This document shows positions 1 through 64,000 of a stretch of DNA of 64,000 nt, one piece after another. Positions within the stretch are counted from its first letter, which is position 1. Every line of letters starts with the position of its first letter. The DNA comes from a virus: the IMG/VR virus record IMGVR_UViG_3300046791_000454, positions 17,497 to 81,496 of that record; one strand, written 5' to 3'. The notes beneath the pieces are model-generated. The model saw only the letters and a program-made list of their open reading frames with translations. It was not told the DNA's origin and ran no database searches. The position numbers and the translations under genes were made by a program.

Positions 1-459
1 GTCGGCTCACGCACGCGCTTCAAGCGGCCTGATGCGGGCACGAAGTGGTGGGCTGCGGCGCGCTCCGCTGGCTTGGAAGAGAAGCTGGCCCGCTTCCCCG
101 GCGTGGCCGTCTACGGCGAGTCGCACGGCTACACCGGCGGATTCCCGTACGGGCAGCCGCCAGGCAAGCCCGCGGTGCGCCTGTTCGACGCGCTTGACAG
201 CAAGACGCGGCGCTACTTCCACGACGCGGACTTTCAAGCGTTCGCCGAGGAGATCGGCGTCGATACGGCGCCGGTGCTCTATCGGGGTTCGTGGTCCGAG
301 GACCTGCGTTCGCACGCCGAAGGGCGGAGCACCCTGGATGCGAGCCACGTGCGCGAAGGGTTCGTGGTTCGCCCGGTCGTCGAGCGGCACGACCATCGCG
401 TCGGGCGTGTCATTCTCAAGATGGTGGGAGAAGGTTATTTGCTCCGCAAGGGCGCGTGA
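1..459 (+). CDS. ATP-dependent RNA ligase, C-terminal part (partial at window edge)
   Basis: The frame is open from the first base with no start codon, so the N-terminal nucleotidyl-transfer region with the catalytic lysine lies outside the window. The 152 residues seen include EGFVVRP at about residues 119-125, which resembles nucleotidyltransferase motif IV of RNA ligases. ILKMVGEGYL at about 138-147 resembles motif V. Enzymes of this family reseal nicked RNA, often tRNA cut by host defence nucleases. The stop is followed one base later by the next start, so the two are probably co-transcribed. The assignment rests on the C-terminal motifs only; a DNA ligase of the same superfamily is the alternative. 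Confidence 0.6.
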   Translation, partial: VGSRTRFKRPDAGTKWWAAARSAGLEEKLARFPGVAVYGESHGYTGGFPYGQPPGKPAVRLFDALDSKTRRYFHDADFQAFAEEIGVDTAPVLYRGSWSEDLRSHAEGRSTLDASHVREGFVVRPVVERHDHRVGRVILKMVGEGYLLRKGA

Positions 460-460
460 C

Positions 461-715
461 ATGAACGCAGACTCGGACCTAGGCCGCATCCTCGCCCTGG
501 CCCTCCAGCGGGCCGAGGAGCGCCTCGCCGCCGACCGCGACGTCGAGGTCGCCGCTCGGTTGCTTGAGGCCTACGCGGCTGTCCTGGCGGCGCAGCGGGC
601 AGAAGGCGAAGCGCCATCCGCCTACCGCCAGGAGCTCACGTACGCGTGCGAGCTCATCCAGGACCTTCGGGCGAGGCTTGCGGCGGCGGGGCCGTGCAAG
701 AGGGAGCCGACGTGA
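461..715 (+). CDS. Small helical hypothetical protein (84 aa)
   Basis: Begins with ATG directly after the ligase stop and ends in a GTGA overlap with the next gene, so translation is probably coupled. The protein is rich in Ala, Leu, Arg and Glu and reads as two or three amphipathic helices. No cysteines cluster and no membrane segment is visible. I do not recognise a family. High third-position GC and the tight spacing support a real gene; its role is unknown. Confidence 0.65.
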   Translation: MNADSDLGRILALALQRAEERLAADRDVEVAARLLEAYAAVLAAQRAEGEAPSAYRQELTYACELIQDLRARLAAAGPCKREPT

Positions 716-1140
716 CGCTCATCGTCCGCACCGCCCGCGTTTCGTTCGGAGGCCCCGACCGCTTCGACGTGACCCGCAAGTCGGGCGGCGAGGCTGGCGC
801 TCCGTTCGCCCCGTCGTGGAAGCTTCTCGGGCCTGCTCTCGAGGCGCGTAAGCATGCCGATCGAATGCGTCGGTTCGGCTGTCACTCGCTGGCGAACGCC
901 TACGAGCGAGGCTCGTGGGAGGAGTACGAACGCAAGTACCTCGACGAGATGCGGGCGAGCTACGCGGCGAACCGAGCGGCCTGGAGCGCGCTTCTCGCGC
1001 GCGAAACGATCGTGATCGTCTGCTACTGCGTCGACGCGGAGCACTGCCACCGGCGGCTCTTGCGGGCCGTCATCCTGCCAAAGCTCGGCGCGGTGGACGG
1101 CGGGGAAGTTTCCGAAACGGCAAAGGAGAGCATGCGATGA
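712..1140 (+). CDS. DUF488-like phage protein
   Basis: A 142-residue protein starting at a GTG that overlaps the previous stop. The segment VIVCYCVDAEHCHRRLL, near residues 101-117, is the Cys-His signature seen in DUF488-type proteins, which are common in phages and have no settled function. The N-terminal half has short beta strands followed by a helical SWEEYERKYLDEM segment. The end overlaps the next ATG (ATGA), so it belongs to the same transcription unit as the ligase. Family placement is fairly good; biochemical role is unknown. Confidence 0.65.
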   Translation: MTLIVRTARVSFGGPDRFDVTRKSGGEAGAPFAPSWKLLGPALEARKHADRMRRFGCHSLANAYERGSWEEYERKYLDEMRASYAANRAAWSALLARETIVIVCYCVDAEHCHRRLLRAVILPKLGAVDGGEVSETAKESMR

Positions 1141-2777
1141 TGGCCACGACGATGATGGATCCGGCAGACGACGAACAATACCAGGCCTACGAGCGCGCGC
1201 TCGTCGACCACTTCTCGCTCGAGATGAACGACGACGCCCCGCTCTTCACGACCGACGTCGAAGACATCTTCGCGGTCTTCCTCGCCGCGCTGCCCGAGGG
1301 GCGCCGCCAGCACTACAACTGCCACGCCTGCCGCCGGTTCCTGAACCGGTACGGTGCACTCGTCCGCATCAACCACAAGGGCCAGAAGCGGACGCCGATC
1401 TGGAATCTTGAGGCGCCGTCGTTCTTCGCCCCCGCGGCTACGGCATGCGCCCACGCCGTCGCGCGCGCGAAGGTGACTGGCATCTTCCTCACGTCCGAAA
1501 CGACCTGGGGCCTCCGAGAGAACGCGACCCCGAAGCCGCCTGGCATCTGGCGGCACTTGCACGTCGTCCCGCCGCGTACGCTCGTCTTCGCCAAGACGCC
1601 GCTCCAGACGGCCGAGCAGCGCGCGGCCGAGCGTCGCGAGGAGCACCACATGCTCTGCCGTGGACTCGCCGAGTTCCCGCTCGAGCACGTTCGGGAGGCG
1701 CACACGCTGCTCACGAGCGGCAACCTCTACCGGTCGGAGAAGTGCATCGGCGTGGCCAAGTGGCTGCTCGACCTGCACACGGCGCGCGAGGCCGCGAAGG
1801 GCGAGGCGCGCGACAACGTGGTCTGGCTCGCGGTCGCGACGGCGCCGGCCGGCTTCTGCCACATCCGGACCGGCATGATCGGGACGCTGCTCGAAGACAT
1901 CCAGCTCGGGCTCGCGTTTGCCGACATCAAGGCGAAGTTCGACGCGAAGATGCACCCGCTCCAGTATCAGCGCCCGCAGGCGGCGCCGAGCGCGGGCCAG
2001 ATCGCCCAGGCGGAGAAGGTCGTTGCGGCTCTCGCCTCTGCCGGCTCGCTTGCGCGTCGCTTCGCGCGGCTCGAAGACCTCGAGACCATCTGGACGCCGA
2101 AGATGGTAGAGCCGTCAGCGCCGAAGGGTGGCGTCTTCGGGCACCTCAAGCCGAAGGGGGAGTTGCCGCGCGGCGGCAACGTCGAGCAGCCGGCGGTGAC
2201 GATGACGTGGGAGAAGTTCGCGCGGACCGTCCTGCCCGATGCCGAGACCATCGAGCTCCACGTGACGCCGACCCCGCGCCCGTACGCGGCCCTCGTGACT
2301 GCGGCGAATGCCGACGCCCCGCCGATCATCCAATGGGACCGCCTTGAGAAGCGGAACCCCGTGACATGGTACCTCTACGCCGGCGGCTCGACGCCTGGGG
2401 GGTGGGGCCTTGAGGTCGGATGGTGCCGCGTCACGGCAATCACCCTTCAGCCGTCGATGTGGAGTGGTGCGCCGCCGTCCACGCATCAAGGCGCTTCGCT
2501 CTTCATGATCCTCGAAGGCGCGAAGGATACGCGCAAGGCAAGCGTGGTTGTCGAACGCGGCGGAGGTTTCTTCCCGGAGCACCTGCGCAGCGAATATCAT
2601 CCGGTGCGCGCGACGATGGAGGCGTTCGCGCACGCAGCGGAGATCGCCGGCTGGAACGAGGCGACCGCGTGCGGCCTCAAGGTCGAGAAGGGCGCTCCCG
2701 GCGCGTGGAACTATGTCGTGCGCGTCACGTCGAAAGACGGGACTCGGCTCGCGTACAACCTCGACCGCTGGGACTGA
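1137..2777 (+). CDS. Large conserved-looking phage protein of unknown function (546 aa)
   Basis: The ATG at 1137 is chosen because AAGGAG lies about ten bases upstream and the start overlaps the previous stop. The protein is soluble. A CHACRRFLNRYG segment near residue 65 forms a CxxC pair, and many Trp and His residues are scattered through the N-terminal half (WGLRE, IWRHLHV). The middle is helical and rich in Ala and Arg. The C-terminal third is beta-rich with WYLYAGG and GWGLEVGW segments. I recognise no catalytic motif. It is the last gene of the leftmost plus-strand unit, with the RNA ligase and DUF488-like genes. Role in nucleic-acid metabolism is only a guess from context. Confidence 0.7.
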   Translation: MMATTMMDPADDEQYQAYERALVDHFSLEMNDDAPLFTTDVEDIFAVFLAALPEGRRQHYNCHACRRFLNRYGALVRINHKGQKRTPIWNLEAPSFFAPAATACAHAVARAKVTGIFLTSETTWGLRENATPKPPGIWRHLHVVPPRTLVFAKTPLQTAEQRAAERREEHHMLCRGLAEFPLEHVREAHTLLTSGNLYRSEKCIGVAKWLLDLHTAREAAKGEARDNVVWLAVATAPAGFCHIRTGMIGTLLEDIQLGLAFADIKAKFDAKMHPLQYQRPQAAPSAGQIAQAEKVVAALASAGSLARRFARLEDLETIWTPKMVEPSAPKGGVFGHLKPKGELPRGGNVEQPAVTMTWEKFARTVLPDAETIELHVTPTPRPYAALVTAANADAPPIIQWDRLEKRNPVTWYLYAGGSTPGGWGLEVGWCRVTAITLQPSMWSGAPPSTHQGASLFMILEGAKDTRKASVVVERGGGFFPEHLRSEYHPVRATMEAFAHAAEIAGWNEATACGLKVEKGAPGAWNYVVRVTSKDGTRLAYNLDRWD

Positions 2778-2909
2778 AGACGAACTGACAAGAACGGCAG
2801 CAGTTGGGCCGGCCCACTACGGGCAGCGCGAGCCTCGGCGGAAGAGAGGCGACCTGTTGCCCCACGCCCGTGTTAGGCGCCGGGGGGAAGGGCCCCAGCG
2901 GCGCAGGAC

Positions 2910-3743
2910 TCAGACAGTGGCGAGACCGTCGCGCCGGCCTTCAGCGCCCCCGTTCGTCGGCTTGATGTTCTTGCCGCCCGCAACCTCGTTCAGCGTGCGG
3001 AGCAGGTCGAGCCGCAGGAACTGCAAGTGCAGGTTGCCGTTCCGGAAGCACTTGAATCGGAAGTAGCGCGTCTCTCCGCGGCCCTTGTCGCCGCTGGCCT
3101 TGATCGCGTCGGAAAGCTCGCCATGATAGCTCTTGGCCACCGTGCCGCGACCGTCGAGCATGCTGAACACGTTGTCGAGCGCCACAAACTCAGCCTCGCG
3201 CCCGTAGCGGACGTGGTAGCCGGGCGACCACGCGCGCTCGACGCGGTGCTCCAGCACGACCTTCGGCCCGATCTCGGTTCGGCTGTTGGTCTTGTACGTG
3301 TCGCGCCATGGGCGCAGGAAGCCGAAGACTTCACGCACGGCCTCGGCCATCATGACCGGCGCCGCCTCGAGGTAGAACTCCGCGAAGTCCGCCACGTTCT
3401 CGACCGTGAGCGGCGGCAGGTCTCCGCGCTCCAGCCGCTCGTCCAGTTCCTTCGCGCGCTTGACGGACAGCATGCGGCGAATTTCGAGGCGCTCGGCAAC
3501 CGCGCCCCACGCGTTACGGGCCATGCGCTCGACGGCCGCATCGGCGTCCCAGTCGCAACCGGTCCGGTGCCTGCTCGCCTCGACGGAGATGTGCCCTCGG
3601 CGCGAGCTGTCGCCGTAGAGCGCGCCGAGACGCTCCTCGACGGCGAGGACGATGGCGAACGCGCGGCGGACGTCGCGCTCTGCTTCCTGGAAGGCCGCCA
3701 CAAGCTCGTGGACGGCGGCGTGACGGGCGAGGTCGGTGCTCAC
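2910..3743 (-). CDS. DUF4942 domain protein
   Basis: 277 residues. The GTG at 3743 is chosen because it overlaps the stop of the upstream gene (GTGA); a longer N-terminus would run far into that gene. The C-terminal segment around YFRFKCFRNGNLHLQFLR and LDLLRTLNEVAGG is typical of DUF4942, a domain found alone or behind N6-adenine methylase domains in phages and mobile elements. No methylase motif is present here, so this is the stand-alone form. It is the last gene of a short minus-strand unit converging on the left plus-strand block. Function is unknown. Confidence 0.6.
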   Translation of the reverse strand: MSTDLARHAAVHELVAAFQEAERDVRRAFAIVLAVEERLGALYGDSSRRGHISVEASRHRTGCDWDADAAVERMARNAWGAVAERLEIRRMLSVKRAKELDERLERGDLPPLTVENVADFAEFYLEAAPVMMAEAVREVFGFLRPWRDTYKTNSRTEIGPKVVLEHRVERAWSPGYHVRYGREAEFVALDNVFSMLDGRGTVAKSYHGELSDAIKASGDKGRGETRYFRFKCFRNGNLHLQFLRLDLLRTLNEVAGGKNIKPTNGGAEGRRDGLATV

Positions 3744-3949
3744 GAGTGCACCCGCTCCGCTTCCTCGGCCAACGCGGCCGCTTGGCGCAGAATCGACGCC
3801 ACCTCGCGCCACGCGTTGTATCGACGAGGCATGTCGCTATCCAAGTCCGCCTGGACCTCGACGGACGCGAGCGCGGTGTCAATGAGCAGTTGCGGGCCCA
3901 CCTCGGTCGCCAGGTTCAGGAACGCGGTCAGCTTCTCGTCGGGCAGCAT
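3740..3949 (-). CDS. Small hypothetical protein (69 aa)
   Basis: Starts at ATG with GGAGG six bases upstream and ends in a GTGA overlap with the DUF4942 gene. The product is acidic and mostly helical (LTAFLNLATEVGPQLLI, then EVASILRQAAALAEEAERV). No known motif. The good ribosome binding site and the overlap make it a credible gene; it is probably translated together with its downstream neighbour. Confidence 0.6.
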   Translation of the reverse strand: MLPDEKLTAFLNLATEVGPQLLIDTALASVEVQADLDSDMPRRYNAWREVASILRQAAALAEEAERVHS

Positions 3950-3971
3950 GGGGAACCTCCAACGCCCAAAG

Positions 3972-3996
3972 CCCCGGCCCCTTTCGGGGTGCGGGG
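3972..3996 (-). terminator. GC-rich hairpin between minus-strand genes
   Basis: Four C, two G, four C, a TTTC loop, four G, a three-base spacer and four G form an interrupted stem of up to eight G-C pairs. On the minus strand it is followed by CTTT. It sits between the Cys-rich gene at 4016 and the 69-residue gene at 3949. The U tract is short, so it could be a weak terminator or only a processing hairpin. Confidence 0.4.
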
Positions 3997-4015
3997 CCGA
4001 GCGATCCGGCTGCGT

Positions 4016-4546
4016 TCAGGCAATCGCCTTGCGGACCGTGGCGAGCGCCTTGGCACGGCCCTTCGCCCCGGCGTTCTTCGCGGACCACTCGGCCCAACCG
4101 AGGAGCGTCTCACCCTTCTGCGCCATGAAGGCGTTCGGGTGGGGCTGCGTGGCAAGCTTTGCGCGCGCCGTCTCGTCGGCAAGAAGCGCGGCGAGGTCGG
4201 CGAGCTTCGCGGACGCGCGGGCCATGGTGGCCACCTTGCGGCGCTTGGCGAGGTCGCGGTCCACGCGGGCGACGAGGGCGGCGTCGACCTTGCGGATGCA
4301 GTCGGAGCCGACGTGGAAGCGCTTGCCGTCCGCGCTCTCGACGTTGCAGAGGACGATGATGGCCATGCCGCAGTATTCGCAGGTGCCGCCGGGCTGCGTG
4401 ACGACGCAGAGGCCGCCGGGAAGGCGCTCCGTCACGACCATGCCGTACTCGCGGTCCTGCTGACCGAGGCCGATGTAGCGGAAGGGGGCCTTGCCGAGGC
4501 CGGCGAGTTCGAAGGGGTGGACTGCGGAGGGGGTCGTCGTGTTCAT
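4016..4546 (-). CDS. Cys-rich putative zinc-binding phage protein (176 aa)
   Basis: The centre carries CEYCG near residue 55, a further Cys in VLCNVES, and HVGSDC near residue 80. This pattern of Cys and His residues would suit one zinc site. The C-terminal half is a basic, Ala- and Lys-rich helical region with repeated KLADLAALL-type segments. The N-terminus mentions no signal peptide. It is the first gene of the short minus-strand unit and is divergent from the XRE regulator, with a palindrome in the gap. Exact function is unknown; a nucleic-acid-binding role is an inference from zinc plus basic helix. Confidence 0.6.
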   Translation of the reverse strand: MNTTTPSAVHPFELAGLGKAPFRYIGLGQQDREYGMVVTERLPGGLCVVTQPGGTCEYCGMAIIVLCNVESADGKRFHVGSDCIRKVDAALVARVDRDLAKRRKVATMARASAKLADLAALLADETARAKLATQPHPNAFMAQKGETLLGWAEWSAKNAGAKGRAKALATVRKAIA

Positions 4547-4567
4547 GCCTTCCCTCTAGCGAGGACC

Positions 4568-4593
4568 ATGCCACGATATGACGCACGTGGCAT
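4568..4593. promoter_or_regulatory. Perfect inverted repeat in divergent promoter gap, candidate operator
   Basis: ATGCCACG, ten bases, then CGTGGCAT: an 8-bp perfect dyad within the 79-bp gap between two divergent genes. One of those genes encodes an XRE repressor-like protein. Position and symmetry suit an operator read by that protein. No clear sigma-70 boxes were found around it. Confidence 0.5.
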
Positions 4594-4625
4594 CGCGGCG
4601 CGCCCCATGCTACGGAGCGGAACCC

Positions 4626-4832
4626 ATGACCAAGAGCCGCCCGCCGCCCATTCCCGACCAGATTCGCACCGCACGCACCGCTGCGCACCTTTCCCAGGCT
4701 CAGCTTGCAGAAAGCACGGGCCTTCAGCAGTCGGCCATTGCCCGCTATGAGACCGGCGAACGCGATCCGAACCTGCGAACGCTCCGGATTCTGGCCGGAG
4801 CACTGAACACGGTGTGGCTCGTTTACCCGTAG
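4626..4832 (+). CDS. XRE-family helix-turn-helix transcriptional regulator
   Basis: 68 residues from the ATG at 4626, chosen because GGAG lies eight bases upstream; an upstream ATG at 4578 would put the candidate operator inside the gene. The sequence is a single Cro/C1-type HTH: IRTARTAAHLSQAQLAES forms helices 1-2 and LQQSAIARYETGERDPN contains the recognition helix, about residues 10-60. There is no cleavage or dimerisation domain, so it is Cro-sized. It faces a minus-strand gene across a palindrome and probably regulates both directions. It may control early versus late or lysogenic states, but no integrase is visible here. Confidence 0.8.
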   Translation: MTKSRPPPIPDQIRTARTAAHLSQAQLAESTGLQQSAIARYETGERDPNLRTLRILAGALNTVWLVYP

Positions 4833-4864
4833 ATTTCGCGCGCTACGCATCCAAGTCATAGCCC

Positions 4865-4880
4865 ATGACGCCGGTGTCAT
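4865..4880. promoter_or_regulatory. Near-palindrome ATGACGCCGGTGTCAT, copy 1
   Basis: Five-base arms ATGAC and GTCAT flank a CCGG centre, with one mismatched pair. A related 16-mer lies 81 bp downstream in the same non-coding gap behind the XRE gene. The pair suggests a second regulator-binding site, but no cognate protein is identified. Confidence 0.35.
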
Positions 4881-4945
4881 CGTGGCCCATGCGTCGGTAA
4901 ACATAGACTAATATGCGCTTTCTGAGGCACGCTGTATCAACTCCG

Positions 4946-4961
4946 ATGCCGCCGGTGTCAT
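4946..4961. promoter_or_regulatory. Near-palindrome ATGCCGCCGGTGTCAT, copy 2
   Basis: Shares 15 of 16 bases with the site at 4865. Both lie in the 233-bp gap at 4833-5065, which holds no convincing gene. A TAATAT at 4909-4914 is the only AT-rich hexamer between them, and it has no good partner box at standard spacing. Confidence 0.35.
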
Positions 4962-5010
4962 ACTGAACGGTCCTCCACACGGCGGCGGCGGGGCCTCTAA
5001 TGCCGGTAAT

Positions 5011-5038
5011 CAGCCAATGTCTCCAGCGGCATTGGCTG
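5011..5038. promoter_or_regulatory. Perfect 9-bp inverted repeat just upstream of a small gene
   Basis: CAGCCAATG, ten bases, CATTGGCTG. It ends about 28 bases before the start at 5066. It has the same arm-N10-arm build as the 4568-4593 repeat and both contain GCCA/TGGC half-sites, at slightly different spacing. It could be a protein operator or a hairpin in the leader RNA. Confidence 0.45.
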
Positions 5039-5065
5039 GCACACCCCGTGCAATGCCTCTCTGAC

Positions 5066-5236
5066 ATGAAGACGCTGACGAAGCAGATGAGCCTGGTGGG
5101 GATGACGGTTCGCTCGACGACCTGCGACATCGCTGGCACCATCGAGTACGTGACCAAGGACGGCTGGGCCGGCATCCGGGACGCCTCGGGCCGCCTGGAC
5201 GAGGAGAAGCTCAGCCGACTGGAGCAGGTGACCTGA
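5066..5236 (+). CDS. Small hypothetical protein (56 aa)
   Basis: The ATG at 5066 is preferred over one at 5000 because the longer form would be rich in Trp, His and Cys and would place the inverted repeat at 5011-5038 inside the gene. No strong ribosome binding site is visible. The product reads as a small beta-rich domain (VGMTVRSTTCDIAGTIEYV, then DGWAGIRDASGRLDEEKL), resembling short phage proteins with an SH3-like look. A terminator hairpin follows within ten bases, so it may be transcribed alone from the regulated gap upstream. Function is unknown. Confidence 0.5.
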   Translation: MKTLTKQMSLVGMTVRSTTCDIAGTIEYVTKDGWAGIRDASGRLDEEKLSRLEQVT

Positions 5237-5244
5237 GGGCCCCC

Positions 5245-5276
5245 GGCCCGGTTCCCGAAAAGGGGGCCGGGCCTTT
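5245..5276 (+). terminator. Rho-independent terminator
   Basis: GGCCCGGTTCCC, loop GAAAA, then GGGGGCCGGGCC form a 12-bp stem with two G-T pairs, followed by TTT. It begins nine bases after the stop of the 56-residue gene on the plus strand and would separate it from the next gene cluster. Confidence 0.65.
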
Positions 5277-5293
5277 CGAGTCAGGAGACCAAG

Positions 5294-5485
5294 ATGACCT
5301 TACCGAAGCTCCACCACCTCTTCCGCCGCCCCGAGCAGTGCCTCCCGGCTAACAGCAATTCGGTGCCGGCGTTCTGCTCGGTCGAGTCGATCCCCGGCTG
5401 GCTCTACACCCAGGCGGCTGCCCGCGTCAGCGCGCGCCGCGCCCGCTTCTCGTCCGTGGCCTTCAACGCGAAGGTGTCATCGTGA
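5294..5485 (+). CDS. Small hypothetical protein (63 aa)
   Basis: Starts at ATG with AGGAGA about ten bases upstream. It ends in a GTGA overlap with the following gene. The product is basic and contains two Cys residues and a Trp (PGWLYTQAAARVSARRARF). No family is recognised. It opens a chain of six overlapping small plus-strand genes that ends at 6784. Confidence 0.55.
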   Translation: MTLPKLHHLFRRPEQCLPANSNSVPAFCSVESIPGWLYTQAAARVSARRARFSSVAFNAKVSS

Positions 5486-5628
5486 GCCGCGCGGCCCGCA
5501 TCGCCGTGGTCGTGCTGATTGAGGCCGAGCTTGCGGCGGCAGACGACATGCCGGAAGAAGACTACGCCGCGGCACGGGCGTTGCTAAAGGAATTGGAAGA
5601 GACGAGCGAGACGGAGGAAGAGCGGTGA
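5482..5628 (+). CDS. Small acidic hypothetical protein (48 aa)
   Basis: Starts at a GTG that overlaps the previous stop and ends where the next GTG begins, so it is flanked by coupling overlaps on both sides. The sequence starts MSRAARIAVVVLIEAELAAA and ends in a strongly acidic tail of Glu and Thr. It is a short helix-rich protein with no known motif. The overlaps are the main evidence that it is translated. Confidence 0.5.
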   Translation: MSRAARIAVVVLIEAELAAADDMPEEDYAAARALLKELEETSETEEER

Positions 5629-5807
5629 ACCCCGACACAATGCTACGGATGACCGATGACGGCGACACGTTCGAGTGCACGTGGGCGAGCTTCGCGGAAG
5701 CGAACGCGGATACGCCGAGCGTGGTTGCCGAGGTTGCAGCGCTGGCAGTCGGTGAGCGCGTGACGCTGGCCGGAGGCGGACTTGTGGAAGTGGAGCGCGT
5801 GTCGTGA
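5625..5807 (+). CDS. Small hypothetical protein (60 aa)
   Basis: GTG start overlapping the stop of the previous gene, and an end overlapping the next start by four bases. The sequence looks like a small beta-barrel-type fold: an acidic N-terminal half (DDGDTFECTWASFAEAN), then VGERVTLAGGGLVEVERV. No family recognised. Translational coupling with its neighbours is likely. Confidence 0.55.
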   Translation: MNPDTMLRMTDDGDTFECTWASFAEANADTPSVVAEVAALAVGERVTLAGGGLVEVERVS

Positions 5808-6256
5808 GCTACTGGAACGGTTTTAAGAACGCGCGTGTGAAGACGCCGGTCGCGACCTGGACTCGCTGGGACGTCTCTTGGTCCCCCTGGGGCCGCAACC
5901 CCGTCCGAGGCACGAACTACGTCCAGCTTGAGACGCTAGACGCGGTTGTCATCGGCCTCTACGACGTGAACGCGGATGGCGTACGCGTCGGGCGTCGACC
6001 TCGGCAGGTCGAGGTCTACGCCAAGACCAAGCGGAGTCCGAAGTGGCTCGGCTATGACACCAGCGCGCGACTCGCGGCGCTTTTCTACAACGTGCTTGCG
6101 CGTGAGGCAGGCTCGGACGACTACGGGCGGGTCGTCCGCTGGGGCGTCGGCATTGCCCCGAAGCACTACGACGACAGCAAGGCCATTCTCGCCTTCATCG
6201 CCAAGTTGGACGCCGCCGAGCGAGCGGCCAAGGAGCAGACCCGTGAAGCCGCTTAG
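5804..6256 (+). CDS. Hypothetical phage protein (150 aa)
   Basis: GTG start in a four-base overlap with the previous gene. The N-terminal third has six Trp residues (including WTRWDVSWSPWG), the middle is beta-rich around VVIGLYDVNADGVRVG, and the C-terminus is a charged helix (FIAKLDAAERAAKEQTREAA). No known domain is recognised. Its last 14 bases overlap the next gene. It is the largest member of this small-gene chain. Confidence 0.6.
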   Translation: MSYWNGFKNARVKTPVATWTRWDVSWSPWGRNPVRGTNYVQLETLDAVVIGLYDVNADGVRVGRRPRQVEVYAKTKRSPKWLGYDTSARLAALFYNVLAREAGSDDYGRVVRWGVGIAPKHYDDSKAILAFIAKLDAAERAAKEQTREAA

Positions 6257-6443
6257 CATCGAGTACACCTTCCACGGCGGCCCCAACGAGGACGTGCTCG
6301 TGGACCGCAAGCGGTGCCGCTCGGACGCCGCTGCCCGCCAGCACGCCGCGAAGCTGGCCGACCGCCTTGGCGGCTACATCTGCGTCAGTCGCAACGGGCG
6401 CCGCATCGTGAGCGTGAACGAGAACTGGAGCGAGCCGTCATGA
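6243..6443 (+). CDS. Small hypothetical protein (66 aa)
   Basis: GTG start inside the end of the previous gene, stop overlapping the next ATG (ATGA). The protein has a short beta N-terminus (LSIEYTFHGGPNEDVLV), a basic helix (AAARQHAAKLADRLGG) and a beta C-terminus (ICVSRNGRRIVSV). This order is common in small phage proteins of unknown role. No catalytic motif is visible. Confidence 0.55.
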   Translation: MKPLSIEYTFHGGPNEDVLVDRKRCRSDAAARQHAAKLADRLGGYICVSRNGRRIVSVNENWSEPS

Positions 6444-6784
6444 CCAAGACCAACCGAATCCCCGCCCGCCTCGACGCGGACCGCGCCGCGACGCCGAGGG
6501 CGCGCCTCATCCAGCGCCAACAGGTCCGCGACGGAGACACCATCTCGGCGACGAACGCGACGCACTACGAGGCGGAGGACGGGAGCCGGGTAGCGCTGGC
6601 GGATGCTCTCGAGGCGGCCCGCTCAAGGCTCGCCTACGCCGACGACGCCTGGCCTGGGTCTCCGAGGGAGGTGCGCGCGGCACAGGCAGACGTGGACCGG
6701 CTGGAGGCCGAAGTGGAGGCGTTGCGCAAAGCGGCGCTGCCCGAGCCCCGCGACGGCGTGGACGACGAGCCCGGAGACGTCTGA
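6440..6784 (+). CDS. Hypothetical protein with C-terminal coiled coil (114 aa)
   Basis: Starts at the ATG at 6440 overlapping the previous stop. The first 45 residues are basic and beta-rich; residues 50-105 form a charged helix (EAARSRLAYA, then AAQADVDRLEAEVEALRKAA) that should make a coiled coil. The C-terminus is acidic. It is the last gene of the plus-strand chain and converges on the virion block, with a hairpin 20 bases past the stop. Function unknown. Confidence 0.6.
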   Translation: MTKTNRIPARLDADRAATPRARLIQRQQVRDGDTISATNATHYEAEDGSRVALADALEAARSRLAYADDAWPGSPREVRAAQADVDRLEAEVEALRKAALPEPRDGVDDEPGDV

Positions 6785-6804
6785 GCCAAGGCGCGAAAAG
6801 AGAA

Positions 6805-6834
6805 GAGCCCGTCTCCGGGCGTGGAGACGGGCTC
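6805..6834 (-). terminator. Strong terminator at the end of the virion operon
   Basis: GAGCCCGTCTCC, a six-base loop and GGAGACGGGCTC form a perfect 12-bp stem. On the minus strand it is followed by TTCTCTTTTC. It lies 23 bases beyond the last minus-strand gene and in the gap between convergent blocks. The plus-strand side has no U tract, so it mainly stops leftward transcription. Confidence 0.75.
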
Positions 6835-6856
6835 GAAGGTGAGACGGCGGGCGCGG

Positions 6857-7144
6857 CTAGAACGACGTTGCAGTCACCTGAAACGTGGCCTCGTCGACGG
6901 CAACAACGGTGCCCGACGCGACCCACTTGACGCGCCACGTTCCCGCCGCACTCGGTGTGAGGTCGTAGTGGTACGCACCGGTGCTGTCCTTGACCATGGC
7001 GCTGGACCCGTAGGCCCACGTCGAGACGATCCCGTTGGGCGCCTTGGCTTGGAGCTCGACCGTCGTCGGGTCCGCTACGCCAACCGAGTCCGCGAACGTG
7101 CACGAGGAGCGGACACGCGATCCGAGCTTGACGCTTAGGGACAT
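6857..7144 (-). CDS. Small beta-sandwich virion protein, Ig-like (95 aa)
   Basis: The protein is almost all short beta strands and turns: SLSVKLGSRVRSSCTF, VELQAKAPNG, YHYDLTPSAAGTWRVKWV. The YHYDLTPSAAGTWRVKWV segment matches the style of Ig-like or carboxypeptidase-regulatory folds found in phage tail and capsid accessory proteins. It is the last gene of the leftward virion unit, one base beyond the repeat protein. A fibre-tip or adhesion accessory role is inferred. Confidence 0.55.
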   Translation of the reverse strand: MSLSVKLGSRVRSSCTFADSVGVADPTTVELQAKAPNGIVSTWAYGSSAMVKDSTGAYHYDLTPSAAGTWRVKWVASGTVVAVDEATFQVTATSF

Positions 7145-7145
7145 A

Positions 7146-8303
7146 TCAACTCACGGCGGACAGGTGCGAGGTTGCGCGGCCGACTTGGGAGAGCGACGAG
7201 CGGGCGTTGCCGAGGGCGGAGAGGGAAGCGGCGGCGGAGCCGACGAGGGAGAACGAGAGCCGCGCGGTCGCGATGCGCGGCTCGAGCACGAGCAATCCGA
7301 CTGCCGAGCTGGCGACCGCGAAGGTCGTCCCGATGCACGGGAGCATATGCGCTGCGCGGAGCGATGTCGCGTTCCCGGTCAGCTGGACGCTTCCCGTTGC
7401 GGTCGCCACACGGAGCTCGCGGGCAAGCGCTACGGCTTGGCCCGTGAGCGCGAACGTCCCGGTGCTTGCCTGAAGTGTTGCCCCGGTCTGGAGCGTCAGC
7501 GCAGCCGGTTCGCCAGTGAGTGCGAAGCTTCCAGCGCTGGCCGTGAGCCGGTGGGCCGCATCGAGCGAGGCCGGTTCGCCAGTGAGCGTTAAGGAGCCCG
7601 GGGTGGCCGTCAGGAGCCGGCTCGCGACGAGCCCGGCCGCCTGGCCTGTCATGGCGAAGGAGCCGGTTGCAGCGGCCTCCTGAACGCGGAGCGCGGCGTC
7701 CTGACCCGTGAGCGCCAGGCTGCCCTGCGCAGCGCTCAGAAGGCGCGATGCCTTTGGAGCGGCAGCCACCCCTGTCAGGGCGAAGCTGGCCTGCGCGGCC
7801 GGCATGGTGACCGCGAACGTCGCGGTCGAGCCCGTGAGCGCGAAGCTGCCTTGCGAGGCAGGCAGCGCGACCTGGAGCGCCGCCGCAACGCCCGTAAGCG
7901 TGAAGCTCGCTTGCGTCGTCGTGAGCAGGCGCGACGCCACCAGCGAAGCGGCGTTGCCCGTCAGTACGAACGAGCCGACCGCGGCAGATAGAGTGACGGC
8001 GTGCGAGAGGCTGGCGTTCTGCGCAGTGAGGGAGAACGTTGTAGCCGCTAGTGCAAGCGCATGCGCAGCCGCGAGCGTCGCGGGTTCGCCGGTCAACGCG
8101 AAGGCGCCGAGCGTGGTCGCGAGTGAGTACGCGGAAGCCGTCGGCGGCAGTGCGCCCGAGAACGAGCGCCACGCCACGACGTCAGGCCCCGCAACGAGCG
8201 GGGGGAAGGCGAATAGGCTGGCCTCGCGCGCGTCGTTGTAGGCTGCGACGTCGGGCGCGACGACCAGCGACGGGCGCGCTACGACGTCGGCCGCGGTCGC
8301 CAT
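7146..8303 (-). CDS. Repeat protein with about 14 GSFALTG-type units (385 aa)
   Basis: From about residue 60 the protein is a run of units of 20-24 residues. Each has a core such as GSFALTGxAAxL, followed by Ala/Thr/Arg-rich linkers like ASRLLTAT. About 14 units can be counted, the last ones degenerate. The repeats lack Cys and look like short beta strands stacking into a fibrous solenoid. Similar FALTG repeats occur in phage and prophage tail-associated proteins. The N-terminal 55 residues are unique and the C-terminus changes to SLSQVGRATSHLSAV. It lies between two virion proteins, so a fibre or surface protein is likely. The repeats could mediate recombination. Confidence 0.65.
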   Translation of the reverse strand: MATAADVVARPSLVVAPDVAAYNDAREASLFAFPPLVAGPDVVAWRSFSGALPPTASAYSLATTLGAFALTGEPATLAAAHALALAATTFSLTAQNASLSHAVTLSAAVGSFVLTGNAASLVASRLLTTTQASFTLTGVAAALQVALPASQGSFALTGSTATFAVTMPAAQASFALTGVAAAPKASRLLSAAQGSLALTGQDAALRVQEAAATGSFAMTGQAAGLVASRLLTATPGSLTLTGEPASLDAAHRLTASAGSFALTGEPAALTLQTGATLQASTGTFALTGQAVALARELRVATATGSVQLTGNATSLRAAHMLPCIGTTFAVASSAVGLLVLEPRIATARLSFSLVGSAAASLSALGNARSSLSQVGRATSHLSAVS

Positions 8304-8304
8304 C

Positions 8305-8808
8305 TTACGCCGGAACTAGCGTGTCCACACTCGCGCCGGCGATGTCAGGCGGACCCGTTCGGTGGACCGTCAGGAAGTGGGCCTCCGAGTAGGGTGACGT
8401 CGCGATGAACGTGCCGCTGATGTCGCTCGTCACCTGAGAGACGAGCTCACCGGTGCTCACGCGGTAGCAGCGGACCGTGCAGTTCGCGGCTGCGCTCCCG
8501 TACTGGTCGCGCGTGACGCCGGCGAACGAGAGCCGCCCATTGCAGCCTGAGTTTGGCCAGACGCGTTGATAGTACGCCGCAGCCTTCACGTCTGAGACGC
8601 CTCCGGTGTCGAGCGTATAGCCCTGACCGGGCCACCAGTCGGTGCTCCAATCGTCGACGCCTAGAAAGTCGCTGTTAGCGAAGATGAGCCCGATAATAGG
8701 CGCCGGCTGAAACTCGTCCGCGCGGTCCCATTCGTCGTCAACGGCGCGGGAGTCGGACGCGAGAAGAAGTGGGACGCCGGTCGCAACCGACGAGACGAAC
8801 CCGCTCAC
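8305..8808 (-). CDS. Tail-associated protein with carboxypeptidase-regulatory-like domain (167 aa)
   Basis: GTG start overlapping the upstream stop. The N-terminal half is unusual and rich in Asp, Trp and Tyr. The C-terminal 75 residues (SFAGVTRDQYGS, CTVRCYRVSTGELV, SDISGTFIATSPYSEAHFL) read as a prealbumin-like beta sandwich of the kind found in phage virion proteins that bind surfaces. No catalytic residues are seen. It belongs to the fibre cassette at the end of the virion operon. Confidence 0.55.
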   Translation of the reverse strand: MSGFVSSVATGVPLLLASDSRAVDDEWDRADEFQPAPIIGLIFANSDFLGVDDWSTDWWPGQGYTLDTGGVSDVKAAAYYQRVWPNSGCNGRLSFAGVTRDQYGSAAANCTVRCYRVSTGELVSQVTSDISGTFIATSPYSEAHFLTVHRTGPPDIAGASVDTLVPA

Positions 8809-9068
8809 GGATCGCCCCGCTCGTGGCGCGCCAGATCGCCGAGCTCGCGGAGCCCGGCGCGCGGAACTACGTCGACGTCCCGAGATGGGACGACGATACC
8901 GGCGTCCGGAACCTGGCGCGTGATGGCGTCCTTTGCGTGATCAAGCATGCGCTTGGCCATCACCGCATCGCCGATGGTTCCGCCCACGGAGAGCATGCCG
9001 TTCGCGTGAAGGCGGACCGTGATCCAGGCCACGGCATCTTCGGGCTGCGGAGGAACTAGGCTACTCAT
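8805..9068 (-). CDS. Small hypothetical protein of the tail cassette (87 aa)
   Basis: ATG start inside the end of the upstream gene and a GTGA overlap with the downstream one. Short beta strands at VAWITVRLHANGMLSVGG precede a helix (IGDAVMAKRMLDHAKDAI). The pattern is that of a small, single-domain phage protein. No family recognised, and nothing points to an enzyme. Tight overlaps suggest co-translation with virion proteins. Confidence 0.55.
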   Translation of the reverse strand: MSSLVPPQPEDAVAWITVRLHANGMLSVGGTIGDAVMAKRMLDHAKDAITRQVPDAGIVVPSRDVDVVPRAGLRELGDLARHERGDP

Positions 9069-9489
9069 CGATCGCGCAATTCAAATCGAGCGCGACGCTC
9101 GCGGTCACGTTGAACACGACCAGGCTCGCCGAAACGGGGACGACGAGACCGCGGGGGAACGTGAAGATCATGCCGACGCCGACCGTCGCCGCGCTGTTCC
9201 AGCGACGATGGTAGTTCGTGGGCGCAGTGGGGGACGTACCCCACGTGAGCGACGCGGTTGTCACGCACGCCGGGTCGCCTGAGTTGTCGCGCTGAAACGT
9301 CGACGTCGTACCTGGAGTGACCCCTTGCGCGGCAGGCCGACCGATCCCGAACGAGCTCGCCGTGCCAGTGACCTGCACGAGGGACAGTTCCAGGACGCGA
9401 GCGACGACGCCGGCCGTCGTTCGAAGTTCCCAGTTGGCATTGCTGATCGTGACGTTCGACGTGCGGAGTGCGATAGATGCGAGGCTCAT
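9061..9489 (-). CDS. Virion-associated beta protein (142 aa)
   Basis: The sequence is made of beta strands rich in Thr, Val and Ser (SNVTISNANWELRTTAG, SLVVFNVTASVALDL). Segments IGRPAAQGVT and WNSAATVGVGMIFTFPRGLVV recall small structural proteins that follow fibres in phage operons. It ends within the next gene by eight bases. Likely a virion or tail-fibre accessory protein; no specific family is claimed. Confidence 0.55.
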   Translation of the reverse strand: MSLASIALRTSNVTISNANWELRTTAGVVARVLELSLVQVTGTASSFGIGRPAAQGVTPGTTSTFQRDNSGDPACVTTASLTWGTSPTAPTNYHRRWNSAATVGVGMIFTFPRGLVVPVSASLVVFNVTASVALDLNCAIDE

Positions 9490-9498
9490 GGTGTTCCT

Positions 9499-9912
9499 TT
9501 AGGCCAGCTGGAGCACGCCGTTGGCGGCGTCGAAGTCGATGAGGATAGACTCTCCGTTGTTCAGCGTGAGATCGGAGCCGTAATCGTACCAGCCGATGAG
9601 CTCCTTGTTCGTCGCCGTATCGTTGTAGATCACGATGTACCGAAACGCGGCAACGGTGCCCGAGGCCGTGAGTGTGAGGTCTTGAAGCACCAGCTTGTAG
9701 GTGCCGCTCGTCTGCGACGAGCTCGTGGTCGTGATGGCGCGCGCGCTGAGATTCGTGTACGCAATCTCGGTCAGATTCGAGAGCTGCGTATTCGACGCAA
9801 CGGGCGCGTTCGCCGCAGCCGTGAGCGCCACCTTGAGCGCGTCGCTTCCGAGGTTGTGGACCTTCTCGGCGACGGCCTCGACGAAGCTGTTGAATTTATT
9901 AAACGATGCCAT
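9499..9912 (-). CDS. Conserved phage virion protein starting MASFNKFNSFVEAVAEKVHNL (137 aa)
   Basis: The N-terminus, from FNKFNSFVEAV through KVHNLGSDALKVALT, closely resembles a family found widely in tailed phages as a small structural protein near fibres. The rest is beta-rich (YKLVLQDLTLTASG, FRYIVIYND). A ribosome binding site AAGGAAG precedes the ATG. It is the first gene after a terminator hairpin, so its four- or five-gene cassette may have its own promoter, though none was recognised. Confidence 0.65.
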   Translation of the reverse strand: MASFNKFNSFVEAVAEKVHNLGSDALKVALTAAANAPVASNTQLSNLTEIAYTNLSARAITTTSSSQTSGTYKLVLQDLTLTASGTVAAFRYIVIYNDTATNKELIGWYDYGSDLTLNNGESILIDFDAANGVLQLA

Positions 9913-9978
9913 TGGGCGCTTCCTTACACGGCAAAACGGACCGCCTTTTGAGGCGCCGCCCTACAGGTTGATCTGGGC

Positions 9979-10011
9979 AAAAAAAGGCGCCGCTCAATGC
10001 GGCGGGCGCCT
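9979..10011 (-). terminator. Rho-independent terminator inside the virion block
   Basis: On the minus strand AGGCGCC pairs with GGCGCCT, enclosing a smaller GC stem, and runs straight into seven T residues. It overlaps the stop of the gene at 10011. A second small hairpin, CGCCT-CAAA-AGGCG, follows at about 9943-9956. It should split the last fibre cassette from the lysis and fibre genes upstream. Confidence 0.75.
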
Positions 10012-10289
10012 CAGAGGGGCATCGTTGGCGTGCGCTCCAGGATGGCCATCAGCGCCTCCGCCTCATCGGGCCGCTCAGCCCAGGCGCGCTTGGCGATTCT
10101 GGAGACCAGCGCCGCCCGAGCGGGCAGCGGGTGATGCGTCGTCGCGGCGTAGGCGACCGAGACCTCGAGGGGCAGCGCGTCGACGTCCACCGCGTTCAGC
10201 GCGGCGGCGAGGTCGTCCAGGCGGCCGTCCCGCTGGAGCGCGTCGGTCAGCTCGAGAGCCTCCTGAACGAGCGCCAGAACGTCGGTCAA
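10011..10289 (-). CDS. Small helical hypothetical protein (92 aa)
   Basis: Read from a TTG at 10289 that overlaps the stop of the upstream gene (TTGA). The product is helical: LTDALQRDGRLDDLAAALNAVDV, AALVSRIAKRAWAERPDEAEALMAIL. It has no membrane segment and no Cys. The terminator stem covers its stop codon. It follows a transglycosylase-like gene and might be a partner of it, but that is only position. Confidence 0.5.
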   Translation of the reverse strand: MTDVLALVQEALELTDALQRDGRLDDLAAALNAVDVDALPLEVSVAYAATTHHPLPARAALVSRIAKRAWAERPDEAEALMAILERTPTMPL

Positions 10290-10849
10290 GGGGCGCCCCG
10301 ACGCATCTTGCCTGCGCGGTCGAGCCACTTGCGCACCTCGGCGAGGCGGACGCGCGACGCTTCGAGCGCCTCGGGGTCGTCGCACCCGGCGCCATGCCAC
10401 AACGCGAACGGCGCCTCGGGGCAGGTGACCATCGAGCCCCGCAGCCGGCGCAGCCCGGTGCGGAAGACTTCGGCCCTCGAGCCGACGAGCCGCTCCCGTT
10501 CCTCGGGGCTCTGCGCGTGCAGCTGAATCAATCCGATAGCCAGCCCGTTGTCGCACCGCCACGGCTCAAGCCTCTTGGCTGCGTCGAGGCACGCGAAGCT
10601 GTCCACGTCGAGCGAGTAGTCCGACTCGACGCGACTCAGCGCCAGTAGGACCAACGCACTGCCGGCGGTCGTGTAGCCTGGCAGTCGCGCTGCGTCGGGT
10701 TCGTGGGCGACGAACCAGGCCGTACGCGCGATGTCCTTGAGACGGGTCCGGCGTTCGTCGACCGACTCGACGGCGTTGCCCGGCTGCGGGCGCAGCGCGA
10801 GCTCGGGCGGGGCGGCCGCGAGCACGAGGGCGATGAGCGCTTCGAGCAT
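10286..10849 (-). CDS. Putative lytic transglycosylase-like protein with signal peptide (187 aa)
   Basis: The ATG at 10849 is chosen because it follows the upstream stop by two bases and gives a hydrophobic N-terminus (MLEALIALVLAAAPP). Features of the SLT/goose-lysozyme fold are visible: LSRVESDYS with Glu75 as candidate catalytic acid, GLIQLH at about 106-111, and ALWHGAGC near residue 150. Two Cys pairs suit an exported protein. Such enzymes cut peptidoglycan glycan strands, here either in lysis or during DNA entry. The match is weak at sequence level, so a degenerate or non-catalytic relative is possible. Confidence 0.45.
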   Translation of the reverse strand: MLEALIALVLAAAPPELALRPQPGNAVESVDERRTRLKDIARTAWFVAHEPDAARLPGYTTAGSALVLLALSRVESDYSLDVDSFACLDAAKRLEPWRCDNGLAIGLIQLHAQSPEERERLVGSRAEVFRTGLRRLRGSMVTCPEAPFALWHGAGCDDPEALEASRVRLAEVRKWLDRAGKMRRGAP

Positions 10850-10851
10850 CG

Positions 10852-12207
10852 TCACAGCGGCCTCTGGAACTGCACGGCGTACAGGCTGGAGCACTCTTCC
10901 GCACCCGTGTTCGACCCGCACAAGTACGCCGTCGCCGGCAGCGAGATGGCCGCCGCAGCCGCTGCCGACGCAACGCCGTTGCCCGCCGTCGCTCCCAGGA
11001 CCTCGAGGACCTGCTCGCGCGGCGTGTGCCGCGCCCGGATGCAGAGCGGCGTCTCACGGCTCCAGGTGAGCGCCGAGCTCACGGTGTTGTTGGCGCCGCC
11101 GAGTCGGAGCACGAGCTTCGAGTCGGCCTGCCTCAGGAAGAGGCGGTTGTTGGCGTCGAAGTAGAGCAGGTTGTGGTCCGAGCCCTGCTCGGCCGTCGCG
11201 TAGTGCGGAGCGAACACCTTCAACATGTCGAAATAGCCGCCGGGGGCGATGATCGACGGCGAGGAGAGGGAGAGGACGTCGGCTGCGCGCGAGGCGGCCG
11301 CGCCCGTCGTGGGGATGGCGCTGGTCGGGTACTTGCCATCTTCGATCTGCACCCACGCCGCGTCGACCTTGCCCTGCGCAGTGGCGAAGGCATCGCAGGG
11401 AATGACGCTCACGTTCGCACCAGTGGCCGTGTAATTCGCAACGTTGTCTCCGCGGTGCCACAGGCTCAGGTAGACGATGCCGCCCGTGTTCATGGTGCCC
11501 GTGCCGCCCGAGCATCCCGTGAATGTCGTGCTCGTCTTGCCCGTGTAGGCAACCGTCTGCACGCCCGCCCCAGTCGTGACGTTCAGCGTGCCCGAGGCCG
11601 GGAAGGCCGCCGTGTCCGCGACGCTGATGGTCGTTTGCGGCAGGTTCAGGCCGTCCGACGCGGCCGCGATGGTCGTCTGCACGTCGGTGTCGGCGATCCT
11701 CTGCCCGCTGTTCGAGTTGACCGAGCTCTGCGTCGCTGCACCCGACGTGATGACGCCGTTCGTGAGCCACGCCGACATACACCCAGGCTGCCCAATCGTG
11801 GCGCCGGTCCAAGCCGTGAAGACGAACCCCAGGTTCACGGCGTCGGCGTCCGCAACCCTTGTGGCCTCGGTGGCGCCACTCGGCCCCGCGACATGTGTGA
11901 CGGTAGCGTTTGAGGTTGTCCACGTGAACGCGTCGCTAAGCGGATTGCGGTTCGTCGCAGCACGCTCGACGGATAGACCCCAGACGGCGCCGTTCACGCT
12001 CCGAGCTCGAGCAGCGTTCGCGCCGAAGCCGGTGCGCAGCGTCTGGGCCGAGGTCTGCGACGTGCGGCCCGTCGTCGCGCAGGTGATGGCCACGCCGCTC
12101 GGCAAGTTGAACCCGTCGGCGCCAGGGTCGCCCGCGAAGAACGCGGACATGAGAACCCGGCGACGCCGCTGGGCGAAGAACCGCGCGGTTTCCTCGTCGA
12201 CGCGCAC
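10852..12207 (-). CDS. Tail fibre or adhesion protein (451 aa)
   Basis: GTG start overlapping the upstream TAG. The protein is Thr-, Ala- and Gly-rich and beta-structured, with paired Cys residues. TTISVADTAAFPASGTLNV and AYTGKTSTTFTGCSGGTG are repeats of the sort found in phage fibre stalks. The C-terminal half (WVQIEDGKYPTSAIPT, DMLKVFAPHYATAEQG, LVLRLGGANNTV) resembles concanavalin/LamG-like receptor-binding folds. It sits among other fibre-like genes after the lysis enzymes. A carbohydrate-binding role is inferred. Confidence 0.6.
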   Translation of the reverse strand: MRVDEETARFFAQRRRRVLMSAFFAGDPGADGFNLPSGVAITCATTGRTSQTSAQTLRTGFGANAARARSVNGAVWGLSVERAATNRNPLSDAFTWTTSNATVTHVAGPSGATEATRVADADAVNLGFVFTAWTGATIGQPGCMSAWLTNGVITSGAATQSSVNSNSGQRIADTDVQTTIAAASDGLNLPQTTISVADTAAFPASGTLNVTTGAGVQTVAYTGKTSTTFTGCSGGTGTMNTGGIVYLSLWHRGDNVANYTATGANVSVIPCDAFATAQGKVDAAWVQIEDGKYPTSAIPTTGAAASRAADVLSLSSPSIIAPGGYFDMLKVFAPHYATAEQGSDHNLLYFDANNRLFLRQADSKLVLRLGGANNTVSSALTWSRETPLCIRARHTPREQVLEVLGATAGNGVASAAAAAAISLPATAYLCGSNTGAEECSSLYAVQFQRPL

Positions 12208-12503
12208 TAGCTCTGCTCACTCCACCCAACGCCCACGCAGGTGATAGCCCCCGAACCGGCCACGGTTCGATTCACCCGGAGCAGCTGCGTGTTGTTGGGA
12301 ACCTCGACCTGTTGGTCTGCGGTAAGCGAGCCGGTGCACGCATTGAAGTTCGTCTTGTCGATCGAAGATTCGATTACGACGGTCGCGCTCGCCGCGCCGA
12401 TGCCGATGAACTGGAACCACATGCCTACGTAGGTGCTGCAATCGACTGCCGCGCCGGTAGCGGCGCCGGCAGGCACTAGAAGCGTGATGGTGTCTTTTCT
12501 CAA
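12207..12503 (-). CDS. Small virion protein (98 aa)
   Basis: The TTG at 12503 is taken as start because GAGGAG lies six bases upstream. The protein is beta-rich: RKDTITLLVPAGAATG, MWFQFIGIGAASATVVIESS, QLLRVNRTVAGSGAITCVGVG. This is typical of small structural proteins that decorate tails or heads. It overlaps the fibre gene downstream and follows the endolysin by ten bases. Specific role unknown. Confidence 0.55.
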   Translation of the reverse strand: MRKDTITLLVPAGAATGAAVDCSTYVGMWFQFIGIGAASATVVIESSIDKTNFNACTGSLTADQQVEVPNNTQLLRVNRTVAGSGAITCVGVGWSEQS

Positions 12504-12513
12504 TGTGGTCTCC

Positions 12514-13674
12514 TCAGGCCGCCGCAGGCGACGGGTCAGTGTCCGGTTCGAGACTGGTAAGCGCCGCCCGAATGGCGGCTCGCGTTTTGGGACCGACCAC
12601 CGCGTCCGGCGTGAGCCCATGACGCTTCTGGAACGCGACAACGGCGGCCGTGGTTGCAGGCCCAGGAAGCCCGTCCTCGGCAAGCGGCGGGCGTGCGCCG
12701 ATGATGTTGAGCGCTCGTTGGCACCCGAGCAGCGTCGAGAGGTCGACGTGTGTCCGCGCGTGTGGCAGCGCCGCACCTGAGCACCAGGCGAGGAGGTCGA
12801 CCGCAGAGCCAGCGAAGCGGTTGGCGTCGGCGTGGCCCGGGTAGCCGGAGACCGAGGCCGAGTCGGTCCACTGCCAGAAGGCCCAGCTGGGCCAATCGCT
12901 CGGCGTGAGCGGTGAGCCAGTAGTGTAATGGGCAAGCCACAAGTCGCAGCGTCGGGCCGCCTCCGCACGCTCCGCGCGAGGCAATAGGGACCAGAACCCT
13001 GGCGCCGTGTAGAGCAGCGGCCGGCGGGGCATCAAGAGCTCGCCGAGCTCCTCGACGGCCGTGAGCACGAGATCGCCGAACGCTCCGGCATCGAGGCCGC
13101 CGAGCGCCGACGTGGACGACTGCCATTCGACGTCGACCGCGAGGGGGAGGTCGACAGTGCCCGCGCGGTCAACGACCTCGACGAATCGCCGCATCTGCGC
13201 GCGAGGATCGGTCGTGCGTAGGAAGTGGTAGGCGCCGGTGAGGAGCGCCGCGTCCTTCGCACGCGCAATGTGCTCGCCGAAGGCGGAGTCCGTGAGCGTC
13301 ATCCCCTCACTCGCTTTGGCGATGACGAACGTGTTGCCCGCCGCGGCGATGCGTTCGAGGTCGGCACCGCGCTGGTAGCTCGAGAGATCGACGCCCTTGG
13401 CCTGAGGTCGAGCTGGGCTGTAGTCCGCGTCGAACGGAGCAACCGGCGGCAGGCTCGTCGCGACGTAGAGGTTCGTGCCGAGGATGTGGACGCCAGTCTG
13501 CCCGGTGCGGCCGATGGTGTCGTGCCAGGTCACGCGCGCGGTCACGTATAGCGGCCCGAACTGCCGGTGCTCCTCGTAGCCGACGTGACGCTTACTCTTG
13601 TCGTATTCGATCGACTCGGCCCACGCGGTCATCGCGGGCGTCACCTCGGAGTCGCGCATCGGGCGGTCGCTCAT
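12514..13674 (-). CDS. Endolysin: GH25 muramidase with peptidoglycan-binding domain (386 aa)
   Basis: Residues 90-300 match glycoside hydrolase family 25: GVDLSSYQ at 94-101, FVIAKASEG at about 116-124, GAYHF at 147-151 and PLAVDVEW at 177-184, whose Asp-x-Glu is the catalytic centre. Residues 320-375 (CQRALNIIG, DGLPGPATTAAVVAFQKRHGL) form a type 1 peptidoglycan-binding domain. The first 85 residues are extra and may be a third module. The enzyme cuts the N-acetylmuramic acid to N-acetylglucosamine bond. No signal peptide is seen, so release would depend on a holin such as the membrane protein at 14611. It overlaps the Cys-rich gene upstream. Confidence 0.85.
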   Translation of the reverse strand: MSDRPMRDSEVTPAMTAWAESIEYDKSKRHVGYEEHRQFGPLYVTARVTWHDTIGRTGQTGVHILGTNLYVATSLPPVAPFDADYSPARPQAKGVDLSSYQRGADLERIAAAGNTFVIAKASEGMTLTDSAFGEHIARAKDAALLTGAYHFLRTTDPRAQMRRFVEVVDRAGTVDLPLAVDVEWQSSTSALGGLDAGAFGDLVLTAVEELGELLMPRRPLLYTAPGFWSLLPRAERAEAARRCDLWLAHYTTGSPLTPSDWPSWAFWQWTDSASVSGYPGHADANRFAGSAVDLLAWCSGAALPHARTHVDLSTLLGCQRALNIIGARPPLAEDGLPGPATTAAVVAFQKRHGLTPDAVVGPKTRAAIRAALTSLEPDTDPSPAAA

Positions 13675-13937
13675 GCATCCTCAAACTTGCTTCGCCAGAT
13701 TAGGAGGTCGCGAATGGCCTGGGTGCGGTCGCCGTACAGAAGCTCGGACCGAACGCGGTCGCCCTCGCGGCGATGCTCCATGGGGCAGCGCGCGAGGCTC
13801 TCATCGACAAGGCCTAAGATGGCGTCGTCGGACATCTTCCTGACGGTGGAAGACGATCCCGGTCGCATCGTTGGAGTCTTGCGGCACGCGCACGGCTCCG
13901 CAATCGAGTATGGTGAGCCGCAGCGATTACAATACAC
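13671..13937 (-). CDS. Small zinc-ribbon-like protein (88 aa)
   Basis: The GTG at 13937 is preferred because GGGAG precedes it by about eight bases. The N-terminus carries YCNRCGSPYSIAEPCAC, a CxxC...CxC set for one zinc. The C-terminal part (DDAILGLVDESLARCPMEH, DRTQAIRDLLIWRSKFEDA) is helical and resembles small helical phage proteins. It lies between the cysteine peptidase and the endolysin. A shorter form starting at the internal Met (MSDDAIL) is possible. Confidence 0.5.
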   Translation of the reverse strand: MYCNRCGSPYSIAEPCACRKTPTMRPGSSSTVRKMSDDAILGLVDESLARCPMEHRREGDRVRSELLYGDRTQAIRDLLIWRSKFEDA

Positions 13938-13957
13938 CGTTTGAGCTCCCCGCTGTG

Positions 13958-14614
13958 TCACGCAACGGGAAACGTCGCGTCGCCGTGGTCGGCCAGTGCA
14001 AGCGCGAAGTCGTCGTAGCTCATGGCGAAGTAGCCGTCCTTGCCCCACGAGGTGCCCCAGCTATTACAAAACCAGACGAGCCGTGCGCCCGCGTCGTAGC
14101 CGACGAGCTCCACCTCGTGGCCGCCGCGAACGGTGCCGCGATAGCGAACCACGCCGTGCGCATCGGGCTCGTCGCAACCTGTCAACCACGTGAGCCCCGA
14201 GATCCCAGGCCCGAGCATGAGCGCGCCGATGGCGTGCGACGGCGAGAAGGCGTGCTTGTACCCAGAGATCCAGCCACGCGTCTTCATGACCCGCATCACG
14301 GCGAGGCCGCTTGAGCCGGTGTCGAAAGGCGGGTAGACGCCGAGGATGTGGTCGTGGTGCGTCGCCTGGGCGTAGACGCTCACGGCGTCCGCCTCGGTCA
14401 TGTGCCTACCGAAGGGCGCCGTAGAGACGCAGCCAACGGCCGCATTGCCTGTGCAGGACCCAAGCTGACCCTGGTCGAAGGGAGCCACGTTGCGCTCCCA
14501 GCGAATCGTCCGGTGCTCCGCCTGCTCGGCGGGGAACGCGAGGGACCGGTCGTCGTGTGCAACGTGGCGGCCGAGGCGCGGGTCGTGAGGGAGGAAGCGC
14601 GACCGGAGAATCAC
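13958..14614 (-). CDS. Papain-like (C1 family) cysteine peptidase (218 aa)
   Basis: GTG start overlapping the upstream stop. The catalytic set of papain-type enzymes is complete: DQGQLGSCTGNA with Gln48 (oxyanion hole) and Cys54, GGHEVELVGYD with His166, and FCNSWGTSWG with Asn184. No signal peptide or long propeptide is present; the first 40 residues are a short lead. Such peptidases are found in phages near tail or lysis genes, where they may act on cell-envelope or virion proteins. The position between a holin-like gene and the endolysin favours a lysis or entry role, but the substrate is unknown. Confidence 0.8.
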   Translation of the reverse strand: MILRSRFLPHDPRLGRHVAHDDRSLAFPAEQAEHRTIRWERNVAPFDQGQLGSCTGNAAVGCVSTAPFGRHMTEADAVSVYAQATHHDHILGVYPPFDTGSSGLAVMRVMKTRGWISGYKHAFSPSHAIGALMLGPGISGLTWLTGCDEPDAHGVVRYRGTVRGGHEVELVGYDAGARLVWFCNSWGTSWGKDGYFAMSYDDFALALADHGDATFPVA

Positions 14615-15291
14615 TTGCCGGCGTCCTTCGCGCGCTTCGCCGCGAGCCTGCGGTGCACGTCTGCCATGCTCGGGCGCCATGGCGCTGCCGTGCGCATGCC
14701 CCCGTCGCCGACGACCGTGCTGCCGAGCTTGCTGCTGTGCTCCGAGACGAGCTCGGCGATGATTGACTCCAACTCTGTGACGCCGACGCAAAGACCCGCG
14801 AGCTCTGGAGCCGCCAAGAGCCGCAAGCCCTCCTCGCAGACCGGCTCTGCCGCGTTGGCGATGTCCGCGGCCGTCTTGCGCTCGCCGGCAGTGCACGCAG
14901 CCCACGTGAGCCCAAGCCCGCCCCATACGGCGAGCAGGCCCGTTGCCCACGCGATGCGCGCCACATCGCTCGGCGGCGGGGCCCTCGGCGACTTCGGGGT
15001 CGGAGGCCCGTCGCCCGCGGGGGCGCTTGGCGGCGCCTTGGCGGCCTTCACGTTCTCATGCATGCCCGAGCCAGCCAGGCCTGCGACGAGGCCCGTCAGG
15101 GTCGACATGAGCGCCGCCTTCGGGCCCTCGCCCATGCCGAGGCCGTGAGCGACACCGATGGCGATGCCGCCCGCCGTCGAAAGGACCGGAAGCAGGCGAT
15201 CGGAGACCTTGCCCTTGAGGCTACGGCAGACGAGGTAGAGGGCCACGCAGGCCACAAGCAGAACGGAGGGATCTTTCAGAATATCGAGCAT
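14611..15291 (-). CDS. Membrane protein, holin candidate (226 aa)
   Basis: ATG with GAGG five bases upstream. Hydrophobic segments are seen at about residues 9-24 (VLLVACVALYLVC), 41-56 (STAGGIAIGVAHGLG), 64-78 and 120-140 (WATGLLAVWGGLGLTWAA). A Pro/Lys-rich linker (SAPAGDGPPTPKSPRAPPP) separates the third and fourth. The C-terminal 75 residues are soluble and helical. Gene order before the peptidase and muramidase is that of a holin. It is longer than most holins, and the fourth segment could be a separate anchor or spanin-like part. Confidence 0.5.
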   Translation of the reverse strand: MLDILKDPSVLLVACVALYLVCRSLKGKVSDRLLPVLSTAGGIAIGVAHGLGMGEGPKAALMSTLTGLVAGLAGSGMHENVKAAKAPPSAPAGDGPPTPKSPRAPPPSDVARIAWATGLLAVWGGLGLTWAACTAGERKTAADIANAAEPVCEEGLRLLAAPELAGLCVGVTELESIIAELVSEHSSKLGSTVVGDGGMRTAAPWRPSMADVHRRLAAKRAKDAGK

Positions 15292-15298
15292 GGGGTCC

Positions 15299-16093
15299 TC
15301 AGTGGGGAGCAGCGGCCGGAGCCGCTGGAGCAGTGGGCAGCGGCTGAGCAGACACCCCGAGCCGGGCGGCAACGTAGCCAACGGCCAGCGTGACGACCGC
15401 GACGACGACGAGCCGCACGAGGTCGCGCCGCCAGGTCGACGCCGATTCCTTCGAGCCGTGGCTGAGCGTGAGCTCCGTCTTCTTGAGTTCGACGTCCGCA
15501 ATCGATGCGCGCGTTGCAACGTCGACAGTGAGCTTGCGGTTCTCGGCGGCCAGCACTTCGACGGCGTGCTCCGCCGACATGATCTCGCGCTGCTTCGTGT
15601 CAACCACGTCGTGCCGAATCAGTCCGACCTCGCGCTCGGTCTGCTTCTGCCGCTCGTCCAGTGTGGCCATGAGGACGGTCATATCGTTCCAAGACTTCCG
15701 AACGGCGTCGACGTCGGCGAGCGTGACGGAGCGCTCGCCATCCATCCGCCTCACGCGCGCGGCCACGTCCTGGAGCGCAATGCGCTGATCGCGAAACTCC
15801 TTCGCGATCTTGAGACTCAGCTCGGCGTGCTTCGAGTCCCAGAGCTCAAGTACGGCCTTGATGGCCGATAACTCGTTCGCGATGGTCAGTCCAAAGCTAC
15901 CAAGCTCGCCCTCGATTGCGCTCAGCTTGCGGCCGTTGTCGACACCACGCTGCAGGCCCTCGATGAGGCCGTGGCCGATGACGAGCAGCGCCTCGGCCGT
16001 CTTCTCGTCCGCGAAGTCCTCGGCCTTCCACGCGAGGACTGTTGCGCGGAGCGAGTCCGCCTCGTAGCCGTTGCCGTTATCGTTAGCGGACAT
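15299..16093 (-). CDS. Coiled-coil protein with C-terminal membrane anchor (264 aa)
   Basis: Residues 30-210 are nearly all charged heptad-like helix (ELSAIKAVLELWDSKHAELS, DERQKQTEREVGLIRHDVV). A hydrophobic segment at about 222-243 (LVRLVVVAVVTLAVGYVAARL) is followed by a short Pro/Ala tail. This is the layout of a tail-anchored coiled-coil protein. It sits just before the holin candidate, so it may be a lysis accessory or a trimerising stalk. Nothing in the sequence decides between these. Confidence 0.55.
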   Translation of the reverse strand: MSANDNGNGYEADSLRATVLAWKAEDFADEKTAEALLVIGHGLIEGLQRGVDNGRKLSAIEGELGSFGLTIANELSAIKAVLELWDSKHAELSLKIAKEFRDQRIALQDVAARVRRMDGERSVTLADVDAVRKSWNDMTVLMATLDERQKQTEREVGLIRHDVVDTKQREIMSAEHAVEVLAAENRKLTVDVATRASIADVELKKTELTLSHGSKESASTWRRDLVRLVVVAVVTLAVGYVAARLGVSAQPLPTAPAAPAAAPH

Positions 16094-16096
16094 GCG

Positions 16097-18412
16097 CTAC
16101 CCAGCTTTCCAGTCGTAGGTGGACGTGTCTCCAGACGTACCCTTCACAGAGAACGAGTTGGCGGCCTTCGCGGTGAGCACCGGTTGCGCGCCCTGCGTCC
16201 CGCCGAGCGTACGGAACGATAGCGCGACGGGATCGTCGGCGAGGAAGTATCCAGCGACGGCGACGGGGGTGGAGCCCGTGAGCGCGACTTGGCCGAAGTT
16301 CGCTCTACTCGCAGCGTCGATGCTCCACGGAGTCAGGCACGACGACAGGTCAACATCATCGCCACGACGGATGAGGCACGCTACGGCAGCCGTACCCACA
16401 CCGATATCGATCGCGCCAATCGTGCGCACGCGTCGCAGAGAAAGCGTCGCGACACCCGAGACGCCGACCAACACTTTCACCCCCGTGTGGCTTCCGACTT
16501 TTTCGCCCACGTACTCGTCTAGGCTCACCTTGCCGGCGGTCAGTACGGCGCTCCAGAAGTTGTCTGTTGTGGTCGCGGTATACGCCTGAGCGATCGACAA
16601 GCTCGAGTCGGCAGTGATGGCCCAAGGTCCCGCACCGTCGCGCGACTCGTACCCAACCACGTGGACGTTGGCGCCTGCGCCATTTACGTTGATGCCGTAC
16701 TGCGCGCAGCGGTCGGCGGTGAGTCCGTGGGCGATCAGGTGACCTCCCGCCTCGACCCCAAGGCCCGCGTTACCACAGTCGCTTACGGTGATGTCGGTGA
16801 GCTTCGCTCCAACACACGCAACGCCGTCCCATACGACGAAGGCCGCGCCGGTGCCGCCAGATCGGGAGCCATTGAATCGCTCAATGTCGATCCCGGCGCC
16901 GCCGTAGACGATGAGCCCGCTCGTAGTGGAATCAAGCGCGGAGCAGTCGACGACTGCGCCATTACGGCATGCTTCCGTGTCATCCACCGAACTAGGGCCC
17001 AACGAGATGCCGAGATAGCTTGCCGTCGCGTCAACATGGGCGACATGAAATTGACGCGACGCCGATACAAGAACCCCACCCCCCTGACCATTGCTTCCAA
17101 CGCGCCGGACGCGCGAACGAAAGATGCCCGACCTCACCTGGTTCTCTAGCGCAAGGCCGCCGAATGCGATGCCGTCTCCGTCTACCTCCATGTCATCGAA
17201 GATGTTGTCGCGTCCGGCGATGTCGAACGAGCATACAATAGAGGTGAAAAAGCCGGACTCATTCGTCACCCGCCACCCAGTGACGCGGCAACGTTGCGCG
17301 GCCGAAATTTCGAACGCCCGATCGCCAGTGCCAGTGATGACCGCACCATTGCCAAACAGTCGGATGTCATGCGGCGTTTGAACGGCCGTGACCGTTTTCC
17401 CTACGGCGAAGGTGAACTCAACAACATCGTCGAGGGTCAATGTGGCTCCTGTCTTGGACAGGATCCGAAAGGTTTGCCCTACGCTGGTCGCCCCAACTAC
17501 ACGAATCCAGTCACCGACTGAGAACACGTCATCGACACATACCAGCGTGCGCGTTCCCAATGCTGGCTGAGTTGCGATGGTAGTCGCCGGACCAAGCGCA
17601 ATGGCTATCGCGTAGAACACACATTGCGAAGCACCTGGACCTGGCGGCAGCGACGACACGATCCGAGTGCCAGGCCCCTGCGCTTCGATGGTCACGCCGC
17701 TAGCGTTGGACAGGTCGCAGACCGTATCCCACTGCCACGTGCCGGACAGCATGACGACCTTGCCCGCGTAACCGGCCGCGATTGCAGCGGCCTGCACACG
17801 AGGAGCGTTGTCCGTGCTCGAGAGCGGCGCGAGGTACGCGATCGTGACTGGCACGACGATGGCTGTGCCGCCTAGCGACAGGTCGAAGGCCTCGACGCCT
17901 GGTGGCGTGTCGACGATGCAGTTGACCGTTAGCGTCACACCCGCTGCCGGCCGCAGCGCGCTGCCAGACGTCACCCGGAGCGTGTCGCCCATGGTGCCGA
18001 GGCTGGTGTTCGTTGAGATGGTGGCGCCGCCAGGTTGAGACACGACAACGCCATGTGCGTAGAGCGCGGCGAAGGCCTTGGAGAGGCCCGCCTCTCCGCT
18101 TCCGAACCACGCCGCCTGGACGACGCGAGGGGCATTCGGCCCGAAGCGGACGGTGCCGATGCCGTCGAAGATTTGCCACGGGCCGGCGTCGATGTCGCCG
18201 TCGATGGTCGTCGTCGCGCCCGTCGACGTGGTGATGGTTGCGCCGCGCTGGAAGCGCAGGCGCGTACTCGCACTGCCGATGCTCGCCGAGCTGAGGAACA
18301 GGAATGGCCCGCCCTCGAGCATCAGCTCGCTCGTGGAGCGCAGCGCGTTGGTCACCCGTGCAACGTCGGAGTTGCCCGACGGTTGGAGCGTGCGCGGGAG
18401 CGGGATGGTCAT
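16097..18412 (-). CDS. Tail spike with right-handed beta-helix domain (771 aa)
   Basis: The central and C-terminal parts show the short-coil pattern of a pectate-lyase-like beta-helix: repeated units with small residues and Asn/Asp turns, e.g. GNGAVITGTGDRAFEIS, CRVTGWRVTNESGF, DNIFDDMEVDGDGIAF. The N-terminal 130 residues include an ITTSTGATTTIDGDIDAG segment common in spikes. Such proteins bind or cut surface polysaccharide at the host. Candidate acid residues cannot be picked by eye. It neighbours LamG-like and other fibre proteins, so it is probably part of the adhesion apparatus. Confidence 0.65.
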   Translation of the reverse strand: MTIPLPRTLQPSGNSDVARVTNALRSTSELMLEGGPFLFLSSASIGSASTRLRFQRGATITTSTGATTTIDGDIDAGPWQIFDGIGTVRFGPNAPRVVQAAWFGSGEAGLSKAFAALYAHGVVVSQPGGATISTNTSLGTMGDTLRVTSGSALRPAAGVTLTVNCIVDTPPGVEAFDLSLGGTAIVVPVTIAYLAPLSSTDNAPRVQAAAIAAGYAGKVVMLSGTWQWDTVCDLSNASGVTIEAQGPGTRIVSSLPPGPGASQCVFYAIAIALGPATTIATQPALGTRTLVCVDDVFSVGDWIRVVGATSVGQTFRILSKTGATLTLDDVVEFTFAVGKTVTAVQTPHDIRLFGNGAVITGTGDRAFEISAAQRCRVTGWRVTNESGFFTSIVCSFDIAGRDNIFDDMEVDGDGIAFGGLALENQVRSGIFRSRVRRVGSNGQGGGVLVSASRQFHVAHVDATASYLGISLGPSSVDDTEACRNGAVVDCSALDSTTSGLIVYGGAGIDIERFNGSRSGGTGAAFVVWDGVACVGAKLTDITVSDCGNAGLGVEAGGHLIAHGLTADRCAQYGINVNGAGANVHVVGYESRDGAGPWAITADSSLSIAQAYTATTTDNFWSAVLTAGKVSLDEYVGEKVGSHTGVKVLVGVSGVATLSLRRVRTIGAIDIGVGTAAVACLIRRGDDVDLSSCLTPWSIDAASRANFGQVALTGSTPVAVAGYFLADDPVALSFRTLGGTQGAQPVLTAKAANSFSVKGTSGDTSTYDWKAG

Positions 18413-18413
18413 G

Positions 18414-19082
18414 TCACCACGTGGCGTATCGACGACGCATATAGTTCTCTAAGCGGACGCGGCCAGTGCCTGAGAGCGCCTGCCTCGTAAAGCCAACGTC
18501 GGCGATGTCGCCGTCCCAAGGATTTGACCCGAGCAGATAGGCCGCCGCCCCGATAGCAAACTGCGACAGTCCTTCGACTGTAGTACCTGATGCGATTTGC
18601 GATCCGTTGGCACGCAATGCAGACGACGCACCGTTGAAAACGCACACGAAGGACGTAAACGCAGCCGTCATGTCGAACGTTGCGGCGAATGTGCCGCCAT
18701 TCGTGAACATGGCTACTTGTGTTGCTGACGGGGCGTATACGATGGCTTCGCCTGACAAACCACCCAATGCAACCGGGACTCCGCCCTGGCTTGCTGCTTT
18801 GCAAACGAACCAGATGGTGAACGGTTGCGGAATGGCTGTGAAAGACGCCGATACGAGATGTTGGAGCGACGCGCCGACGAACCGGACAACGTGGCGCCCG
18901 TTGACAACGCTCGCCACCTGCGTCGGCCGGTTGCCCGCAGTCCCCTGCGTGACGTCGCGCCCCGCGCCGCCGATGTCCTGCCACGTGGACACCTTGCCGC
19001 TCGTGAGCGTCACGTTGTCCGCGCGCCACCAGCCGCCCGGGCTGCCGAGGTGTTTCGGGGTCCAAAGCGCCGGGTACGTCAC
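18414..19082 (-). CDS. LamG/concanavalin-like fibre protein (222 aa)
   Basis: The sequence has the marks of a jelly-roll lectin fold: WTPKHLGSPGGWWRADNVTL at the start, STWQDIGG, PFTIWFVCKAASQGG, TSFVCVFNGASSALRANG, and a last strand GDIADVGFTRQAL. Proteins of this type in phages bind glycans or serve as fibre domains. No catalytic residues are evident. It overlaps the gene upstream by four bases and abuts the beta-helix spike. Confidence 0.6.
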   Translation of the reverse strand: MTYPALWTPKHLGSPGGWWRADNVTLTSGKVSTWQDIGGAGRDVTQGTAGNRPTQVASVVNGRHVVRFVGASLQHLVSASFTAIPQPFTIWFVCKAASQGGVPVALGGLSGEAIVYAPSATQVAMFTNGGTFAATFDMTAAFTSFVCVFNGASSALRANGSQIASGTTVEGLSQFAIGAAAYLLGSNPWDGDIADVGFTRQALSGTGRVRLENYMRRRYATW

Positions 19083-20149
19083 GTCTTGCGAGCCGTTGCC
19101 AGGAACCAGTCGCCGCTCATTGAGTCGTACACGAAGCGCAGCGTCATCTTCGTAGAGTTGGCCACCGTGATGAGCGTGCCGCCCGAGGTTCCGCCGTTGA
19201 CGAACGCCATCGTGTGCGCCGCCGAGTTGATGACGTAGGCGACGAGCTCCGCCGTGTCGTAGACGCCGGTGAGGCCGAGCGTCTTCGTGCGGTCTCCCGT
19301 GAGCGCGCCATCGAAAACCCAGTCGACCGCAGTGCCGACGTTGATGGTCTCGTTCCCATCGGTGAGCGTGCCGCCCGCCTGCACGAAGCGGCCGGTGAGC
19401 TTGATGTTCTTGGTCGCGCTGCCCGCCGTGAGGTTGATGGCATCAGCCGACGTGATATCGATCGCGCCCGCCGTGTCAGCCGCAATCCGGTCCACTCCGT
19501 CCACTTGCAGAACGATGCGAGACACGGCGTTGACGATGAGAGCCGACTCGACGGAGTAGGACGTGTCAAGCGTCGCAACGTCATCCCCAGCCAGGGCGAG
19601 GAGATGCACCGTGTCATACTTGATCTTGAGTTCGCCGGTCCCCGTAAGGCCGATGTCGCCGCTGGCCAGCGACTGCGGCGTCGCGCCTCCAGCAACGATC
19701 TGGTAGAAGTCGGCGATCGGCTCCACAGAGAGGCCGTGGATGGTGGCGTTCAGGTCTACCGTCCAGTCGGCACCAAACTGGTTGGTCTCTCCCGAGCCCA
19801 CCTCGCGCTCGCCGTTCAAGCCGTGGAGGCTCAGCCACGTGTACTCGTCCGTGGGGAGCCCGTAGACGGTCAGCGTGAAGTTCCACTTGCCGAACGTCGT
19901 ACCCGCAGAGAACGAGGGCGGCGGCGTCCCGCTGAAGTCGTAGTAGTACCCGTTGGCGTCGCTTGACCAACCAGCGGGCAGCGCGAAGCTCGGCGGGAAC
20001 TTGCGAATGCGGTACCGCGGAGCCGGCACCATGGGCCAGCCGACAGTCGACGTCGCGCCGAGCTGGATGGTGTCCGAGGCTGCACACGTGATGCCGCCGC
20101 TAGCAGGCGTTCCGCCGTTCTTGGCGACGGTGAGAACTGCGGTCGTCAT
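19079..20149 (-). CDS. Fibre-like virion protein (356 aa)
   Basis: Beta-rich throughout. The N-terminal 150 residues form one Ig-like unit (VLTVAKNGGTPASGGITCAA, WNFTLTVYGLPTDEYTW). The middle has repeats such as IRLQVDG/AADTAGAIDITSADAINLTAGSATKNI that look like a trimeric beta-prism or triple-beta-helix stalk. The C-terminal domain (AELVAYVINSAAHTMAFVN, KMTLRFVYDSMSGDWFLAT) resembles the tip domains that end many phage fibres. Its final GDWFLA segment is common in such tips. Host recognition is inferred. Confidence 0.6.
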   Translation of the reverse strand: MTTAVLTVAKNGGTPASGGITCAASDTIQLGATSTVGWPMVPAPRYRIRKFPPSFALPAGWSSDANGYYYDFSGTPPPSFSAGTTFGKWNFTLTVYGLPTDEYTWLSLHGLNGEREVGSGETNQFGADWTVDLNATIHGLSVEPIADFYQIVAGGATPQSLASGDIGLTGTGELKIKYDTVHLLALAGDDVATLDTSYSVESALIVNAVSRIVLQVDGVDRIAADTAGAIDITSADAINLTAGSATKNIKLTGRFVQAGGTLTDGNETINVGTAVDWVFDGALTGDRTKTLGLTGVYDTAELVAYVINSAAHTMAFVNGGTSGGTLITVANSTKMTLRFVYDSMSGDWFLATARKT

Positions 20150-20152
20150 CTG

Positions 20153-20995
20153 TCAGCCACCCGTTCCGTAGCGAAGCACAACCCAGTTGGTCCCATTGAA
20201 GTAGAGCTCGAGCCACGGGTCGCCAGTGCCGGTGTTATCCATCACGTGCAGCACGGCGCTGTTCCAGTTCAGGATCGTCGCAAGCTTCGCGTTGGCGAGT
20301 GGGCGCGAGATGCGGACCATGCACTTGATGCTGTTCGGCGGAACCGAAAACAGGAAGTTGGAATCGTTCGTCAACGCGCCCAGAATGACCACGACGTCGA
20401 AGGCGCCGCCCGCGACTGTCTGGCTTGCGTCGCTGAGCGTCGTAAGGCGATAGCCGATGCTTGCCGAGCCGCCGCTCAGGATGGTCTGCCCGCTGCGCGT
20501 CAGAATGCCGCTCGAGGTCTGTCCGCCGTAGGCCACCGTCGTGGCCGCGTTGTAGCTGACGACGGCGGTCGCACCGAAGGTCGTCGCGCCGTTGAGCTGG
20601 ACCGTTGTGCCGTTGGCTGCCGACAGGAGCGCGGTGCTCGTCAGGAGCAGCGCCGCGGTGCCTGAGAACGTCAGCGTCGCGTTGCCGTTCCAGGTGCCGA
20701 TGGCCCCGTTCAGCATGTCGAGTGTCGCGCCCGCCACGAAGTAGAGAAAGCCTCCGTTGGCCACGGTGAGCGTTCCGTTGATGGTGCCGCTCGTCAGGTT
20801 CGCGAAGGCGAACGCGCCCGTGACCGACATGCCTGAGCCGCCGAGGATGATTTGCGCTGCGGGAGCCCAGCTGCCCCCGTCGTCACCGTTGACCTGCTTG
20901 AACAGCGAGGTGTCGAACGAGGCCATCTCCGTGGAGAGCAGCGTGGACCCATTGGTCCAGGTGCCACCTGCGCGGATGCGTACGTTGTGAGCCAT
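20153..20995 (-). CDS. Fibre-like protein, paralogue of the next gene upstream (280 aa)
   Basis: Begins MAHNVRIRAGGTWTNGST, matching VAHFSLIRPGGWATLT of the upstream gene. Both then carry FK/YKAVNGD-GG-WAPAA and a long run of parallel beta turns (TINGTLTVANGGFLYF, GATLDMLNGAIGTWNGNATL) that suggest a beta-helix stalk. Both have TRSGQTIL or TRTGQTVL followed by SIGYR or SVGLR. The C-terminal tip differs in detail but shares the LEL..NGTNWV layout. A tandem duplication of a fibre gene is the simplest reading. Confidence 0.6.
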   Translation of the reverse strand: MAHNVRIRAGGTWTNGSTLLSTEMASFDTSLFKQVNGDDGGSWAPAAQIILGGSGMSVTGAFAFANLTSGTINGTLTVANGGFLYFVAGATLDMLNGAIGTWNGNATLTFSGTAALLLTSTALLSAANGTTVQLNGATTFGATAVVSYNAATTVAYGGQTSSGILTRSGQTILSGGSASIGYRLTTLSDASQTVAGGAFDVVVILGALTNDSNFLFSVPPNSIKCMVRISRPLANAKLATILNWNSAVLHVMDNTGTGDPWLELYFNGTNWVVLRYGTGG

Positions 20996-20998
20996 TGT

Positions 20999-21871
20999 CT
21001 ATCCGCCGAACCCGTATCCAGTGCAGATCCAGTCCACCGCCACCGTGTCGAATTGGAGCTCCACCCAGGAGACGAGCGAGGAGAGCAGCGTCGGCGTGAT
21101 GTCCACGCCCGCGTTGTTCTTGATCTTGAAGGTGAACCCGGTGCCCGCCTCACGCGAGATGGTGCACTGGCACGGTGCGTTGTTCGCCGGCAGGTTGCAG
21201 GTGTAGGTGCGAGCGGCAACCATGTGAGGCGGCAAGAAGATGACGTCATAGACGCCCGGGTCGATGTTCTGGTTCGCGTCGCTGTACGTGTGGTCGCGAA
21301 GGCCAACGCTTGCCAGAGGCCCGTCGAGCACCGTCTGCCCCGTGCGGGTCTCAGTCCCGCTCGCCGTCTCGCCATTGTGGATAACACGAGAGCCCGCTAC
21401 GTAGGTCGTGGCGTTCGTCGCCGTGAACGCGCACGTCCCGTTGATGAGCACCGTCGACGTGCTGCTCGCCTGCAAGGAGCTTGTGCCCGTGAGCGCCAGC
21501 GTCGCGGTGTCCGTGAACGTCCACGAGGAGCCGCCGTCGATGATGCTTGCCGAGCCGTTCTGTGCTTCGAGGTGGCCGCCGCTGTTCACGGTGACGCTGT
21601 GCCCGTAGGTCAGGACCACGTTGCCGAAGACGGCGCCAAGGGTGACGTTCGAGAGGCTCAGCGGGCCGTCTACGCGGAGCCCGGCGCCGTTGATGATGAC
21701 GGCCGCGGCAGGCGCCCAGGTGCCGCCCTCGTCGCCGTTGACTGCCTTGTAGAGATTGGCGTCGAGGGTCTCGAGCTCCGTGTGAAACGTCGAGAGCGCC
21801 GGGTCGGTTGTGCCGCCGTCGACGGTGAGCGTTGCCCAGCCGCCGGGGCGAATCAGTGAGAAGTGCGCCAC
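20999..21871 (-). CDS. Fibre-like protein, tandem paralogue (290 aa)
   Basis: The GTG at 21871 is chosen over an upstream ATG at 21907, because it lies one base after the previous stop and its first residues align with those of the downstream paralogue. Shared parts: YKAVNGDEGGTWAPAAAVII, beta turns in the middle, and ETRTGQTVLDGPLASVGLR. The C-terminus (VSWVELQFDTVAVDWICTG) parallels the tip of the other copy. Alternative fibres with different tips would broaden host range; that is an inference. Confidence 0.6.
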   Translation of the reverse strand: MAHFSLIRPGGWATLTVDGGTTDPALSTFHTELETLDANLYKAVNGDEGGTWAPAAAVIINGAGLRVDGPLSLSNVTLGAVFGNVVLTYGHSVTVNSGGHLEAQNGSASIIDGGSSWTFTDTATLALTGTSSLQASSTSTVLINGTCAFTATNATTYVAGSRVIHNGETASGTETRTGQTVLDGPLASVGLRDHTYSDANQNIDPGVYDVIFLPPHMVAARTYTCNLPANNAPCQCTISREAGTGFTFKIKNNAGVDITPTLLSSLVSWVELQFDTVAVDWICTGYGFGG

Positions 21872-21872
21872 G

Positions 21873-23045
21873 TCAGTAGGTGATGTCGCCGAGCGTGTGT
21901 CCGCCAAGCGTCGACGTGCCGATGATGAAGGCGCCCGTGTGCCCCGGCGTGGATTCGACGACGATCTCCCATGTGCTCACCTCGCGGGCGATGCGCTTCA
22001 TGAGCGCGTGGACCTTGCGGCGGACGTCGAGCGAAGCGGCCGCTGCGGCCGTGAGAACAATCAGGCTGTGTCGCTTCGTGGAGCTCCAGTACGGATATGG
22101 CATGGTCGTCCCAATGCATCCGACGCCGTGTGCGTTCGCGAAGGTCGCCACGAGGGCATTCCCGGGCCATGTGCTCACTGGGATGCCTGTCGGAGTGAGG
22201 AACGTGTGCAGCTTTGAGAACGTGGCCGTCAACGTGGTTGCCGTGATCGCGTCGATGCGCACGTACTCGGTCGGCAGGATGAAGCCGAGGACGTCGCCCT
22301 CAGCGAGCGGCGTGGCGCCGAGCGCCTGCGTATAGTTGACCGTGTGTGCGCCAGTCGTCGTCACGGCCGTCGTAACCGTTGCGAACTTCAGGACGGTCGA
22401 CGAGTAGCCGTGCGTGACGGCGACGGTCTCCGTGATACCGCGCGTCTCCGGCTCGACTACGAGCGCGTCCGCATCCGTGAGCGCAACACCCTCGGCGAGG
22501 CTGTACCTGATGACGACGGGGAGCGCCGTCGTCGTTACAGGATCGATGAAGGTGACGCGCTTGCGCGTGACGTCGGTGCGCTGAAGGTTCATCGGCTGGC
22601 CGCCGATGGCCGGCGGAGAGAGCACGGCCTCACTGGTCGTCGTCGTGCGGTACGCGATGAAGTCCGGGCCGAGCAGGCTCGTGAGCGCGTTCTCAACGTT
22701 GTTCTTGTTGCACCCGAGCGGGAGCAGGTAGCGCGCCTCAAGCGTCGCTCGGCGCTGCGTAACCGTGTCGCCTGGCGACGGGACAACTTGAAACTCCGCC
22801 TCGCGTTTCTCGAGACAGTCGACGAGCCTGGACGGATACTGCTGGTTGACGGCGCGGTCGAGCTTGCGGCGCATGCGCGCCTCGCCCATGGCCTGCGCGT
22901 AGCAGAGGGCATCCATGCGGCTGCCTTCGGTCACGTTGAACTGGTCGCCGAGGCCGGCGATCTTCGACGTGTAGAGCAGCTCGGCGTCGCTCGGCTTCGA
23001 GGTCAGCCGGAGATGGCCACATTTAGCGAACACGGAAAAGCGCAT
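21873..23045 (-). CDS. Mu gp48-like baseplate/tail protein (YmfQ, DUF2313 type) (390 aa)
   Basis: The ATG at 23045 overlaps the upstream stop. Residues 40-150 contain MDALCYAQAMGEARMRRKL, EKREAEFQVVPSPGDTVTQRR and LEARYLLPLGCNKNNVENAL, the pattern of the protein that follows baseplate J in Mu-like phages and joins baseplate to fibres. The remaining 230 residues are extra beta-rich sequence, so this copy is longer than the usual 180-200 residues. Two small proteins separate it from the J-like gene. The assignment fits both motif and position. Confidence 0.6.
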   Translation of the reverse strand: MRFSVFAKCGHLRLTSKPSDAELLYTSKIAGLGDQFNVTEGSRMDALCYAQAMGEARMRRKLDRAVNQQYPSRLVDCLEKREAEFQVVPSPGDTVTQRRATLEARYLLPLGCNKNNVENALTSLLGPDFIAYRTTTTSEAVLSPPAIGGQPMNLQRTDVTRKRVTFIDPVTTTALPVVIRYSLAEGVALTDADALVVEPETRGITETVAVTHGYSSTVLKFATVTTAVTTTGAHTVNYTQALGATPLAEGDVLGFILPTEYVRIDAITATTLTATFSKLHTFLTPTGIPVSTWPGNALVATFANAHGVGCIGTTMPYPYWSSTKRHSLIVLTAAAAASLDVRRKVHALMKRIAREVSTWEIVVESTPGHTGAFIIGTSTLGGHTLGDITY

Positions 23046-23548
23046 CAGAAGATGTAGAGCGCGAAGTTCGTATCCGTCGCCGTGCCCGCCGAGTTCCACG
23101 TGCGCACGCGAACGCCGTTCGTCGCGGCCGTTGTCGTGATGATGCGCGCCGAAGTGGACGCTGCCGTAGCGATTGAATTGGCCACGGGCAGCGGCACAGT
23201 CGGCGGCGACGACTGCGCTGGCCACGTAATCGTGGTGTCGCCGTTGCCGTTGTCGGTCACCGTGAACGTGCCAAAGTTCACGAGCGATCCGGCGGCACTG
23301 AGCTGCGTCAGCGCCGGCGCACCGGCCGTGAACTCCACGAACAGAACAGCTGCGTGGATGACCTTGGCGATTGCGCTCGCCTGCAAGGTCATCTGGTTGA
23401 GCGGAGCCGCGCTCGGCTCCGACGGGTTCGGGTTCGGGTCGTCGTCCTCGAGCTGGGCGCCGCCGAGGTCGTCGAGCGACGGGCGCCGAGGGCCGCCGTC
23501 TCCGGCGTCGAGGTCCCAGGAGAGCGTGTCGAGTGCGTCGGTAGCCAT
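23045..23548 (-). CDS. Baseplate- or fibre-associated protein (167 aa)
   Basis: The first 45 residues are acidic and disordered-looking (SLDDLGGAQLEDDDPNPNPSE). The rest is beta-rich with GTFTVTDNGNGDTTITWPA, a motif seen in small phage adhesion proteins, and TSARIITTTAATNGVRVRTW. The C-terminus parallels that of the next gene upstream (IGVRVLTF...FALYIF versus FTFAFAL), so the two may be distant paralogues. ATGA overlap with the gp48-like gene. Confidence 0.5.
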   Translation of the reverse strand: MATDALDTLSWDLDAGDGGPRRPSLDDLGGAQLEDDDPNPNPSEPSAAPLNQMTLQASAIAKVIHAAVLFVEFTAGAPALTQLSAAGSLVNFGTFTVTDNGNGDTTITWPAQSSPPTVPLPVANSIATAASTSARIITTTAATNGVRVRTWNSAGTATDTNFALYIF

Positions 23549-23551
23549 GGG

Positions 23552-24124
23552 TCAGAGCGCGAATGCGAACGTGAATGGGACGCGGATGCCCGCCGGCGCG
23601 GTCGAGAACGTCAGCACGCGGACACCGATCGTTCCCGGGCCAACGTTGATCGCGCCCCCGTAGGTGATGCTCGCCGCGGTCGCGCCGTGGACGCCGAGCA
23701 TGGGCGGGATCGCGAGGCCCGCGCCAGACGGCAGTGCAGCACTGGGCCACGCGACCGCCACGTCGCCGGCAGCGTTCTCGACCACCGTGAAGGGCGCGTC
23801 AGAGCCGACGACGGGGGACGAACCGGGGACCCGTGGATTGAGGGCGTCGAGCCAGGCGCCGGGCGTCATAGCGCGCGCTACGTATGGCGTTGTGCCGTCG
23901 TACTCGACGTCAACGACGAGTGAGAAACAGACGCGGCCGAAGGCTGCCCACTGGCCCGCGACTTGGTTGGCCCAGTTGGCAGTGCAGAACTTGCCGGTGC
24001 CTGGGTTCGTGGGGTCGGTCGGGGGCGGATAGCGCGTATCATTCTGATAGTCGACGCCATTGATGAAGTCGGCGAGAACCGGGCGCCGCGGTGGCACTTC
24101 GTCCCAAGTGACGACGGTGCTCAT
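23552..24124 (-). CDS. Baseplate- or fibre-associated protein (190 aa)
   Basis: Starts four bases into the end of the baseplate J gene. The N-terminus (VTWDEVPPRRPVLADFINGVDYQ) is charged and the rest is beta-rich. VVENAAGDVAVAWPSAALP and GVRVLTFSTAPAG parallel the DNGNGDTTITWPA and GVRVRTWNSAG of the following gene. The pair lies between J-like and gp48-like genes, where Mu has none, so they are additions specific to this lineage. A role at the baseplate-fibre junction is inferred. Confidence 0.5.
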   Translation of the reverse strand: MSTVVTWDEVPPRRPVLADFINGVDYQNDTRYPPPTDPTNPGTGKFCTANWANQVAGQWAAFGRVCFSLVVDVEYDGTTPYVARAMTPGAWLDALNPRVPGSSPVVGSDAPFTVVENAAGDVAVAWPSAALPSGAGLAIPPMLGVHGATAASITYGGAINVGPGTIGVRVLTFSTAPAGIRVPFTFAFAL

Positions 24125-25623
24125 TCCGGGTACGCCGCCACGTCGCCCACGGTCAAAAGATAGGACAGGACGCCGGGCGTTCCCGTCGGCGCATCATATG
24201 GCACAACCGGAAGCGCTAGCTGCGCGTCGAGCACCGATTGCGTGTTGAAGAGTCCTTCCACGATTCGGTTCGTGAGCGCGCTCGGCCATTGCGCCGGCGC
24301 CTCTGGCTGCCGCCTCTGCCGCAAGCCCGGGTCAGGCAGTGGAGAGACCTGCTCGCCAGGCCCGAGCTTCGCGAAGTGCGCGAGCGTCGGCTGTACGATG
24401 GTCGGCAGCGAGTCGCTCCAGGGCGAGGCAATCTGAAGGTTGACAGGCACGTAGCTCGTGTCGCTCACGGCGTTCGACGTGCTGCACGTGATGTCCCACG
24501 TCTTGTTTGCCACGATGACAGCCACGGCACCGATGCGCTTGCGCACGAAGGTCTTGCCCGCTGCGTTGTAGAAGCCGATGGTCTGCCCGACGACCGGGGT
24601 TGCCAGCGTGCTCGTCGTCGTGAGCCTGAAGAACGTCGCGGTCGGCGTGACGGCCGTGGTCACGTGTACGGGACTCGACGCGTCGTACGGCGGCCAGGTG
24701 GTGGTATCCATCCAGTCGGATGCTGTATCGTTCCAGTCGATCTTGTAGACGACGGCGACCGGCGACTCCGTGAGGTCCGCGGCGAAGATCCCGTCGTCGC
24801 CAGGCTCCTTCGCCGTTAGTGCGGCGAGGGCCGTGGCAATCTGCGCCGCGTTCGGCACGCGCGAGTCGCCAACGGCGTCGGTCCTCATGGTGAAGACGAA
24901 GCTCATTGAGCCCGGCCCGTTGATGGCCGGATACGTCCACGCCTTCTCGACGGCGAGGCCTGGAATGTTCTCGACCGTCTCCTGGTACTCGGCGTCGTTG
25001 CCGCTCGCCGGCGGGTTCGCGCGAATCTCGAGGAGCGCAGCAGCGTACTCGTCGTCGCTTTCCTCGGGGTGGCCGCCCGTTAGGCCGCTCCCGTCGCTCT
25101 CGGCGAAGACGACGGCCGTGGGGCCGATGCCTGGCCGCGGAGCCGTCCACTGGAGCACAGTGCCAGCGGCGAGGTTCGTCTGCGTGCCGGTGTCGATCGC
25201 TTCGATCGGCACCTCTTGGCCGTTCGTGTAGACAGCGGTGGCGCTGCACTTGAACCGGAGGCCGCTGTTCGGCTCCTTGGCCTCGTCGCCCTGCTGGATG
25301 AGGCCGCCACCGCCGGCAGCCGTCGCGATGACGAAGCCGCGGGAGCCAGTCGCTGCTGCGCGTGCTCGGCCCAGGGTCTCGCCCCAAAGGTCGAGCCGCT
25401 TGCCACGCGCGTCCGAGATATTCGTCGCGTCGGCGACCGTGCTGGCGTCGTTGTAGAGGACCTGCCCGGTGTCAGCGTGCACCGACGCGTCCAGGAACGG
25501 CTGCGTGCCGTCCGACACGTCTGCGGCCGGCTGGCGGACCTTGTAGGAGCGCGTGTACCGGTCGCGCTCCTGGTCGCGCGTGTAGACGACGAGCTGGCTG
25601 TTGATGTCCGAGATCGTGCCCAT
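24121..25623 (-). CDS. Baseplate J-like protein (Mu gp47 type) (500 aa)
   Basis: The layout fits the J family, which forms the baseplate wedge: an N-terminal segment with RSYKVRQPAADVSDGTQPFLDA, a central beta domain with AVYTNGQEVPIEAIDTGTQTN and GTVLQWTAPRPGIGP, then GLTGGHPEESDDEYAAALLE. The last motif (GxxxEsDdeyr.Rl) is the family hallmark, near residue 185. After about residue 230 come NIPGLAVEKAWTYPA and the usual helical-beta end. It follows the gp46-like gene by three bases. Confidence 0.8.
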   Translation of the reverse strand: MGTISDINSQLVVYTRDQERDRYTRSYKVRQPAADVSDGTQPFLDASVHADTGQVLYNDASTVADATNISDARGKRLDLWGETLGRARAAATGSRGFVIATAAGGGGLIQQGDEAKEPNSGLRFKCSATAVYTNGQEVPIEAIDTGTQTNLAAGTVLQWTAPRPGIGPTAVVFAESDGSGLTGGHPEESDDEYAAALLEIRANPPASGNDAEYQETVENIPGLAVEKAWTYPAINGPGSMSFVFTMRTDAVGDSRVPNAAQIATALAALTAKEPGDDGIFAADLTESPVAVVYKIDWNDTASDWMDTTTWPPYDASSPVHVTTAVTPTATFFRLTTTSTLATPVVGQTIGFYNAAGKTFVRKRIGAVAVIVANKTWDITCSTSNAVSDTSYVPVNLQIASPWSDSLPTIVQPTLAHFAKLGPGEQVSPLPDPGLRQRRQPEAPAQWPSALTNRIVEGLFNTQSVLDAQLALPVVPYDAPTGTPGVLSYLLTVGDVAAYPE

Positions 25624-25626
25624 GGG

Positions 25627-26082
25627 TCAGGTGAGCGGGAGGCGCTTGGTCTGCTGCTGGCTCGAGAGCACGCGGAGGTTGCGGTACGGGATAGCCACCA
25701 AGAAGCCGCCGAGCGGGATGGTCTCGACGACGATGGTCCCGAGCTCGATGTCGCTCGCGTCGAGCAGCGCCTTCAGCGCCGTGCGGATGCGTGTCTCGAC
25801 GTTGTTCTGGAGCGTCGGGCCGCCGGCCTTGATGATGGCCTTGAGCGAGTTGCCGAGGGTGGGGTCGCCTGCGACCTTCCCGAGTTGGATGCCGAGAGCG
25901 AGGCTGACCGCCTGGTCGACGGGATGCGTCGCGCGGTACTCGCCGAACGAGTCCAGCGGGAAGTCCTTCGACTGAAGGTCGTAGAGCGGCACCGGGAACC
26001 GCTTGTCGACGGCTGGCCCGGTCGAGACGATGGGGTCGCTGCCGGCTGGGCCTGCGCCTGCGGGGTAGTCTCCGGCGCCCAT
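25627..26082 (-). CDS. Mu gp46-like baseplate protein (gp25/GPW relative) (151 aa)
   Basis: Short acidic N-terminus, then PLYDLQSKDFPLDSFGEYRATHPVDQAV, a long helical stretch, and the conserved second half DIELGTIVVETIPLGGFLVAIPYRNL. The final beta region is the gp25-like part that joins the sheath to the baseplate wedge. Position just before the J-like gene is as in Mu. An ATGA overlap joins it to the 36-residue gene upstream. Confidence 0.6.
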   Translation of the reverse strand: MGAGDYPAGAGPAGSDPIVSTGPAVDKRFPVPLYDLQSKDFPLDSFGEYRATHPVDQAVSLALGIQLGKVAGDPTLGNSLKAIIKAGGPTLQNNVETRIRTALKALLDASDIELGTIVVETIPLGGFLVAIPYRNLRVLSSQQQTKRLPLT

Positions 26083-26192
26083 CAGGCGGACTCACCAAAC
26101 AGCCACCCGACGAAGCGCTCCCACGCCGTCGGTTCATAAGGGAACGTCGGCCGTGGGCCGGGCTTGATCCAAGGAGCGAAGCCGGGGCGCAT
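26082..26192 (-). CDS. Very small baseplate-cluster protein (36 aa)
   Basis: ATG at 26192 and TGA at 26084-26082, with ATGA overlaps at both ends, linking the Leu-Pro repeat gene and the gp46-like gene. The product is MRPGFAPWIKPG... ending in WERFVGWLFGESA, with three Trp and four Pro residues. The double overlap is strong evidence that it is translated. It resembles a short amphipathic helix that could plug or anchor a partner; function is unknown. Confidence 0.5.
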   Translation of the reverse strand: MRPGFAPWIKPGPRPTFPYEPTAWERFVGWLFGESA

Positions 26193-26533
26193 CAGTTAGG
26201 GATCAGGTCCAGAGGGCAGGGCGGGATCGCGAACGTCGGGAGCGACGGCAGCGTCGGGAGTGAGAAGCTCGGCAGCGCGAACCCGAACGTCGGCAGGGTC
26301 GGCAGTTTCAAGTCGATCCCGAGGTCCAGGCTGAACGAGAGCGTCGGCAGCGTCGGGAGGCTCGGCAGGCTGAACGACGGGAGCGCGAACGCGAACGTCG
26401 GCAGGGTCGGCAGCTGGAGGTTGATGCCCAGGTCCAGGCTGAACGAGATCGACGGTAGCGAGGGCAGCGCAGGCAGCGAGAACGATGGCAGCGCGAAGCC
26501 GAAGATGATGATCGGAAACGCGCACAGGCTCAT
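26192..26533 (-). CDS. Leu-Pro-rich tandem repeat protein at the baseplate spike locus (113 aa)
   Basis: Residues 11-46 and 47-82 are near-identical 36-residue repeats and 83-113 is a partial third. Each has ALPSFSLP, then LPxLPx, then SFSLDLGIxL and LPTLPTF. The unit is also conserved as 108-bp repeats in the DNA. There are only two Cys residues and hardly any charge, so the protein should form a stiff, beta-strand-rich rod. It lies directly after the gp45-like spike and overlaps the 36-residue gene. A spike extension, tip chaperone or tail-needle role is inferred from place only. Confidence 0.6.
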   Translation of the reverse strand: MSLCAFPIIIFGFALPSFSLPALPSLPSISFSLDLGINLQLPTLPTFAFALPSFSLPSLPTLPTLSFSLDLGIDLKLPTLPTFGFALPSFSLPTLPSLPTFAIPPCPLDLIPN

Positions 26534-26534
26534 C

Positions 26535-27314
26535 TCACGCAGCCTTGAACTTCGTGCTTGTGCCGAGGACGATGGGCGGCACGACGAGCGGCGTTGGAGA
26601 CAGCGCCAACCCGGCAGCCGTCAGAGCGGCGAGCCACACCGTGAAGGGTGTTCCGAGCACAACAGCGTCGGGAGGGACCGGTGGAGGCACAACCTCGAGC
26701 GGGCTCGGGATGCCAACGTTGAAGTTGCCGACGTGGTTGATCTTGCCGTTGAGCGTGATGCCGTTGTCGCCGATCTCGATGTAGGCGTCGCCCGCCTTGT
26801 TGCTCAAGATGATTGAGTTGTTGCCGCCGGCCTGCATCGAGATGACCATGCCGGAGCCGTGGACGATCTGGATGTTCTCCGTGCCAGGAGTCGACACCTT
26901 GACCGAGATGGCCATTGCCGTCTCGGCGTAGGGCACGTAGAGCGTCGTGTCTCCGTTCGTGCCGTCGAGGTTGAGAAACGTAACCTTGCTGTCGTCGCGG
27001 TTCGCGTAGAGCTGCACGCCACCCTTGTTGAGTGGCGGGAGTTGCGCGACCACGCGCGGGTCCGGACCAAGGGGCAATGCGTGCCCGCGAGAGCCCTCCC
27101 AGAAGGTGAGGGAGGGAGCGCCGGCCGTGGGCGTGCCGTTCTTGCTGTCCGGGTCGCGCGGCCGCCCAGCGAGCCCGCACGGGTAGTAGGCCGTCATCGG
27201 CGGCATCGTCGCGTTGTTGCCGAGTCCGATGTGCGTCACGGTCTGAAAGCCGTTCACGTACTCGGAGAACCCCACGACAGAGAGCTCAGCTTGAAGGTGC
27301 GGGTCTTCTGCCAC
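26535..27314 (-). CDS. Baseplate spike protein (Mu gp45 type) (259 aa)
   Basis: GTG start close behind the gp44-like stop. After an OB-like N-terminal region comes a strand-rich part: DDSKVTFLNLDGTNGDTTLYV, NIQIVHGSGMVISMQAGGNNSII, GDAYIEIGDNGITLNGKINHVG. These short regular strands ending in GDNGITLNGKI are typical of trimeric spike beta-helices. The spike pierces the outer membrane at contraction. The C-terminal 50 residues are extra Pro/Val-rich sequence. No His-box for a metal tip is seen, which could mean the tip is a separate protein. Confidence 0.65.
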   Translation of the reverse strand: MAEDPHLQAELSVVGFSEYVNGFQTVTHIGLGNNATMPPMTAYYPCGLAGRPRDPDSKNGTPTAGAPSLTFWEGSRGHALPLGPDPRVVAQLPPLNKGGVQLYANRDDSKVTFLNLDGTNGDTTLYVPYAETAMAISVKVSTPGTENIQIVHGSGMVISMQAGGNNSIILSNKAGDAYIEIGDNGITLNGKINHVGNFNVGIPSPLEVVPPPVPPDAVVLGTPFTVWLAALTAAGLALSPTPLVVPPIVLGTSTKFKAA

Positions 27315-27315
27315 G

Positions 27316-28545
27316 TCAATCCTCGAGTCCGAAGATCAGGTAATCGGGTTTCAGCAGCTTGACCTCGGTCATCGTGCCGCCGCCCATGTCGCGGCGCCGC
27401 GTCACGGACTCGACCCACATGGGCCCTGCGATGCCCAGCTCGTCGTCTCGCACGTCAACGATGGTGTCGACGGACCAGACCATGCGGCCGCCCGCGAGCG
27501 CCGGGATCGTGTGTCCCGAAACCTTGTAGGTGAGCTCGAACTGATGTCTAGCGGCCTGCGCGCCCATCTTGCGAGCGAGGTACTCCGCCTGCTTGCTGCT
27601 CGTGACGTGCTTGTCGCGCTTCACCCAGACGTTGGTGAACCCGAGCTCGACCATCTCGGGGTCGACGTACTCGCCGCGAATGCCTACACGTGAGCCGACC
27701 GGAGCGCCGAGGTCCGCGAGCTCATCGGGCAGCGGGTCGCCCGAGCTCGTGGGAGCGCCGCCGCCGCGGCCAACGACAACGTACCGGGCCGAGCGCCCCA
27801 CGGTGTCGAACCGGAAGCGGTAGTCGATGACGTTGACGAGGTTCGGCGAGGCGCCGCGCTGCCGAGCGATGCGGCAAGCCGGCGCTTGGTTACGAGCCGG
27901 CGCGGAGAGGTAGTATTGACCGTTGACGCCGCAGTAGAGAAACAGTCCGGCGCGGTCGAGCTCACGCTTCAGGTAGTGATAGACCGTCTCGCCTGCCTTG
28001 CCCTGCACCTGCGGCTTCTGCGGCAGGGCCGTCGAGAGGATGTCGGCGAGGTCCGGCGGGATCTCGGTGACCTGCACCGGAACACCGGCGGCCTTCTTCC
28101 GGTTGTCGCCCACCTGGTTCTGGTCCGTCACGAGCACGAACGAGATGCCCAGGAACGTCAGGATGTCCTGAATGAGGCCCGAGTAGGTAGCGTTGCTGAA
28201 GGCCTTGTCAGCTTCTAGCTTGTTCTCGATGAGCGCCGACATGCCGTCGCGCCCGTGAATGGTGACCGTCGTGGCGCTCGCGTTGCCGTTCGCCTCGATG
28301 GCCGTCGTCATGCCGACGAACTGGACGATATTGCCGATGCGCAGTTCGAACGGGATGTTCGGTCCGTACGTCTGGAGGAAGTACTTGGCGACGTCGCCGC
28401 TGCCGAGCGTGATGCTAAACGTGCTCGGCTGCTCGAAGTAGCTCTGCCTGACTTCGTAGCTCTCGGCGATGAGGACGTCGCTGCCGTTCAGGCGAAGCGT
28501 CACCTGGTCGGACAGGCCGCCGATGTCGTCGGATGACGAGGCCAT
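27316..28545 (-). CDS. Baseplate hub protein (Mu gp44/P type, gpD-like) (409 aa)
   Basis: N-terminal domain with SDQVTLRLNGSDVLIAESYEVRQ and PFELRIGNIVQFVGMT, then VTIHGRDGMSALIENKLE, SYSGLIQDILTFLGISFVL. The central part (AGETVYHYLKRELDRAGLFLYCGVNG) and RYVVVGRG match gp27-like hub proteins that hold the spike. It is followed by the spike gene as in Mu. Length and position fit the family. Confidence 0.75.
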   Translation of the reverse strand: MASSSDDIGGLSDQVTLRLNGSDVLIAESYEVRQSYFEQPSTFSITLGSGDVAKYFLQTYGPNIPFELRIGNIVQFVGMTTAIEANGNASATTVTIHGRDGMSALIENKLEADKAFSNATYSGLIQDILTFLGISFVLVTDQNQVGDNRKKAAGVPVQVTEIPPDLADILSTALPQKPQVQGKAGETVYHYLKRELDRAGLFLYCGVNGQYYLSAPARNQAPACRIARQRGASPNLVNVIDYRFRFDTVGRSARYVVVGRGGGAPTSSGDPLPDELADLGAPVGSRVGIRGEYVDPEMVELGFTNVWVKRDKHVTSSKQAEYLARKMGAQAARHQFELTYKVSGHTIPALAGGRMVWSVDTIVDVRDDELGIAGPMWVESVTRRRDMGGGTMTEVKLLKPDYLIFGLED

Positions 28546-28548
28546 GGG

Positions 28549-29433
28549 CTACGCTGCGAGCACGAGGAGCGTGCGGCCCTGCGGGATGTTGAGCGGGTCT
28601 TCGAGCGCGTTCAACTTGAGGAGCGCGGTCGTCTTGGCGCTGGAGTTGTAGAGCGCGCGCGACACGTCGGAGATCGACATGATCTTCGGCGTCGTGAACG
28701 GCATCAGCTTCGCGCTGTTGCGCTGCGAGTCAGCCTGGAGCTTCTGCGCGCTATCGCGGAGGAGCATGAACCGCTCGAGCAGGTCGGCGTTCGTGGCGAG
28801 GTTCAGGGCCGAGACGGTGGTGTCGAGGAACGACAAGAGGCCCATGAGCGCGTTCAGCTTGTTCATGAGCAGGTTGCCGTAGAGCTGCACCGTGTTGATG
28901 AGCCCAATCACGGAGTTGACCAGGGCTTGGAGCTGGTCAAAGATGTTGGGCGTCTTGACGCTGGCCAGGATGAAGAAGTCGTTCGCCGTGGCGCTCAGGC
29001 TCGACGTCGTGACGTTGACGATGCCCGTGATGAGGAAGTCGTTGGTCTGGTCTTCCTCGAAGGTGAACGATGCGCGCTCGCCGTTCAGCAGCTTCTCGAA
29101 GTCGGTCGTCTGCTCCCAGGTGCGCAGCTTCGCCGGGATGTCGCCGATCGTCGGGACGTGGAGTGTGGCCGTGTCGCCGGCCTCTCCTCGTGCGCGAATC
29201 TCGGAGAGGCTGTTCGGCCATAGGGTCGGCGGGTAGCCAGCGGCGCCCTGCACGAAGAACGCGTCTACCTGGAATGTGTAGTTTTTCCGGCCCAGGATCT
29301 CGGGGCTGCCGCCGGGCGTCTTCGGATATTCGTGCGTGTGAATGCGATGCTCGCCGCGCGTGACGCACTTGGAGATCGGAAACGCAATCCCGTCGAAGCT
29401 CATCTTGGTGAGCTGGTCGAATGCGGTGGCCAC
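28549..29433 (-). CDS. Mu gpN-like DNA circularisation/tail protein (294 aa)
   Basis: The GTG at 29433 follows the tape-measure stop by five bases. The N-terminal 130 residues (MSFDGIAFPISKCVTRGEHRIHTHEYP, NYTFQVDAFFVQG) match the N-terminal domain of Mu gpN, a baseplate/tail protein that also carries the DNA-circularisation name in databases. The rest is helical with hydrophobic stretches (LNALMGLLSFLDTTVSALNLA). It lies between tape measure and hub gene, exactly as in Mu. Confidence 0.7.
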   Translation of the reverse strand: MATAFDQLTKMSFDGIAFPISKCVTRGEHRIHTHEYPKTPGGSPEILGRKNYTFQVDAFFVQGAAGYPPTLWPNSLSEIRARGEAGDTATLHVPTIGDIPAKLRTWEQTTDFEKLLNGERASFTFEEDQTNDFLITGIVNVTTSSLSATANDFFILASVKTPNIFDQLQALVNSVIGLINTVQLYGNLLMNKLNALMGLLSFLDTTVSALNLATNADLLERFMLLRDSAQKLQADSQRNSAKLMPFTTPKIMSISDVSRALYNSSAKTTALLKLNALEDPLNIPQGRTLLVLAA

Positions 29434-29438
29434 GGGGG

Positions 29439-31709
29439 CTACTTGATGTCGCCGGAGTCGACGTTCTGCCCGGCGCTGCCACCGACAACCTTGACGGTGA
29501 GCGTGCCCTTCATCGCCTCGACGAGGCGCTCCTGAACGGCCTTGCTCTGCGCAAGCTGCTCCTTGAGCTCGTCCAGGTTGCCGGCGTCCGCTCTGGTGCC
29601 CGAGTCGGCGCTCGTGCCCAGTAGACCGAATGTGCTCTTGCTGAACATGTCGCTTGCGACGCCCACGAGGCTCGACGCGTTCTCCGCATCCATCACCTTC
29701 GTCTGGAGCTGCTGCTTCTCGTTCGTGGCCTGAAGGAGAGCCAACTGGTCTTCCTTCGTCATCGTGCCAGCCGCGACCGAGCCGCGCGCCTGCTTCAGCG
29801 CTTCGGTGTCCGCCTCGACGGACTTCATGTTGTCGGTGGTGCGCGTGAGCTCCTCGGACGCCGACGACAGGATGGCCGACCCGATTGCGACACCGCCGCC
29901 GATGCCAAGCATGGCCGCGCCGGCCTTGCTGCCGAGGCCCGCGGGGCCGCCACCAGGACCGCCCGTGCCCTGGACCATCTTCTGGAGGGCGCCGGCAATC
30001 ACCTGCCCGATTGCGGCCTTCGCGATGCTCGCCACGATGGCGCCGACGATGACCTTGCCCGGATTGTCGGCGGCCCACGCGACGGCCTTTGCCATCGACT
30101 CGGCGAACTGGAGCAGTGACGGCGCCGCTTTCTCGAGAACGGGCAGGACCCTCTCGGCGAGGGCTCCGGCGCTACGCTCGAGCGCGTTGTTGAAGAGCTG
30201 CGCGCGCGCGGTGCTCTCCTTCAAACGCTCGGCGTTGTCCTTCTCGACCTGAGCCTGAGAAAGGACGGCGCCGCCGAGCTCCTTGAACTCCTTATTGATG
30301 GCGTCGAGGCCCTTCTGCCCGCCGCCGGCCGAGACGAACGTCTGCCGCAGACCCTCGACACCCTTCAGGGCTTGCTGCGAGCCGAACAGCTGGGCCAGTT
30401 GGGCCTGGTTGCCGCCCGTCTTGAAGAGGGCGGCCTTGATGATCTGCATCGGGTCTTTGAGCGTCGTCTTGGTCTTAGGGTCGTCCCAGACGTTGATGCC
30501 CTCTTTCTCGAAGGCCTGAAGGCGCGCCTTCTTCCCGAACGTGGCCGCGATGGCCGACACGGCGGTCACAGCCTGCGCGGCGCTGCCGCTGCCGCCTGCC
30601 TTCGCGGACTCCTGAGCGAGGAAGCCGACCGTCTTCATGAGGTTCGCTCGGTCACCTCCGAACCGGCCTGCGACCGCAAGCAGCTTCGGAAGCTGAGCGG
30701 CGAGGTCGGCCATGTCGATGGCACCGAGCTTTCCCTGCGCGGACAGGGACCGCATGATGTCGTTGATGGCGAGCATCTTGCCGCGCTTGTCGGCGCCGAA
30801 GCTGTCGTCGAGCTTCAGGCTGAGGACGCCAGCGTCGGCGGCGAGTTTCTTGAAGTCGGCGCCCGTCGAGTTGGCGAGCATGCCGATGCCGCCAATCATC
30901 TCGCGCGCGCCTTGCAGGTCGCCGCTCTTGTTGACGAATTCCATCATGGCGTCGCCAACGTCTTTGGTGCTGTGCGCGGTGGCGTCGGCCGCCGTCTGCA
31001 TGTCCTTGAGGATGGCGGCGGGGTCTTGCTTCTGGCCTGGGATCCCGGCCTGGCCCTCCTGAAAGCCTTTGCGGCTCAGGAGCGAGGCCGTCTCTTGGGC
31101 ACCCATCGCCGCGCTCGCCTGCGCACCGATGTCGAGCTTGACGCCGGCCGCGCCGGCGAGCTCCATGCCGAGGCGGCCGGCGCCTCGCGCCATGCCGCCG
31201 AACGTGCCTACGGCGTTCCTGGCGCCGGCGGCGAGACCGCCACGGCCCTGCTGGCCGGCGAATGCAGCTGCCTTCTCCTCGGCCTTCATCTTGGCCGCGG
31301 CAACGCGCTGGATGTCGCGCTCCTCGGCGTCGTAGGCCTTCTGCGAAGCGCGGACCTTCGCGTCGAACGCCTTCATGTCGGCGCGCTCTCGCTGTTGGGC
31401 GGAGCGCTGCGCCGCGGTGGCCTCTTGCTGCGCCGCCTTCTCGAACGACGCCGCGATCTTCGCGTTCGCCTTCTCGGCGTTCGCGAGCGCCTTAGCGTAC
31501 TCCTTCTCCTGAGCCGCGCTCGACTTCGCAGCCGCCTTCTCCGCCGCGGTGGCCGCCTTCATGGCAGCGGCCTCCTGCGAGGTCCCCATGGCAGCGGCGT
31601 CGGCGGAGACTTTCGCGCGCGCCTTCGCGCTGATGCCTTCGATCTGACCGAAGACGGCGGCAAACGAGCCGTCGATGGCGGCACTTACGCCGATGCGGAT
31701 GTCGCCCAC
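29439..31709 (-). CDS. Tail tape measure protein (756 aa)
   Basis: The longest gene of the tail module. Residues 30-150 are Ala/Lys/Glu-rich coiled coil (KAATAAEKAAAKSSAAQEKE). The central part has the MEFVNKSGDLQGAREMIGGIG pattern of phage tape measures. Hydrophobic segments near residues 535-560 and 585-610 (VIVGAIVASIAKAAIGQVI, AAMLGIGGGVAIGSAIL) are typical. Tape measures set tail length and are injected with the DNA. The C-terminal 80 residues are charged helix. The GTG start overlaps nothing; a 1-base gap separates it from the chaperone gene. Confidence 0.85.
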   Translation of the reverse strand: MGDIRIGVSAAIDGSFAAVFGQIEGISAKARAKVSADAAAMGTSQEAAAMKAATAAEKAAAKSSAAQEKEYAKALANAEKANAKIAASFEKAAQQEATAAQRSAQQRERADMKAFDAKVRASQKAYDAEERDIQRVAAAKMKAEEKAAAFAGQQGRGGLAAGARNAVGTFGGMARGAGRLGMELAGAAGVKLDIGAQASAAMGAQETASLLSRKGFQEGQAGIPGQKQDPAAILKDMQTAADATAHSTKDVGDAMMEFVNKSGDLQGAREMIGGIGMLANSTGADFKKLAADAGVLSLKLDDSFGADKRGKMLAINDIMRSLSAQGKLGAIDMADLAAQLPKLLAVAGRFGGDRANLMKTVGFLAQESAKAGGSGSAAQAVTAVSAIAATFGKKARLQAFEKEGINVWDDPKTKTTLKDPMQIIKAALFKTGGNQAQLAQLFGSQQALKGVEGLRQTFVSAGGGQKGLDAINKEFKELGGAVLSQAQVEKDNAERLKESTARAQLFNNALERSAGALAERVLPVLEKAAPSLLQFAESMAKAVAWAADNPGKVIVGAIVASIAKAAIGQVIAGALQKMVQGTGGPGGGPAGLGSKAGAAMLGIGGGVAIGSAILSSASEELTRTTDNMKSVEADTEALKQARGSVAAGTMTKEDQLALLQATNEKQQLQTKVMDAENASSLVGVASDMFSKSTFGLLGTSADSGTRADAGNLDELKEQLAQSKAVQERLVEAMKGTLTVKVVGGSAGQNVDSGDIK

Positions 31710-31710
31710 G

Positions 31711-32286
31711 CTACCCGCCTTCGATCATGGTGAGCGCACGTCCAAGGAGCCGGCGCACCTTGCGGGCCTGCTCGAACGGCATGGCGGACCACGCGTCGCC
31801 GGCCGCAATGAGCTCGCCGAGCGCGTGGAGCCGAGCATCGTCGACCTCCTCGCCGAGCGGGTCGGTCGCCGCCTTCAGGACCTCGTACTCCTCGCACAGC
31901 GTCCGCACGCCTGCGGGCGTGAGCGCCACGAACACGGCGTCGGCCTGCACGTCCCAAAAGGGCAGCGAGGCGTCGTCAGGCTGGCACAGCGCGCGCCCCA
32001 GCGCCTCGCGGCAGAAGGCATCGTGGAACGCCTCGATGCGGCGCTCCTCGTCGTCCGGGAAGGCCCGGGCGGCGCGCTTGCTGGCCTCGGTTCGGAAGTA
32101 TTGCAGGTCCGCCGAGCTCGTGAGCCTGAGGCCGACCTTGACCGTCTTGCCGAGCTTCGGGCGGTTGCCCCAGGTGTCCGCGAACGCGGTGCCGGGGAGC
32201 TCCACGACGCGAGGCGCCGCGCGCGTCTCGACCTTCTCCGTCGTGCCAGCGAGGGCCCGGAAGAGCTCGTTCTTGAAGGCGCCCAT
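31711..32286 (-). CDS. Tail assembly chaperone-like protein (191 aa)
   Basis: Soluble helical protein directly upstream of the tape measure, the place of tail assembly chaperones. The second half (CREALGRALCQPDDASLPFWDV, LHALGELIAAGDAWSAM) is helical and acidic. The family is not recognisable by eye. It starts four bases after the previous gene, so the classic overlapping pair made by a -1 shift is not present here in its usual form. Confidence 0.5.
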   Translation of the reverse strand: MGAFKNELFRALAGTTEKVETRAAPRVVELPGTAFADTWGNRPKLGKTVKVGLRLTSSADLQYFRTEASKRAARAFPDDEERRIEAFHDAFCREALGRALCQPDDASLPFWDVQADAVFVALTPAGVRTLCEEYEVLKAATDPLGEEVDDARLHALGELIAAGDAWSAMPFEQARKVRRLLGRALTMIEGG

Positions 32287-32289
32287 GCG

Positions 32290-32892
32290 TCAGCTATCAA
32301 GCTTGGGACTTGGGTCGGAGCTGCTCGGCTTCTCGGCGGAGTCCGATCCAGTAGGCGACTTGCGCTCGAGTAAGCTCACAAGCAGGTTGGCCGAAAAAAG
32401 AAACGAGCTCTCGAGCCTGGACCGCGGCCACAAGGCGAAAGGGAGGTCCTCGCCCTCGGCGGCGGACGCGATCTTGTAGATGTCGGCGATGTACTCCTCG
32501 GCGGAGCTCGACGACGGGCGCGGCGAGACCGACTCTTGGTGCCGCGCCTGCCACTCGGACAGGAGGAAGATGCGCTCACGGTCAAGGCCTGCCTGGATCT
32601 GCTCGGCGCTTTCGAAGTACGGATCCGGGTTCTTGGGATCGCTCTCCGAGTCCACGCACGCGTGGAGACAGACAGCAATGGCCTTGCCGAATTCGTAGAG
32701 CGGGTTGCCGTCCTTCGGGTCGGCTACCTTGTGAGAAATGGCAAAAGCCCGCGCCTCGTCCAGAACGATTGCATCGTCTGAACCGAGGAGCGGGCGCAAA
32801 GAGCACGTCGCTTGGGTCTCGCCGTCCAGCAGCGGGAAAGTGACTTGCTTTAGCGCTCGGGTGCCTTTCGCGATCTGGGAGAACTTGGCCAC
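32290..32892 (-). CDS. Tail assembly chaperone-like protein with possible -1 frame extension (200 aa)
   Basis: GTG at 32892 with GGAGG five bases upstream. Helical, acidic protein after the tube gene and before the tape measure. A -1 shift in TTTCTTTTTT at codons 164-166 would replace the Ser/Pro-rich tail by a 33-residue helix ending KSQA at 32297. The zero-frame tail keeps the high GC3 of the genome, the alternative has a more protein-like composition. The function rests on gene order: the slot between tube and tape measure is where tail chaperones lie in Mu-like and lambda-like phages. Confidence 0.5.
   Translation of the reverse strand: MAKFSQIAKGTRALKQVTFPLLDGETQATCSLRPLLGSDDAIVLDEARAFAISHKVADPKDGNPLYEFGKAIAVCLHACVDSESDPKNPDPYFESAEQIQAGLDRERIFLLSEWQARHQESVSPRPSSSSAEEYIADIYKIASAAEGEDLPFALWPRSRLESSFLFSANLLVSLLERKSPTGSDSAEKPSSSDPSPKLDS
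32394..32403 (-). other. Candidate slippery run TTTCTTTTTT
   Basis: On the coding strand ten bases hold nine T and one C. Codons read TTT CTT TTT TCG in zero frame. Slipping one base back at the T run re-pairs the Phe codon perfectly and opens a -1 frame of 33 codons. It is not a textbook X XXY YYZ heptamer in the right phase, so the call is tentative. Confidence 0.3.
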
Positions 32893-32911
32893 TTGGCCTC
32901 CAGGTTGGACT

Positions 32912-33289
32912 TCATCCGACGAGCTTCGGCTCCTCGGTGTTGATGAGCGTGAGCGCCATGGTCGTCTCGCCGGATTTCGACGTCGACTTGACCGACGCCT
33001 TCGTGGCCTGCACGCCGCACGAGAAGAGCTTGGTGCCAAACAGGAAGGAGACCGTTGCGGTCTTGCGGTTCATCACGTCGGAGGTCATGCCTGCCGCGTC
33101 GGTATCGTCGTTCGCGAACACGAAGTCGCCCGTGATCTGGACGGTCGCGACACCCTGCGCGATAGAGATGACCTTGCCGTCGCCGATCATCTGCGTCGCG
33201 TTGTTGTCGATGTCGACGTTGGAGTTCTGGGCGGCTTCGATGCGCTTCGAGTTGTAGTAGAACGACATGAAGGTCGTCGTGCTTGCCAT
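32912..33289 (-). CDS. Tail tube protein (Mu gpM type) (125 aa)
   Basis: Sequence of mixed beta strands typical of contractile-tail tubes: FYYNSKRIEAAQNSNVDID, GKVISIAQGVATVQITGDFVFA, TATVSFLFGTKLFSCGVQATK, TTMALTLINTEEPKLVG. Length, and its place right after the sheath and before the chaperone-like genes, match the Mu L-M order. Ribosome binding site GGCACAGTC is weak but an AAAGG lies just upstream. Confidence 0.65.
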   Translation of the reverse strand: MASTTTFMSFYYNSKRIEAAQNSNVDIDNNATQMIGDGKVISIAQGVATVQITGDFVFANDDTDAAGMTSDVMNRKTATVSFLFGTKLFSCGVQATKASVKSTSKSGETTMALTLINTEEPKLVG

Positions 33290-33352
33290 GACTGTGCCTT
33301 TCGGAGCCGAGGGCTTCCGTCGTTCTTGAGCGAATCCGTGTCAGCGAGCGCG

Positions 33353-34858
33353 TTACGCGTTCAGAGCGGAGACCTGCACGCCGATCTGGTGCTGGATGGG
33401 AGTAGCGATGACCGCGACTGCCGTGAGGATGTGCGGAGTCGGCCCGCTGTCGTCGAAGGCGGAGACGGGCGGATTGAGCGCCGTCTCCGTGAGGATAGTT
33501 TGGTCCTCGAGTTGCGACAGGATGACCGCCACGCGGTCATTCCAGGACTTGGGCGTGGCAACGCCTGCGGGGCGCGGCTTCTCGCCGGCTGCCGTGTCGG
33601 GGTTGTCTGCGACCTTCGGGTTCGCGATGACGAAGCTGGTCGTCCACTCGAGGTTCAGCACGTCGCGCACGTAGTCGGGCACGACAGCTTGCGACACGTC
33701 GAGCGTGCGGTAGTCCGGCGTGGAGCCGTTGAGGCTGTGCGTCGTGACAGCGCGCACGACCGAGACCGTGCCGTCGCTATTCGTCACGAGCGGCGTCACG
33801 CCTTCGCCGAGCGCCGTCTCCTGAGTCGTGCTGGAAGCCCAGTCGCTCGGCGCCGCCTGCGGTGCGATGCCAGCGAGGACCGTGCCGTCATAGCCGCTGT
33901 CAGGGTCCGTCTGTTCCTTGAACGTGCGGAGCGCCGCCATGTAGGCGCTGATTTCGCTCGAGTGACTCTCAGAGTTGAGGAGCCAGCACGCCTGGAAGCG
34001 CTCGTTGTTGAGCGTGGTCGTCGCGATGGTCGCGAGGGACGCGAGCGCGATGTTCGTCGACACGACGGCGTGTTCCATCCGGCCCTCGGTCGATGCCGCC
34101 TTGTTGTTGAGCTGCGTCTTCCAGGCCGCCAGCGACGTCGCGTCGTTCTGCGCGATCGCGATGCGGTGGTAACGCCCCGGGAAGAGCGTCGCGAGCATCG
34201 TGGTCATGGTCTCGGAGACCGTGCCGTTGTGGAACAGAACGCCGCCGCCCGTGACCGACGCGCCGCCCGCGAGCGTGACCGTGAGGCCTGTCGGCGCCGC
34301 GGTGAGGTCCTTGAAGACGATGTATTCGTTGCCGCGGATGCCGACCTGCTTGACCGTGAGCGTGACGACGCTCGTGAGGTCAGCGGCCGTCACCGGCGCA
34401 GTGGTGTCGGCGTTGATCGACGCGGCGAGCGCGACACCAACCTGGTCGGTCGTGTCGCCGGCGCCCACCGCGGCCGTGTAGAGCTTGCCACCGACGCGAA
34501 CGCCGACAGTGCCGCCAACCGTCCAGGTGCCGCCGATTGTCACCGTGGCGACCGCGGCGACGCCGCCGCCGCTCGTGGGCGAAGCGATCTTGAGCTGGAC
34601 TCCCGGGACCCTGAGGGCAGCGTAGCCCATGCGCGCGAGCTCGCTGCCCGCTCCGGCGTACGTGTTGAGCGTCGTCTGGTCCGAGACGCTGAGCACGTCC
34701 GTGTCCGCCGTCATGGTGCCCGCCGAGCTCTTGAGACCGCAGAGCAGGCAGATGAGCGGGATCGACCCGATGCTGATGGGGCCGGCGCCGAATACGGTTT
34801 GGCCGAAGAAGCCGGGGCGCTTCGTGCTTGCCGAGAAGCCGGCGATGATGATGGGCAT
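33353..34858 (-). CDS. Contractile tail sheath protein (Mu gpL type) (501 aa)
   Basis: ATG at 34858, one base after the upstream stop. The N-terminus (PIIIAGFSASTKRPGFFGQTVFG, ISIGSIPLICLLCG) is like sheath proteins of Mu-like phages. The middle has an inserted beta domain (ATVTIGGTWTVGGTVGVRVGGK). The C-terminal third (FQACWLLNSESHSSEISAYMAALRTF, DPDSGYDGTVLAGI, TPLVTNSDGTVSVVRAVTTH) shows the conserved sheath region. Presence of this gene is the main proof of a contractile tail. Confidence 0.8.
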   Translation of the reverse strand: MPIIIAGFSASTKRPGFFGQTVFGAGPISIGSIPLICLLCGLKSSAGTMTADTDVLSVSDQTTLNTYAGAGSELARMGYAALRVPGVQLKIASPTSGGGVAAVATVTIGGTWTVGGTVGVRVGGKLYTAAVGAGDTTDQVGVALAASINADTTAPVTAADLTSVVTLTVKQVGIRGNEYIVFKDLTAAPTGLTVTLAGGASVTGGGVLFHNGTVSETMTTMLATLFPGRYHRIAIAQNDATSLAAWKTQLNNKAASTEGRMEHAVVSTNIALASLATIATTTLNNERFQACWLLNSESHSSEISAYMAALRTFKEQTDPDSGYDGTVLAGIAPQAAPSDWASSTTQETALGEGVTPLVTNSDGTVSVVRAVTTHSLNGSTPDYRTLDVSQAVVPDYVRDVLNLEWTTSFVIANPKVADNPDTAAGEKPRPAGVATPKSWNDRVAVILSQLEDQTILTETALNPPVSAFDDSGPTPHILTAVAVIATPIQHQIGVQVSALNA

Positions 34859-34859
34859 G

Positions 34860-35420
34860 TCAGGTCCCCTTGGCCGGCGCGACCCGCGCGCTCGACGGAG
34901 GTGCCGCGGCCTGCGCGACTGCTTTCGGTTCGGGCTTGGGTTCCGCCTTCGCCGGCGGAGGCGCGTGGAGCGAGCCGTTCTCGGCTTCGTGGGCGAGGAA
35001 CGCGGGCTCCTCGCCGTAGGCGGCCTGCCACTTGGCAACGGCCTCTTTGCGGGCCGAGTCGAGGGCCTGCTCCAGCGGGAGCACTTCGAGCTTCTGCTCC
35101 CCGTAGCTCCCGCGACGAGCGGTGTGCGGATTGGCCGGAAAGAGGTGCCCGGCGCGAAGAGCCGCGCGGTGGTCGCGCGTATCGTCGATCTCGACCTGAG
35201 TGCCCGAGAACTCGAACCAGTTATCCTGGTCCGAGACCTCTTCGACGCCCTTGACCATCTGCGATGCGTTCACGCGCACGCAGAGCTTCGCGCCGACCCA
35301 GCGGCGGATGCGGCGGTCCGTATCCTCGCGAACGGCGCCGCATGGCATGCCGTTGTGGTCCAGGGCGAAGTAGGGATTGGCAAACACCACGAGTCGACGC
35401 GGCGGGCGAGGTGCGGGCAT
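34860..35420 (-). CDS. Hypothetical protein upstream of the sheath (186 aa)
   Basis: Occupies the place of Mu gpK, just before the sheath, but is larger. Residues 1-70 are beta-rich (RRLVVFANPYFALDHNGMP, RWVGAKLCVRV). Residues 110-150 are helical and contain KEAVAKWQAAYGEEPAFL. The last 40 residues are Pro/Ala/Lys-rich and probably disordered. The one-base gap to the sheath start makes them a pair. No known domain recognised. Confidence 0.5.
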   Translation of the reverse strand: MPAPRPPRRLVVFANPYFALDHNGMPCGAVREDTDRRIRRWVGAKLCVRVNASQMVKGVEEVSDQDNWFEFSGTQVEIDDTRDHRAALRAGHLFPANPHTARRGSYGEQKLEVLPLEQALDSARKEAVAKWQAAYGEEPAFLAHEAENGSLHAPPPAKAEPKPEPKAVAQAAAPPSSARVAPAKGT

Positions 35421-35440
35421 GTTGACCTGTGGGGTTGGAG

Positions 35441-36517
35441 CTACGGAGTAAACGACTCGATGACCGAGCCGTCGGAGCGCAGAAGCGAGGCCGTCAGAGA
35501 GGCGTCTGCGAGGTCGTCGGTGTCGCGAACGCGCTGCTCACGCACGACGTACGAGAACTCGACGGCCGGGTATGCGAGCGGCTTGCCGTTGTCGCGTTGA
35601 ATCTTGAGGTAGCGCCAGGCCGCTTGCTTGAGCGCCCAGACCTTCATGGCGCCGAGCGCAGGAAGGAGCAGCGTGCCACGACCGGCGAAGGCGCCTGTGC
35701 CAACGGTGATGGTGCCGGCAGTGCCGGTCTGCGCGTCGACTGCGACGCTCACGACGGCAGTGTAGCCGTTGGCCGAAGCGAACGTCTCCGCGCCCGTCAG
35801 GATGACGAAGACCTCGCTCTGCGCGAAGCCGAGGACGTCGAGGCCCGAGAGCGTGATGGTCGAGCCGAGCGTGAAACTGCCAGCCGTGCCGCCGAGTGCG
35901 ATGGTCACGCCGCGCGGAGGCGTGATGACGGCAGGGCCGATGCTGCCGTCGAGGCCAGCGCCGGCGTACGTGTGCTGCGACGTGAGCGTCGCCTTCGTGA
36001 GCAGGATGCTGCTCGGCAGCGCGGCGACGTTGAGCGCCTTCGAGTCTTGGTCCAGAGGATTCTGGTAGGCCGGGTGGCGCGTCTTCCAGATGGCGTCCGA
36101 GATGACCTTGGAGAGGCCGGAGATGATGGGCTTGTAGGGCCCGGAGCGCGCTTGCGGCTGCTCGGGCGGGACCCAGAGAAACGTCCAGGCGTCCTCTGCG
36201 ACGAGCCACTCGCCTGTGTAGTCGTAGGGGGCGACGTTGGGCTTGCGGTAGCCGTAGAGAGCGCCGCCCTTGGCGTCGTTGAAGAACCCGCCGCCCGCCT
36301 CTTCCGGGTTGTACGGGAAGACGAAGCGGATGGGGTCTTGGCCCGGAGCGCGCTTGCGCCACGCGTCGCCCATCTCGGCGTTCACGACTGCCTTGATGAA
36401 GGCGAGCATGACGTCGAGGCCCGGGTCGGAGACCGCGGAGAGCGACGCTACGTTGGGGTCAGGGCCGTCGGTCGGCGCCAGAACCGGCAGCTCGGTCGCG
36501 CCGTACGTGTCGGCCAT
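35441..36517 (-). CDS. Neck/tail protein with inserted Ig-like beta domain (358 aa)
   Basis: The first 130 and last 70 residues (LDVMLAFIKAVVNAEMGDAWR, VWALKQAAWRYLKIQRDNGKPLAYPAVEF) look like one phage neck or tail-terminator type domain. They are interrupted by about 130 residues of strand-rich sequence (ITPPRGVTIALGGTAGSFTL, GFAQSEVFVILTGAE). The gene sits between the gp10-like connector and the sheath-proximal gene. A tail terminator role with an inserted surface domain is inferred; no direct family match can be given. Confidence 0.5.
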   Translation of the reverse strand: MADTYGATELPVLAPTDGPDPNVASLSAVSDPGLDVMLAFIKAVVNAEMGDAWRKRAPGQDPIRFVFPYNPEEAGGGFFNDAKGGALYGYRKPNVAPYDYTGEWLVAEDAWTFLWVPPEQPQARSGPYKPIISGLSKVISDAIWKTRHPAYQNPLDQDSKALNVAALPSSILLTKATLTSQHTYAGAGLDGSIGPAVITPPRGVTIALGGTAGSFTLGSTITLSGLDVLGFAQSEVFVILTGAETFASANGYTAVVSVAVDAQTGTAGTITVGTGAFAGRGTLLLPALGAMKVWALKQAAWRYLKIQRDNGKPLAYPAVEFSYVVREQRVRDTDDLADASLTASLLRSDGSVIESFTP

Positions 36518-36520
36518 GGC

Positions 36521-36967
36521 TCAGCCCTTCAGGCGCGCTTGGATGTCTCCGACGACCTTGCCCTCAATCGTCGCCTTCGCGATCTCGGCTGCGTGCTCCG
36601 CCGCCGGCTGCATAAACGGCTGCGCCGAGGTCCCAGGGTGCTGAACACGCTGAGCGAAGCGGTGGCCGCCGTCGCGACCAATCCAGTGGAGCGCCCGCGC
36701 GTTCTTGACTTCGATCTCGTGCGGAGAGGTGGCCTCTTCCACGAAGCTCGCGTAGTCGGCCTTCGCGACCAGGGCGTCGCCCTCGTGGCCGATGCTGGCC
36801 GTGAGGTTGGCCGTCTGGTCCTTGTAGGTGTGGTTCGCCTTGGCGAAGGCCACGCCGGCGTCTAGGCCCGTCTGGATGGCGTCCGACACGCCCGTGTCGA
36901 GCATGCCGTCGGCGTCCGCCATGGCGGCCTGGAGCTCGGATAGGTCCCAGTCGACGGAGAAGGACAT
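36521..36967 (-). CDS. Connector/neck protein (HK97 gp10 or Mu gpG-like) (148 aa)
   Basis: Has the pattern of tail completion proteins: helical start (DLSELQAAMADADGMLDTGVSD), KANHTYKDQTANLTASIGHEG, then DYASFVEEATSPHEIEVKNARAL and a C-terminal helix PFMQPAAEHAAEIAKATIEG. The YKDxTxNLxxSI and DYAxFVExGT-type motifs are those of HK97 gp10-type proteins. Order capsid, DUF1320-like, this gene, tail fits a head-tail joint. Confidence 0.65.
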   Translation of the reverse strand: MSFSVDWDLSELQAAMADADGMLDTGVSDAIQTGLDAGVAFAKANHTYKDQTANLTASIGHEGDALVAKADYASFVEEATSPHEIEVKNARALHWIGRDGGHRFAQRVQHPGTSAQPFMQPAAEHAAEIAKATIEGKVVGDIQARLKG

Positions 36968-37429
36968 CTAGAAGTCGCCTCCGATGTACCTTCCGTCGGA
37001 CGTGTCGAGGAAGGCCCGAGGACCGTTCGACACGACCACGCCGCCGACGTTGGCTGGCTTCGCGGTGGTATCAGGGAGCCGCTGCGTGGCTGCCTGCACG
37101 CGTAGCGCGAAGGTGTCCGCGCGCTTGCGCATCTCGGCGGCCTGCCCGCTGCGCACGAGCTCGGGGTGGCGCTCGAACGCGTAGGAGCGGAAAAACTCGA
37201 GAGCGAGGATTCGCACGAGGCGGTCCGTCGCTTCGATGACGCCGATGGCGTACTCGGGCAGGAGGTACGACGCCGTTTGCCCCTCGGCAGCGTCAATGTC
37301 GAGCAGCACCGCCGCCGAGGTCGCCGGGTCGAAGACGCCCGGACCCAGGTTGGTGTCGTCGTAGATTTCGCGAAGCACCGCGGGCGACAGGAAGGCCTCT
37401 ACGTCGGCAGAGGAGATCCAAACGCTCAT
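36968..37429 (-). CDS. Head-tail connector, Mu gp36-like (DUF1320 type) (153 aa)
   Basis: Mostly helical with an N-terminal WISSADVEAFLSPAVLREIYDD segment, the typical opening of gp36-like adaptors that begins with a small helix-turn of the polymerised connector. It goes on with AAEGQTASYLLPEYAI and LVRILALEFFRSYAFE. The C-terminal 35 residues carry a Gly/Pro beta turn. It lies after the capsid and the small gp35-like gene. Position and length agree with the family. Confidence 0.65.
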   Translation of the reverse strand: MSVWISSADVEAFLSPAVLREIYDDTNLGPGVFDPATSAAVLLDIDAAEGQTASYLLPEYAIGVIEATDRLVRILALEFFRSYAFERHPELVRSGQAAEMRKRADTFALRVQAATQRLPDTTAKPANVGGVVVSNGPRAFLDTSDGRYIGGDF

Positions 37430-37438
37430 GGTGAGACC

Positions 37439-37612
37439 TCAGAGCGGTGCGAGGACTCCGCTGGCCACGAGGCGCGCAGCCTCGTCTTCGGGTACTTCGA
37501 TCGGGTCCCCAGTCGGCACGCTGAGTCCGCCGCCGATGATGACGGACCCGAACGTGACCTTGTAGGTTCCCAGCTTGGGGCTGGGGTCCTTCTTCGGCTC
37601 TTCCTTCGCCAT
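37439..37612 (-). CDS. Small head protein, Mu gp35-like position (57 aa)
   Basis: ATG at 37612 nine bases past the capsid stop. The last 35 residues (GLSVPTGDPIEVPEDEAARLVASGVLAPL) match a short domain of small phage head-locus proteins in which an EVxEDEAxxLVAxGVA motif ends the chain. The first 15 residues are Lys/Pro-rich. It sits between capsid and connector. Function unknown. Confidence 0.55.
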   Translation of the reverse strand: MAKEEPKKDPSPKLGTYKVTFGSVIIGGGLSVPTGDPIEVPEDEAARLVASGVLAPL

Positions 37613-37620
37613 CGCCTGAC

Positions 37621-38841
37621 TCACTGGTAGGCGGCGGCGATCAGGCCACCGACGAACTTGGAGGTCATGACCTCCGCGTCCTGGTGAACGATGACGACCT
37701 TGTTGCCGCCCATGGGGCCGCGGTCCTGCACGAAATATTCGCGCACCATGAAGCCGCCGCTTGCCACGCCGTCCGTGACCGTTGCGCCGTCCCAGCGGAA
37801 CGTGATGCTCGTGGCCACGTCGTCCTGGTTCATCGGCGGCATCTGGTCGGGCTGGCGAACCAGCACGACGTCGCCGCCCCAGGTGTAGACGAGGGTGCCA
37901 GCCGCGTTGATGTGGCGGAACTTGGCCACGTAGATCGGCGGCAGCTGGAGCAGGGCGCTCACCTCCGCCGGCTTCGGGATGGGCGCCGTGCTGTCCTTGT
38001 AGGCGTAGTAGCCCTTGACCGCAGGGTTGCGGACGAAGGCATTGTACGTGGGGTAGGCCATGATGATGCCGGTCGCCGTGCCCCACGACGCTTCGAGGCG
38101 AGCGTGCAGGTCTGCGATCGGATCGCTCGTGGCGCCGCCGTTCCACTTCGCGCCCGAGAGCACCGAAGCGTAGACGCTCGCATCCCAGTTGCCCTGCGTG
38201 CGGGCCAGGCTTGCGACGCGAATCTCGCGCTCGATGTTGAGCGCGTTCATCACGCGCTTTGCCGCCGCCTGACGAATGCGGAGCGGCGCGTCTGCGGCCG
38301 CTTCGATCTCCGTACCGACGAAGGCACCGACGGCGCGCTCGACGGTCGTGAAGCCCGTGTTCGCGAGACGGGGGGCGATCTCGTCCACGCCGCTTGCCGC
38401 GCTTGCGCCGACAGGCAGCGCGCGCTGGAAGGCGTCGTTCTTGTCGAACGTGTAGAACTTGCCGGCCGGCTTGGGCTGCCGCAGCGGAGGCGAGAACATA
38501 TCCGCCATCGGCATCTCGTTCCGGTACCCAGCCGCGTAGTTCGGAATGGGCGCCGACTGCTGGATGTCGGACACGCCGAGATCCATGGCGACGATTCCGG
38601 ACTCTTCGGCGAACGATTGCGCCATGGCATGAGCCCGGTCCGGGTCAGCGCCCTTCATGGCGGCAATCATGGTCGCCTGGCTGTAGCTCAGGGCGTAGTC
38701 CGCGAGCGGCTGACGGAAGTCGTCGACCGGATCCCACTTCGCGACCTGATTGCCGGACAGGTCGTAGACGTGGCCCGTGTCGATGTCGAGCTTGAGATCG
38801 CGGTTCGAGTTCTCGTCGCGATAGGAGATGACGTTGCTCAT
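37621..38841 (-). CDS. Major capsid protein (406 aa)
   Basis: ATG at 38841 next to the decoration gene. The C-terminal 250 residues have the HK97-fold character: long spine helix (DAPLRIRQAAAKRVMNALNI), LSGAKWNG, DPIADLHARLEASWG, YPTYNAFVRNP, and strand-rich end with REYFVQDRGPMGG. Residues 1-85 form a removable delta-like N-terminus. Residues 86-100 (MDLGVSDIQQSAPIP) almost repeat residues 76-89 of the protease, which points to a maturation site. The capsid builds the head shell around DNA packaged by the terminase. It follows protease, scaffold and decoration genes as in Mu-like phages. Confidence 0.7.
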   Translation of the reverse strand: MSNVISYRDENSNRDLKLDIDTGHVYDLSGNQVAKWDPVDDFRQPLADYALSYSQATMIAAMKGADPDRAHAMAQSFAEESGIVAMDLGVSDIQQSAPIPNYAAGYRNEMPMADMFSPPLRQPKPAGKFYTFDKNDAFQRALPVGASAASGVDEIAPRLANTGFTTVERAVGAFVGTEIEAAADAPLRIRQAAAKRVMNALNIEREIRVASLARTQGNWDASVYASVLSGAKWNGGATSDPIADLHARLEASWGTATGIIMAYPTYNAFVRNPAVKGYYAYKDSTAPIPKPAEVSALLQLPPIYVAKFRHINAAGTLVYTWGGDVVLVRQPDQMPPMNQDDVATSITFRWDGATVTDGVASGGFMVREYFVQDRGPMGGNKVVIVHQDAEVMTSKFVGGLIAAAYQ

Positions 38842-38848
38842 TGGTTCC

Positions 38849-39298
38849 TCAGGCGTTCTTCGCGATGGCGACGAGAACGAGAACAGGCTCGCTGTCCGCG
38901 CTGGTGGTGTTGAGGGCGTAGCCAATCTGCGCGAGCGCAGCGGTTTGGGCCTTGGCGAAGCCGACCTTGAGAGAGGTCGAACTGGCCATGACGGCCACGC
39001 CAGCAGTGATGGCGCCGTCCGCGAGCATCGGAGCGATGCCTGCCGTGCGCACGCGGCACGTCTGGCCGGCCTTTGCCGTCTCCATCGTGACGCCGACGAC
39101 GAGCTGCCCGTCACCCGTCACCGGGATGATCCCGGGGGTGTCGACGGTGCCCCACGTGGCGTTGTCCGCGCCGCCGAGCACGTTGGTCGTGTCGATCTTG
39201 ACTGCGACGTTCGCCGCGATGTCCGTCGACGCGGAGTAGTTCTTGAACGTGAAATCCGAATACGAGGGCGCACCGGCCCCCTGGAAGTTGATGGCCAT
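38849..39298 (-). CDS. Head decoration/cement protein (DUF2190-like) (149 aa)
   Basis: Beta-barrel type: NFQGAGAPSYSDFTFKNYSA, NVAVKIDTTNVLGG, GIIPVTGDGQLVVGVTMETAKAGQTCRV, then AITAGVAVMASSTSL. The GVT-ETAKAGQxCxVRTAGIAP segment resembles decoration proteins of the DUF2190 class, which trimerise on the mature head. It stands between protease/scaffold and capsid, the right place. No membrane segment or signal. Confidence 0.65.
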   Translation of the reverse strand: MAINFQGAGAPSYSDFTFKNYSASTDIAANVAVKIDTTNVLGGADNATWGTVDTPGIIPVTGDGQLVVGVTMETAKAGQTCRVRTAGIAPMLADGAITAGVAVMASSTSLKVGFAKAQTAALAQIGYALNTTSADSEPVLVLVAIAKNA

Positions 39299-39332
39299 GC
39301 TGCCCTCTTCGTGTGTTGGAGTGGTTGTGTGC

Positions 39333-39860
39333 TCAGCCGGCCTTCTTCAGGATCCGGTACGCTTCGCGCTGCGCTGCTTCGAGCGAGATGTGCTTCGTGC
39401 GCGCAATCTGCCGAGACAGGTCGCGGAACGAGAGCTGCACGGTGTCAGTCGAGCCGGACGCCGGCGGACGCTGGGCAGGCGCGCCAACGCTCAAGCCCGT
39501 CAGGTTCGAGAGCAGGTGGCGCTTGTCTGCCGAGACGCGCGGATAGAGCTTCTCGAACAGCTCAGGGTTCGCGCGGAGCGTGAGGCCCATGGCCTCGCGG
39601 TCCTCCGCGCAGAGCGCCTTCTTGTCCTTGTAGGTGTCGAAGGCCTCGGCCACGCGGTCCGTCTGGGCCAGCTGGACGCGCGCCGTCTCGGCATCGCGCA
39701 GCGACTTGACCTCGACCTCGAGTGCGCCCGCGCGCGACTCGGCGTCCTTGAGCTTCAGGGAGAGCTCGGCCTTCTCGGTCTTCTGGGTCTCGACCTGCGC
39801 CGTGAGCGCGACGAGTTTCTCTTCGTGGTCCTTCAACTGTGCAGTGAACTCGACCGACAT
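39333..39860 (-). CDS. Nested scaffold protein from internal start (175 aa)
   Basis: Inside the protease gene and in the same frame, GAAGGAGATACCGCC precedes an ATG at 39860, giving AAGGAG at eight bases. The product starts MSVEFTAQLKDHEEKLVALT. Residues 10-70 are heptad-rich coiled coil; residues 95-150 contain REAMGLTLRANPELFEKLYPRV; the end is helical. The internal ribosome binding site matches the Mu gpZ and lambda Nu3 scheme, in which the scaffold is made in excess over protease. Translation from this start is inferred and not shown. Confidence 0.6.
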   Translation of the reverse strand: MSVEFTAQLKDHEEKLVALTAQVETQKTEKAELSLKLKDAESRAGALEVEVKSLRDAETARVQLAQTDRVAEAFDTYKDKKALCAEDREAMGLTLRANPELFEKLYPRVSADKRHLLSNLTGLSVGAPAQRPPASGSTDTVQLSFRDLSRQIARTKHISLEAAQREAYRILKKAG

Positions 39861-41153
39861 GGCGGTATCTCCTTCAGGAATCGCCACGTCGGTGGCGGTC
39901 AACAAACCTTCGTCTTCCATCTCGGAGACGTCGGCGGCGGCGTCCGGATGCAAGATGGCCTCGTGCTGCGCGATGGCCGCATCGATCATCTCTTGGACTG
40001 CATTGAGCAGCTGCTCGACGGTGCAGCTCCCGCCCATGCCCATGAGCGAGGACAGGGCGTCGGTGTACCCGCCGAGGTCGACGCCCTGATGAGTGGCGTA
40101 CGCGTGCGGCGCGGTCTCGTAGAGGTCGCGCAGCCGACCCACTTGGTCCGAGCATTCGCGCATTGAGGCGAGCTCATTCATCTTGAGAGCGGCGCGGACC
40201 TTGGGCGCGAATGCGTCGAGGTTGCTGGCCACCATGGCTCCGGCGCGGCTCGAGAACACAACCGAGCTCCAGTCGCCTGCGTTGTCGGACACCGAGCCGA
40301 GGGACATCTGGCCGCTCGCGGCAAGCGGGGCCATGCCGGCGAGATAGGGTGAATTCGTCATGGCTCCAGACGACATTCGGGCGCCGATGATCTCACCAGT
40401 GACCCTATCCTTCGCTCGGAAGTTGATCGCGGGGCTGAAGTAGCGGTACTCGTTCGCGCGAATCTGATTGCGTGCCTTCGGATTCCACTCGACCAGGCCG
40501 TAGAGGTTCCCCGCCTCGATCTTCATGTCGCGAATCCAGCCCTGTGCCGGTGCGCCTTCGGGCCCGAGGTCGCCGGGCGGGAGCTCGCTTTGGTGTTCGT
40601 GGTCGATCGGGATGGGCTGGCCGTCGCGCTTGAAGTTCGAGACGATCTGCCCGAAGACGTCGCCGTTGAGCTCGAACGGGCCGGCTCGGTGACCGCGGAA
40701 CGTGCCGGGCTTGGCGAGCTGAATCCACTTCGCCGGCTCGGCCGCGGACATCTCGACCGTTGTGACGGGGGCGATGAGCTCGAACCCAGGGAACGAGTAC
40801 ACGTCGTCGTGCAGGTGCCGAATCTCGACCTTGTGCCCGTCCGGGTGCGTGACCGTCATCTCGAGCGGGCGGCGCCGGCGTGCAGCAACCGGAGCCGCTT
40901 GGCTCACGTCCGACACGCCAAGATCCATGTTGTATTGACTCTTGATGCCGAAGCGCTTGGCGGCGGCCGCAATGGCCTTCTTCGCCTTCGCGTAGTCGGA
41001 CGGCGAGACGTCGCCGGACTTCTTTGCCGCCTCCAAGCGCGCAGCCGCATTCCGAACGTGGCTTGCGTTCTCCAGGGGGTACTTGCGTTGCTCGGGCAGC
41101 GCGAACGTCCCCGCCGGCAACGCCTTGCGTGCCTTCGTGCTGATCTCGGCCAT
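39333..41153 (-). CDS. Prohead protease with fused N-terminal DUF6582-like domain and C-terminal scaffold (606 aa)
   Basis: Residues 5-75 (KALPAGTFALPEQRKYPLENASHVRNAAARL) look like DUF6582. Residues 76-89 repeat the capsid motif MDLGVSD. Residues 140-280 are Mu gpI-like protease: WIQLAKPGTF, IDHEHQ at 183-188 and SSGAMTNSPYL at 261-271, with His and Ser as likely catalytic pair. Residues 432-606 form a coiled-coil scaffold that is also encoded as a nested gene. The protease cleaves scaffold and probably capsid after assembly. The fusion with scaffold mirrors Mu I/Z and lambda C/Nu3. Confidence 0.75.
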   Translation of the reverse strand: MAEISTKARKALPAGTFALPEQRKYPLENASHVRNAAARLEAAKKSGDVSPSDYAKAKKAIAAAAKRFGIKSQYNMDLGVSDVSQAAPVAARRRRPLEMTVTHPDGHKVEIRHLHDDVYSFPGFELIAPVTTVEMSAAEPAKWIQLAKPGTFRGHRAGPFELNGDVFGQIVSNFKRDGQPIPIDHEHQSELPPGDLGPEGAPAQGWIRDMKIEAGNLYGLVEWNPKARNQIRANEYRYFSPAINFRAKDRVTGEIIGARMSSGAMTNSPYLAGMAPLAASGQMSLGSVSDNAGDWSSVVFSSRAGAMVASNLDAFAPKVRAALKMNELASMRECSDQVGRLRDLYETAPHAYATHQGVDLGGYTDALSSLMGMGGSCTVEQLLNAVQEMIDAAIAQHEAILHPDAAADVSEMEDEGLLTATDVAIPEGDTAMSVEFTAQLKDHEEKLVALTAQVETQKTEKAELSLKLKDAESRAGALEVEVKSLRDAETARVQLAQTDRVAEAFDTYKDKKALCAEDREAMGLTLRANPELFEKLYPRVSADKRHLLSNLTGLSVGAPAQRPPASGSTDTVQLSFRDLSRQIARTKHISLEAAQREAYRILKKAG

Positions 41154-41184
41154 GGCTGTCTCCGTCAGGTGTCCGCAGGAGACG

Positions 41185-42846
41185 TCACGACAGTGCGAGC
41201 TGGCCCTGTGCCGTGTATTCGAGCCAGGACCCGCAGAGCAGCAGGTCGTCGGTACCCAGGAAGCTGTCCGTGGGCTTCAGGCTGATCGACAGGCGCCCAT
41301 TGGTCGCAGTGAACGTGTTGCCGGGAATCGTCAGCGTCAGACGCGAGACGGTCTTGGCCGTTGCCGTGGGCGACGCGATTGCCGTGGTAAGGCCGCTGAA
41401 CGTCGGGCCCGCGGACTCGAGCGAACCTGCGAGCTGCTGCCAGATGGCCACCGTGAACGGAGCGGTGTCCGCAGCCGTGGCGCCCGACTTGCTGACGAGC
41501 AGCGCGAGCGTCATCGGCTGCGTGAAGTCGAGGTTCAGCGGGAGGTCCGTCTCGGAGAAGATCGCCGTCTGCGTGGCGAAGTTGTTCCAGCGAATCCCCA
41601 TCGCCTTCGAGTTGTTGAGCCGAACGCCGGGGGCCGAAGCGCCCGAGTTGTCGGCCCACGCAGCCATCGGCGTACCCGCTGCGAGCACCGACGCCTTGAA
41701 GTCGATCGGAATGATCGGCGTCGCGACCTTCTTGGTGTACTCGAACCAGAAGCCGTTACACATCGCGTCGTCGGTGCCGAGCGTGCCGTCCGTGGGCTTG
41801 ATGCTCACGGTCACGCGGTGCGGACCTGCCGTGAAGATGTTGGCCGCGATGCCGAGCGTGACCTTTCCGACCGTCTTCGCGGTCGCGGTGCCGACGAGCG
41901 CGCTCGTCGTGCCACCGAAGCTCGTAGTCGCGTCCTCCGCTGCGCCTGCAACCTGCTCGAACACGGCAACGTCGAACGTCGTGGCGTCACCGCCGGTCGC
42001 GCCGCTCTTGCTGGCGAGGACCACGAAGACCGAAGGCTTCGTGACATCCATGTCGGCGGGCAGCTCGAAGTAGCTGAAGATGGCCGTCTGGCCCGCCTGA
42101 TTGTTCCACCGAATCCCGACCGCTTTGGCGTTGTCGAGGGTAACGCCTGGAGCCGAGGCGCCTGCGTTGTTGACCCACGCCGCCATGGGCGTGCCGGCGG
42201 AGAGGATTGCTGCCTTGAGATCGATGACCACGCGCGGACACGCCGGGCGACGCGTGTACGAGAGGTAGGCGCTGTTGAGCATCAGGTCGTCGGTCACGAG
42301 CGTGCCGCTCGGCGTGAGCGAGACCGACAGACGCGCCGGCACCGTGGGAGGCAGGTAGATTTGCGCCTGGAGCTGCGTGACGGTCTGCGCCGTGAGAGAT
42401 GCCTGAGCGGTCGTGAGCGCGGTCGAGACGGAGCCGATGTTCGAAGGCGCGTCCTCGAGAGCGCCGACCGTTTGCGCATACGCGGCAACCGTGATCGATG
42501 CGACATCCGTGGCCGTCGCACCGCTCTTGGAGACCAGGAAGACGGCAGTGACCGGATACGTCGGATCGAGGTCGAGCGGCAGGTCGACGTACGTCCAAAT
42601 CGTCGTGAGCGTACCGCCCTTCCAGCGGACACCGACGGCCTTGGAGTTGTCGAGCGTGATGCCGGGCGTCGAACCTGCGTACGCAGCGAGGGGCGTGCCG
42701 GCCGCGAGGATGGCGCCCTTCGTGTCGATCACGGCCATGGGCGTCGTCGTCGCCTGAAGCGCGGCGGCCAGGCTGACCGCGTAGTCGCCAATGGCGTAGG
42801 CGTCGCCGCCGAGGTGCTCTCGCGTGGGGGTCGAATACGTGGGCAT
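41185..42846 (-). CDS. Triplicated beta-domain head protein (553 aa)
   Basis: Three repeats of about 170 residues, starting near residues 37, 209 and 383. Each opens with VID-KAAILAAGTPMAAW or PIDFKASVLAAGTP, then VGIRWNN, a DLPLDLD strand, SKSGATA, and ends LMLNSAYLSY or AMCNGFWFEY or LLLCGSWLEY. The first is the most divergent. Strands alternate with Gly/Asn turns, as in jelly rolls. It lies between portal and protease, outside the usual decoration slot. A head fibre, vertex or trimer-like decoration made as one chain is the likeliest role; no match to a named family is claimed. Confidence 0.55.
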   Translation of the reverse strand: MPTYSTPTREHLGGDAYAIGDYAVSLAAALQATTTPMAVIDTKGAILAAGTPLAAYAGSTPGITLDNSKAVGVRWKGGTLTTIWTYVDLPLDLDPTYPVTAVFLVSKSGATATDVASITVAAYAQTVGALEDAPSNIGSVSTALTTAQASLTAQTVTQLQAQIYLPPTVPARLSVSLTPSGTLVTDDLMLNSAYLSYTRRPACPRVVIDLKAAILSAGTPMAAWVNNAGASAPGVTLDNAKAVGIRWNNQAGQTAIFSYFELPADMDVTKPSVFVVLASKSGATGGDATTFDVAVFEQVAGAAEDATTSFGGTTSALVGTATAKTVGKVTLGIAANIFTAGPHRVTVSIKPTDGTLGTDDAMCNGFWFEYTKKVATPIIPIDFKASVLAAGTPMAAWADNSGASAPGVRLNNSKAMGIRWNNFATQTAIFSETDLPLNLDFTQPMTLALLVSKSGATAADTAPFTVAIWQQLAGSLESAGPTFSGLTTAIASPTATAKTVSRLTLTIPGNTFTATNGRLSISLKPTDSFLGTDDLLLCGSWLEYTAQGQLALS

Positions 42847-42855
42847 AGTGAGTCC

Positions 42856-44277
42856 TCAGGTCGGCGGCTCGGCCGCCTGGTCGTGGGTATCGACGGGTTC
42901 GGTGCCGTCAGCCTCGGGGGCGACGACGGATTCGTTTGGGTCGGGAGGCGCGGCCGTTCTCCCCGGCATGAGCATCCGAGTGCGGTCGTCGTCGGGGTCC
43001 TCGGGGTCGGCCATCGGCAAACCCGTCAGCTCGGCGAGCCCCTTGATGCTGATGGGCATGTCAATTGACGTGCCCTGCGCGGCGAGCTCCATGATCCGCT
43101 TCGGGTCCGGCTTCTCGTCGGTAACGACGCGAATCGTGGGAGCGAGATGCACCTTGTCCGGCCAGTTGAGCCGGACGATGGCGCCGAAGAGGTCCTCTTG
43201 AAGGGTGTCGGCCAGGCACGCGCCGTCGTAGCGAGTGATGACCTGCGTGCCGTTCTCTCCGACCTGCGCCGTGGAGCGCGAGCCGAACTTGCCGGCTTCA
43301 GTCGTGAAGGTCTGACCGAGCAGCGACTTGCTAATCTGCGCGTCGATCCATTCGAGGAACTGCTGAGCGTCCAGCGAGCTCGCGGCCTTCAGGATATCGA
43401 TGCGCACCGTGTCGGGCAGCGTGGCCGCGTTCAGCGACCCAGCGCCTAGTGCTTTCACCGCGTCGTCCGCCGACGCAATGTCCTCGTCCGATGCAATGGC
43501 CTTGCCATCGCCTTCGGCGCGCCGGTTGAAGTACGCGACGACCCAGGGCCGGATCGTGCGCTCGAAGTCCTGTGCGCTCGCGCGGAGGATGATCCGCTTG
43601 ATGAGCAGGAGAAACGCGATGTACCGCCCCTCGCCGTCGCGGGTCGGATAGTCGCCGTTCAACTGCGGCGCGTGGATGACGAATTTGTTGGGGTAGTCTT
43701 TGACCCGAAGGCCGTAGAGTCCGGCCGAGGTGAGCGGACCACCGACCAGCGCGCCCTGGTCCCAAATATAGACGTCCCACGCGGACGAATTCGGGAAGCT
43801 CAGGCGCCGCGAGTGGAGGAATCGCAGCCCCCTGGCGCACCAGAGTTCGCTGCGGTCCCAATCAATCTCAAGGCCCGAGAGGCCGTAGATGATGCCCCAG
43901 CACAACGATGCGATGCGCTGCGACCGATAGGGAATGCGGTCCCACTGGTAGCGGCACTCGTCCGCAATGGTCTTGGCGAGCTCCTCGTCGGGGTCGTCTG
44001 GCTCGAGCTTCGCGGGGTCGAGCTCAACGCGGGCGCCAGCGACGGCGAGCACACGCTGCCGGGTGACACCGCGCGCGTGGCCGTCGTGCTCGAGCAGCTC
44101 ATTCAGCGCGTCGACGAACTGGTGCCGATAGCCGCTCGTGCAGAGCCGAAAGGCCGCCGAGAGGTAGGCACCAGTGAGGTTTTGGCCGATGACGATCGGC
44201 CATCGGTCGATCGTTGGCGGCGGCGCCAGCTGTGTACCAAGGGCCGCGGTGCGCGTCGGCTTTTCGTCCAACGCCAT
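42856..44277 (-). CDS. Portal protein (Mu gp29, DUF935 type) (473 aa)
   Basis: Contains the portal features of DUF935: IVIGQNLTGAYLSAAFRLCTSGY, ECRYQWDRIPYRSQRIASLCWGIIYGLSGLEIDW, and the long helical FLEWIDAQISKSLLGQTFTTEAG with the Gln-rich tunnel-loop helix. The N-terminal 25 residues are disordered. The C-terminal 90 residues are Asp/Pro-rich. The portal ring is the entry point for DNA pumped by the terminase. It begins the virion operon, after a 248-bp gap with a hairpin. Confidence 0.75.
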   Translation of the reverse strand: MALDEKPTRTAALGTQLAPPPTIDRWPIVIGQNLTGAYLSAAFRLCTSGYRHQFVDALNELLEHDGHARGVTRQRVLAVAGARVELDPAKLEPDDPDEELAKTIADECRYQWDRIPYRSQRIASLCWGIIYGLSGLEIDWDRSELWCARGLRFLHSRRLSFPNSSAWDVYIWDQGALVGGPLTSAGLYGLRVKDYPNKFVIHAPQLNGDYPTRDGEGRYIAFLLLIKRIILRASAQDFERTIRPWVVAYFNRRAEGDGKAIASDEDIASADDAVKALGAGSLNAATLPDTVRIDILKAASSLDAQQFLEWIDAQISKSLLGQTFTTEAGKFGSRSTAQVGENGTQVITRYDGACLADTLQEDLFGAIVRLNWPDKVHLAPTIRVVTDEKPDPKRIMELAAQGTSIDMPISIKGLAELTGLPMADPEDPDDDRTRMLMPGRTAAPPDPNESVVAPEADGTEPVDTHDQAAEPPT

Positions 44278-44403
44278 CGTGCGGTGCTCCGTGGGTTAGG
44301 GTTGCTGCCCACCGGAACGCACGAAGGAGGGAAACGCGCGGCGGCTCTCGGCCCGGGCAGCGGGGCCGGCTACTCGTGGGGAGGTTCGAGGTGCTGAAAC
44401 GCG

Positions 44404-44428
44404 AAAGCCCACCGGGCGGGTGAGCTTT
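44404..44428 (-). terminator. Hairpin between terminase unit and virion unit
   Basis: AAAGCTCACC, loop CGCCC, GGTGGGCTTT form a 10-bp stem with one G-T pair on the minus strand, followed by CGCGTTTC. It is about 100 bases past the HTH gene. U-tract is weak. It would separate the terminase unit from the portal unit, which then needs its own promoter in the 126 bases that follow; no clear boxes were seen. The 97 bases upstream hold a smaller hairpin but no gene. Confidence 0.5.
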
Positions 44429-44525
44429 CTAGTGCGCTAGACGGCGGGGGCTCGTCTGGACGCGCGTTGGACAATAGCCGGACTGCGGCGGGCATCAACG
44501 CCCGCGTTCGGGCATTGCCAACGAT

Positions 44526-44858
44526 TCATGCTCTACGTTTTGCGGGCTTATCGATCGCGGTGCGGTCACTCGGCGGAAGCTCGGGAAGACGCCGGGAAGT
44601 TCTCAGGTGCTCCACGAGGGTTCGCAGGCGTTCGAGCTCTGTGACGTCCTGCGTCGACCGGTCATGCCGCTGGACCCAGGCCACCAGGGCCGCCTTGTGA
44701 ATGTACACGATGCCGCGGTGGTCCACGCGCGTCGGGAGTGGGTCGACCTCTCGGGCCGCATAGCGACGCGCCGTCTTCTCGTCGACGGCGAGCGCCGCAG
44801 CGATGCCTTTCCAGCCCTCGACGACCTCGAGGCCGGTGGCGGACGACTGTGCGGCCAT
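44526..44858 (-). CDS. Helix-turn-helix protein, possible small terminase or regulator (110 aa)
   Basis: ATG in an ATGA overlap with the gene upstream. EGWKGIAAALAVDEKTARRYAARE followed by PLPTRVDHRGIVYIHKAALVAWVQRH is the HTH plus wing found in excisionase/MerR-like and terminase-small-type DNA binders, residues 12-65. The C-terminal part is a basic helix (ELERLRTLVEHLRTSRR). It might be a packaging accessory, as it stands between terminase and portal, or a regulator of the late unit. A second HTH protein at 47680 is a better small terminase candidate. Confidence 0.55.
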   Translation of the reverse strand: MAAQSSATGLEVVEGWKGIAAALAVDEKTARRYAAREVDPLPTRVDHRGIVYIHKAALVAWVQRHDRSTQDVTELERLRTLVEHLRTSRRLPELPPSDRTAIDKPAKRRA

Positions 44859-45619
44859 CACGCCCACCGTCCTCCGGGCGCCCTCACCCGCTCGACGTGG
44901 CCGATGGGAATGCGCTCGCGCGTGCCATTGACTCGCGCTTCCGAGCTCATGAACGGGTCCACGCCCACGGAGTCCGCGAATGCCGACAGAGCTCCCCGTG
45001 CCATCTGCGCCGCCTCGTCGCGCACAACATCCAGGCTCTTGCCCACTTGGTCTCGCTGCATGCAGCACGCGACCAGCCACCCGCCGGGCGTGTCCCACGG
45101 GCGGGCGTTGGTGGCCCGCTTGGGGCTCTCACCTGGCCGCCACGCGTCGAGGCGGCCGGTGCGGAGGAACACTGTGGCCGGCACCTCGAACGTCGCCGCC
45201 TTGCGGTCCCTGTCGCGCTCGTAGCCCTTGCGCACAGCCTCGGTCAGGAGGGCCACGCCAACGAGCTCACCGAGCGCCTTAACGACCTTGATGCCCATGC
45301 CCTTGCCGAACGCATGGTCGACCGTGTGCGGCCAGTCGTTCATGCCGAACATGGCGTCGAGCACCGTCTCGTGCTGCGAACCGATAGCGAGGAGCATGGT
45401 CCGCACCTCTCGCGCCCGAGAGACCGGGGACGTGGCATGCGGGCCGAGGCGGTGCCTCCGGTCAAGGGCCCGCTCGCGGTCGCTGCTCGACGACCAGCCG
45501 CCCAACGCTGCGTCTACGAGAACGCCGAAGCTCGACCGCATACCGAGCTCGCTCTCCGCGCTCAGGAAGTACTCCGTGAGCATTGCCCGAATCCCGGGTG
45601 CGACTTGAAACGTTGCCAT
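44858..45619 (-). CDS. Hypothetical protein of the terminase unit (253 aa)
   Basis: Mixed alpha/beta protein with no known domain. Features: ESELGMRSSFGVLVDAALGGW near the start, a helical run VLDAMFGMNDWPHTVDHAFG at about residue 83, KVVKALGELVGVALLTEAVRKGYERDR at about 112, and GGWLVACCMQRDQ around 180. Hydrophobic stretches are too short for membrane spans. Position between large terminase and HTH protein suggests a packaging or head role. Kept as hypothetical. Confidence 0.55.
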   Translation of the reverse strand: MATFQVAPGIRAMLTEYFLSAESELGMRSSFGVLVDAALGGWSSSSDRERALDRRHRLGPHATSPVSRAREVRTMLLAIGSQHETVLDAMFGMNDWPHTVDHAFGKGMGIKVVKALGELVGVALLTEAVRKGYERDRDRKAATFEVPATVFLRTGRLDAWRPGESPKRATNARPWDTPGGWLVACCMQRDQVGKSLDVVRDEAAQMARGALSAFADSVGVDPFMSSEARVNGTRERIPIGHVERVRAPGGRWA

Positions 45620-45653
45620 GCTTTCCTCCGCACCGGCGCCTGTCCGGTGTGCC

Positions 45654-47222
45654 TCAGTCCGTCTGCGATCTGTACGTCTGCAACTTGGGCGGTGCTCCAG
45701 GGGCCCGATTGAGCTTCTTCGCCGCTCTAGCGATTGCGAGCACCGCCGCCATCAGAATGTCGCCGTGCGCCTGGCCCGCCTTGGGGAGCTGAATCTGAAT
45801 GACACCGCCGGGACCGGCCCGGCTCTTGGCGCCGCGAAACTGGTTCAAGAGGCGCGGGTCGTCGGGGAGCTCCAGAAGTCCCTCGGCCGCGAGCCGCCGC
45901 ACGATCGTGAACTCCTCAGCCTTGAACGCCGCCGTCGGCTGCACCTCGTCGTAGACCACCTCGTAGCTGTGGGCCTTGCGCCACTTCGCGAGCTCGTCGT
46001 GGGCCATGTCGACGTAGTGCATGTCGCCACGCATCGCCCGAGCGCGGAAGCTCCTGCACGTCGAGGCGAACTGCCCAATCACCGCGCTCGGCACCAGCGG
46101 CTTGCCGGGCAGCGGCACAAGCTCCTCGTAGTGGGCGAGCTGCACCTTGCCGCCCTCGACGCGCGCAAGGGCCAGCGCCGAGGAGTTCTTGCGAAAGCCG
46201 AGATCGACGCCCGCCGCGTGCTCCGCACCGTTCGGGGGTAAGAGCTGACGACCTCGAACCACGGCGATGTCGAGCGCGGTCTCCGGGAAGAATGCCGACG
46301 AGTTGATGTCGAGCGGGATGGCGTCGTATTCGCGCTCGGCCGTGTGCGGGTCCTTGGCGCGCTCGGCCTCGACGGTCGCCGCCATCTCGGGCGACGTGTT
46401 CATGCTGCACGTGTCGGAGTGGAACGAGAACTCGCGGCCCGGCTTGCCGAACGCGGCCTCGAAGTTGATGTAGAAGTAGCCCTCGCGCGACCAGGGCGAG
46501 CTCGGCATGTAGAGCTGCGCACCCGGCAGGAGCCGCGTCGTCGCCGCCTTCACCTGGTCGCCAAGGTTCGCCTGCTTGCCGTCGCCGTCGAAGAAGTCGG
46601 CCTCGTCGAGAACGCACCCGGAGAGCCACGTGGAACGCAGGTTCGTCCCGCCTGGCGACGCGGCGAGGAGGACGACCTTGACCAGGTAGCCGTCGGGGCG
46701 GCGCAGCGTGAACGACTCCGCGCCGGGCTCGTCGACCAGGAGCGTCCTCAGCAGGTCGCTCTCGGTCATGCTCCCGACCAAGTGGCTGAACGCGGCACCC
46801 GTCGTGTCGAGCCGAGCGGAGACGATGGGCGCGCGCACGAGCTCACCCTTGCGCACGCCGGACATGTCGCAGACGAGCGAGGACCAGAGCAGCCCGCCCA
46901 TGGCGGAGATCAAGCTCTTGCCGGCCCGGACGCCGGTGCGGAGGTAGACGACCCGCGGCTTGCGGGGCGGGAAGGCATCGACGCCGAAGTGGAACGTCAT
47001 CTCCTCGGGCGTCAGGAGCCCGCCGATGGGCTTGCCTTCCAGCGCGCGGATCAAGGCGAGCTGCGGGGCTGAGGGGGCGAAGGCGCCCATGTCGGTGCCC
47101 GTGATGAGGCGCTCTAGAGACAGGCTCGGGCCCAGCATGTCGGTGGCCTGCTTCGGCGACGGCGCCGTGATGATGCCGATCGCCTTGTCGAGGAACGCGT
47201 CCCGGGTCGCCGGAGATGTCAC
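45654..47222 (-). CDS. Terminase large subunit (522 aa)
   Basis: ATPase domain: Walker A RTGVRAGKS at 95-103, Walker B CVLDEAD at 203-209, followed by motif III around AATTRLLPGAQLYMPSSP. Nuclease domain: GVDLGFRKNSSAL from residue 338 with Asp340, an Asp-containing region near MHYVDMAHDELA, and a C-terminal GDILMAAVLAIARAA with Asp. This motor packages DNA and cuts concatemers. GTG start in an overlap with the Cys-rich gene upstream. Length is normal for the family. Confidence 0.9.
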   Translation of the reverse strand: MTSPATRDAFLDKAIGIITAPSPKQATDMLGPSLSLERLITGTDMGAFAPSAPQLALIRALEGKPIGGLLTPEEMTFHFGVDAFPPRKPRVVYLRTGVRAGKSLISAMGGLLWSSLVCDMSGVRKGELVRAPIVSARLDTTGAAFSHLVGSMTESDLLRTLLVDEPGAESFTLRRPDGYLVKVVLLAASPGGTNLRSTWLSGCVLDEADFFDGDGKQANLGDQVKAATTRLLPGAQLYMPSSPWSREGYFYINFEAAFGKPGREFSFHSDTCSMNTSPEMAATVEAERAKDPHTAEREYDAIPLDINSSAFFPETALDIAVVRGRQLLPPNGAEHAAGVDLGFRKNSSALALARVEGGKVQLAHYEELVPLPGKPLVPSAVIGQFASTCRSFRARAMRGDMHYVDMAHDELAKWRKAHSYEVVYDEVQPTAAFKAEEFTIVRRLAAEGLLELPDDPRLLNQFRGAKSRAGPGGVIQIQLPKAGQAHGDILMAAVLAIARAAKKLNRAPGAPPKLQTYRSQTD

Positions 47223-47422
47223 TTCGCGCCAAGCCTCTCAGCCTCGATGCAGGCCGGCACGCGCGTCGCAATCGAAACAAGGTTGCCGTCCTCGTCGCGA
47301 TCTTCCCCCAAGTCCAGCGGCTCGTCGAACAGCGCGCATTGCCTGAAAAGCTCCTGCGCCCACGCGCACCGGCCGCAGGTGCGCTCCTCTGAGTCGACAA
47401 CAACCACAAGCGCGCGCTTCAT
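47219..47422 (-). CDS. Small Cys-rich putative zinc protein (67 aa)
   Basis: Cys residues at CGRCAWAQELFRQCALF and a later ACIEAERLG. The same layout, opening MKR-LLVEVD/MKRALVVVVDSE, CxxC...C...C and a final ECLAAE or CIEAER, is found in the genes at 47453 and 61901. These are three paralogues of one phage family with no known function. GTGA overlap with the terminase gene. Confidence 0.55.
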   Translation of the reverse strand: MKRALVVVVDSEERTCGRCAWAQELFRQCALFDEPLDLGEDRDEDGNLVSIATRVPACIEAERLGAK

Positions 47423-47452
47423 CGGTGGAACCCCTCCGTCATGCCGAGCACC

Positions 47453-47683
47453 TTACCGCCGTCGCCCAGCACGAACTCCTGACCCCGAGGCTGCGATGCA
47501 ATGGGCAAGGCGCAGCGGCTCCTCGTCCTCGTTCATGGCGAGCATCATCGCCACGCCCTCGGCCGTGCGAAAGAAGCAACAGCGGTCGTAGTTGTACCCA
47601 GTGATGAGACCGCTGCACTTCGCACCGCACCGGTCCGGGTGCTCGTCGTCGACCTCGATGGGGACCATGGCGAGGAGCTTCAC
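47453..47683 (-). CDS. Small Cys-rich putative zinc protein, paralogue (76 aa)
   Basis: GTG start overlapping the stop of the small terminase gene. Cys at RCGAKCSGLITGYNYDRCCFF and LAHCIAASG give a four- or five-Cys set. The opening KLLAMVPIEVDDEHP resembles the other two Cys-rich genes at their first strand. A metal-binding scaffold protein is likely; role unknown. Confidence 0.55.
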   Translation of the reverse strand: MKLLAMVPIEVDDEHPDRCGAKCSGLITGYNYDRCCFFRTAEGVAMMLAMNEDEEPLRLAHCIAASGSGVRAGRRR

Positions 47684-48570
47684 TTGCCCTTCCCTGCCGG
47701 CAGGCTCTTCGCCCCGGCGTACTCAAGTTTCAAAGCTTGAAGCCCCTCGGCCACGGCCGCCAGCGCATCGGGGTACGGCTCGAGCCGCTCCCGAACCACC
47801 GCAAGCATCCGGTCGACGAGCGGATTCTGCAACAGGTTAACTACAATGTTCGTGCTGCTGGTGACGACGCCGCTCGCTCGGTCGTGGTTCTTCTGCGACT
47901 CGACCGCCACGGCCAAAAACTTCGGCTTGTTGCCCAGCGCAGCGGCCGCGACGGCCGGGCCGAGGTCCTCCGGGATGTCCCCCTGAGCCGCGTCCTCGGC
48001 CTGGTCCCGCATGTGACGCCACCACGAAAGCGACTCCAGCCGCGCCTGCGACACGTCGCCCATGTCCGCCGCCGCCAGGTCCACCGCGCGCTTCATGTAC
48101 CCGCGAACGCAGTCCTCCGAAACGCCCCAAACCGCGGACAGCGCGGGCACGTCCGCCGACGACTTCCACTCGTGTCCGGAGACCAAACGCCTCGTAATGA
48201 ACCTCACACGTTGCTTGTCGTCTAGGATTCCAAAGGCTTCTTTTGCCCATGTGGCACAGGGGTCGCGCGCGCGCGGAAAGTCATTGTCCGCGGACAGAAG
48301 CTCGCCAACCTCTCCGGACACATCGTCCCCCCCAACCACCTCCGTCTGGCTGTCCGTGTCCGCGTCCGGAGAACTGTCCGGGATTCCCGGACGGTTGCTC
48401 TTGGCGACTGGCTTCCCCGTGATGCCGAGGTGTCGGCGGTGCTCCGCAAGGGCGCTCTTGCCCACCCCGAAGGCCTTGGCGGCGTCGCGGACGCTGTACC
48501 CTTGCCGGAGGGCCTCAGCGATGGCCTCGGCCTGCAGGTGGGCCGCCATGGCGCAGCAGGGCTTGGTCAC
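47680..48570 (-). CDS. Probable terminase small subunit (296 aa)
   Basis: The GTG at 48570 overlaps the stop of the gene upstream. Residues 12-45 (AEAIAEALRQGYSVRDAAKAFGVGKSALAEHRRHLG) are a resolvase-like HTH. The middle is acidic and disordered (PDSSPDADTDSQTEVVGGDD). The second half has a further HTH-like stretch (ADVPALSAVWGVSEDCVRGYMKRA) and the long helix of a ring-forming small terminase (LLQNPLVDRMLAVVRERLEPY). It lies two genes upstream of the large subunit. The family is not confirmed. Confidence 0.6.
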   Translation of the reverse strand: MTKPCCAMAAHLQAEAIAEALRQGYSVRDAAKAFGVGKSALAEHRRHLGITGKPVAKSNRPGIPDSSPDADTDSQTEVVGGDDVSGEVGELLSADNDFPRARDPCATWAKEAFGILDDKQRVRFITRRLVSGHEWKSSADVPALSAVWGVSEDCVRGYMKRAVDLAAADMGDVSQARLESLSWWRHMRDQAEDAAQGDIPEDLGPAVAAAALGNKPKFLAVAVESQKNHDRASGVVTSSTNIVVNLLQNPLVDRMLAVVRERLEPYPDALAAVAEGLQALKLEYAGAKSLPAGKGK

Positions 48571-48749
48571 TTGGCCTTCGCCTCCAAGATGTCCAGGAGC
48601 ACCGTGAAGCTCTCGAGGGACCGGGCCTTGTCGCACCCGGCCGCCGACAGAAGCAGGGCCGCCGCCTGCATTGTTGCGTACGCGCGGGTGACCGTGCAGC
48701 GGGTGACCACGACGTCGGACCCGCCGGAGATAAGCAGGCGGCCGATCAT
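48567..48749 (-). CDS. Small hypothetical protein (60 aa)
   Basis: ATG in an ATGA overlap with the gene upstream and GTGA overlap downstream. Short beta-helix-beta protein: GRLLISGGSDVVVTRCTVTRAYA, then AALLLSAAGCDKARSLESFTVLL. Two Cys. No recognised domain. Overlaps at both ends support translation. Confidence 0.5.
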   Translation of the reverse strand: MIGRLLISGGSDVVVTRCTVTRAYATMQAAALLLSAAGCDKARSLESFTVLLDILEAKAK

Positions 48750-49093
48750 GGCTCTCCGCCTCCCGCCAGCGCCTTCTCGACGTCCTCGGCGGTCACCCCG
48801 TACCTGCCGACGGTGGCGACGACGCCGACCTTCTCGGCCGAGGCACGCAGCACAGCCCAGCCCTCGGGCTTCATGTGGAGCATGAGCCCGCCATTCGTGC
48901 CGGGCGCGTGGTGAAGCTCGGCGCGGACGATCTCGCTCGACGCGTTGACGAAGGCGCACACCTGCTCTCGGGTGAAGGCGCCGGGGCGGAGCCAGACGTC
49001 GGCAACGCGGGCTCCGGGTTCGTGGATCACGAAGCAGCCCTCGAAGCGCTTGGCTCGGGCCTGGTGGCGGCGGGAGCGGGCTCGGAGGCTCAT
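48746..49093 (-). CDS. Hypothetical protein (115 aa)
   Basis: A basic N-terminus (RARSRRHQARAKRFEGCF), then FVIHEPGARVADVWLRPG, AFTREQVCAFVNASSEIVRAELHHA, and a C-terminal half with APGTNGGLMLHMKPEGWAVL. The shape suggests a small alpha/beta domain. No family recognised. ATGA overlap with the next gene. Confidence 0.5.
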   Translation of the reverse strand: MSLRARSRRHQARAKRFEGCFVIHEPGARVADVWLRPGAFTREQVCAFVNASSEIVRAELHHAPGTNGGLMLHMKPEGWAVLRASAEKVGVVATVGRYGVTAEDVEKALAGGGEP

Positions 49094-49356
49094 GGCTTCT
49101 TCCGGTTCCTGACTGGCATCCGGGTGGCGACGAGCGTGAATCTCTCGCCCGAAAACAACGCCTGTCCGAACGCGCGGAGCTCCTCTGTCGTCAGCACAAA
49201 CACCATGTCGAGCTCAACTGGATATTGGCCTCGCATGCCGCCCCACGCGATCGGCCCATCCGTCTCGTAGCCTTGGATGTCCACCGGGAAGCTCACCCGC
49301 TTCGGGCGCTCCGGCGGCTTAGGCTTCTTGACGGTGGTCTTCTTGGGCTTGCTCAC
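49090..49356 (-). CDS. Hypothetical protein (88 aa)
   Basis: GTG start overlapping the upstream stop. Basic Lys/Pro-rich first 22 residues (SKPKKTTVKKPKPPERPKR), then a compact beta domain with SFPVDIQGYETDGPIAWGG and ELDMVFVLTTEELRAFGQAL. The basic tail suggests nucleic-acid contact. Function unknown. Confidence 0.5.
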   Translation of the reverse strand: MSKPKKTTVKKPKPPERPKRVSFPVDIQGYETDGPIAWGGMRGQYPVELDMVFVLTTEELRAFGQALFSGERFTLVATRMPVRNRKKP

Positions 49357-49670
49357 GCGGTCCTCGTGGTCACCGTCGGCACCGGCAGGCCGTGCAGCTC
49401 GGCGAACGTGGTGGCGTTTCGCTGCGTGAGCTTCGCCCACGCCTCCGACCCAGTTGCGTAGACCTCCGCGCGAAGCTTCTGCCACTTGCCGGCGTTGCGA
49501 GGCCAACCGAAGTCGCTCGGGCCGAAGCCCATGCTCTGCAAGACGCGGCGGTCGAAGCCATCCATTGCAGCCCACTCGCGAAGGCCTCGGCGGAGACAGC
49601 GCTCGGTGGCGGCCTTGCGTTGGCGGCGCGTGAGGCCGCGACGGCGTTTCTGGATGGTTTGGTGGTTCAA
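49353..49670 (-). CDS. Hypothetical protein (105 aa)
   Basis: TTG at 49670 overlaps the previous stop (TTGA). Very basic N-terminus (NHQTIQKRRRGLTRRQRKAAT) followed by a helical domain with WAAMDGFDRRVLQSMGFGPSDFGWPRNAGKWQ. The C-terminal LHGLPVPTVTTRT is a short tail. The arginine-rich start may bind nucleic acid. No family recognised. Confidence 0.5.
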   Translation of the reverse strand: MNHQTIQKRRRGLTRRQRKAATERCLRRGLREWAAMDGFDRRVLQSMGFGPSDFGWPRNAGKWQKLRAEVYATGSEAWAKLTQRNATTFAELHGLPVPTVTTRTA

Positions 49671-49954
49671 TTGAGCACCGCGCCCTCTGGCACCTCGTCC
49701 TCGTCTCCGCTTGTTGGCTCCTCGCTCACCGCCACACTCGCTTGCAAGTCGAGCCTCCACCCACCGCGCCCGCCGCCCCAGCGAGCGTCAAGCTGCTGCC
49801 AGCCAGAGGCCCGCTCGAAGACCATTGTGACCTTCCGGCGTGGGTCTTGGCGGAACCAGCAGGCCAGCGTGACCAGCGGGCCGTCGGTCGACAAGATGGT
49901 GCCGAACATCTCGCCGCCGCTGTTCGAGTGCCTGATGCGAAAGGCGAGCGTCAC
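49667..49954 (-). CDS. Hypothetical protein (95 aa)
   Basis: GTG start in a GTGA overlap. Beta-rich: VTLAFRIRHSNSGGEMFGTIL, LVTLACWFRQDPRRKVTMVF, WRLDLQASVAVSEE. Looks like a small barrel. C-terminus is acidic. No known domain; early-region gene of unknown function. Confidence 0.5.
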   Translation of the reverse strand: MTLAFRIRHSNSGGEMFGTILSTDGPLVTLACWFRQDPRRKVTMVFERASGWQQLDARWGGGRGGWRLDLQASVAVSEEPTSGDEDEVPEGAVLN

Positions 49955-50256
49955 GACTGGAACCTCCCGGCCCACGCTCTCCGCCCGAAGGTGAGCGTGA
50001 CGACGGCGACGATGAGCCCACGCCACCACGGCGACGCCATCTCGAGGCCCCAGGCCAAGAAGAACCAGGCGCCGGTGGCGACCAGACCGGACAGGATGCT
50101 CACGCCGAGGACGTGCCCGGCGGTCACGGCGGACGGGACGCGCCCCATGGCCCACGTCGTGCCGTTGCAGAACGGGCACGGCCGCTCGCCGTACTTGTCG
50201 CGGCCCCGGCCCTTGCAGAGCTTGCAGGGTTCGTAGCCTTTCAGGACCACAGTCAT
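49951..50256 (-). CDS. DnaJ-type zinc motif protein with two membrane segments (101 aa)
   Basis: CKLCKGRG and CPFCNGTT at about residues 11-33 are a CxxCxGxG pair like half the DnaJ zinc finger. After it come two hydrophobic segments, about 45-64 (LSGLVATGAWFFLAWGL) and 70-88 (GLIVAVVTLTFG). A short basic tail ends the protein. Such small fusions in phages are of unknown use. ATG at 50256 overlaps the gene upstream. Confidence 0.55.
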   Translation of the reverse strand: MTVVLKGYEPCKLCKGRGRDKYGERPCPFCNGTTWAMGRVPSAVTAGHVLGVSILSGLVATGAWFFLAWGLEMASPWWRGLIVAVVTLTFGRRAWAGRFQS

Positions 50257-50579
50257 GGCGTCGGCTTGGCCTTTCCCGTCCCGCCGCAATTGTGACAGTC
50301 GACCTCGCGCGTGAGCTTGAAGTCCGGCAAGAGCCCGGCTTCCACCTTCCGGGAGCCCGCACACGTCAGGCAGGCGCCTTCGGCCTTCAGCTTGCGATCC
50401 CGTCGCACCCGTTCAAGCTCGCCGCCCGCGATCTCGACTTCGTGCGCGGTCCGCAGGCCCGTCTCGTCGCGGCGGCGGACGACGACCTTCACGTGTGCCA
50501 CGTCGTCGAGCGGCAGGCCGTTGAGCGTCACGAGTGTGCCCTCCGCGGTGCCGTCGGTTCGGATGACGAGCTCGGCCAC
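50253..50579 (-). CDS. Hypothetical protein with C-terminal CxxC pair (108 aa)
   Basis: Beta-rich N-terminal half (ELVIRTDGTAEGTLVTLNGLPL, HVKVVVRRRDETG, HEVEIAGGELERV). The end has CLTCAGSR and CHNCGGTG separated by 22 residues, a treble-clef or DnaJ-type zinc site. GTG start. It is directly followed by another protein with a similar motif, so the two may be partners. Function is unknown. Confidence 0.5.
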   Translation of the reverse strand: MAELVIRTDGTAEGTLVTLNGLPLDDVAHVKVVVRRRDETGLRTAHEVEIAGGELERVRRDRKLKAEGACLTCAGSRKVEAGLLPDFKLTREVDCHNCGGTGKAKPTP

Positions 50580-50582
50580 CGG

Positions 50583-50906
50583 TCACTCCGCCGCCGCCGC
50601 CGACTTGACGAGTTCTTCGCCGTCGTCGTCGGGCATGTCATGGATCAGACCGCGCGATTCAAGCTCCGTAGCAAGTGCCTGCGCCACGTCGCAGGCCCGC
50701 TTCGCGAGTTCCTCCGGCGTGGCGAGACGGTGCTTCTGTTGGCCACTGGAGTCCTCGCCATCCGGCACTGCCGCGATGAGCGCGAAGTGCGTCACGATCT
50801 TCTCAGCCACGCCGGCGACGGGACCAAGGACGGTCGTCGGGCGCGCCGTGTAGGTAGTTTGGTACCGGTCCCGCGTGAACTTGACGTCGTTCTGTCCGTT
50901 CTTCAT
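50583..50906 (-). CDS. Hypothetical protein (107 aa)
   Basis: ATG with a clear Lys/Asn-rich start (KNGQNDVKFTRDRYQTTYTARP). The middle is a helical stretch (GVAEKIVTHFALIAAVPDG) and the second half is a charged helix (TPEELAKRACDVAQALATELESRG). It resembles small helical phage proteins of early regions. Unknown role. Confidence 0.5.
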   Translation of the reverse strand: MKNGQNDVKFTRDRYQTTYTARPTTVLGPVAGVAEKIVTHFALIAAVPDGEDSSGQQKHRLATPEELAKRACDVAQALATELESRGLIHDMPDDDGEELVKSAAAAE

Positions 50907-50909
50907 GGC

Positions 50910-51512
50910 CTACTCCGCCGCGACGGCGACGCCGTTGGCGCTCTTCACTTTGCCGCCCTTCGCGGCATAGGTGGTGCTTCGCTTGTTTCCGGACTTGACC
51001 ACGAAGCCGTCGGCAATGAGCTTCCGCGCGGGCAGCGCCAGCTCCTTCGTCGACACGAGCATCGACTTGCCGATCTGCTCGATCCTCTGATTCGGGTTCG
51101 CTTTGATGTGCACGAGCAGCTCGTCGGTCAGGGCCGCCAGTTTCTCCGGGTCGCGCTTCTGCCCCTTGCTGCCAGCCGCCTTCACGGCCTTCGCCTTCGG
51201 CGCCTTGGTCGCTTTCGGGAGCCCGCTGCGGCCCGTCGCGCCAGCCTTCTTGCCTGCCGGCGTGAGCGCCTCCGAGACGGCCTTGGCAACCGCCTTGGCC
51301 TTGCGGGCCTTGCGGGGCTTGACGGTCCTGATGTGAATGTCGGGGGCGCCGAACGGTACAGGTGCGCTCGCAGCCCCGTTGCGCAGTTCGACCACTGCGA
51401 TTCCGGTGAGCATGCCGAGGAGCAGGGCGTCGACGTCGGCGCGGGGCAGGCGGGAGACCATGTTGGCGATGACCACGTGGGCCTGAGCGGGGAGAATGTT
51501 GGCAGTTGCCAT
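50910..51512 (-). CDS. Histone H1-like DNA-binding protein (200 aa)
   Basis: ATG with AAAGG eight bases upstream. Residues 65-130 are Lys/Ala/Pro-rich, in the manner of H1 tails: KPRKARKAKAVAKAV, KKAGATGRSGLPKATKAPKAKA. Residues 130-185 (ALTDELLVHIKANPNQRI, STKELALPARKLIADGFV) form a small winged-helix-like domain that reads as a DNA-binding core. The protein could compact phage DNA or affect transcription. Alternatives: a nucleoid-associated regulator. Confidence 0.6.
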   Translation of the reverse strand: MATANILPAQAHVVIANMVSRLPRADVDALLLGMLTGIAVVELRNGAASAPVPFGAPDIHIRTVKPRKARKAKAVAKAVSEALTPAGKKAGATGRSGLPKATKAPKAKAVKAAGSKGQKRDPEKLAALTDELLVHIKANPNQRIEQIGKSMLVSTKELALPARKLIADGFVVKSGNKRSTTYAAKGGKVKSANGVAVAAE

Positions 51513-51534
51513 GGGGATACCTTTCGGGCCGGCG

Positions 51535-52044
51535 CTACGGCGCAGCCACTTGCCCAGTCCTGACACGCGACGATCGCGCCGGTTGTGAGAACCCACTAAA
51601 CCGCGTGTCGTTTTTTGCGATTGCGATTCCCATCGCCTCGAGCGCCGCAAGGTGCCTGTGCACCACTCCCTTCGACGCGATACCCGCCAGGCGCCCAACC
51701 TCTCCGAGCTGAGGGGTCGTGCCGCGCATTGTGAGCGCGGACACATAGGCGTCCAGCACCCGCGCCTGAGCCTCCGAGAGCACCAGGACGGCCCGGCGCC
51801 CGTCTGGGAGGGTGACAGCCCGTGAAACAGCCCGTGAAACGTCCGCGCGGTGCCTTTTGGGTGTCGTGTCTGGCTTCGGGTGCGCCGCCTCGCCCTCCCG
51901 AACGGCCAACCGACGGCGCCAGTCGTGGCCACCGGGGTAGTACCTGAGCAGGTCGTCCAGCACCTCGTCGGCTTCCTCGCGGGTCTCGTAGCCGCGGTCG
52001 ACGTAGGCGCGTTTGCGGTCCTGGTCCCAGACGTAGAACTTCAT
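51535..52044 (-). CDS. Winged-helix protein, LexA-DNA-binding-domain-like (169 aa)
   Basis: Residues 95-150 (VLVLSEAQARVLDAYVSALTMRGTTPQLGEVGRLAGIASKGVVHRHLAALEAMG in parts) have the order of helices of the LexA winged helix: helix, TPQLGEVGRLAGI, recognition helix, wing. There is no C-terminal protease domain. The N-terminal 50 residues (MKFYVWDQDRKRAYVDRGY) are a separate beta-alpha region. A transcriptional regulator of early genes is inferred. ATGA overlap with its neighbour. Confidence 0.6.
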   Translation of the reverse strand: MKFYVWDQDRKRAYVDRGYETREEADEVLDDLLRYYPGGHDWRRRLAVREGEAAHPKPDTTPKRHRADVSRAVSRAVTLPDGRRAVLVLSEAQARVLDAYVSALTMRGTTPQLGEVGRLAGIASKGVVHRHLAALEAMGIAIAKNDTRFSGFSQPARSSRVRTGQVAAP

Positions 52045-52289
52045 GGCTTGCCTCCGCTCGCTTCCTCGACGGTCCCGTAGAACTGGAACCCGTGGCGCTT
52101 CGCAATGTCCTCCACGGCTGGGCCGCAGTTGCGCCACATCCCGAGCTCCCGGTCTGTGATGTCCACCGACGGCGGGTCTTGGTTGTTGACGTTGCGGAGC
52201 GAGACCACGAAGCCGGCCCAGCCGATGGCGCGGACGGAGGTGACTTCGCCGATCCAGCCGTCTTGGCGCTCGAAGCGTTCGCCGATCAC
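52041..52289 (-). CDS. Small hypothetical protein (82 aa)
   Basis: GTG start in a GTGA overlap. Starts IGERFERQDGWIGEVTSV, with a central SLRNVNNQDPPSVDITDRE and a helical FQFYGTVEEA end. Looks like a small SH3-like barrel. No family recognised. Confidence 0.5.
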   Translation of the reverse strand: MIGERFERQDGWIGEVTSVRAIGWAGFVVSLRNVNNQDPPSVDITDRELGMWRNCGPAVEDIAKRHGFQFYGTVEEASGGKP

Positions 52290-52447
52290 TTCGGGTTGCC
52301 CTTCGGTGGCGGGGCCTTCTCTTGCTCCGGCGGCGCGTACGCGGGCGTGGCCGAGCAGTAGTGAATGCTCCAGACCAGGGCCTTGCCGGGCGGCGGGACC
52401 GGGAAGGGGGCGCCGCAGGTGGGGCAGGTGCCGGGCTTCGAGCTCAT
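52286..52447 (-). CDS. Small zinc-ribbon protein (53 aa)
   Basis: ATG at 52447 with ATGA overlap and GTGA overlap at its end. Begins SSKPGTCPTCGAPFPVPPPG and has a third Cys in HYCSATP. The rest is Pro-rich and basic. CPTCGxPF is a common zinc-ribbon start. Identified by direct translation because it is too short for automatic calling. Confidence 0.5.
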   Translation of the reverse strand: MSSKPGTCPTCGAPFPVPPPGKALVWSIHYCSATPAYAPPEQEKAPPPKGNPK

Positions 52448-53097
52448 CGGCCCTTCCTCAGCGTCGAGAGGTTCGCCGTCCGACTCACGACGCGCAGCGA
52501 GGCCCGCGCATCGTGATACGCGCGGAACATGAGCGCGTCGGGCTCGTTCAGAAACCGCGTCGTCGTCCCGCCCGCGGCGTCGACCGATGCAGTCGAGCCG
52601 TACTCGGCGATAAACGCCGCAAGGATGGCGTCGAACGTCCAGGGCTCGGCGTGGTCAACGTGGCAGGTGTCCCACGTGACCACCTCTCCGGTGATGGGGC
52701 ACGTGAGCGACCCAGACAGCGCGAACGCCATCGACTTGAACGCGAGCACTGAGTCGACGACGGAGGTGCGGCACGCTTTCTTGAAGTCGTCGAGCGCGCT
52801 GCGCGGCGTGAGGCAGGACTTGTAGCTGAAGTCGATCCGCGACCCGTCGACGCGCACGATGCAGAAGCAGCGATTCCCGAAGTCGCTTCGCATGACCTCG
52901 AGATGGTCAACGCCCACGCCGATCTTCTCGGCCGCGGATTGGTGGTTGGCGAGGACCGCGCGCACGAAGGCCTCGTCCGCATCATCAAGCACGGCACCGG
53001 GCGCGTACTTCGCGAGCACGCCGGCAATCCGCTTGTCAGCCGCGCTCTTGGTGACGAAGGTCTCGGTCCCGAGCGTGAACGACTGTCGCTTGCTCAT
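52444..53097 (-). CDS. DUF3223-domain protein with C-terminal Cys-His site (217 aa)
   Basis: Residues 20-105 contain ADKRIAGVLAKYAPGAVLDDADEAFVRAVLANHQSAAEKIG and the FxxxxRC(F/I)xIVRVDGSRIDFSY pattern that fits DUF3223. After a linker, CPITGEVVTWDTCHVDHAEPW (about 140-160) gives Cys-Cys-His-His spacing like a stand-alone zinc or HNH-type site. The C-terminal 40 residues are basic. The fusion may be a nucleic-acid enzyme, but the HNH Asn is not obvious. ATG overlaps the gene upstream. Confidence 0.55.
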   Translation of the reverse strand: MSKRQSFTLGTETFVTKSAADKRIAGVLAKYAPGAVLDDADEAFVRAVLANHQSAAEKIGVGVDHLEVMRSDFGNRCFCIVRVDGSRIDFSYKSCLTPRSALDDFKKACRTSVVDSVLAFKSMAFALSGSLTCPITGEVVTWDTCHVDHAEPWTFDAILAAFIAEYGSTASVDAAGGTTTRFLNEPDALMFRAYHDARASLRVVSRTANLSTLRKGR

Positions 53098-53417
53098 GCC
53101 GCATCCTCTCCAGACAGCAGCCTGGCTGCCAAGTCTTCGACCGTGGTCCCCGCCGTTGCCGCCTCGTACGCATCCAGACACTGGCGGAGCGCGTCCGCGT
53201 CGCCGTGCTTCTGCCGCACGTACGCAGCAACCGCGAGCACGCCGTCGTCGAAGATGCGAAACCGGTTGAACCTCGTGGCGACGCCGATGGCGGTCCAGAC
53301 GTCCGCGAACCGCGCCGTCGCGAACGCGTACGACTTCATGCGCTCCTCGACGGCGAGGTAGGCAACGTTGACGACAACGGCGCCGAGGAAGGCGGCCTCG
53401 TTCTGCGTGCGGCTCAT
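53094..53417 (-). CDS. Hypothetical protein (107 aa)
   Basis: Helical, with QNEAAFLGAVVVNVAYLAVEERMK, ADVWTAIGVATRFNRF and a C-terminal VEDLAARLLSGEDAA. ATGA overlap with DnaB-like helicase upstream. No motif recognised. It could be a helicase partner but only position suggests this. Confidence 0.5.
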   Translation of the reverse strand: MSRTQNEAAFLGAVVVNVAYLAVEERMKSYAFATARFADVWTAIGVATRFNRFRIFDDGVLAVAAYVRQKHGDADALRQCLDAYEAATAGTTVEDLAARLLSGEDAA

Positions 53418-54814
53418 ACTCGCTCCTGGTCGGAGAACAGAACATAGGAAGAGTGGAACCACATGTCCGCTGCCACCCCGGAGCGTCCACTGCGCTGCTT
53501 GCGGATGTGCACACGCACGGGCTCAGGGATCTCGGGGTGCCTTGGGGCGTTTGGGGTTTCGGCCTCACGCTCAATATCCCACCAATTGTGGGCATCCATG
53601 AGCATCGCCTGGCTCTCCCGAATCTCGCCGCTCTTGTTCAGCTGCGCCAGCGCGACGAGCGAGACCTTGAACTCCACAGCGATCTCGACAAGCGCCTTCG
53701 ATACCGCCGCGAGCTGTTGCTCGCGATTGGCACTGCGGTCCACAAGGTCGCGCCCATCCATGAGCTGGATGTAATCGACAAGGATCACGCGCAGCGGTGC
53801 GCCCCTGCGATCAAGTTCAGCCGCACAACGCCGCGCCTTTGCTCGGAGAGCGGAAGTAGTCAGCCGCTTGGTGTCGTCGATCATCATGGGTAGCCGAGAA
53901 AGCCAGTTGGTGGCACCGAACAGGCGATCGGCCTCATCCCTGGAAACGGTGCCCTGTAGCAACGCCTCGCCGCTCACAAGTGCCTGTGCGCATGCGAGAC
54001 GTAGACCGATGTCGTCGCGCGCCATCTCAAGTGAGAACACCGCGACCCCGCAATGAGGCTGACCGTCGAACGGGTCGCTTGCGGCAGCGTTCATCGCCAG
54101 ACTCATGCCGAACGCCGTCTTCCCGCGGCCAGTAATGCCTGATACGAGCGTAAGCTGCCCGCGGTGAAGTCCGCCCGTGTACTTGTCGAGATTTGCGAAA
54201 CCGGTAGTGACCCCGGAGATCCGCACCGGAAGCCCCCGCTCTTTGCGGTCAACCTTCTCGGCGACCGGGCCCATGGCATCCTGAATCGACCTGCCGACGA
54301 ATACCGCGTCAGAACGAACGGACCTGTCGGCGAGCGCCGCGAGACGGGACGGGGCTCGACGAATCCAAGACACGTCGTCCTCGAGGACGCCGTAGCCCTC
54401 AGCGGCAATGGTTTGGCACTCTGCAATAATCTGTCGTCGAATTCCTAAGTGGGCAACAACCTTCGCGTGAAACTCGACGTTGCCCGCGAAGGGCGTGGCG
54501 TTCGCGACCTCCTTCAGGTAAGCGGCGTCTGCGCCGTGCGCGCCAAGCTTCCGCTGCGCATGTAGGTACATCGCGACGGCGGCGTCGTCGGGCTCGACGT
54601 GCTCGTCGTCAATGGCGAGAATCGCCTCGAACATGAGCCGGTGAGCCGATGCGAAGAAGTCCTCGACGCGGAGGATGTCACGCACGAGTGCCACGTGGCC
54701 ACCGCACATCAGGTCGGACAATACTACCCTCTCGGCCTCAAGGTTGTGCGGCGTTGGGGTGCCGGGCGGTGGCGACGGGGCGGCGTACAGCCTAACTTCG
54801 GGACTGCGCTTCAT
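53414..54814 (-). CDS. dnaB: DnaB-like replicative helicase (466 aa)
   Basis: N-terminal domain (residues 20-130: PHNLEAERVVLSDLMCGG, DFFASAHRLMFEAILAI) and RecA-like domain with Walker A GITGRGKT at 226-233, FSLEMARDDIG at 260-270, and Walker B VILVDYIQLM at 343-352. DnaB motif 4 is at RSANREQQLAAVSKAL. The hexamer unwinds the replication fork. It follows the initiator-like gene by three bases, an arrangement like lambda O-P or P22 O-12. Length is normal. Confidence 0.9.
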   Translation of the reverse strand: MKRSPEVRLYAAPSPPPGTPTPHNLEAERVVLSDLMCGGHVALVRDILRVEDFFASAHRLMFEAILAIDDEHVEPDDAAVAMYLHAQRKLGAHGADAAYLKEVANATPFAGNVEFHAKVVAHLGIRRQIIAECQTIAAEGYGVLEDDVSWIRRAPSRLAALADRSVRSDAVFVGRSIQDAMGPVAEKVDRKERGLPVRISGVTTGFANLDKYTGGLHRGQLTLVSGITGRGKTAFGMSLAMNAAASDPFDGQPHCGVAVFSLEMARDDIGLRLACAQALVSGEALLQGTVSRDEADRLFGATNWLSRLPMMIDDTKRLTTSALRAKARRCAAELDRRGAPLRVILVDYIQLMDGRDLVDRSANREQQLAAVSKALVEIAVEFKVSLVALAQLNKSGEIRESQAMLMDAHNWWDIEREAETPNAPRHPEIPEPVRVHIRKQRSGRSGVAADMWFHSSYVLFSDQERV

Positions 54815-54817
54815 TAT

Positions 54818-55714
54818 CTACTCCTGGCCAAGAAGCCCAAACTTCTTGAGCGGGTCGAGGTAATCGTGCGGCGTGGGGTCAAGTGATAGCTGTGCGGCCG
54901 CTTCGGCGATCTCTGGCCTGACTGGAGGCAATGGCGGCGGCCCACCCTCGGGGATTGGAAGCGCCCGCGGTAGCTCCGGGTGAAAGCGGCGGGCGTTGCG
55001 AAGCCACGTGCGAAAGGCGGCGTCCCAGTCCGCGTGCATGGTGCCCTTTGCCAATGCCTTGTCCCGGAACTCGTCGGCCTCGGCATCGACGACGTGCTCC
55101 GGAAACGCTACGGCGTCGCTGTTCCTCGCCCAGGCGAAGTGGTCCGGCTTCGGCACCCAGTCCGGCGGGAACGCCACAACCGGCAATGGCGCTGGCTTCG
55201 GCTGCTTCGTCCGTCGTGGGGGTTTGGGGGATCCTTCTTCTCTCTTCTCCTCTGATCTACTCTCCTCTCCTCTGGGCACCGTTGCACGACCGTTGCCTTC
55301 GCGTTGCACGACCGTTGCCTCACCGTTGCATTCGTCTGCAACGATCGTTGCATCGCGTTGCACGACCGTTGCGCGGTACCGACGGGATCGCTCAGTCGAC
55401 GCTTTTCCGGCCTCGACGGCGTTCCACCTGGACCAGCTTGGGATGACGAGACGACGGGCCCCCGACTCCCCTTCGAGCCGGAGCGGTGCGTCATCGCCAT
55501 CCGTGAGCGCGTTGAGCGCGACCACGATCTCCTTCCGATTTCCTCCGAGCAGGTCGTGTAGACCGTCGACGTCGCTCATCCCGAGGGGCAATCGGAGCTC
55601 CCCGCGACCTCTCCGCGCCTTCAGGGAGAGCTCCATCAGGATGAACCGCGTCGCCCTCGGCAGGCCCCTCTTGGCCCCCGAGCAGAGCTCCTCGTGAAAC
55701 TTGACCCACGTCAT
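54818..55714 (-). CDS. Replication initiator or helicase-loader-like protein (298 aa)
   Basis: ATG at 55714 overlaps the upstream stop. Residues 1-85 form a winged-helix-like domain: TWVKFHEELCSGAKRGLPRATR, LPLGMSDVDGLHDLLGGNRKEIV, ARRLVIPSWSRWN. Then comes a low-complexity hinge encoded by the repeat array at 55232-55372. The C-terminal 110 residues have FPPDWVPKPDHFAWA, ADEFRDKALAKGTMHADWDAAFRTWLRNARR, the pattern of DnaT-like or phage O/P-type proteins. Located before dnaB and carrying a candidate origin, it is the best initiator in the window. A named family is not claimed. Confidence 0.6.
   Translation of the reverse strand: MTWVKFHEELCSGAKRGLPRATRFILMELSLKARRGRGELRLPLGMSDVDGLHDLLGGNRKEIVVALNALTDGDDAPLRLEGESGARRLVIPSWSRWNAVEAGKASTERSRRYRATVVQRDATIVADECNGEATVVQREGNGRATVPRGEESRSEEKREEGSPKPPRRTKQPKPAPLPVVAFPPDWVPKPDHFAWARNSDAVAFPEHVVDAEADEFRDKALAKGTMHADWDAAFRTWLRNARRFHPELPRALPIPEGGPPPLPPVRPEIAEAAAQLSLDPTPHDYLDPLKKFGLLGQE
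55232..55372. other. Candidate replication origin: GTTGC repeat array with polypyrimidine tract
   Basis: GTTGC starts at 55281, 55292, 55303, 55314 and 55325 (exactly 11 bp apart), then 55347, 55357 and 55368, with one inverted GCAAC at 55338. Three copies extend to CGTTGCACGACCGTTGC. Directly beside lies a 42-base tract of almost only C and T (55232-55273). A G5T3G5 element precedes it (55218-55230). Repeats in helical phase inside a replication gene are the hallmark of lambda-type origins. Confidence 0.5.
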
Positions 55715-56364
55715 GCCGACCATCCTCCTCGCCTCTGGAACACGTCCAGCGCCTCGGCAAAGCACCGCTCCGCGTCCTGCCACACCTCGGAGCCCGTGAA
55801 CCTGAGCGGGCTCCAGCCCGCAGCCGTCAGGGCCCTGTCTCGCCGCTTGTCGCGCGCCGCCGCCACCTTCGTCTCGTGGAAGTCGTGGCCGTCGATCTCG
55901 ACGGCAACACCAACCACGCCACCATCGGCCACCAGCGCGAAGTCGAGCCGGTAGTCTCCCGCTGGCGCCTGGAGCGCGAACAGCGCCGCTCCGTCCAACA
56001 CCTCGCACGCGACCAACAAGCCGCACGCCTTGTGAAACCGTCGCCGGGTGCCGGCATCGAACAAGTCGGATTGCGGGTGTCCGATGGCTGCGAGCAGGAA
56101 GAGGCGCTCAACTGGTGACTCGCACCGGCGCAGCACCTCGGACACGCCAGACTGAACACGCGCAGCCCACTTGCCCGCGCCGGCAGCGAGCTTACATTCG
56201 GTCTCAGGTGACAGCTCAGGTGGAGCGGAGACCGGAGCGACGAGGGTCCCGCGCCCACCAACTGCCAGCCTGGTACGCGAACGCTCGGCGACGATACGCA
56301 GCGCCGCGTCTTCGCGGGCAGTGTCGCCGCTGCTGAGTTCAGATTCCAACGCCAGGTCCTTCAT
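55711..56364 (-). CDS. DUF559/Vsr-like PD-(D/E)XK endonuclease (217 aa)
   Basis: The core is ESPVERLFLLAAIGH at about residue 82, then YRLDFALVADGGVVGVAVEIDGHDFHETKVAAARDKRRDRALTAAGW (in parts) at 138-185. The Asp in RLDFA and Glu in VEIDG, followed by HDFH, give the PD-ExK active-site order of the DUF559 class. FTGSEVWQDAERC is the usual last helix. Phage members may process recombination intermediates or cut host DNA. ATGA overlaps join it to the initiator-like gene and the DnaA-domain gene. Confidence 0.6.
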   Translation of the reverse strand: MKDLALESELSSGDTAREDAALRIVAERSRTRLAVGGRGTLVAPVSAPPELSPETECKLAAGAGKWAARVQSGVSEVLRRCESPVERLFLLAAIGHPQSDLFDAGTRRRFHKACGLLVACEVLDGAALFALQAPAGDYRLDFALVADGGVVGVAVEIDGHDFHETKVAAARDKRRDRALTAAGWSPLRFTGSEVWQDAERCFAEALDVFQRRGGWSA

Positions 56365-56723
56365 GCACTCACCTTTACCAGCGGCTTCATCCGCTCCACC
56401 ACCGACAACCTCACTCGCTCCCTCGCCGTCCTCTCCCGGTGAGACATGATGCCAACGCGCACGGTCGCGTGGTCCCGGTCGAACGCCACCGCGATGGCGT
56501 CGAACGAGTACCGCGCTACCTTGATTGCCTTGAGTTCATGCCAGACCTCTTGACGCACGCCTGACGCACCGTTGCGGTGCGACCGCCCCAGCACCTCGCT
56601 CAGCATCGCCCCCCGCCTCGCGCACACCTCCTCGGCGAGCTCGAGCCACGTCCTGCCATCAGGCAACCGCCGCACCGCGAGGTTGCACTCCACGTCGTCC
56701 GCCGTGAGCTTCATCATGCCCAT
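56361..56723 (-). CDS. DnaA domain IV-like DNA-binding protein (120 aa)
   Basis: Residues 40-110 follow the order of the DnaA C-terminal domain: LAEEVCARRGAMLSEVLGRSHRNGASGVRQEV as helices, and ARYSFDAIAVAFDRDHATVRVGIMSH, where DHATV replaces the conserved DHTTV-type box-binding motif. Domains of this kind alone are found in some phages and chromosomes. It has no AAA+ ATPase, so it could bind origin repeats without loading helicase. It lies one gene from the putative origin. Confidence 0.6.
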   Translation of the reverse strand: MGMMKLTADDVECNLAVRRLPDGRTWLELAEEVCARRGAMLSEVLGRSHRNGASGVRQEVWHELKAIKVARYSFDAIAVAFDRDHATVRVGIMSHRERTARERVRLSVVERMKPLVKVSA

Positions 56724-56884
56724 CACCCGATGTGGAACGACTTGCCCGAGAACGACAGCGCGAGAGCGAGCACCCCGCAGAAGAAGAGAATCTTCCCGGC
56801 CTCCGAGGCCTTCGGGTTGGCAGCCATCACCCAAACGAGCAGGCCGACGATGGCGAGAACAAGGGGAGCAACTGCGATAATCAT
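56723..56884 (-). CDS. Small two-segment membrane protein (53 aa)
   Basis: IIAVAPLVLAIVGLLVWVMA and ILFFCGVLALALSFSG form two hydrophobic stretches joined by a short NPKASEAGK loop. This layout is common in phage early regions and the loop matches many small phage membrane proteins (ANPKxxExGr). Function unknown. Overlaps neighbours at both ends. Confidence 0.65.
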   Translation of the reverse strand: MIIAVAPLVLAIVGLLVWVMAANPKASEAGKILFFCGVLALALSFSGKSFHIG

Positions 56885-57213
56885 TGGCGTTTCCTTCCGT
56901 TGGTGGTTGTGCGCTTGCTGTCTGTCGGGAGCTCCCGGTCCAGAAGCGACCGAACGACGTCGGCTCGAGACAGCCCCGGCTCGTAGAGGCTCCACGTGTC
57001 CCGGAGCATGTCGAGCCGCCGCAGCATCCTCGGCGTGACGAGGATGGCGACCTGTTGCGACTGCCTCTCGTCGGGCGGCGTCGTCATTCGCGCGCTTCGA
57101 CTTGTGGCACTCCACGTCGACGGGCCGCTAGCGAAGATTGCGCGACAACGGCGCCGGTTGTGGCCAGTCTTGCCGCAGCGGCCGCAGTGCTGGGGTTGGA
57201 GGTAGAAGGTCAC
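56881..57213 (-). CDS. Zinc-knuckle and ribbon-helix-helix fusion protein (110 aa)
   Basis: GTG start overlapping the upstream stop. Residues 9-22, CGRCGKTGHNRRRC, are an exact CX2CX4HX4C zinc knuckle. After a Ser/Arg-rich linker comes QVAILVTPRMLRRLDMLRDTW, SLYEPGLSRADVVRSLLDRE, a ribbon-helix-helix-type fold. Zinc knuckles usually bind single-stranded RNA or DNA and RHH domains bind operators, so one chain with both is unusual. A separate RHH protein from the internal Met near residue 44 is possible, but no good ribosome binding site precedes it. Confidence 0.55.
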   Translation of the reverse strand: MTFYLQPQHCGRCGKTGHNRRRCRAIFASGPSTWSATSRSARMTTPPDERQSQQVAILVTPRMLRRLDMLRDTWSLYEPGLSRADVVRSLLDRELPTDSKRTTTNGRKRQ

Positions 57214-58517
57214 AGCGCCTCCCCCCGTCGCCTGACCCGCGGGCTCGGCATGGCGGCCCTGAGATATGCGGCCCTCGCGTTGCTGTCCTCCAGCGCGAGC
57301 TCGGCACGCACCCATCCAGCGAAGTCAGGCGGCGGAATCCACGCCCCCGGATCGTCACCATCCAGATCGACGCCGACCGACTTGTCGTCTTCGACGCACG
57401 CCAGCACCGCCGCCCGCCACCCCTTCGGGTCCAAGTCGGGCGGGCACGCCGCGATCGCGTTGTCGACGGCCACGCGGCGGAGGTGCACCTCGAAGCCGGG
57501 CGCGGCGAGGAAGGCGAAGGCCTCGGCGGTGCGGCGAAGGCGCTCGCGCACGCCCTGCCATGTCTCGACGACGAGCTCGATCGACACGGGCACCACCGGA
57601 CGAAGCGCGGCCTCGACGAGACCCTTGGCGGCCGCGTCGACGTACATCCGGACGCGGCCCGACGACGTGAGCATGACGACGGGTGGCGCCACGCCTAGCT
57701 CGCGGAGCGTGCACCCGTAGTCGGTGAGCGTCAGGGGCCGTGGTACGGGGAAAGGCAGGCCGCTGAACGACGCCGGCGCGCTCAGGAAGTCGATGACCCG
57801 CTGGTCGGGCGGCTTCCAGTCGCCACCGTCGTCGCCGTCGACCGCTGCGTACGGGTTCGGCTCCGCCGAAGGCTGACGAACTGCGTAGTTTCGGGGGTAC
57901 CGCTCCTTGTCCCTCTCGATGGCAGCCGCGTCGTCCGGCACCGCCTCCCCCTCACCCACGAACTCCCACGGCTCGGGCAGCGTGCCGTCGACAAGCGTGA
58001 CCGAACAGGCGTGGCGCGGGCCTTCGTAGAGGTCGGCATCGTAGTGAGTGACGCGCGCGACGTGGAACGCCTCGGGCCCACCCCATCGCCATCGCTGCCC
58101 CACCGCCGCCTTCGGGCGAGCCTTTTCCTCGGCGGCGCGGACAAGGATCCAGACCTCGGGGTATGCCGTCCCGTCGGAGCGTAGCGGGAATCCCCCGGAC
58201 TGACCGCAATCCGCCCAGCCGCTGCCAATGCGGACGACGCGCTTCGGCCCACGCTCGTAACCGCACACGTCTGGCCGCACGTCCCACACGTCGCCGACCT
58301 GCACCCGTCTCGGCCCCGCGGCCTTCGGGGAGACCACCGGAACCACGCAGCCGTCGGGGCGAATGGCCACGAAGTCTCCGGCGTCGACCGCAGTCCCTGC
58401 CTTCGCGAACGTGATGACGCCACTCTTCCACGCCGTGTGGACCTGCTCAGAGCACGTCGGACAAGCGGCCCCATCTGCCGCACCCACGAACTCGTGACCG
58501 CACTTGTTCATGCTCAT
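57210..58517 (-). CDS. Hypothetical protein with N-terminal Cys site (435 aa)
   Basis: The ATG at 58517 is set by the ATGA overlap. The start MSMNKCGHEFVGA, then CPTCSEQVHTAW, gives a CxH/CxxC zinc ribbon. The middle carries beta strands (VQVGDVWDVRPDVCGYERGPKRVV, VGQRWRWGGPEAFHVARVTHY). The second half is helical with DWKPPDQRVIDFLSAP and GVRERLRRTAEAFAFL. No known enzyme motif. It is the largest unassigned gene of the early block; size and codon use are normal. Confidence 0.55.
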   Translation of the reverse strand: MSMNKCGHEFVGAADGAACPTCSEQVHTAWKSGVITFAKAGTAVDAGDFVAIRPDGCVVPVVSPKAAGPRRVQVGDVWDVRPDVCGYERGPKRVVRIGSGWADCGQSGGFPLRSDGTAYPEVWILVRAAEEKARPKAAVGQRWRWGGPEAFHVARVTHYDADLYEGPRHACSVTLVDGTLPEPWEFVGEGEAVPDDAAAIERDKERYPRNYAVRQPSAEPNPYAAVDGDDGGDWKPPDQRVIDFLSAPASFSGLPFPVPRPLTLTDYGCTLRELGVAPPVVMLTSSGRVRMYVDAAAKGLVEAALRPVVPVSIELVVETWQGVRERLRRTAEAFAFLAAPGFEVHLRRVAVDNAIAACPPDLDPKGWRAAVLACVEDDKSVGVDLDGDDPGAWIPPPDFAGWVRAELALEDSNARAAYLRAAMPSPRVRRRGEAL

Positions 58518-59017
58518 CGTCTCACTCCTTCTCCGTGTCGCGTTTCGCCACAGCCGCACACCCCGTTGTCGCATCCCGCCACACCGGGCCGGCCCGAACC
58601 GTCGACATTTCGAAGCGGCCCACCGATTGCAGAGTGCTGCTCGTGCGTTACGCCGCTTGCGCGCAGCTCAATCCTCAACCCGTACCGCTCTGCCTTAGGC
58701 GCACCCTTCGGCGGCTTCTCCTGGTCGTATCGCCACGTGACCCGCGGATCGGCGTCGTCGACCCCAAGCACGTCAGCTACGGAATCGCGGCACGCTTTGA
58801 AGGCCCCGCGGAGGTTGTCGTCGTCGAGTGGCCGCGGGGCAATCCGGACGAGCAGCACGTCAACGCGCTCGGGCCACGGCTGATTGGCACGGATGCGGAC
58901 AGCCATGCCCACTACGGCCCGGTGCTCCTTCGCCCGCTTGGCGCGCTTGCTCCAGTGCTCCCGGAGGTTGGCCACGGACTCGAGGCGGAGGGGCAGGGAG
59001 ACGATGATCGGGGTCAT
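58514..59017 (-). CDS. RusA-like Holliday junction resolvase (167 aa)
   Basis: Residues 1-120 follow the RusA order: TPIIVSLPLRLESVANLREHW, KRAKEHRAVVGMAVRI, LLVRIAPRPLDDDNLRGAFKACRDSVADVLGVDDADP, VTWRYDQEKPPKG. The DDDN and the following Asp form the acidic cluster needed to cut four-way junctions. The last 45 residues are an extra Gly/Arg/Cys-rich tail. Such enzymes process recombination intermediates before packaging. Confidence 0.7.
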   Translation of the reverse strand: MTPIIVSLPLRLESVANLREHWSKRAKRAKEHRAVVGMAVRIRANQPWPERVDVLLVRIAPRPLDDDNLRGAFKACRDSVADVLGVDDADPRVTWRYDQEKPPKGAPKAERYGLRIELRASGVTHEQHSAIGGPLRNVDGSGRPGVAGCDNGVCGCGETRHGEGVRR

Positions 59018-59268
59018 GCGGCACCCCAGACGCGCGAAGCCGTCGCTGCGAGCTCAACAAGCCAGTGAGCAAGCGCCGGCGGGGTGAGACGTCGCTTGAT
59101 CTTCGTAGCCGACGGTAGACGCGGCCCCCGTGGGCCGGACGTCACCCGATGAGTCGGCCTGCCACCGCGACGGATGCCCGAAACGATCGCGGCGTGGTCC
59201 ACGGCCACGAAGTAGAGCCAGGTCGGCTTCGCGCAGCAGTGGCCCCACGCGACCTGATTAATGGCCAC
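59014..59268 (-). CDS. C-terminal part of a gene split at a poly-G tract (85 aa frame)
   Basis: Reads from a GTG at 59268: AINQVAWGHCCAKPTWLYFV, RRGGRPTHRVTSGPRGPR, RRLTPPALAHWLVELAA. These segments are the natural continuation of the upstream half: removing one G from the run of ten at 59274-59283 joins ...PDAWGG to VTVAINQV.... It is doubtful that this part is made alone, as no ribosome binding site is visible. The RusA-like gene follows with an ATGA overlap. Confidence 0.5.
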   Translation of the reverse strand: MAINQVAWGHCCAKPTWLYFVAVDHAAIVSGIRRGGRPTHRVTSGPRGPRLPSATKIKRRLTPPALAHWLVELAATASRVWGAA

Positions 59269-59584
59269 GGTGACCCCCCCCCCAAGCGTCGGGCAACTGG
59301 CCTGGCCGAGGCATGCCACACGCTGCGAACAGCGTGGACTCCGACGGGTGCTCAAGAACGCCGCCGAACGCGCGGACGCTCGCCACTGCCGCGGGCCCGC
59401 ACGATGGATCTTGGTGTCGACAGAGGAACCGCAACCGTCCCCACGGCCCACACGGCGGATGCGCGACGACGGGCCAGGGTCCGGGGTAGAGCTTCGCGTC
59501 GCGCGTCTCGTCCCAGCAGTCGGCGACGAGCGCGGGGTAAGGGCCCTTCGGGTCGACATAGAGGGCCACGACGTCGGACCTCAT
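59258..59584 (-). CDS. N-terminal part of a HPPCGPWG protein, cut by frameshift (108 aa)
   Basis: ATG overlapping the methyltransferase stop. ALYVDPKGPYPALVADCWDE, YPGPWPVVAHPPCGPWGRL and GGVLEHPSESTLFAACGMPRPGQLPDAW show an alpha/beta protein whose HPPC recalls the PPC of cytosine-C5 methyltransferases. It ends GGGHRGH at a stop soon after the G tract. Full length would be about 189 residues, as in phage relatives I know of by pattern. The break may be a real mutation, phase variation or a sequencing slip. Confidence 0.55.
   Translation of the reverse strand: MRSDVVALYVDPKGPYPALVADCWDETRDAKLYPGPWPVVAHPPCGPWGRLRFLCRHQDPSCGPAAVASVRAFGGVLEHPSESTLFAACGMPRPGQLPDAWGGGHRGH
59274..59283 (-). repeat. 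Homopolymer run of ten G on the coding strand
   Basis: Ten consecutive C on the plus strand. Nine would keep the HPPCGPWG gene open to 59014. Long G runs are slippage-prone in replication, transcription and sequencing. Confidence 0.85.
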
Positions 59585-60522
59585 GCGCCACCGGCGGCGA
59601 AGAGGTCGACCTGGCGGCCGGCAGCTTCAGGTTCCGCCGCGGCGAGGTTCCGCCGAGCGATCCGAAAGTAGCTGTCCTTGAGCTCAATGCCGACGAACTT
59701 GCGTCCGTTCTCGACGGCGCCCACGCCCTCGGACCCGACGCCCGCGAAGGGCGAGAACACGACCTCGCCCGGGTTGCTCCAGAGGCAGACGCAGCGCTTG
59801 ATGATGTCCAAACTCAGGGGGCAGAGGTGCTTTTCGTCTTTGTCCTCGCGAGCGAGCTCCACGTTGAGCACGTCCGTAAGGTCGCAGTTCATCCAGACGG
59901 GCGAGGCCCACTCTTGCCACTGGGACAGCGGGAAGCTGTCGTGCGTGTGCGTGACCGGGATGGGCTTGTCGCTCTCCTCCGTCGCGTCATCGTCCGCCCA
60001 CTTACGGAACGTGATGACGTACTCGGCCATGCCCTGCCGGGAGAACGAGGAGTCCCGCCGAAGCTGCTTGTAGAGGAGGCCATGCGCCTTCGTCTTTTGC
60101 ATCTCCGTTACGGGCGACCGCCACACGGTCACGCGCGAGTGGAACGTGAAGCCCGCGTCCTGGTGAACGCGGATGATGTCGCCGGGCAGGTCGCGTAAGC
60201 CCGCCGCGCCGTCGCGGCCCTTGTAGTTCACGAGGTCCTTGCAGTGGACGCAAACGACTCGGCCGGGCCGCATGACGCGGTAGAGCTCCGTGACGAGGTA
60301 GGCGTATTGCGAGAGGAACTCGGAGTCGTTGGCGCAATTGCCGAGGTCGCGCGCCGAGTCAGAATAGCAGTATAAATTTCCAAACGGGGGACTATAAAGT
60401 CCTAAGTCGAAAGAGTTACTCGGAAGACGGCGGATGAAGTCCACGCAATCCGCGTTGTAGAGAGACCACCCGTTGCCGTGCGCCTCGTCCAATACCAACA
60501 CCTCGTCCGCCTTCTTCTTCAC
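59581..60522 (-). CDS. DNA methyltransferase (N4-cytosine or N6-adenine, beta-class order) (313 aa)
   Basis: The GTG at 60522 is chosen because AGGAGG lies four bases upstream, within the end of the helicase gene. The catalytic motif LYSPPFGNL is at 42-50 and the AdoMet-binding motif FSPFAGVGSEG at 256-266, so motif IV precedes motif I as in the beta group. SPPF is most typical of N4-cytosine enzymes. Between are WRSPVTEMQKTKAHGLLYKQL and AEYVITFRKW. It may shield phage DNA from restriction. It is translated with the SNF2 helicase upstream. Confidence 0.8.
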   Translation of the reverse strand: MKKKADEVLVLDEAHGNGWSLYNADCVDFIRRLPSNSFDLGLYSPPFGNLYCYSDSARDLGNCANDSEFLSQYAYLVTELYRVMRPGRVVCVHCKDLVNYKGRDGAAGLRDLPGDIIRVHQDAGFTFHSRVTVWRSPVTEMQKTKAHGLLYKQLRRDSSFSRQGMAEYVITFRKWADDDATEESDKPIPVTHTHDSFPLSQWQEWASPVWMNCDLTDVLNVELAREDKDEKHLCPLSLDIIKRCVCLWSNPGEVVFSPFAGVGSEGVGAVENGRKFVGIELKDSYFRIARRNLAAAEPEAAGRQVDLFAAGGA

Positions 60523-61904
60523 GAGACCTCCTTCAACCACTCAGGGAACTTCGCCTTGACCGTTGGGCAGTAGGCGACCGCCGAGCGGTCCTCCTTTGCC
60601 TGCGCCCGCCTCATCGCCTCGAACATCGAGACTTTCATCGCGTCGTGGTCCGCCGCCTTCCGCAACAAGATTGACCAGATCTCAATCTCCGTCTGTGCCA
60701 TGACGACGTGCACCTCGACGCGTCGGCGCTGGCCAAAGCGATGCACGCGTCTCGTGGCTTGGTAGTACTGCTCAAAGCTAAACGTCGGGCCGATGAACGC
60801 GACGCGCGCGCAGTTCTGAAAGTTCATCCCAAAACCCGCGAGGCGGGGCTTGGTCAGTAGAATGCGGACGTCGCCAGCGGCGAATCCAAGCAGCGCCGCC
60901 TCCTTCGTCTCCAGCTTGTCGGAGCCGCGCACATCAGTCGCTTCCGGCAACGCCTCACGAAGCGCATCCGCCTCGTAGTCCGTCTCGCACCAAAGCAACC
61001 ACTGCTCGTCGGGCTCGGCGCGCACGAGCTCGGCGACCTTAGCGGCACGCGTCCGGACGGTGAGCCGCTTTTCCTTGTGCACGCTCGTGGCAGACAGGTC
61101 GGGCGCCCGGAAGAGCATCTCGCCGCGCCCAGCCGTCACGTCCACCTCGAGCGCGTGCTTCGTCAGCTTCAAGTCGGGCAGGGTGTAGCCGTCGTCGGAG
61201 TAGGCCATGCCGAGGTCGCTCGGCTTGCCAACGCATCGCGCCCACGAGGAGACCCAGTCCCAGAACGGGACGACGGCGTGACCCTTCAATCGGTACGTGC
61301 CAAAAGTCGACGTGTCGTTGATGAACCAGCGCGCGATCATCTCGTGCGACGTGAGGATCCCAAGGAACTCGGCGTGGTTGCCGAGCTCGAGATGGTCGTT
61401 CGGCGCCGGCGTGGCCGTGCAGGCGAGGCGATACGGCGTCGCAGCGAAGCGCTCCAAGAGCTTCGTCTTCGTCGCTCCCGTATAAGCCTTCACGATGGAG
61501 CTCTCGTCAAGTACGACACCCGCGAAGGCGCCCGGGTCGAAGTGGTCGAGCATCTCGTAGTTCGTGATGGTCACTGCCCCGGTGGCGCCCCCTTGACCCC
61601 GCGCGTAGGCGACATCGATCCCGAACTTCTTCCCTTCGCGCACCGTCTGCCCCGATACCGCGAGCGGGGCGAGGATGAGTACGCGGCCGCCGGTGTGCTC
61701 CGCGACGCAGCGGGACCATTCCAACTGTTGAATCGTCTTTCCTAAACCGCAGTCCTCGAACAATGCGGCACGGCCACGCCGCAGGGCCCATGCCACCACG
61801 TCCTTCTGGAACGGGAATAGCTTGTCGTTCAGCGGTGGCGTCTTCGCCAGGCCGACGTCTGGAACCACAATGCGCTTCTGCGCAATGAACTCCTCGTACT
61901 TCAC
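60519..61904 (-). CDS. SNF2-type DEAD/DEAH-box helicase (461 aa)
   Basis: N-terminal motif I EDCGLGKTIQ at 50-59, motif II VVLDESSIVK at 130-139 (DESS instead of DEAH, usual in phage members), and motif III CTATPAPND. The second lobe has LLTKPRLAGFGMNFQNC and the final QYYQATRRVHRFGQRRRVEVH motif VI. Such ATPases translocate on DNA and often accompany methyltransferases or recombination genes. The gene ends in a GTGA overlap with the methyltransferase. Exact role in the phage is unknown. Confidence 0.85.
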   Translation of the reverse strand: MKYEEFIAQKRIVVPDVGLAKTPPLNDKLFPFQKDVVAWALRRGRAALFEDCGLGKTIQQLEWSRCVAEHTGGRVLILAPLAVSGQTVREGKKFGIDVAYARGQGGATGAVTITNYEMLDHFDPGAFAGVVLDESSIVKAYTGATKTKLLERFAATPYRLACTATPAPNDHLELGNHAEFLGILTSHEMIARWFINDTSTFGTYRLKGHAVVPFWDWVSSWARCVGKPSDLGMAYSDDGYTLPDLKLTKHALEVDVTAGRGEMLFRAPDLSATSVHKEKRLTVRTRAAKVAELVRAEPDEQWLLWCETDYEADALREALPEATDVRGSDKLETKEAALLGFAAGDVRILLTKPRLAGFGMNFQNCARVAFIGPTFSFEQYYQATRRVHRFGQRRRVEVHVVMAQTEIEIWSILLRKAADHDAMKVSMFEAMRRAQAKEDRSAVAYCPTVKAKFPEWLKEVS

Positions 61905-62263
61905 CCTTGCACCTCGTCCCCTTCCGAACCTTCGTCAACCGCCTGGTCCCCCGGCACATAGACCCCCTCCCGCGTCAGGGCGTCGACGAGCCGCCGATGC
62001 GGCTCCGCGTTGTCATGGTCGGGCACCTCGCCCCCGTGATGCTCTCCCTTCGCTGCGGCCTCGGCGGCGAGGCACTCCGGGAGGCGCTTCGCCCTATTCG
62101 GGTGCTGTAGCGGCGTGTCGGCCCGACCGATGATGCTGATGTTCTTCCCGAACGCGGTGCAGCGGCCGGTCCCGCAGTGCGTGTGTCTATTGGCGCGGAA
62201 TAGCGGGCACGGGCCGCAGTGCTCGTCTAGAGCGTCGACTTCGACAAGCAGCAGGCGCTTCAT
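61901..62263 (-). CDS. Small Cys-rich putative zinc protein, paralogue (120 aa)
   Basis: Starts MKRLLLVEVDALDEHCGPCPLFRANRHTHCGTGRCTAFG in pieces: MKRLLLVEVD, then CGPC...HC...RC, and later ECLAAEAAAK. The second half is acidic (DHDNAEPHRRLVDALTREGV). It is the longest of three related genes with those at 47219 and 47453. Probably a single zinc site and a charged tail. ATGA overlap with the gene upstream. Confidence 0.55.
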   Translation of the reverse strand: MKRLLLVEVDALDEHCGPCPLFRANRHTHCGTGRCTAFGKNISIIGRADTPLQHPNRAKRLPECLAAEAAAKGEHHGGEVPDHDNAEPHRRLVDALTREGVYVPGDQAVDEGSEGDEVQG

Positions 62264-62787
62264 GCACCCTCCTTCGGCCACCCGGCCGTCAACTGGTCAT
62301 GCCGGGCAAGAAGCGCCTCACTGGCATCCAGGGCCGCCGCATGCTCCTCGGCGGTGACGTCTCGGATCAGGTCGTCTTGCGCTTCGAGCAATCCGTCGTA
62401 GAACGCGTCGAGCCTCGCGGCGTGATCTTGGGCAACCACCTTGGCAATCTCGGCTGCCCGGTCGAGCGCAAGCTGCGCTTCGGCGAGTGAGTGCATGAGG
62501 CCGATACGGGTACGGGGCAGAGGGGCACGCGCTGCTACATGGCCCCCGAGCAGCTCCCGCAGCGCCTCGGGGTGCCGGCGAAGGATGGCGGCGACTCCGA
62601 CGCGAACACTCTGCGCCTCGTCCTCGGCGCCTTCGCGGGACCATGAATCGGTATCCGCAATCCCGCCCTCGCCGTTGAGGGCGCCGACGACGAGACGGAA
62701 CCATGGGCCGCCGCGTGCCTGCTGGGAGAAGTCGGAGTCCAGCTCGACCGTGACGAGATCGGCGAGCAGAGCGGCAATGGGCGTCAT
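62260..62787 (-). CDS. Helical hypothetical protein (175 aa)
   Basis: Starts TPIAALLADLVTVELDSDFS. The middle (VRVGVAAILRRHPEALRELLGG) and second half (LAEAQLALDRAAEIAKVVAQDH, ARLDAFYDGLLEAQDDLIRDV) are charged helices. No Cys or membrane segment. No recognised domain; an early-region phage protein of unknown role. Confidence 0.55.
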   Translation of the reverse strand: MTPIAALLADLVTVELDSDFSQQARGGPWFRLVVGALNGEGGIADTDSWSREGAEDEAQSVRVGVAAILRRHPEALRELLGGHVAARAPLPRTRIGLMHSLAEAQLALDRAAEIAKVVAQDHAARLDAFYDGLLEAQDDLIRDVTAEEHAAALDASEALLARHDQLTAGWPKEGA

Positions 62788-63050
62788 CGCGCCCCCCTGG
62801 CCTTCGCCACGCGGACCCGCTCGCGCATCTCCCGCCGGCTCGGGCGCTTACAAGGCTCCGCGCAAGAGAAGCGATGCCCGTCGTAGTAGACGCGCACGAC
62901 GAGGTTCGCGAAGCGGCGGCGAAGCAGGCACCTGTGACACCACGTCGTTGCGCGTGGCGACGTCCTGAGGCGGACCAGCGAGCCATCGTCGAGCCTGGCC
63001 ACGTAGTCGTGGGCCGGCTGAGCGGGCGCGGAGAAGACGTGAGCGTTCAC
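62784..63050 (-). CDS. Small basic Cys-containing protein (88 aa)
   Basis: GTG start in a GTGA overlap. CHRCLLRRRFANLVVRVYYDGHRFSCAEPC in parts gives CxxC and a later CxxxxC, suiting a zinc finger. The end is an Arg-rich helix (RREMRERVRVAKARGAR). Likely nucleic-acid binding by composition; function unknown. Confidence 0.5.
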   Translation of the reverse strand: MNAHVFSAPAQPAHDYVARLDDGSLVRLRTSPRATTWCHRCLLRRRFANLVVRVYYDGHRFSCAEPCKRPSRREMRERVRVAKARGAR

Positions 63051-63466
63051 GCGGCCCCCTTCCGGCTCAGCGCAAGCACGACGAGCGCGGCGGCAAACGC
63101 AGCATGAATGTCTTTGTCTTGCGCGGAGGCGCTGCGTAGCCGTGCTGCCTCTGCGCGGGCGGCGTCGCGTTCAGTTCGCATCTCGTCGAGCTCCTGTTCG
63201 GCGGCGGAATCCTTATCATCGTCTTGCTTTTTCAGCCTCTCGACCTCGGCGCGCGCGGCGTCGCGCTCCCGTTCGATGTTGTGCAGTGCAATCCGGGCCG
63301 TACGATCTGCGATATCGGCGTGGACGAATTGGTCGTGCAGCTCCACCACCGCCCGCACCGCCGAATGGTCTGGCAACGGATCGGGCGTCTCGCCGCGGCA
63401 GAGGGCCTCGATGGCGGCGAGGGCGGTTTCGGCCGCTTCGAGGTTCAGATCGGCACACGATTTCAC
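63047..63466 (-). CDS. Coiled-coil hypothetical protein (139 aa)
   Basis: GTG start overlapping the upstream gene. Residues 65-120 (IERERDAARAEVERLKKQDD, AEQELDEMRTERDAARAEAARL) form a long coiled coil with two RDAARAE repeats. The N-terminal half is helical with one Cys. The C-terminus is hydrophobic (FAAALVVLAL) and short. No known family. Confidence 0.5.
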   Translation of the reverse strand: MKSCADLNLEAAETALAAIEALCRGETPDPLPDHSAVRAVVELHDQFVHADIADRTARIALHNIERERDAARAEVERLKKQDDDKDSAAEQELDEMRTERDAARAEAARLRSASAQDKDIHAAFAAALVVLALSRKGAA

Positions 63467-63753
63467 TTCGCACCTCGCTGCCGGTCCACTTCGTTCTGCG
63501 CGCGTTCGCCCTCGAGCATCGCGCGGAGCGTGGCGTTTTCGGCACGCAACTCCCGCCAGAGACGGGACCGCGCGGGGCCGCTTTCTTCGCGGGCCGTGGC
63601 GATCTCGGCCCGCAGGCGTTCGAGTTCGTCCAGGAGCGCGGGCATGGCCGCGAGCAGAGCGTTACGAGGGCCGTTGTCGATCGTAATCGATGTCGCCTTC
63701 GGATCCGGCATGACCATCGCAAGGATGGTGCGGATGTGCTCGATGTCGGTCAC
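63463..63753 (-). CDS. Coiled-coil hypothetical protein (96 aa)
   Basis: GTG at 63753 overlaps the stop of the 59-residue gene; a longer upstream reading would overlap that gene in another frame. The first half is mixed (DIEHIRTILAMVMPDPKATS) and the second is a charged helix (ELERLRAEIATAREESG, ELRAENATLRAMLEGERAQNE). The pattern resembles the next gene downstream, so both may form oligomers. Unknown function. Confidence 0.5.
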   Translation of the reverse strand: MTDIEHIRTILAMVMPDPKATSITIDNGPRNALLAAMPALLDELERLRAEIATAREESGPARSRLWRELRAENATLRAMLEGERAQNEVDRQRGAK

Positions 63754-63929
63754 GTCCACCTCCACAAGACCTTCACGTGACACCACCCGACGCGCAGCCC
63801 GCCGGTACGCTGCGACCACAGGAGCCCTCCCGTGCGGGTGTCGTGATACTGGAGCACGACGGGGCCGATCCAGAGATTCCAGCCGGAGGCGAGTCCTAGG
63901 CTGGGCGGGATGCGCTGCAAGCGGATCAC
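63750..63929 (-). CDS. Small hypothetical protein (59 aa)
   Basis: GTG at 63929 overlaps the stop of the partial gene upstream (GTGA) and its own stop overlaps the next GTG. The sequence IRLQRIPPSLGLASGWNLWIGPV, QYHDTRTGGLLWSQRTGG and VGWCHVKVLWRW is beta-rich with five Trp. It resembles short phage proteins of unknown function. Found by direct translation. Confidence 0.45.
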   Translation of the reverse strand: MIRLQRIPPSLGLASGWNLWIGPVVLQYHDTRTGGLLWSQRTGGLRVGWCHVKVLWRWT

Positions 63930-64000
63930 TTTTCACCTCGCGCCACGCTCGCCCACGGGAGGTCGGTGGCGTCGGCGGGCGCGTGTCGATCGCAGTACAG
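63926..64000 (-). CDS. C-terminal end of a gene cut by the window (partial)
   Basis: Open frame from the window edge to a stop at 63928-63926: LYCDRHAPADATDLPWASVARGEK can be read as its end. The stop overlaps the GTG of the next gene, so it belongs to the same operon. YCDRHAP has a Cys-His pair that might be part of a zinc site. The product cannot be named. Confidence 0.4.
   Translation of the reverse strand: MYCDRHAPADATDLPWASVARGEK

Follow-up and report, generated by a model that had tools for sequence, protein, structure and literature searches.

A probable replication origin nested in the initiator gene of an uncultivated tailed phage

The replication-initiator gene of an uncultivated phage contains an array of GCAACG repeats that recur about once per helical turn and are followed by a purine-rich tract of low predicted stability. 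The segment spanning both (55232-55372) is very probably the replication origin of the phage, lying within its own initiator gene, in the part that encodes the linker, and used through the binding-to-helicase mechanism proposed below. The phage is represented by an 81,496-bp virus record (IMGVR_UViG_3300046791_000454), and the window analysed here, to which all positions refer, is the 64,000-nt stretch at record positions 17,497-81,496. The presence of portal, head protease, major head and baseplate hub genes identifies the record as a tailed phage. The origin assignment is based on the DNA-level constraint and phasing of the repeats, the initiator-DnaB operon, the lambda-like position and tract side, the low stability of the tract, the repeat clusters at 11, 22-23 and 32-33 bp in a survey of initiators, the association of GYAACG with one type of N-terminus, and a scan in which GCAACG at 11-bp spacing returned many initiators as opposed to mostly tail and low-complexity proteins at 12 bp.

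Table 1 Candidate origin features and the genes that carry them (window positions).
Feature	Position	Strand	Observation
DnaB-like replicative helicase gene	53414-54814	-	PF03796 E 1e-48; phrog_19 E 5.7e-63
Initiator gene, 298 aa	54818-55714	-	winged-helix N-terminus (predicted), repeat-encoding linker, helical DnaT-like C-terminus
G5T3G5 element, adjoining the tract	55218-55230	+	0.16 expected by chance in the window
42-bp purine-rich tract (coding strand), candidate unwinding element	55232-55273	-	39/42 purines
Iteron array	55280-55372	-	eight direct GCAACG (coding strand), one inverted; 10/11/22-bp steps
N-terminal 114 residues, predicted winged-helix DNA-binding domain	55373-55714	-	hhalign to related-initiator profile

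The direct GTTGC copies on the plus strand start at 55281, 55292, 55303, 55314, 55325, 55347, 55357 and 55368, with steps of 11, 11, 11, 11, 22, 10 and 11 bp, and the inverted copy, GCAAC, lies at 55338; the copy number, orientation and spacing agree with the original prediction. Each of the nine copies is part of CGTTGC (GCAACG on the coding strand, where the repeat unit reads GCAACGgtcgt), and the array includes the palindrome GCAACGATCGTTGC. With nine copies in 120 bp, this is the densest 6-mer cluster of the record; across 30 first-order Markov simulations the maxima were 4-6. The codon frames of the eight direct copies are 0, 2, 0, 1, 0, 2, 1 and 0; all three frames are used, and thus the array is not a protein repeat, in line with the original prediction. 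The cluster was matched by none of 500 synonymous-codon shuffles, in which protein and codon usage were fixed (maximum 6), and by none of 500 codon-order shuffles of the initiator gene (maximum 5). Together with the three-frame spread, these results indicate that the repeat is kept at the DNA level. The second 6-mer cluster of the record, six CGGACA/TGTCCG within 120 bp (48285-48390, inside gene 47680-48636), could be another binding array or could reflect codon bias.

By nearest-neighbour energies, only one 42-bp segment of the 81.5-kb record is less stable than the purine-rich tract. Tandem DNA-level repeats inside an initiator gene are thereby joined by a predicted duplex-unwinding element, the combination that characterizes initiator-embedded iteron origins. 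The tract is about half G+C and is not A+T-rich in absolute terms. It had been predicted as a 42-base pyrimidine tract on the opposite strand; the length holds, while three purines interrupt it. The least stable 42-bp segment of the record (60363-60405) is in the start region of a DNA methyltransferase gene and has no repeat array. The G5T3G5 element is present and exceeds its chance expectation, although nothing was found that ties it to an origin. The site also lacks the skew support that had been proposed as a check, with the cumulative GC-skew extremes of the whole record near window 44.7 kb and -10.7 kb rather than 55.3 kb. A DnaA/oriC-type origin was rejected, as no DnaA boxes lie beside the unwinding element; the only window match to TTATCCACA, with one mismatch allowed, is at 21376.

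The initiator matches two PHROG replication-initiation families, phrog_1032 (E 1.7e-11) and phrog_1408 (E 2.7e-10), and the DnaB-like helicase gene is the next one in the operon, starting 3 bp past the initiator stop codon, which agrees with the predicted placement of an initiator-like gene just before dnaB. Compared with DnaT (PF17948), the initiator C-terminus scores E 0.033 and 14.4 bits, below the cut-off of 25. The N-terminal domain is the likely iteron reader, judging from profile comparisons. The window N-terminus alone aligns with the profile of related initiators (hhalign, 86.6%, E 4.5e-6), and this group, window included and with the GCAACG-type N-termini cut before the array, aligns with Phage_rep_org_N (PF09681) proteins (98.5%, E 3.4e-15). 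Two GCAACG-type members of the group themselves exceed the PF09681 cut-off. The match of the window N-terminus alone to PF09681 proteins is without significance, and PF09681 gave no match in the window initiator at E 0.1. The AlphaFold model of the initiator is poor (mean pLDDT 59.5) and retrieved only weak winged-helix matches with Foldseek (DnaD, MarR and a Rep-DNA complex).

The initiator start overlaps by four bases with a gene for a 217-aa MTES_1575/DUF559-type nuclease (55711-56364, minus strand; PF18741 E 4e-12), an unusual partner in a replication operon. Just 3' of dnaB lies a DUF3223 protein gene (52444-53094, minus strand; PF11523 E 8e-20), for which the matched PHROG is of unknown function. 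Upstream of the initiator, a 120-aa protein (56361-56723, minus strand) had been described as DnaA-domain-IV-like; this description was not borne out, the Bac_DnaA_C match being weak (E 0.024, 15.1 bits versus a cut-off of 31.5) and DnaA boxes being absent nearby. A FDRDHATVRVGI stretch in this protein resembles the DnaA box-binding signature.

No close relatives of the phage were found among viral contigs using the initiator and DnaB peptides as queries. So as not to select on repeats, 47 non-redundant initiator genes were chosen at the protein level, from a protein family in 399 Pseudomonadota genomes and by homology among phages and viral contigs. A single 6-mer occurs five or more times within 120 bp in 22 of the 47, compared with 2 of 99 neighbouring genes (P 4e-11); about half of the initiators have no such cluster. 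Synonymous shuffles of a 36-gene core reached the same density in 31 of 720 cases. Relative to synonymous shuffles, direct repeats are most overrepresented at lags 11 (z 8.1), 22-23 (5.5, 7.8) and 32-33 (3.9, 3.7), with no excess at lags 13, 19, 25-26 and 35. The comparison suggested along with the original prediction thus turned out favourably: homologous initiators have phased DNA repeats at the matching place while their residues vary. Scanning genome contigs with an initiator alignment yielded one locus, the first alignment having been too diverse for scanning.

A DNA-only scan of IMG/VR for (GCAACG N5)x3 returned 101 stretches. PHROG replication or primosome families were matched by 16 of 20 singly examined ORFs, which is not an unbiased rate because these were chosen partly for their initiator-like look; the wider set comprises DUF1376, DnaD-like, O-like and replisome-organizer types. 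At 12-bp spacing, GCAACG gave at least 120 stretches; among the matches listed, most lay in tail and low-complexity proteins, and 2 of 72 ORFs belonged to a primosomal family. The control hexamer ACGGCA, which has the same composition, gave 33 stretches at 11 bp, and 5 of 10 ORFs examined were replication initiators, so that GCAACG is not the only hexamer arrayed at 11 bp in initiators. In the sequences scanned, initiator genes in general often contain 11-bp arrays, and those of GCAACG are common among them.

A regular-expression search for an ERSR motif gave zero matches in the protein-selected set, and the relationship between N-terminus and iteron was therefore examined via N-terminal homologues; tblastn with the N-terminus of one initiator (L087) gave no matches. 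Initiators that have the window-type C-terminus but other N-termini carry repeats other than GCAACG: ATGGCA in Klebsiella, where the N-terminus is HTH_36, GTGCAA in Bifidobacterium, CCGAAG in Microcystis, AAAACC in Vibrio and AACCCT in Gordonia phage GAL1. In Gram-positive phages with a Phage_rep_org_N domain, GTAACG arrays occupy the corresponding place in the gene, as in phi11, where CGTAACGTTACCGTAACGTTACGTAACG is followed by a long purine tract. With an array defined as at least four GYAACG within 110 bp, 7 of 12 Phage_rep_org_N-type genes have one, versus 0 of 47 genes with other N-termini (P 2e-6); for the genes found by the N-terminus alone the count is 4 of 8, versus the same 0 of 47 (P 2e-4). 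These counts are not independent, because several of the phages are related, and some of the twelve were retrieved with a full-length query, its repeat-encoding linker included. In 31 initiators that have GYAACG arrays, purine runs on the downstream side of the array exceed those upstream in length (P 0.0014), and the 80 bp downstream are GC-poorer than the gene (P 7e-5). The TP901-1 rep gene and some other Phage_rep_org_N-type genes have no GYAACG array. The linkers of three such genes (L422, L406 and L407) carry repeats of the GTCACG type or akin to it (SHATSRDSHAT), which may be a one-base variant of the iteron.

Within the sequences compared, the GYAACG core is associated with a Phage_rep_org_N-like winged-helix N-terminus, in phages that range from those of Streptococcus, Staphylococcus and Enterococcus to the high-GC phage of the window. 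We lean slightly towards the view that a single winged-helix family (Phage_rep_org_N-like) reads GYAACG and that this explains why the core, repeated roughly once per helical turn, has been conserved between phages of low-GC Gram-positive hosts and high-GC phages; the domain and its embedded origin would then move together as a module that is combined with unrelated C-terminal domains. No description of the GYAACG repeat or of such a cross-phylum rule was found in the literature searched; older papers, such as the review of phage replication modules by Weigel and Seitz (2006), may cover part of it.

The same code was applied to lambda O as a positive control: its iterons span gene bp 349-433 and its purine run 452-470, and the corresponding positions in the window initiator are 342-435 and 441-483. 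Both genes thus have mid-gene repeats, then a coding-strand purine tract 3' of them, and a helicase loader or helicase gene next. A strand-asymmetric purine tract beside the iterons is known in the lambda origin (PMC5043065). The origin of P22 likewise lies inside an initiator gene, gene 18. In contrast, lambda has four 18-19-bp inverted-repeat (dyad) iterons that bind dimers and an A+T-rich tract, whereas the GC-rich units of the window are mostly 11-bp direct repeats, one being inverted; protein likeness to O was compared via PHROG families. The predicted lambda-style origin is therefore retained for its architecture and not for its iteron type, and the candidate appears lambda-like in layout and plasmid-iteron-like in repeat type.

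The N-terminal domains of PF09681 proteins such as phi11 orf15, SM1 gp19 and phiEf11 are homologous to those of the initiator group that includes the window protein, taken as a group, and their genes have a GYAACG array at a window-like place, followed by a purine-rich tract. Unlike the window, the Gram-positive Phage_rep_org_N phages have GTAACG, often as the palindrome GTAACGTTAC, 10-12 bp apart and at low GC. SPP1 gene 38 (oriL) and 80alpha ORF20 also have an origin embedded in the replisome-organizer gene, and an ORF20 deletion could not be complemented in trans (PMC5499656). The annotated putative origin of 80alpha is mid-gene, as in the window, but its N-terminus and repeats differ and an AT-rich region is added; gp20 (L423:1940-2710) carries GGTAAAACC-type repeats and an AT-rich stretch with ACTAATAAT every 15 bp. 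In pSK41-type RepA_N initiators, the boxes lie mid-rep and are bound by a winged-helix N-terminal domain, the origin encodes the linker, and in pPR9 the N-terminal domain and origin are replaced together (PMC5703833). These are plasmid initiators with a primase-binding C-terminus and different boxes, and their likeness to the window is one of architecture.

By analogy to lambda (PMC5043065, PMC7466680), 80alpha ORF20 and SPP1 gene 38 (PMC5499656) and pSK41 (PMC5703833), for which genetic or biochemical support exists, we infer the following course of initiation. The winged-helix N-terminal domain would bind the GCAACG sites, and since these recur about every helical turn, bound initiators may line up along one side of the helix, bending or wrapping the DNA. 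The resulting strain would open the adjoining purine-asymmetric tract of low stability. The helical C-terminal domain would then hold the single strand and/or hand over DnaB, the product of the next gene.

The array might instead serve as an operator or copy-control element, at which the initiator or another phage repressor regulates the operon or copy number, with the origin elsewhere. Plasmid iterons do serve control too, and the GC-skew extremes do lie elsewhere, but the array is mid-gene, far from the upstream end of the operon, adjoins a low-stability tract and occupies the position of the lambda iterons; we regard this explanation as unlikely. A partition (centromere-like) site is highly improbable: iteron-like arrays do occur at plasmid centromeres too, yet the arrays considered here recur specifically in the initiator genes of many phages, and none of nine neighbouring proteins examined matched a partition family.

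Selection for a repetitive polar linker peptide, with the DNA repeats as its by-product, accounts for the polar and repetitive linker (ATVVQRDATIV.., EESRSEEKREE) and for similar linker peptides in other initiators. This protein-level explanation was rejected on the codon frames and the synonymous shuffles, and the excess lags include 11, 22, 23 and 32, which are not multiples of three; we give it next to no credence. The origin assignment itself has to accommodate the remote skew extremes, the G+C content of the tract, the initiators without a cluster, the Phage_rep_org_N-type genes without GYAACG arrays and the failure to find a close relative. In its favour, the original proposal of an origin in the initiator-like gene is supported by the phased repeats in homologous initiators, the lambda-like position and the adjacent dnaB.

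The architecture of an iteron origin embedded in an initiator gene is already known from lambda, SPP1, 80alpha and pSK41, and the window phage is a new member. A probable replication origin is thus located in an uncultivated phage, and the candidate illustrates clearly how a protein code and a DNA code overlap. A testable rule emerges, by which DNA-level repeats at intervals of one or two helical turns are common in the linkers of phage initiators and their sequence tracks the N-terminal DNA-binding domain. Origin prediction and swaps of initiator-origin specificity become directly testable. If one winged-helix module does read GYAACG, the origins of many uncultivated phages would be readable straight from sequence.
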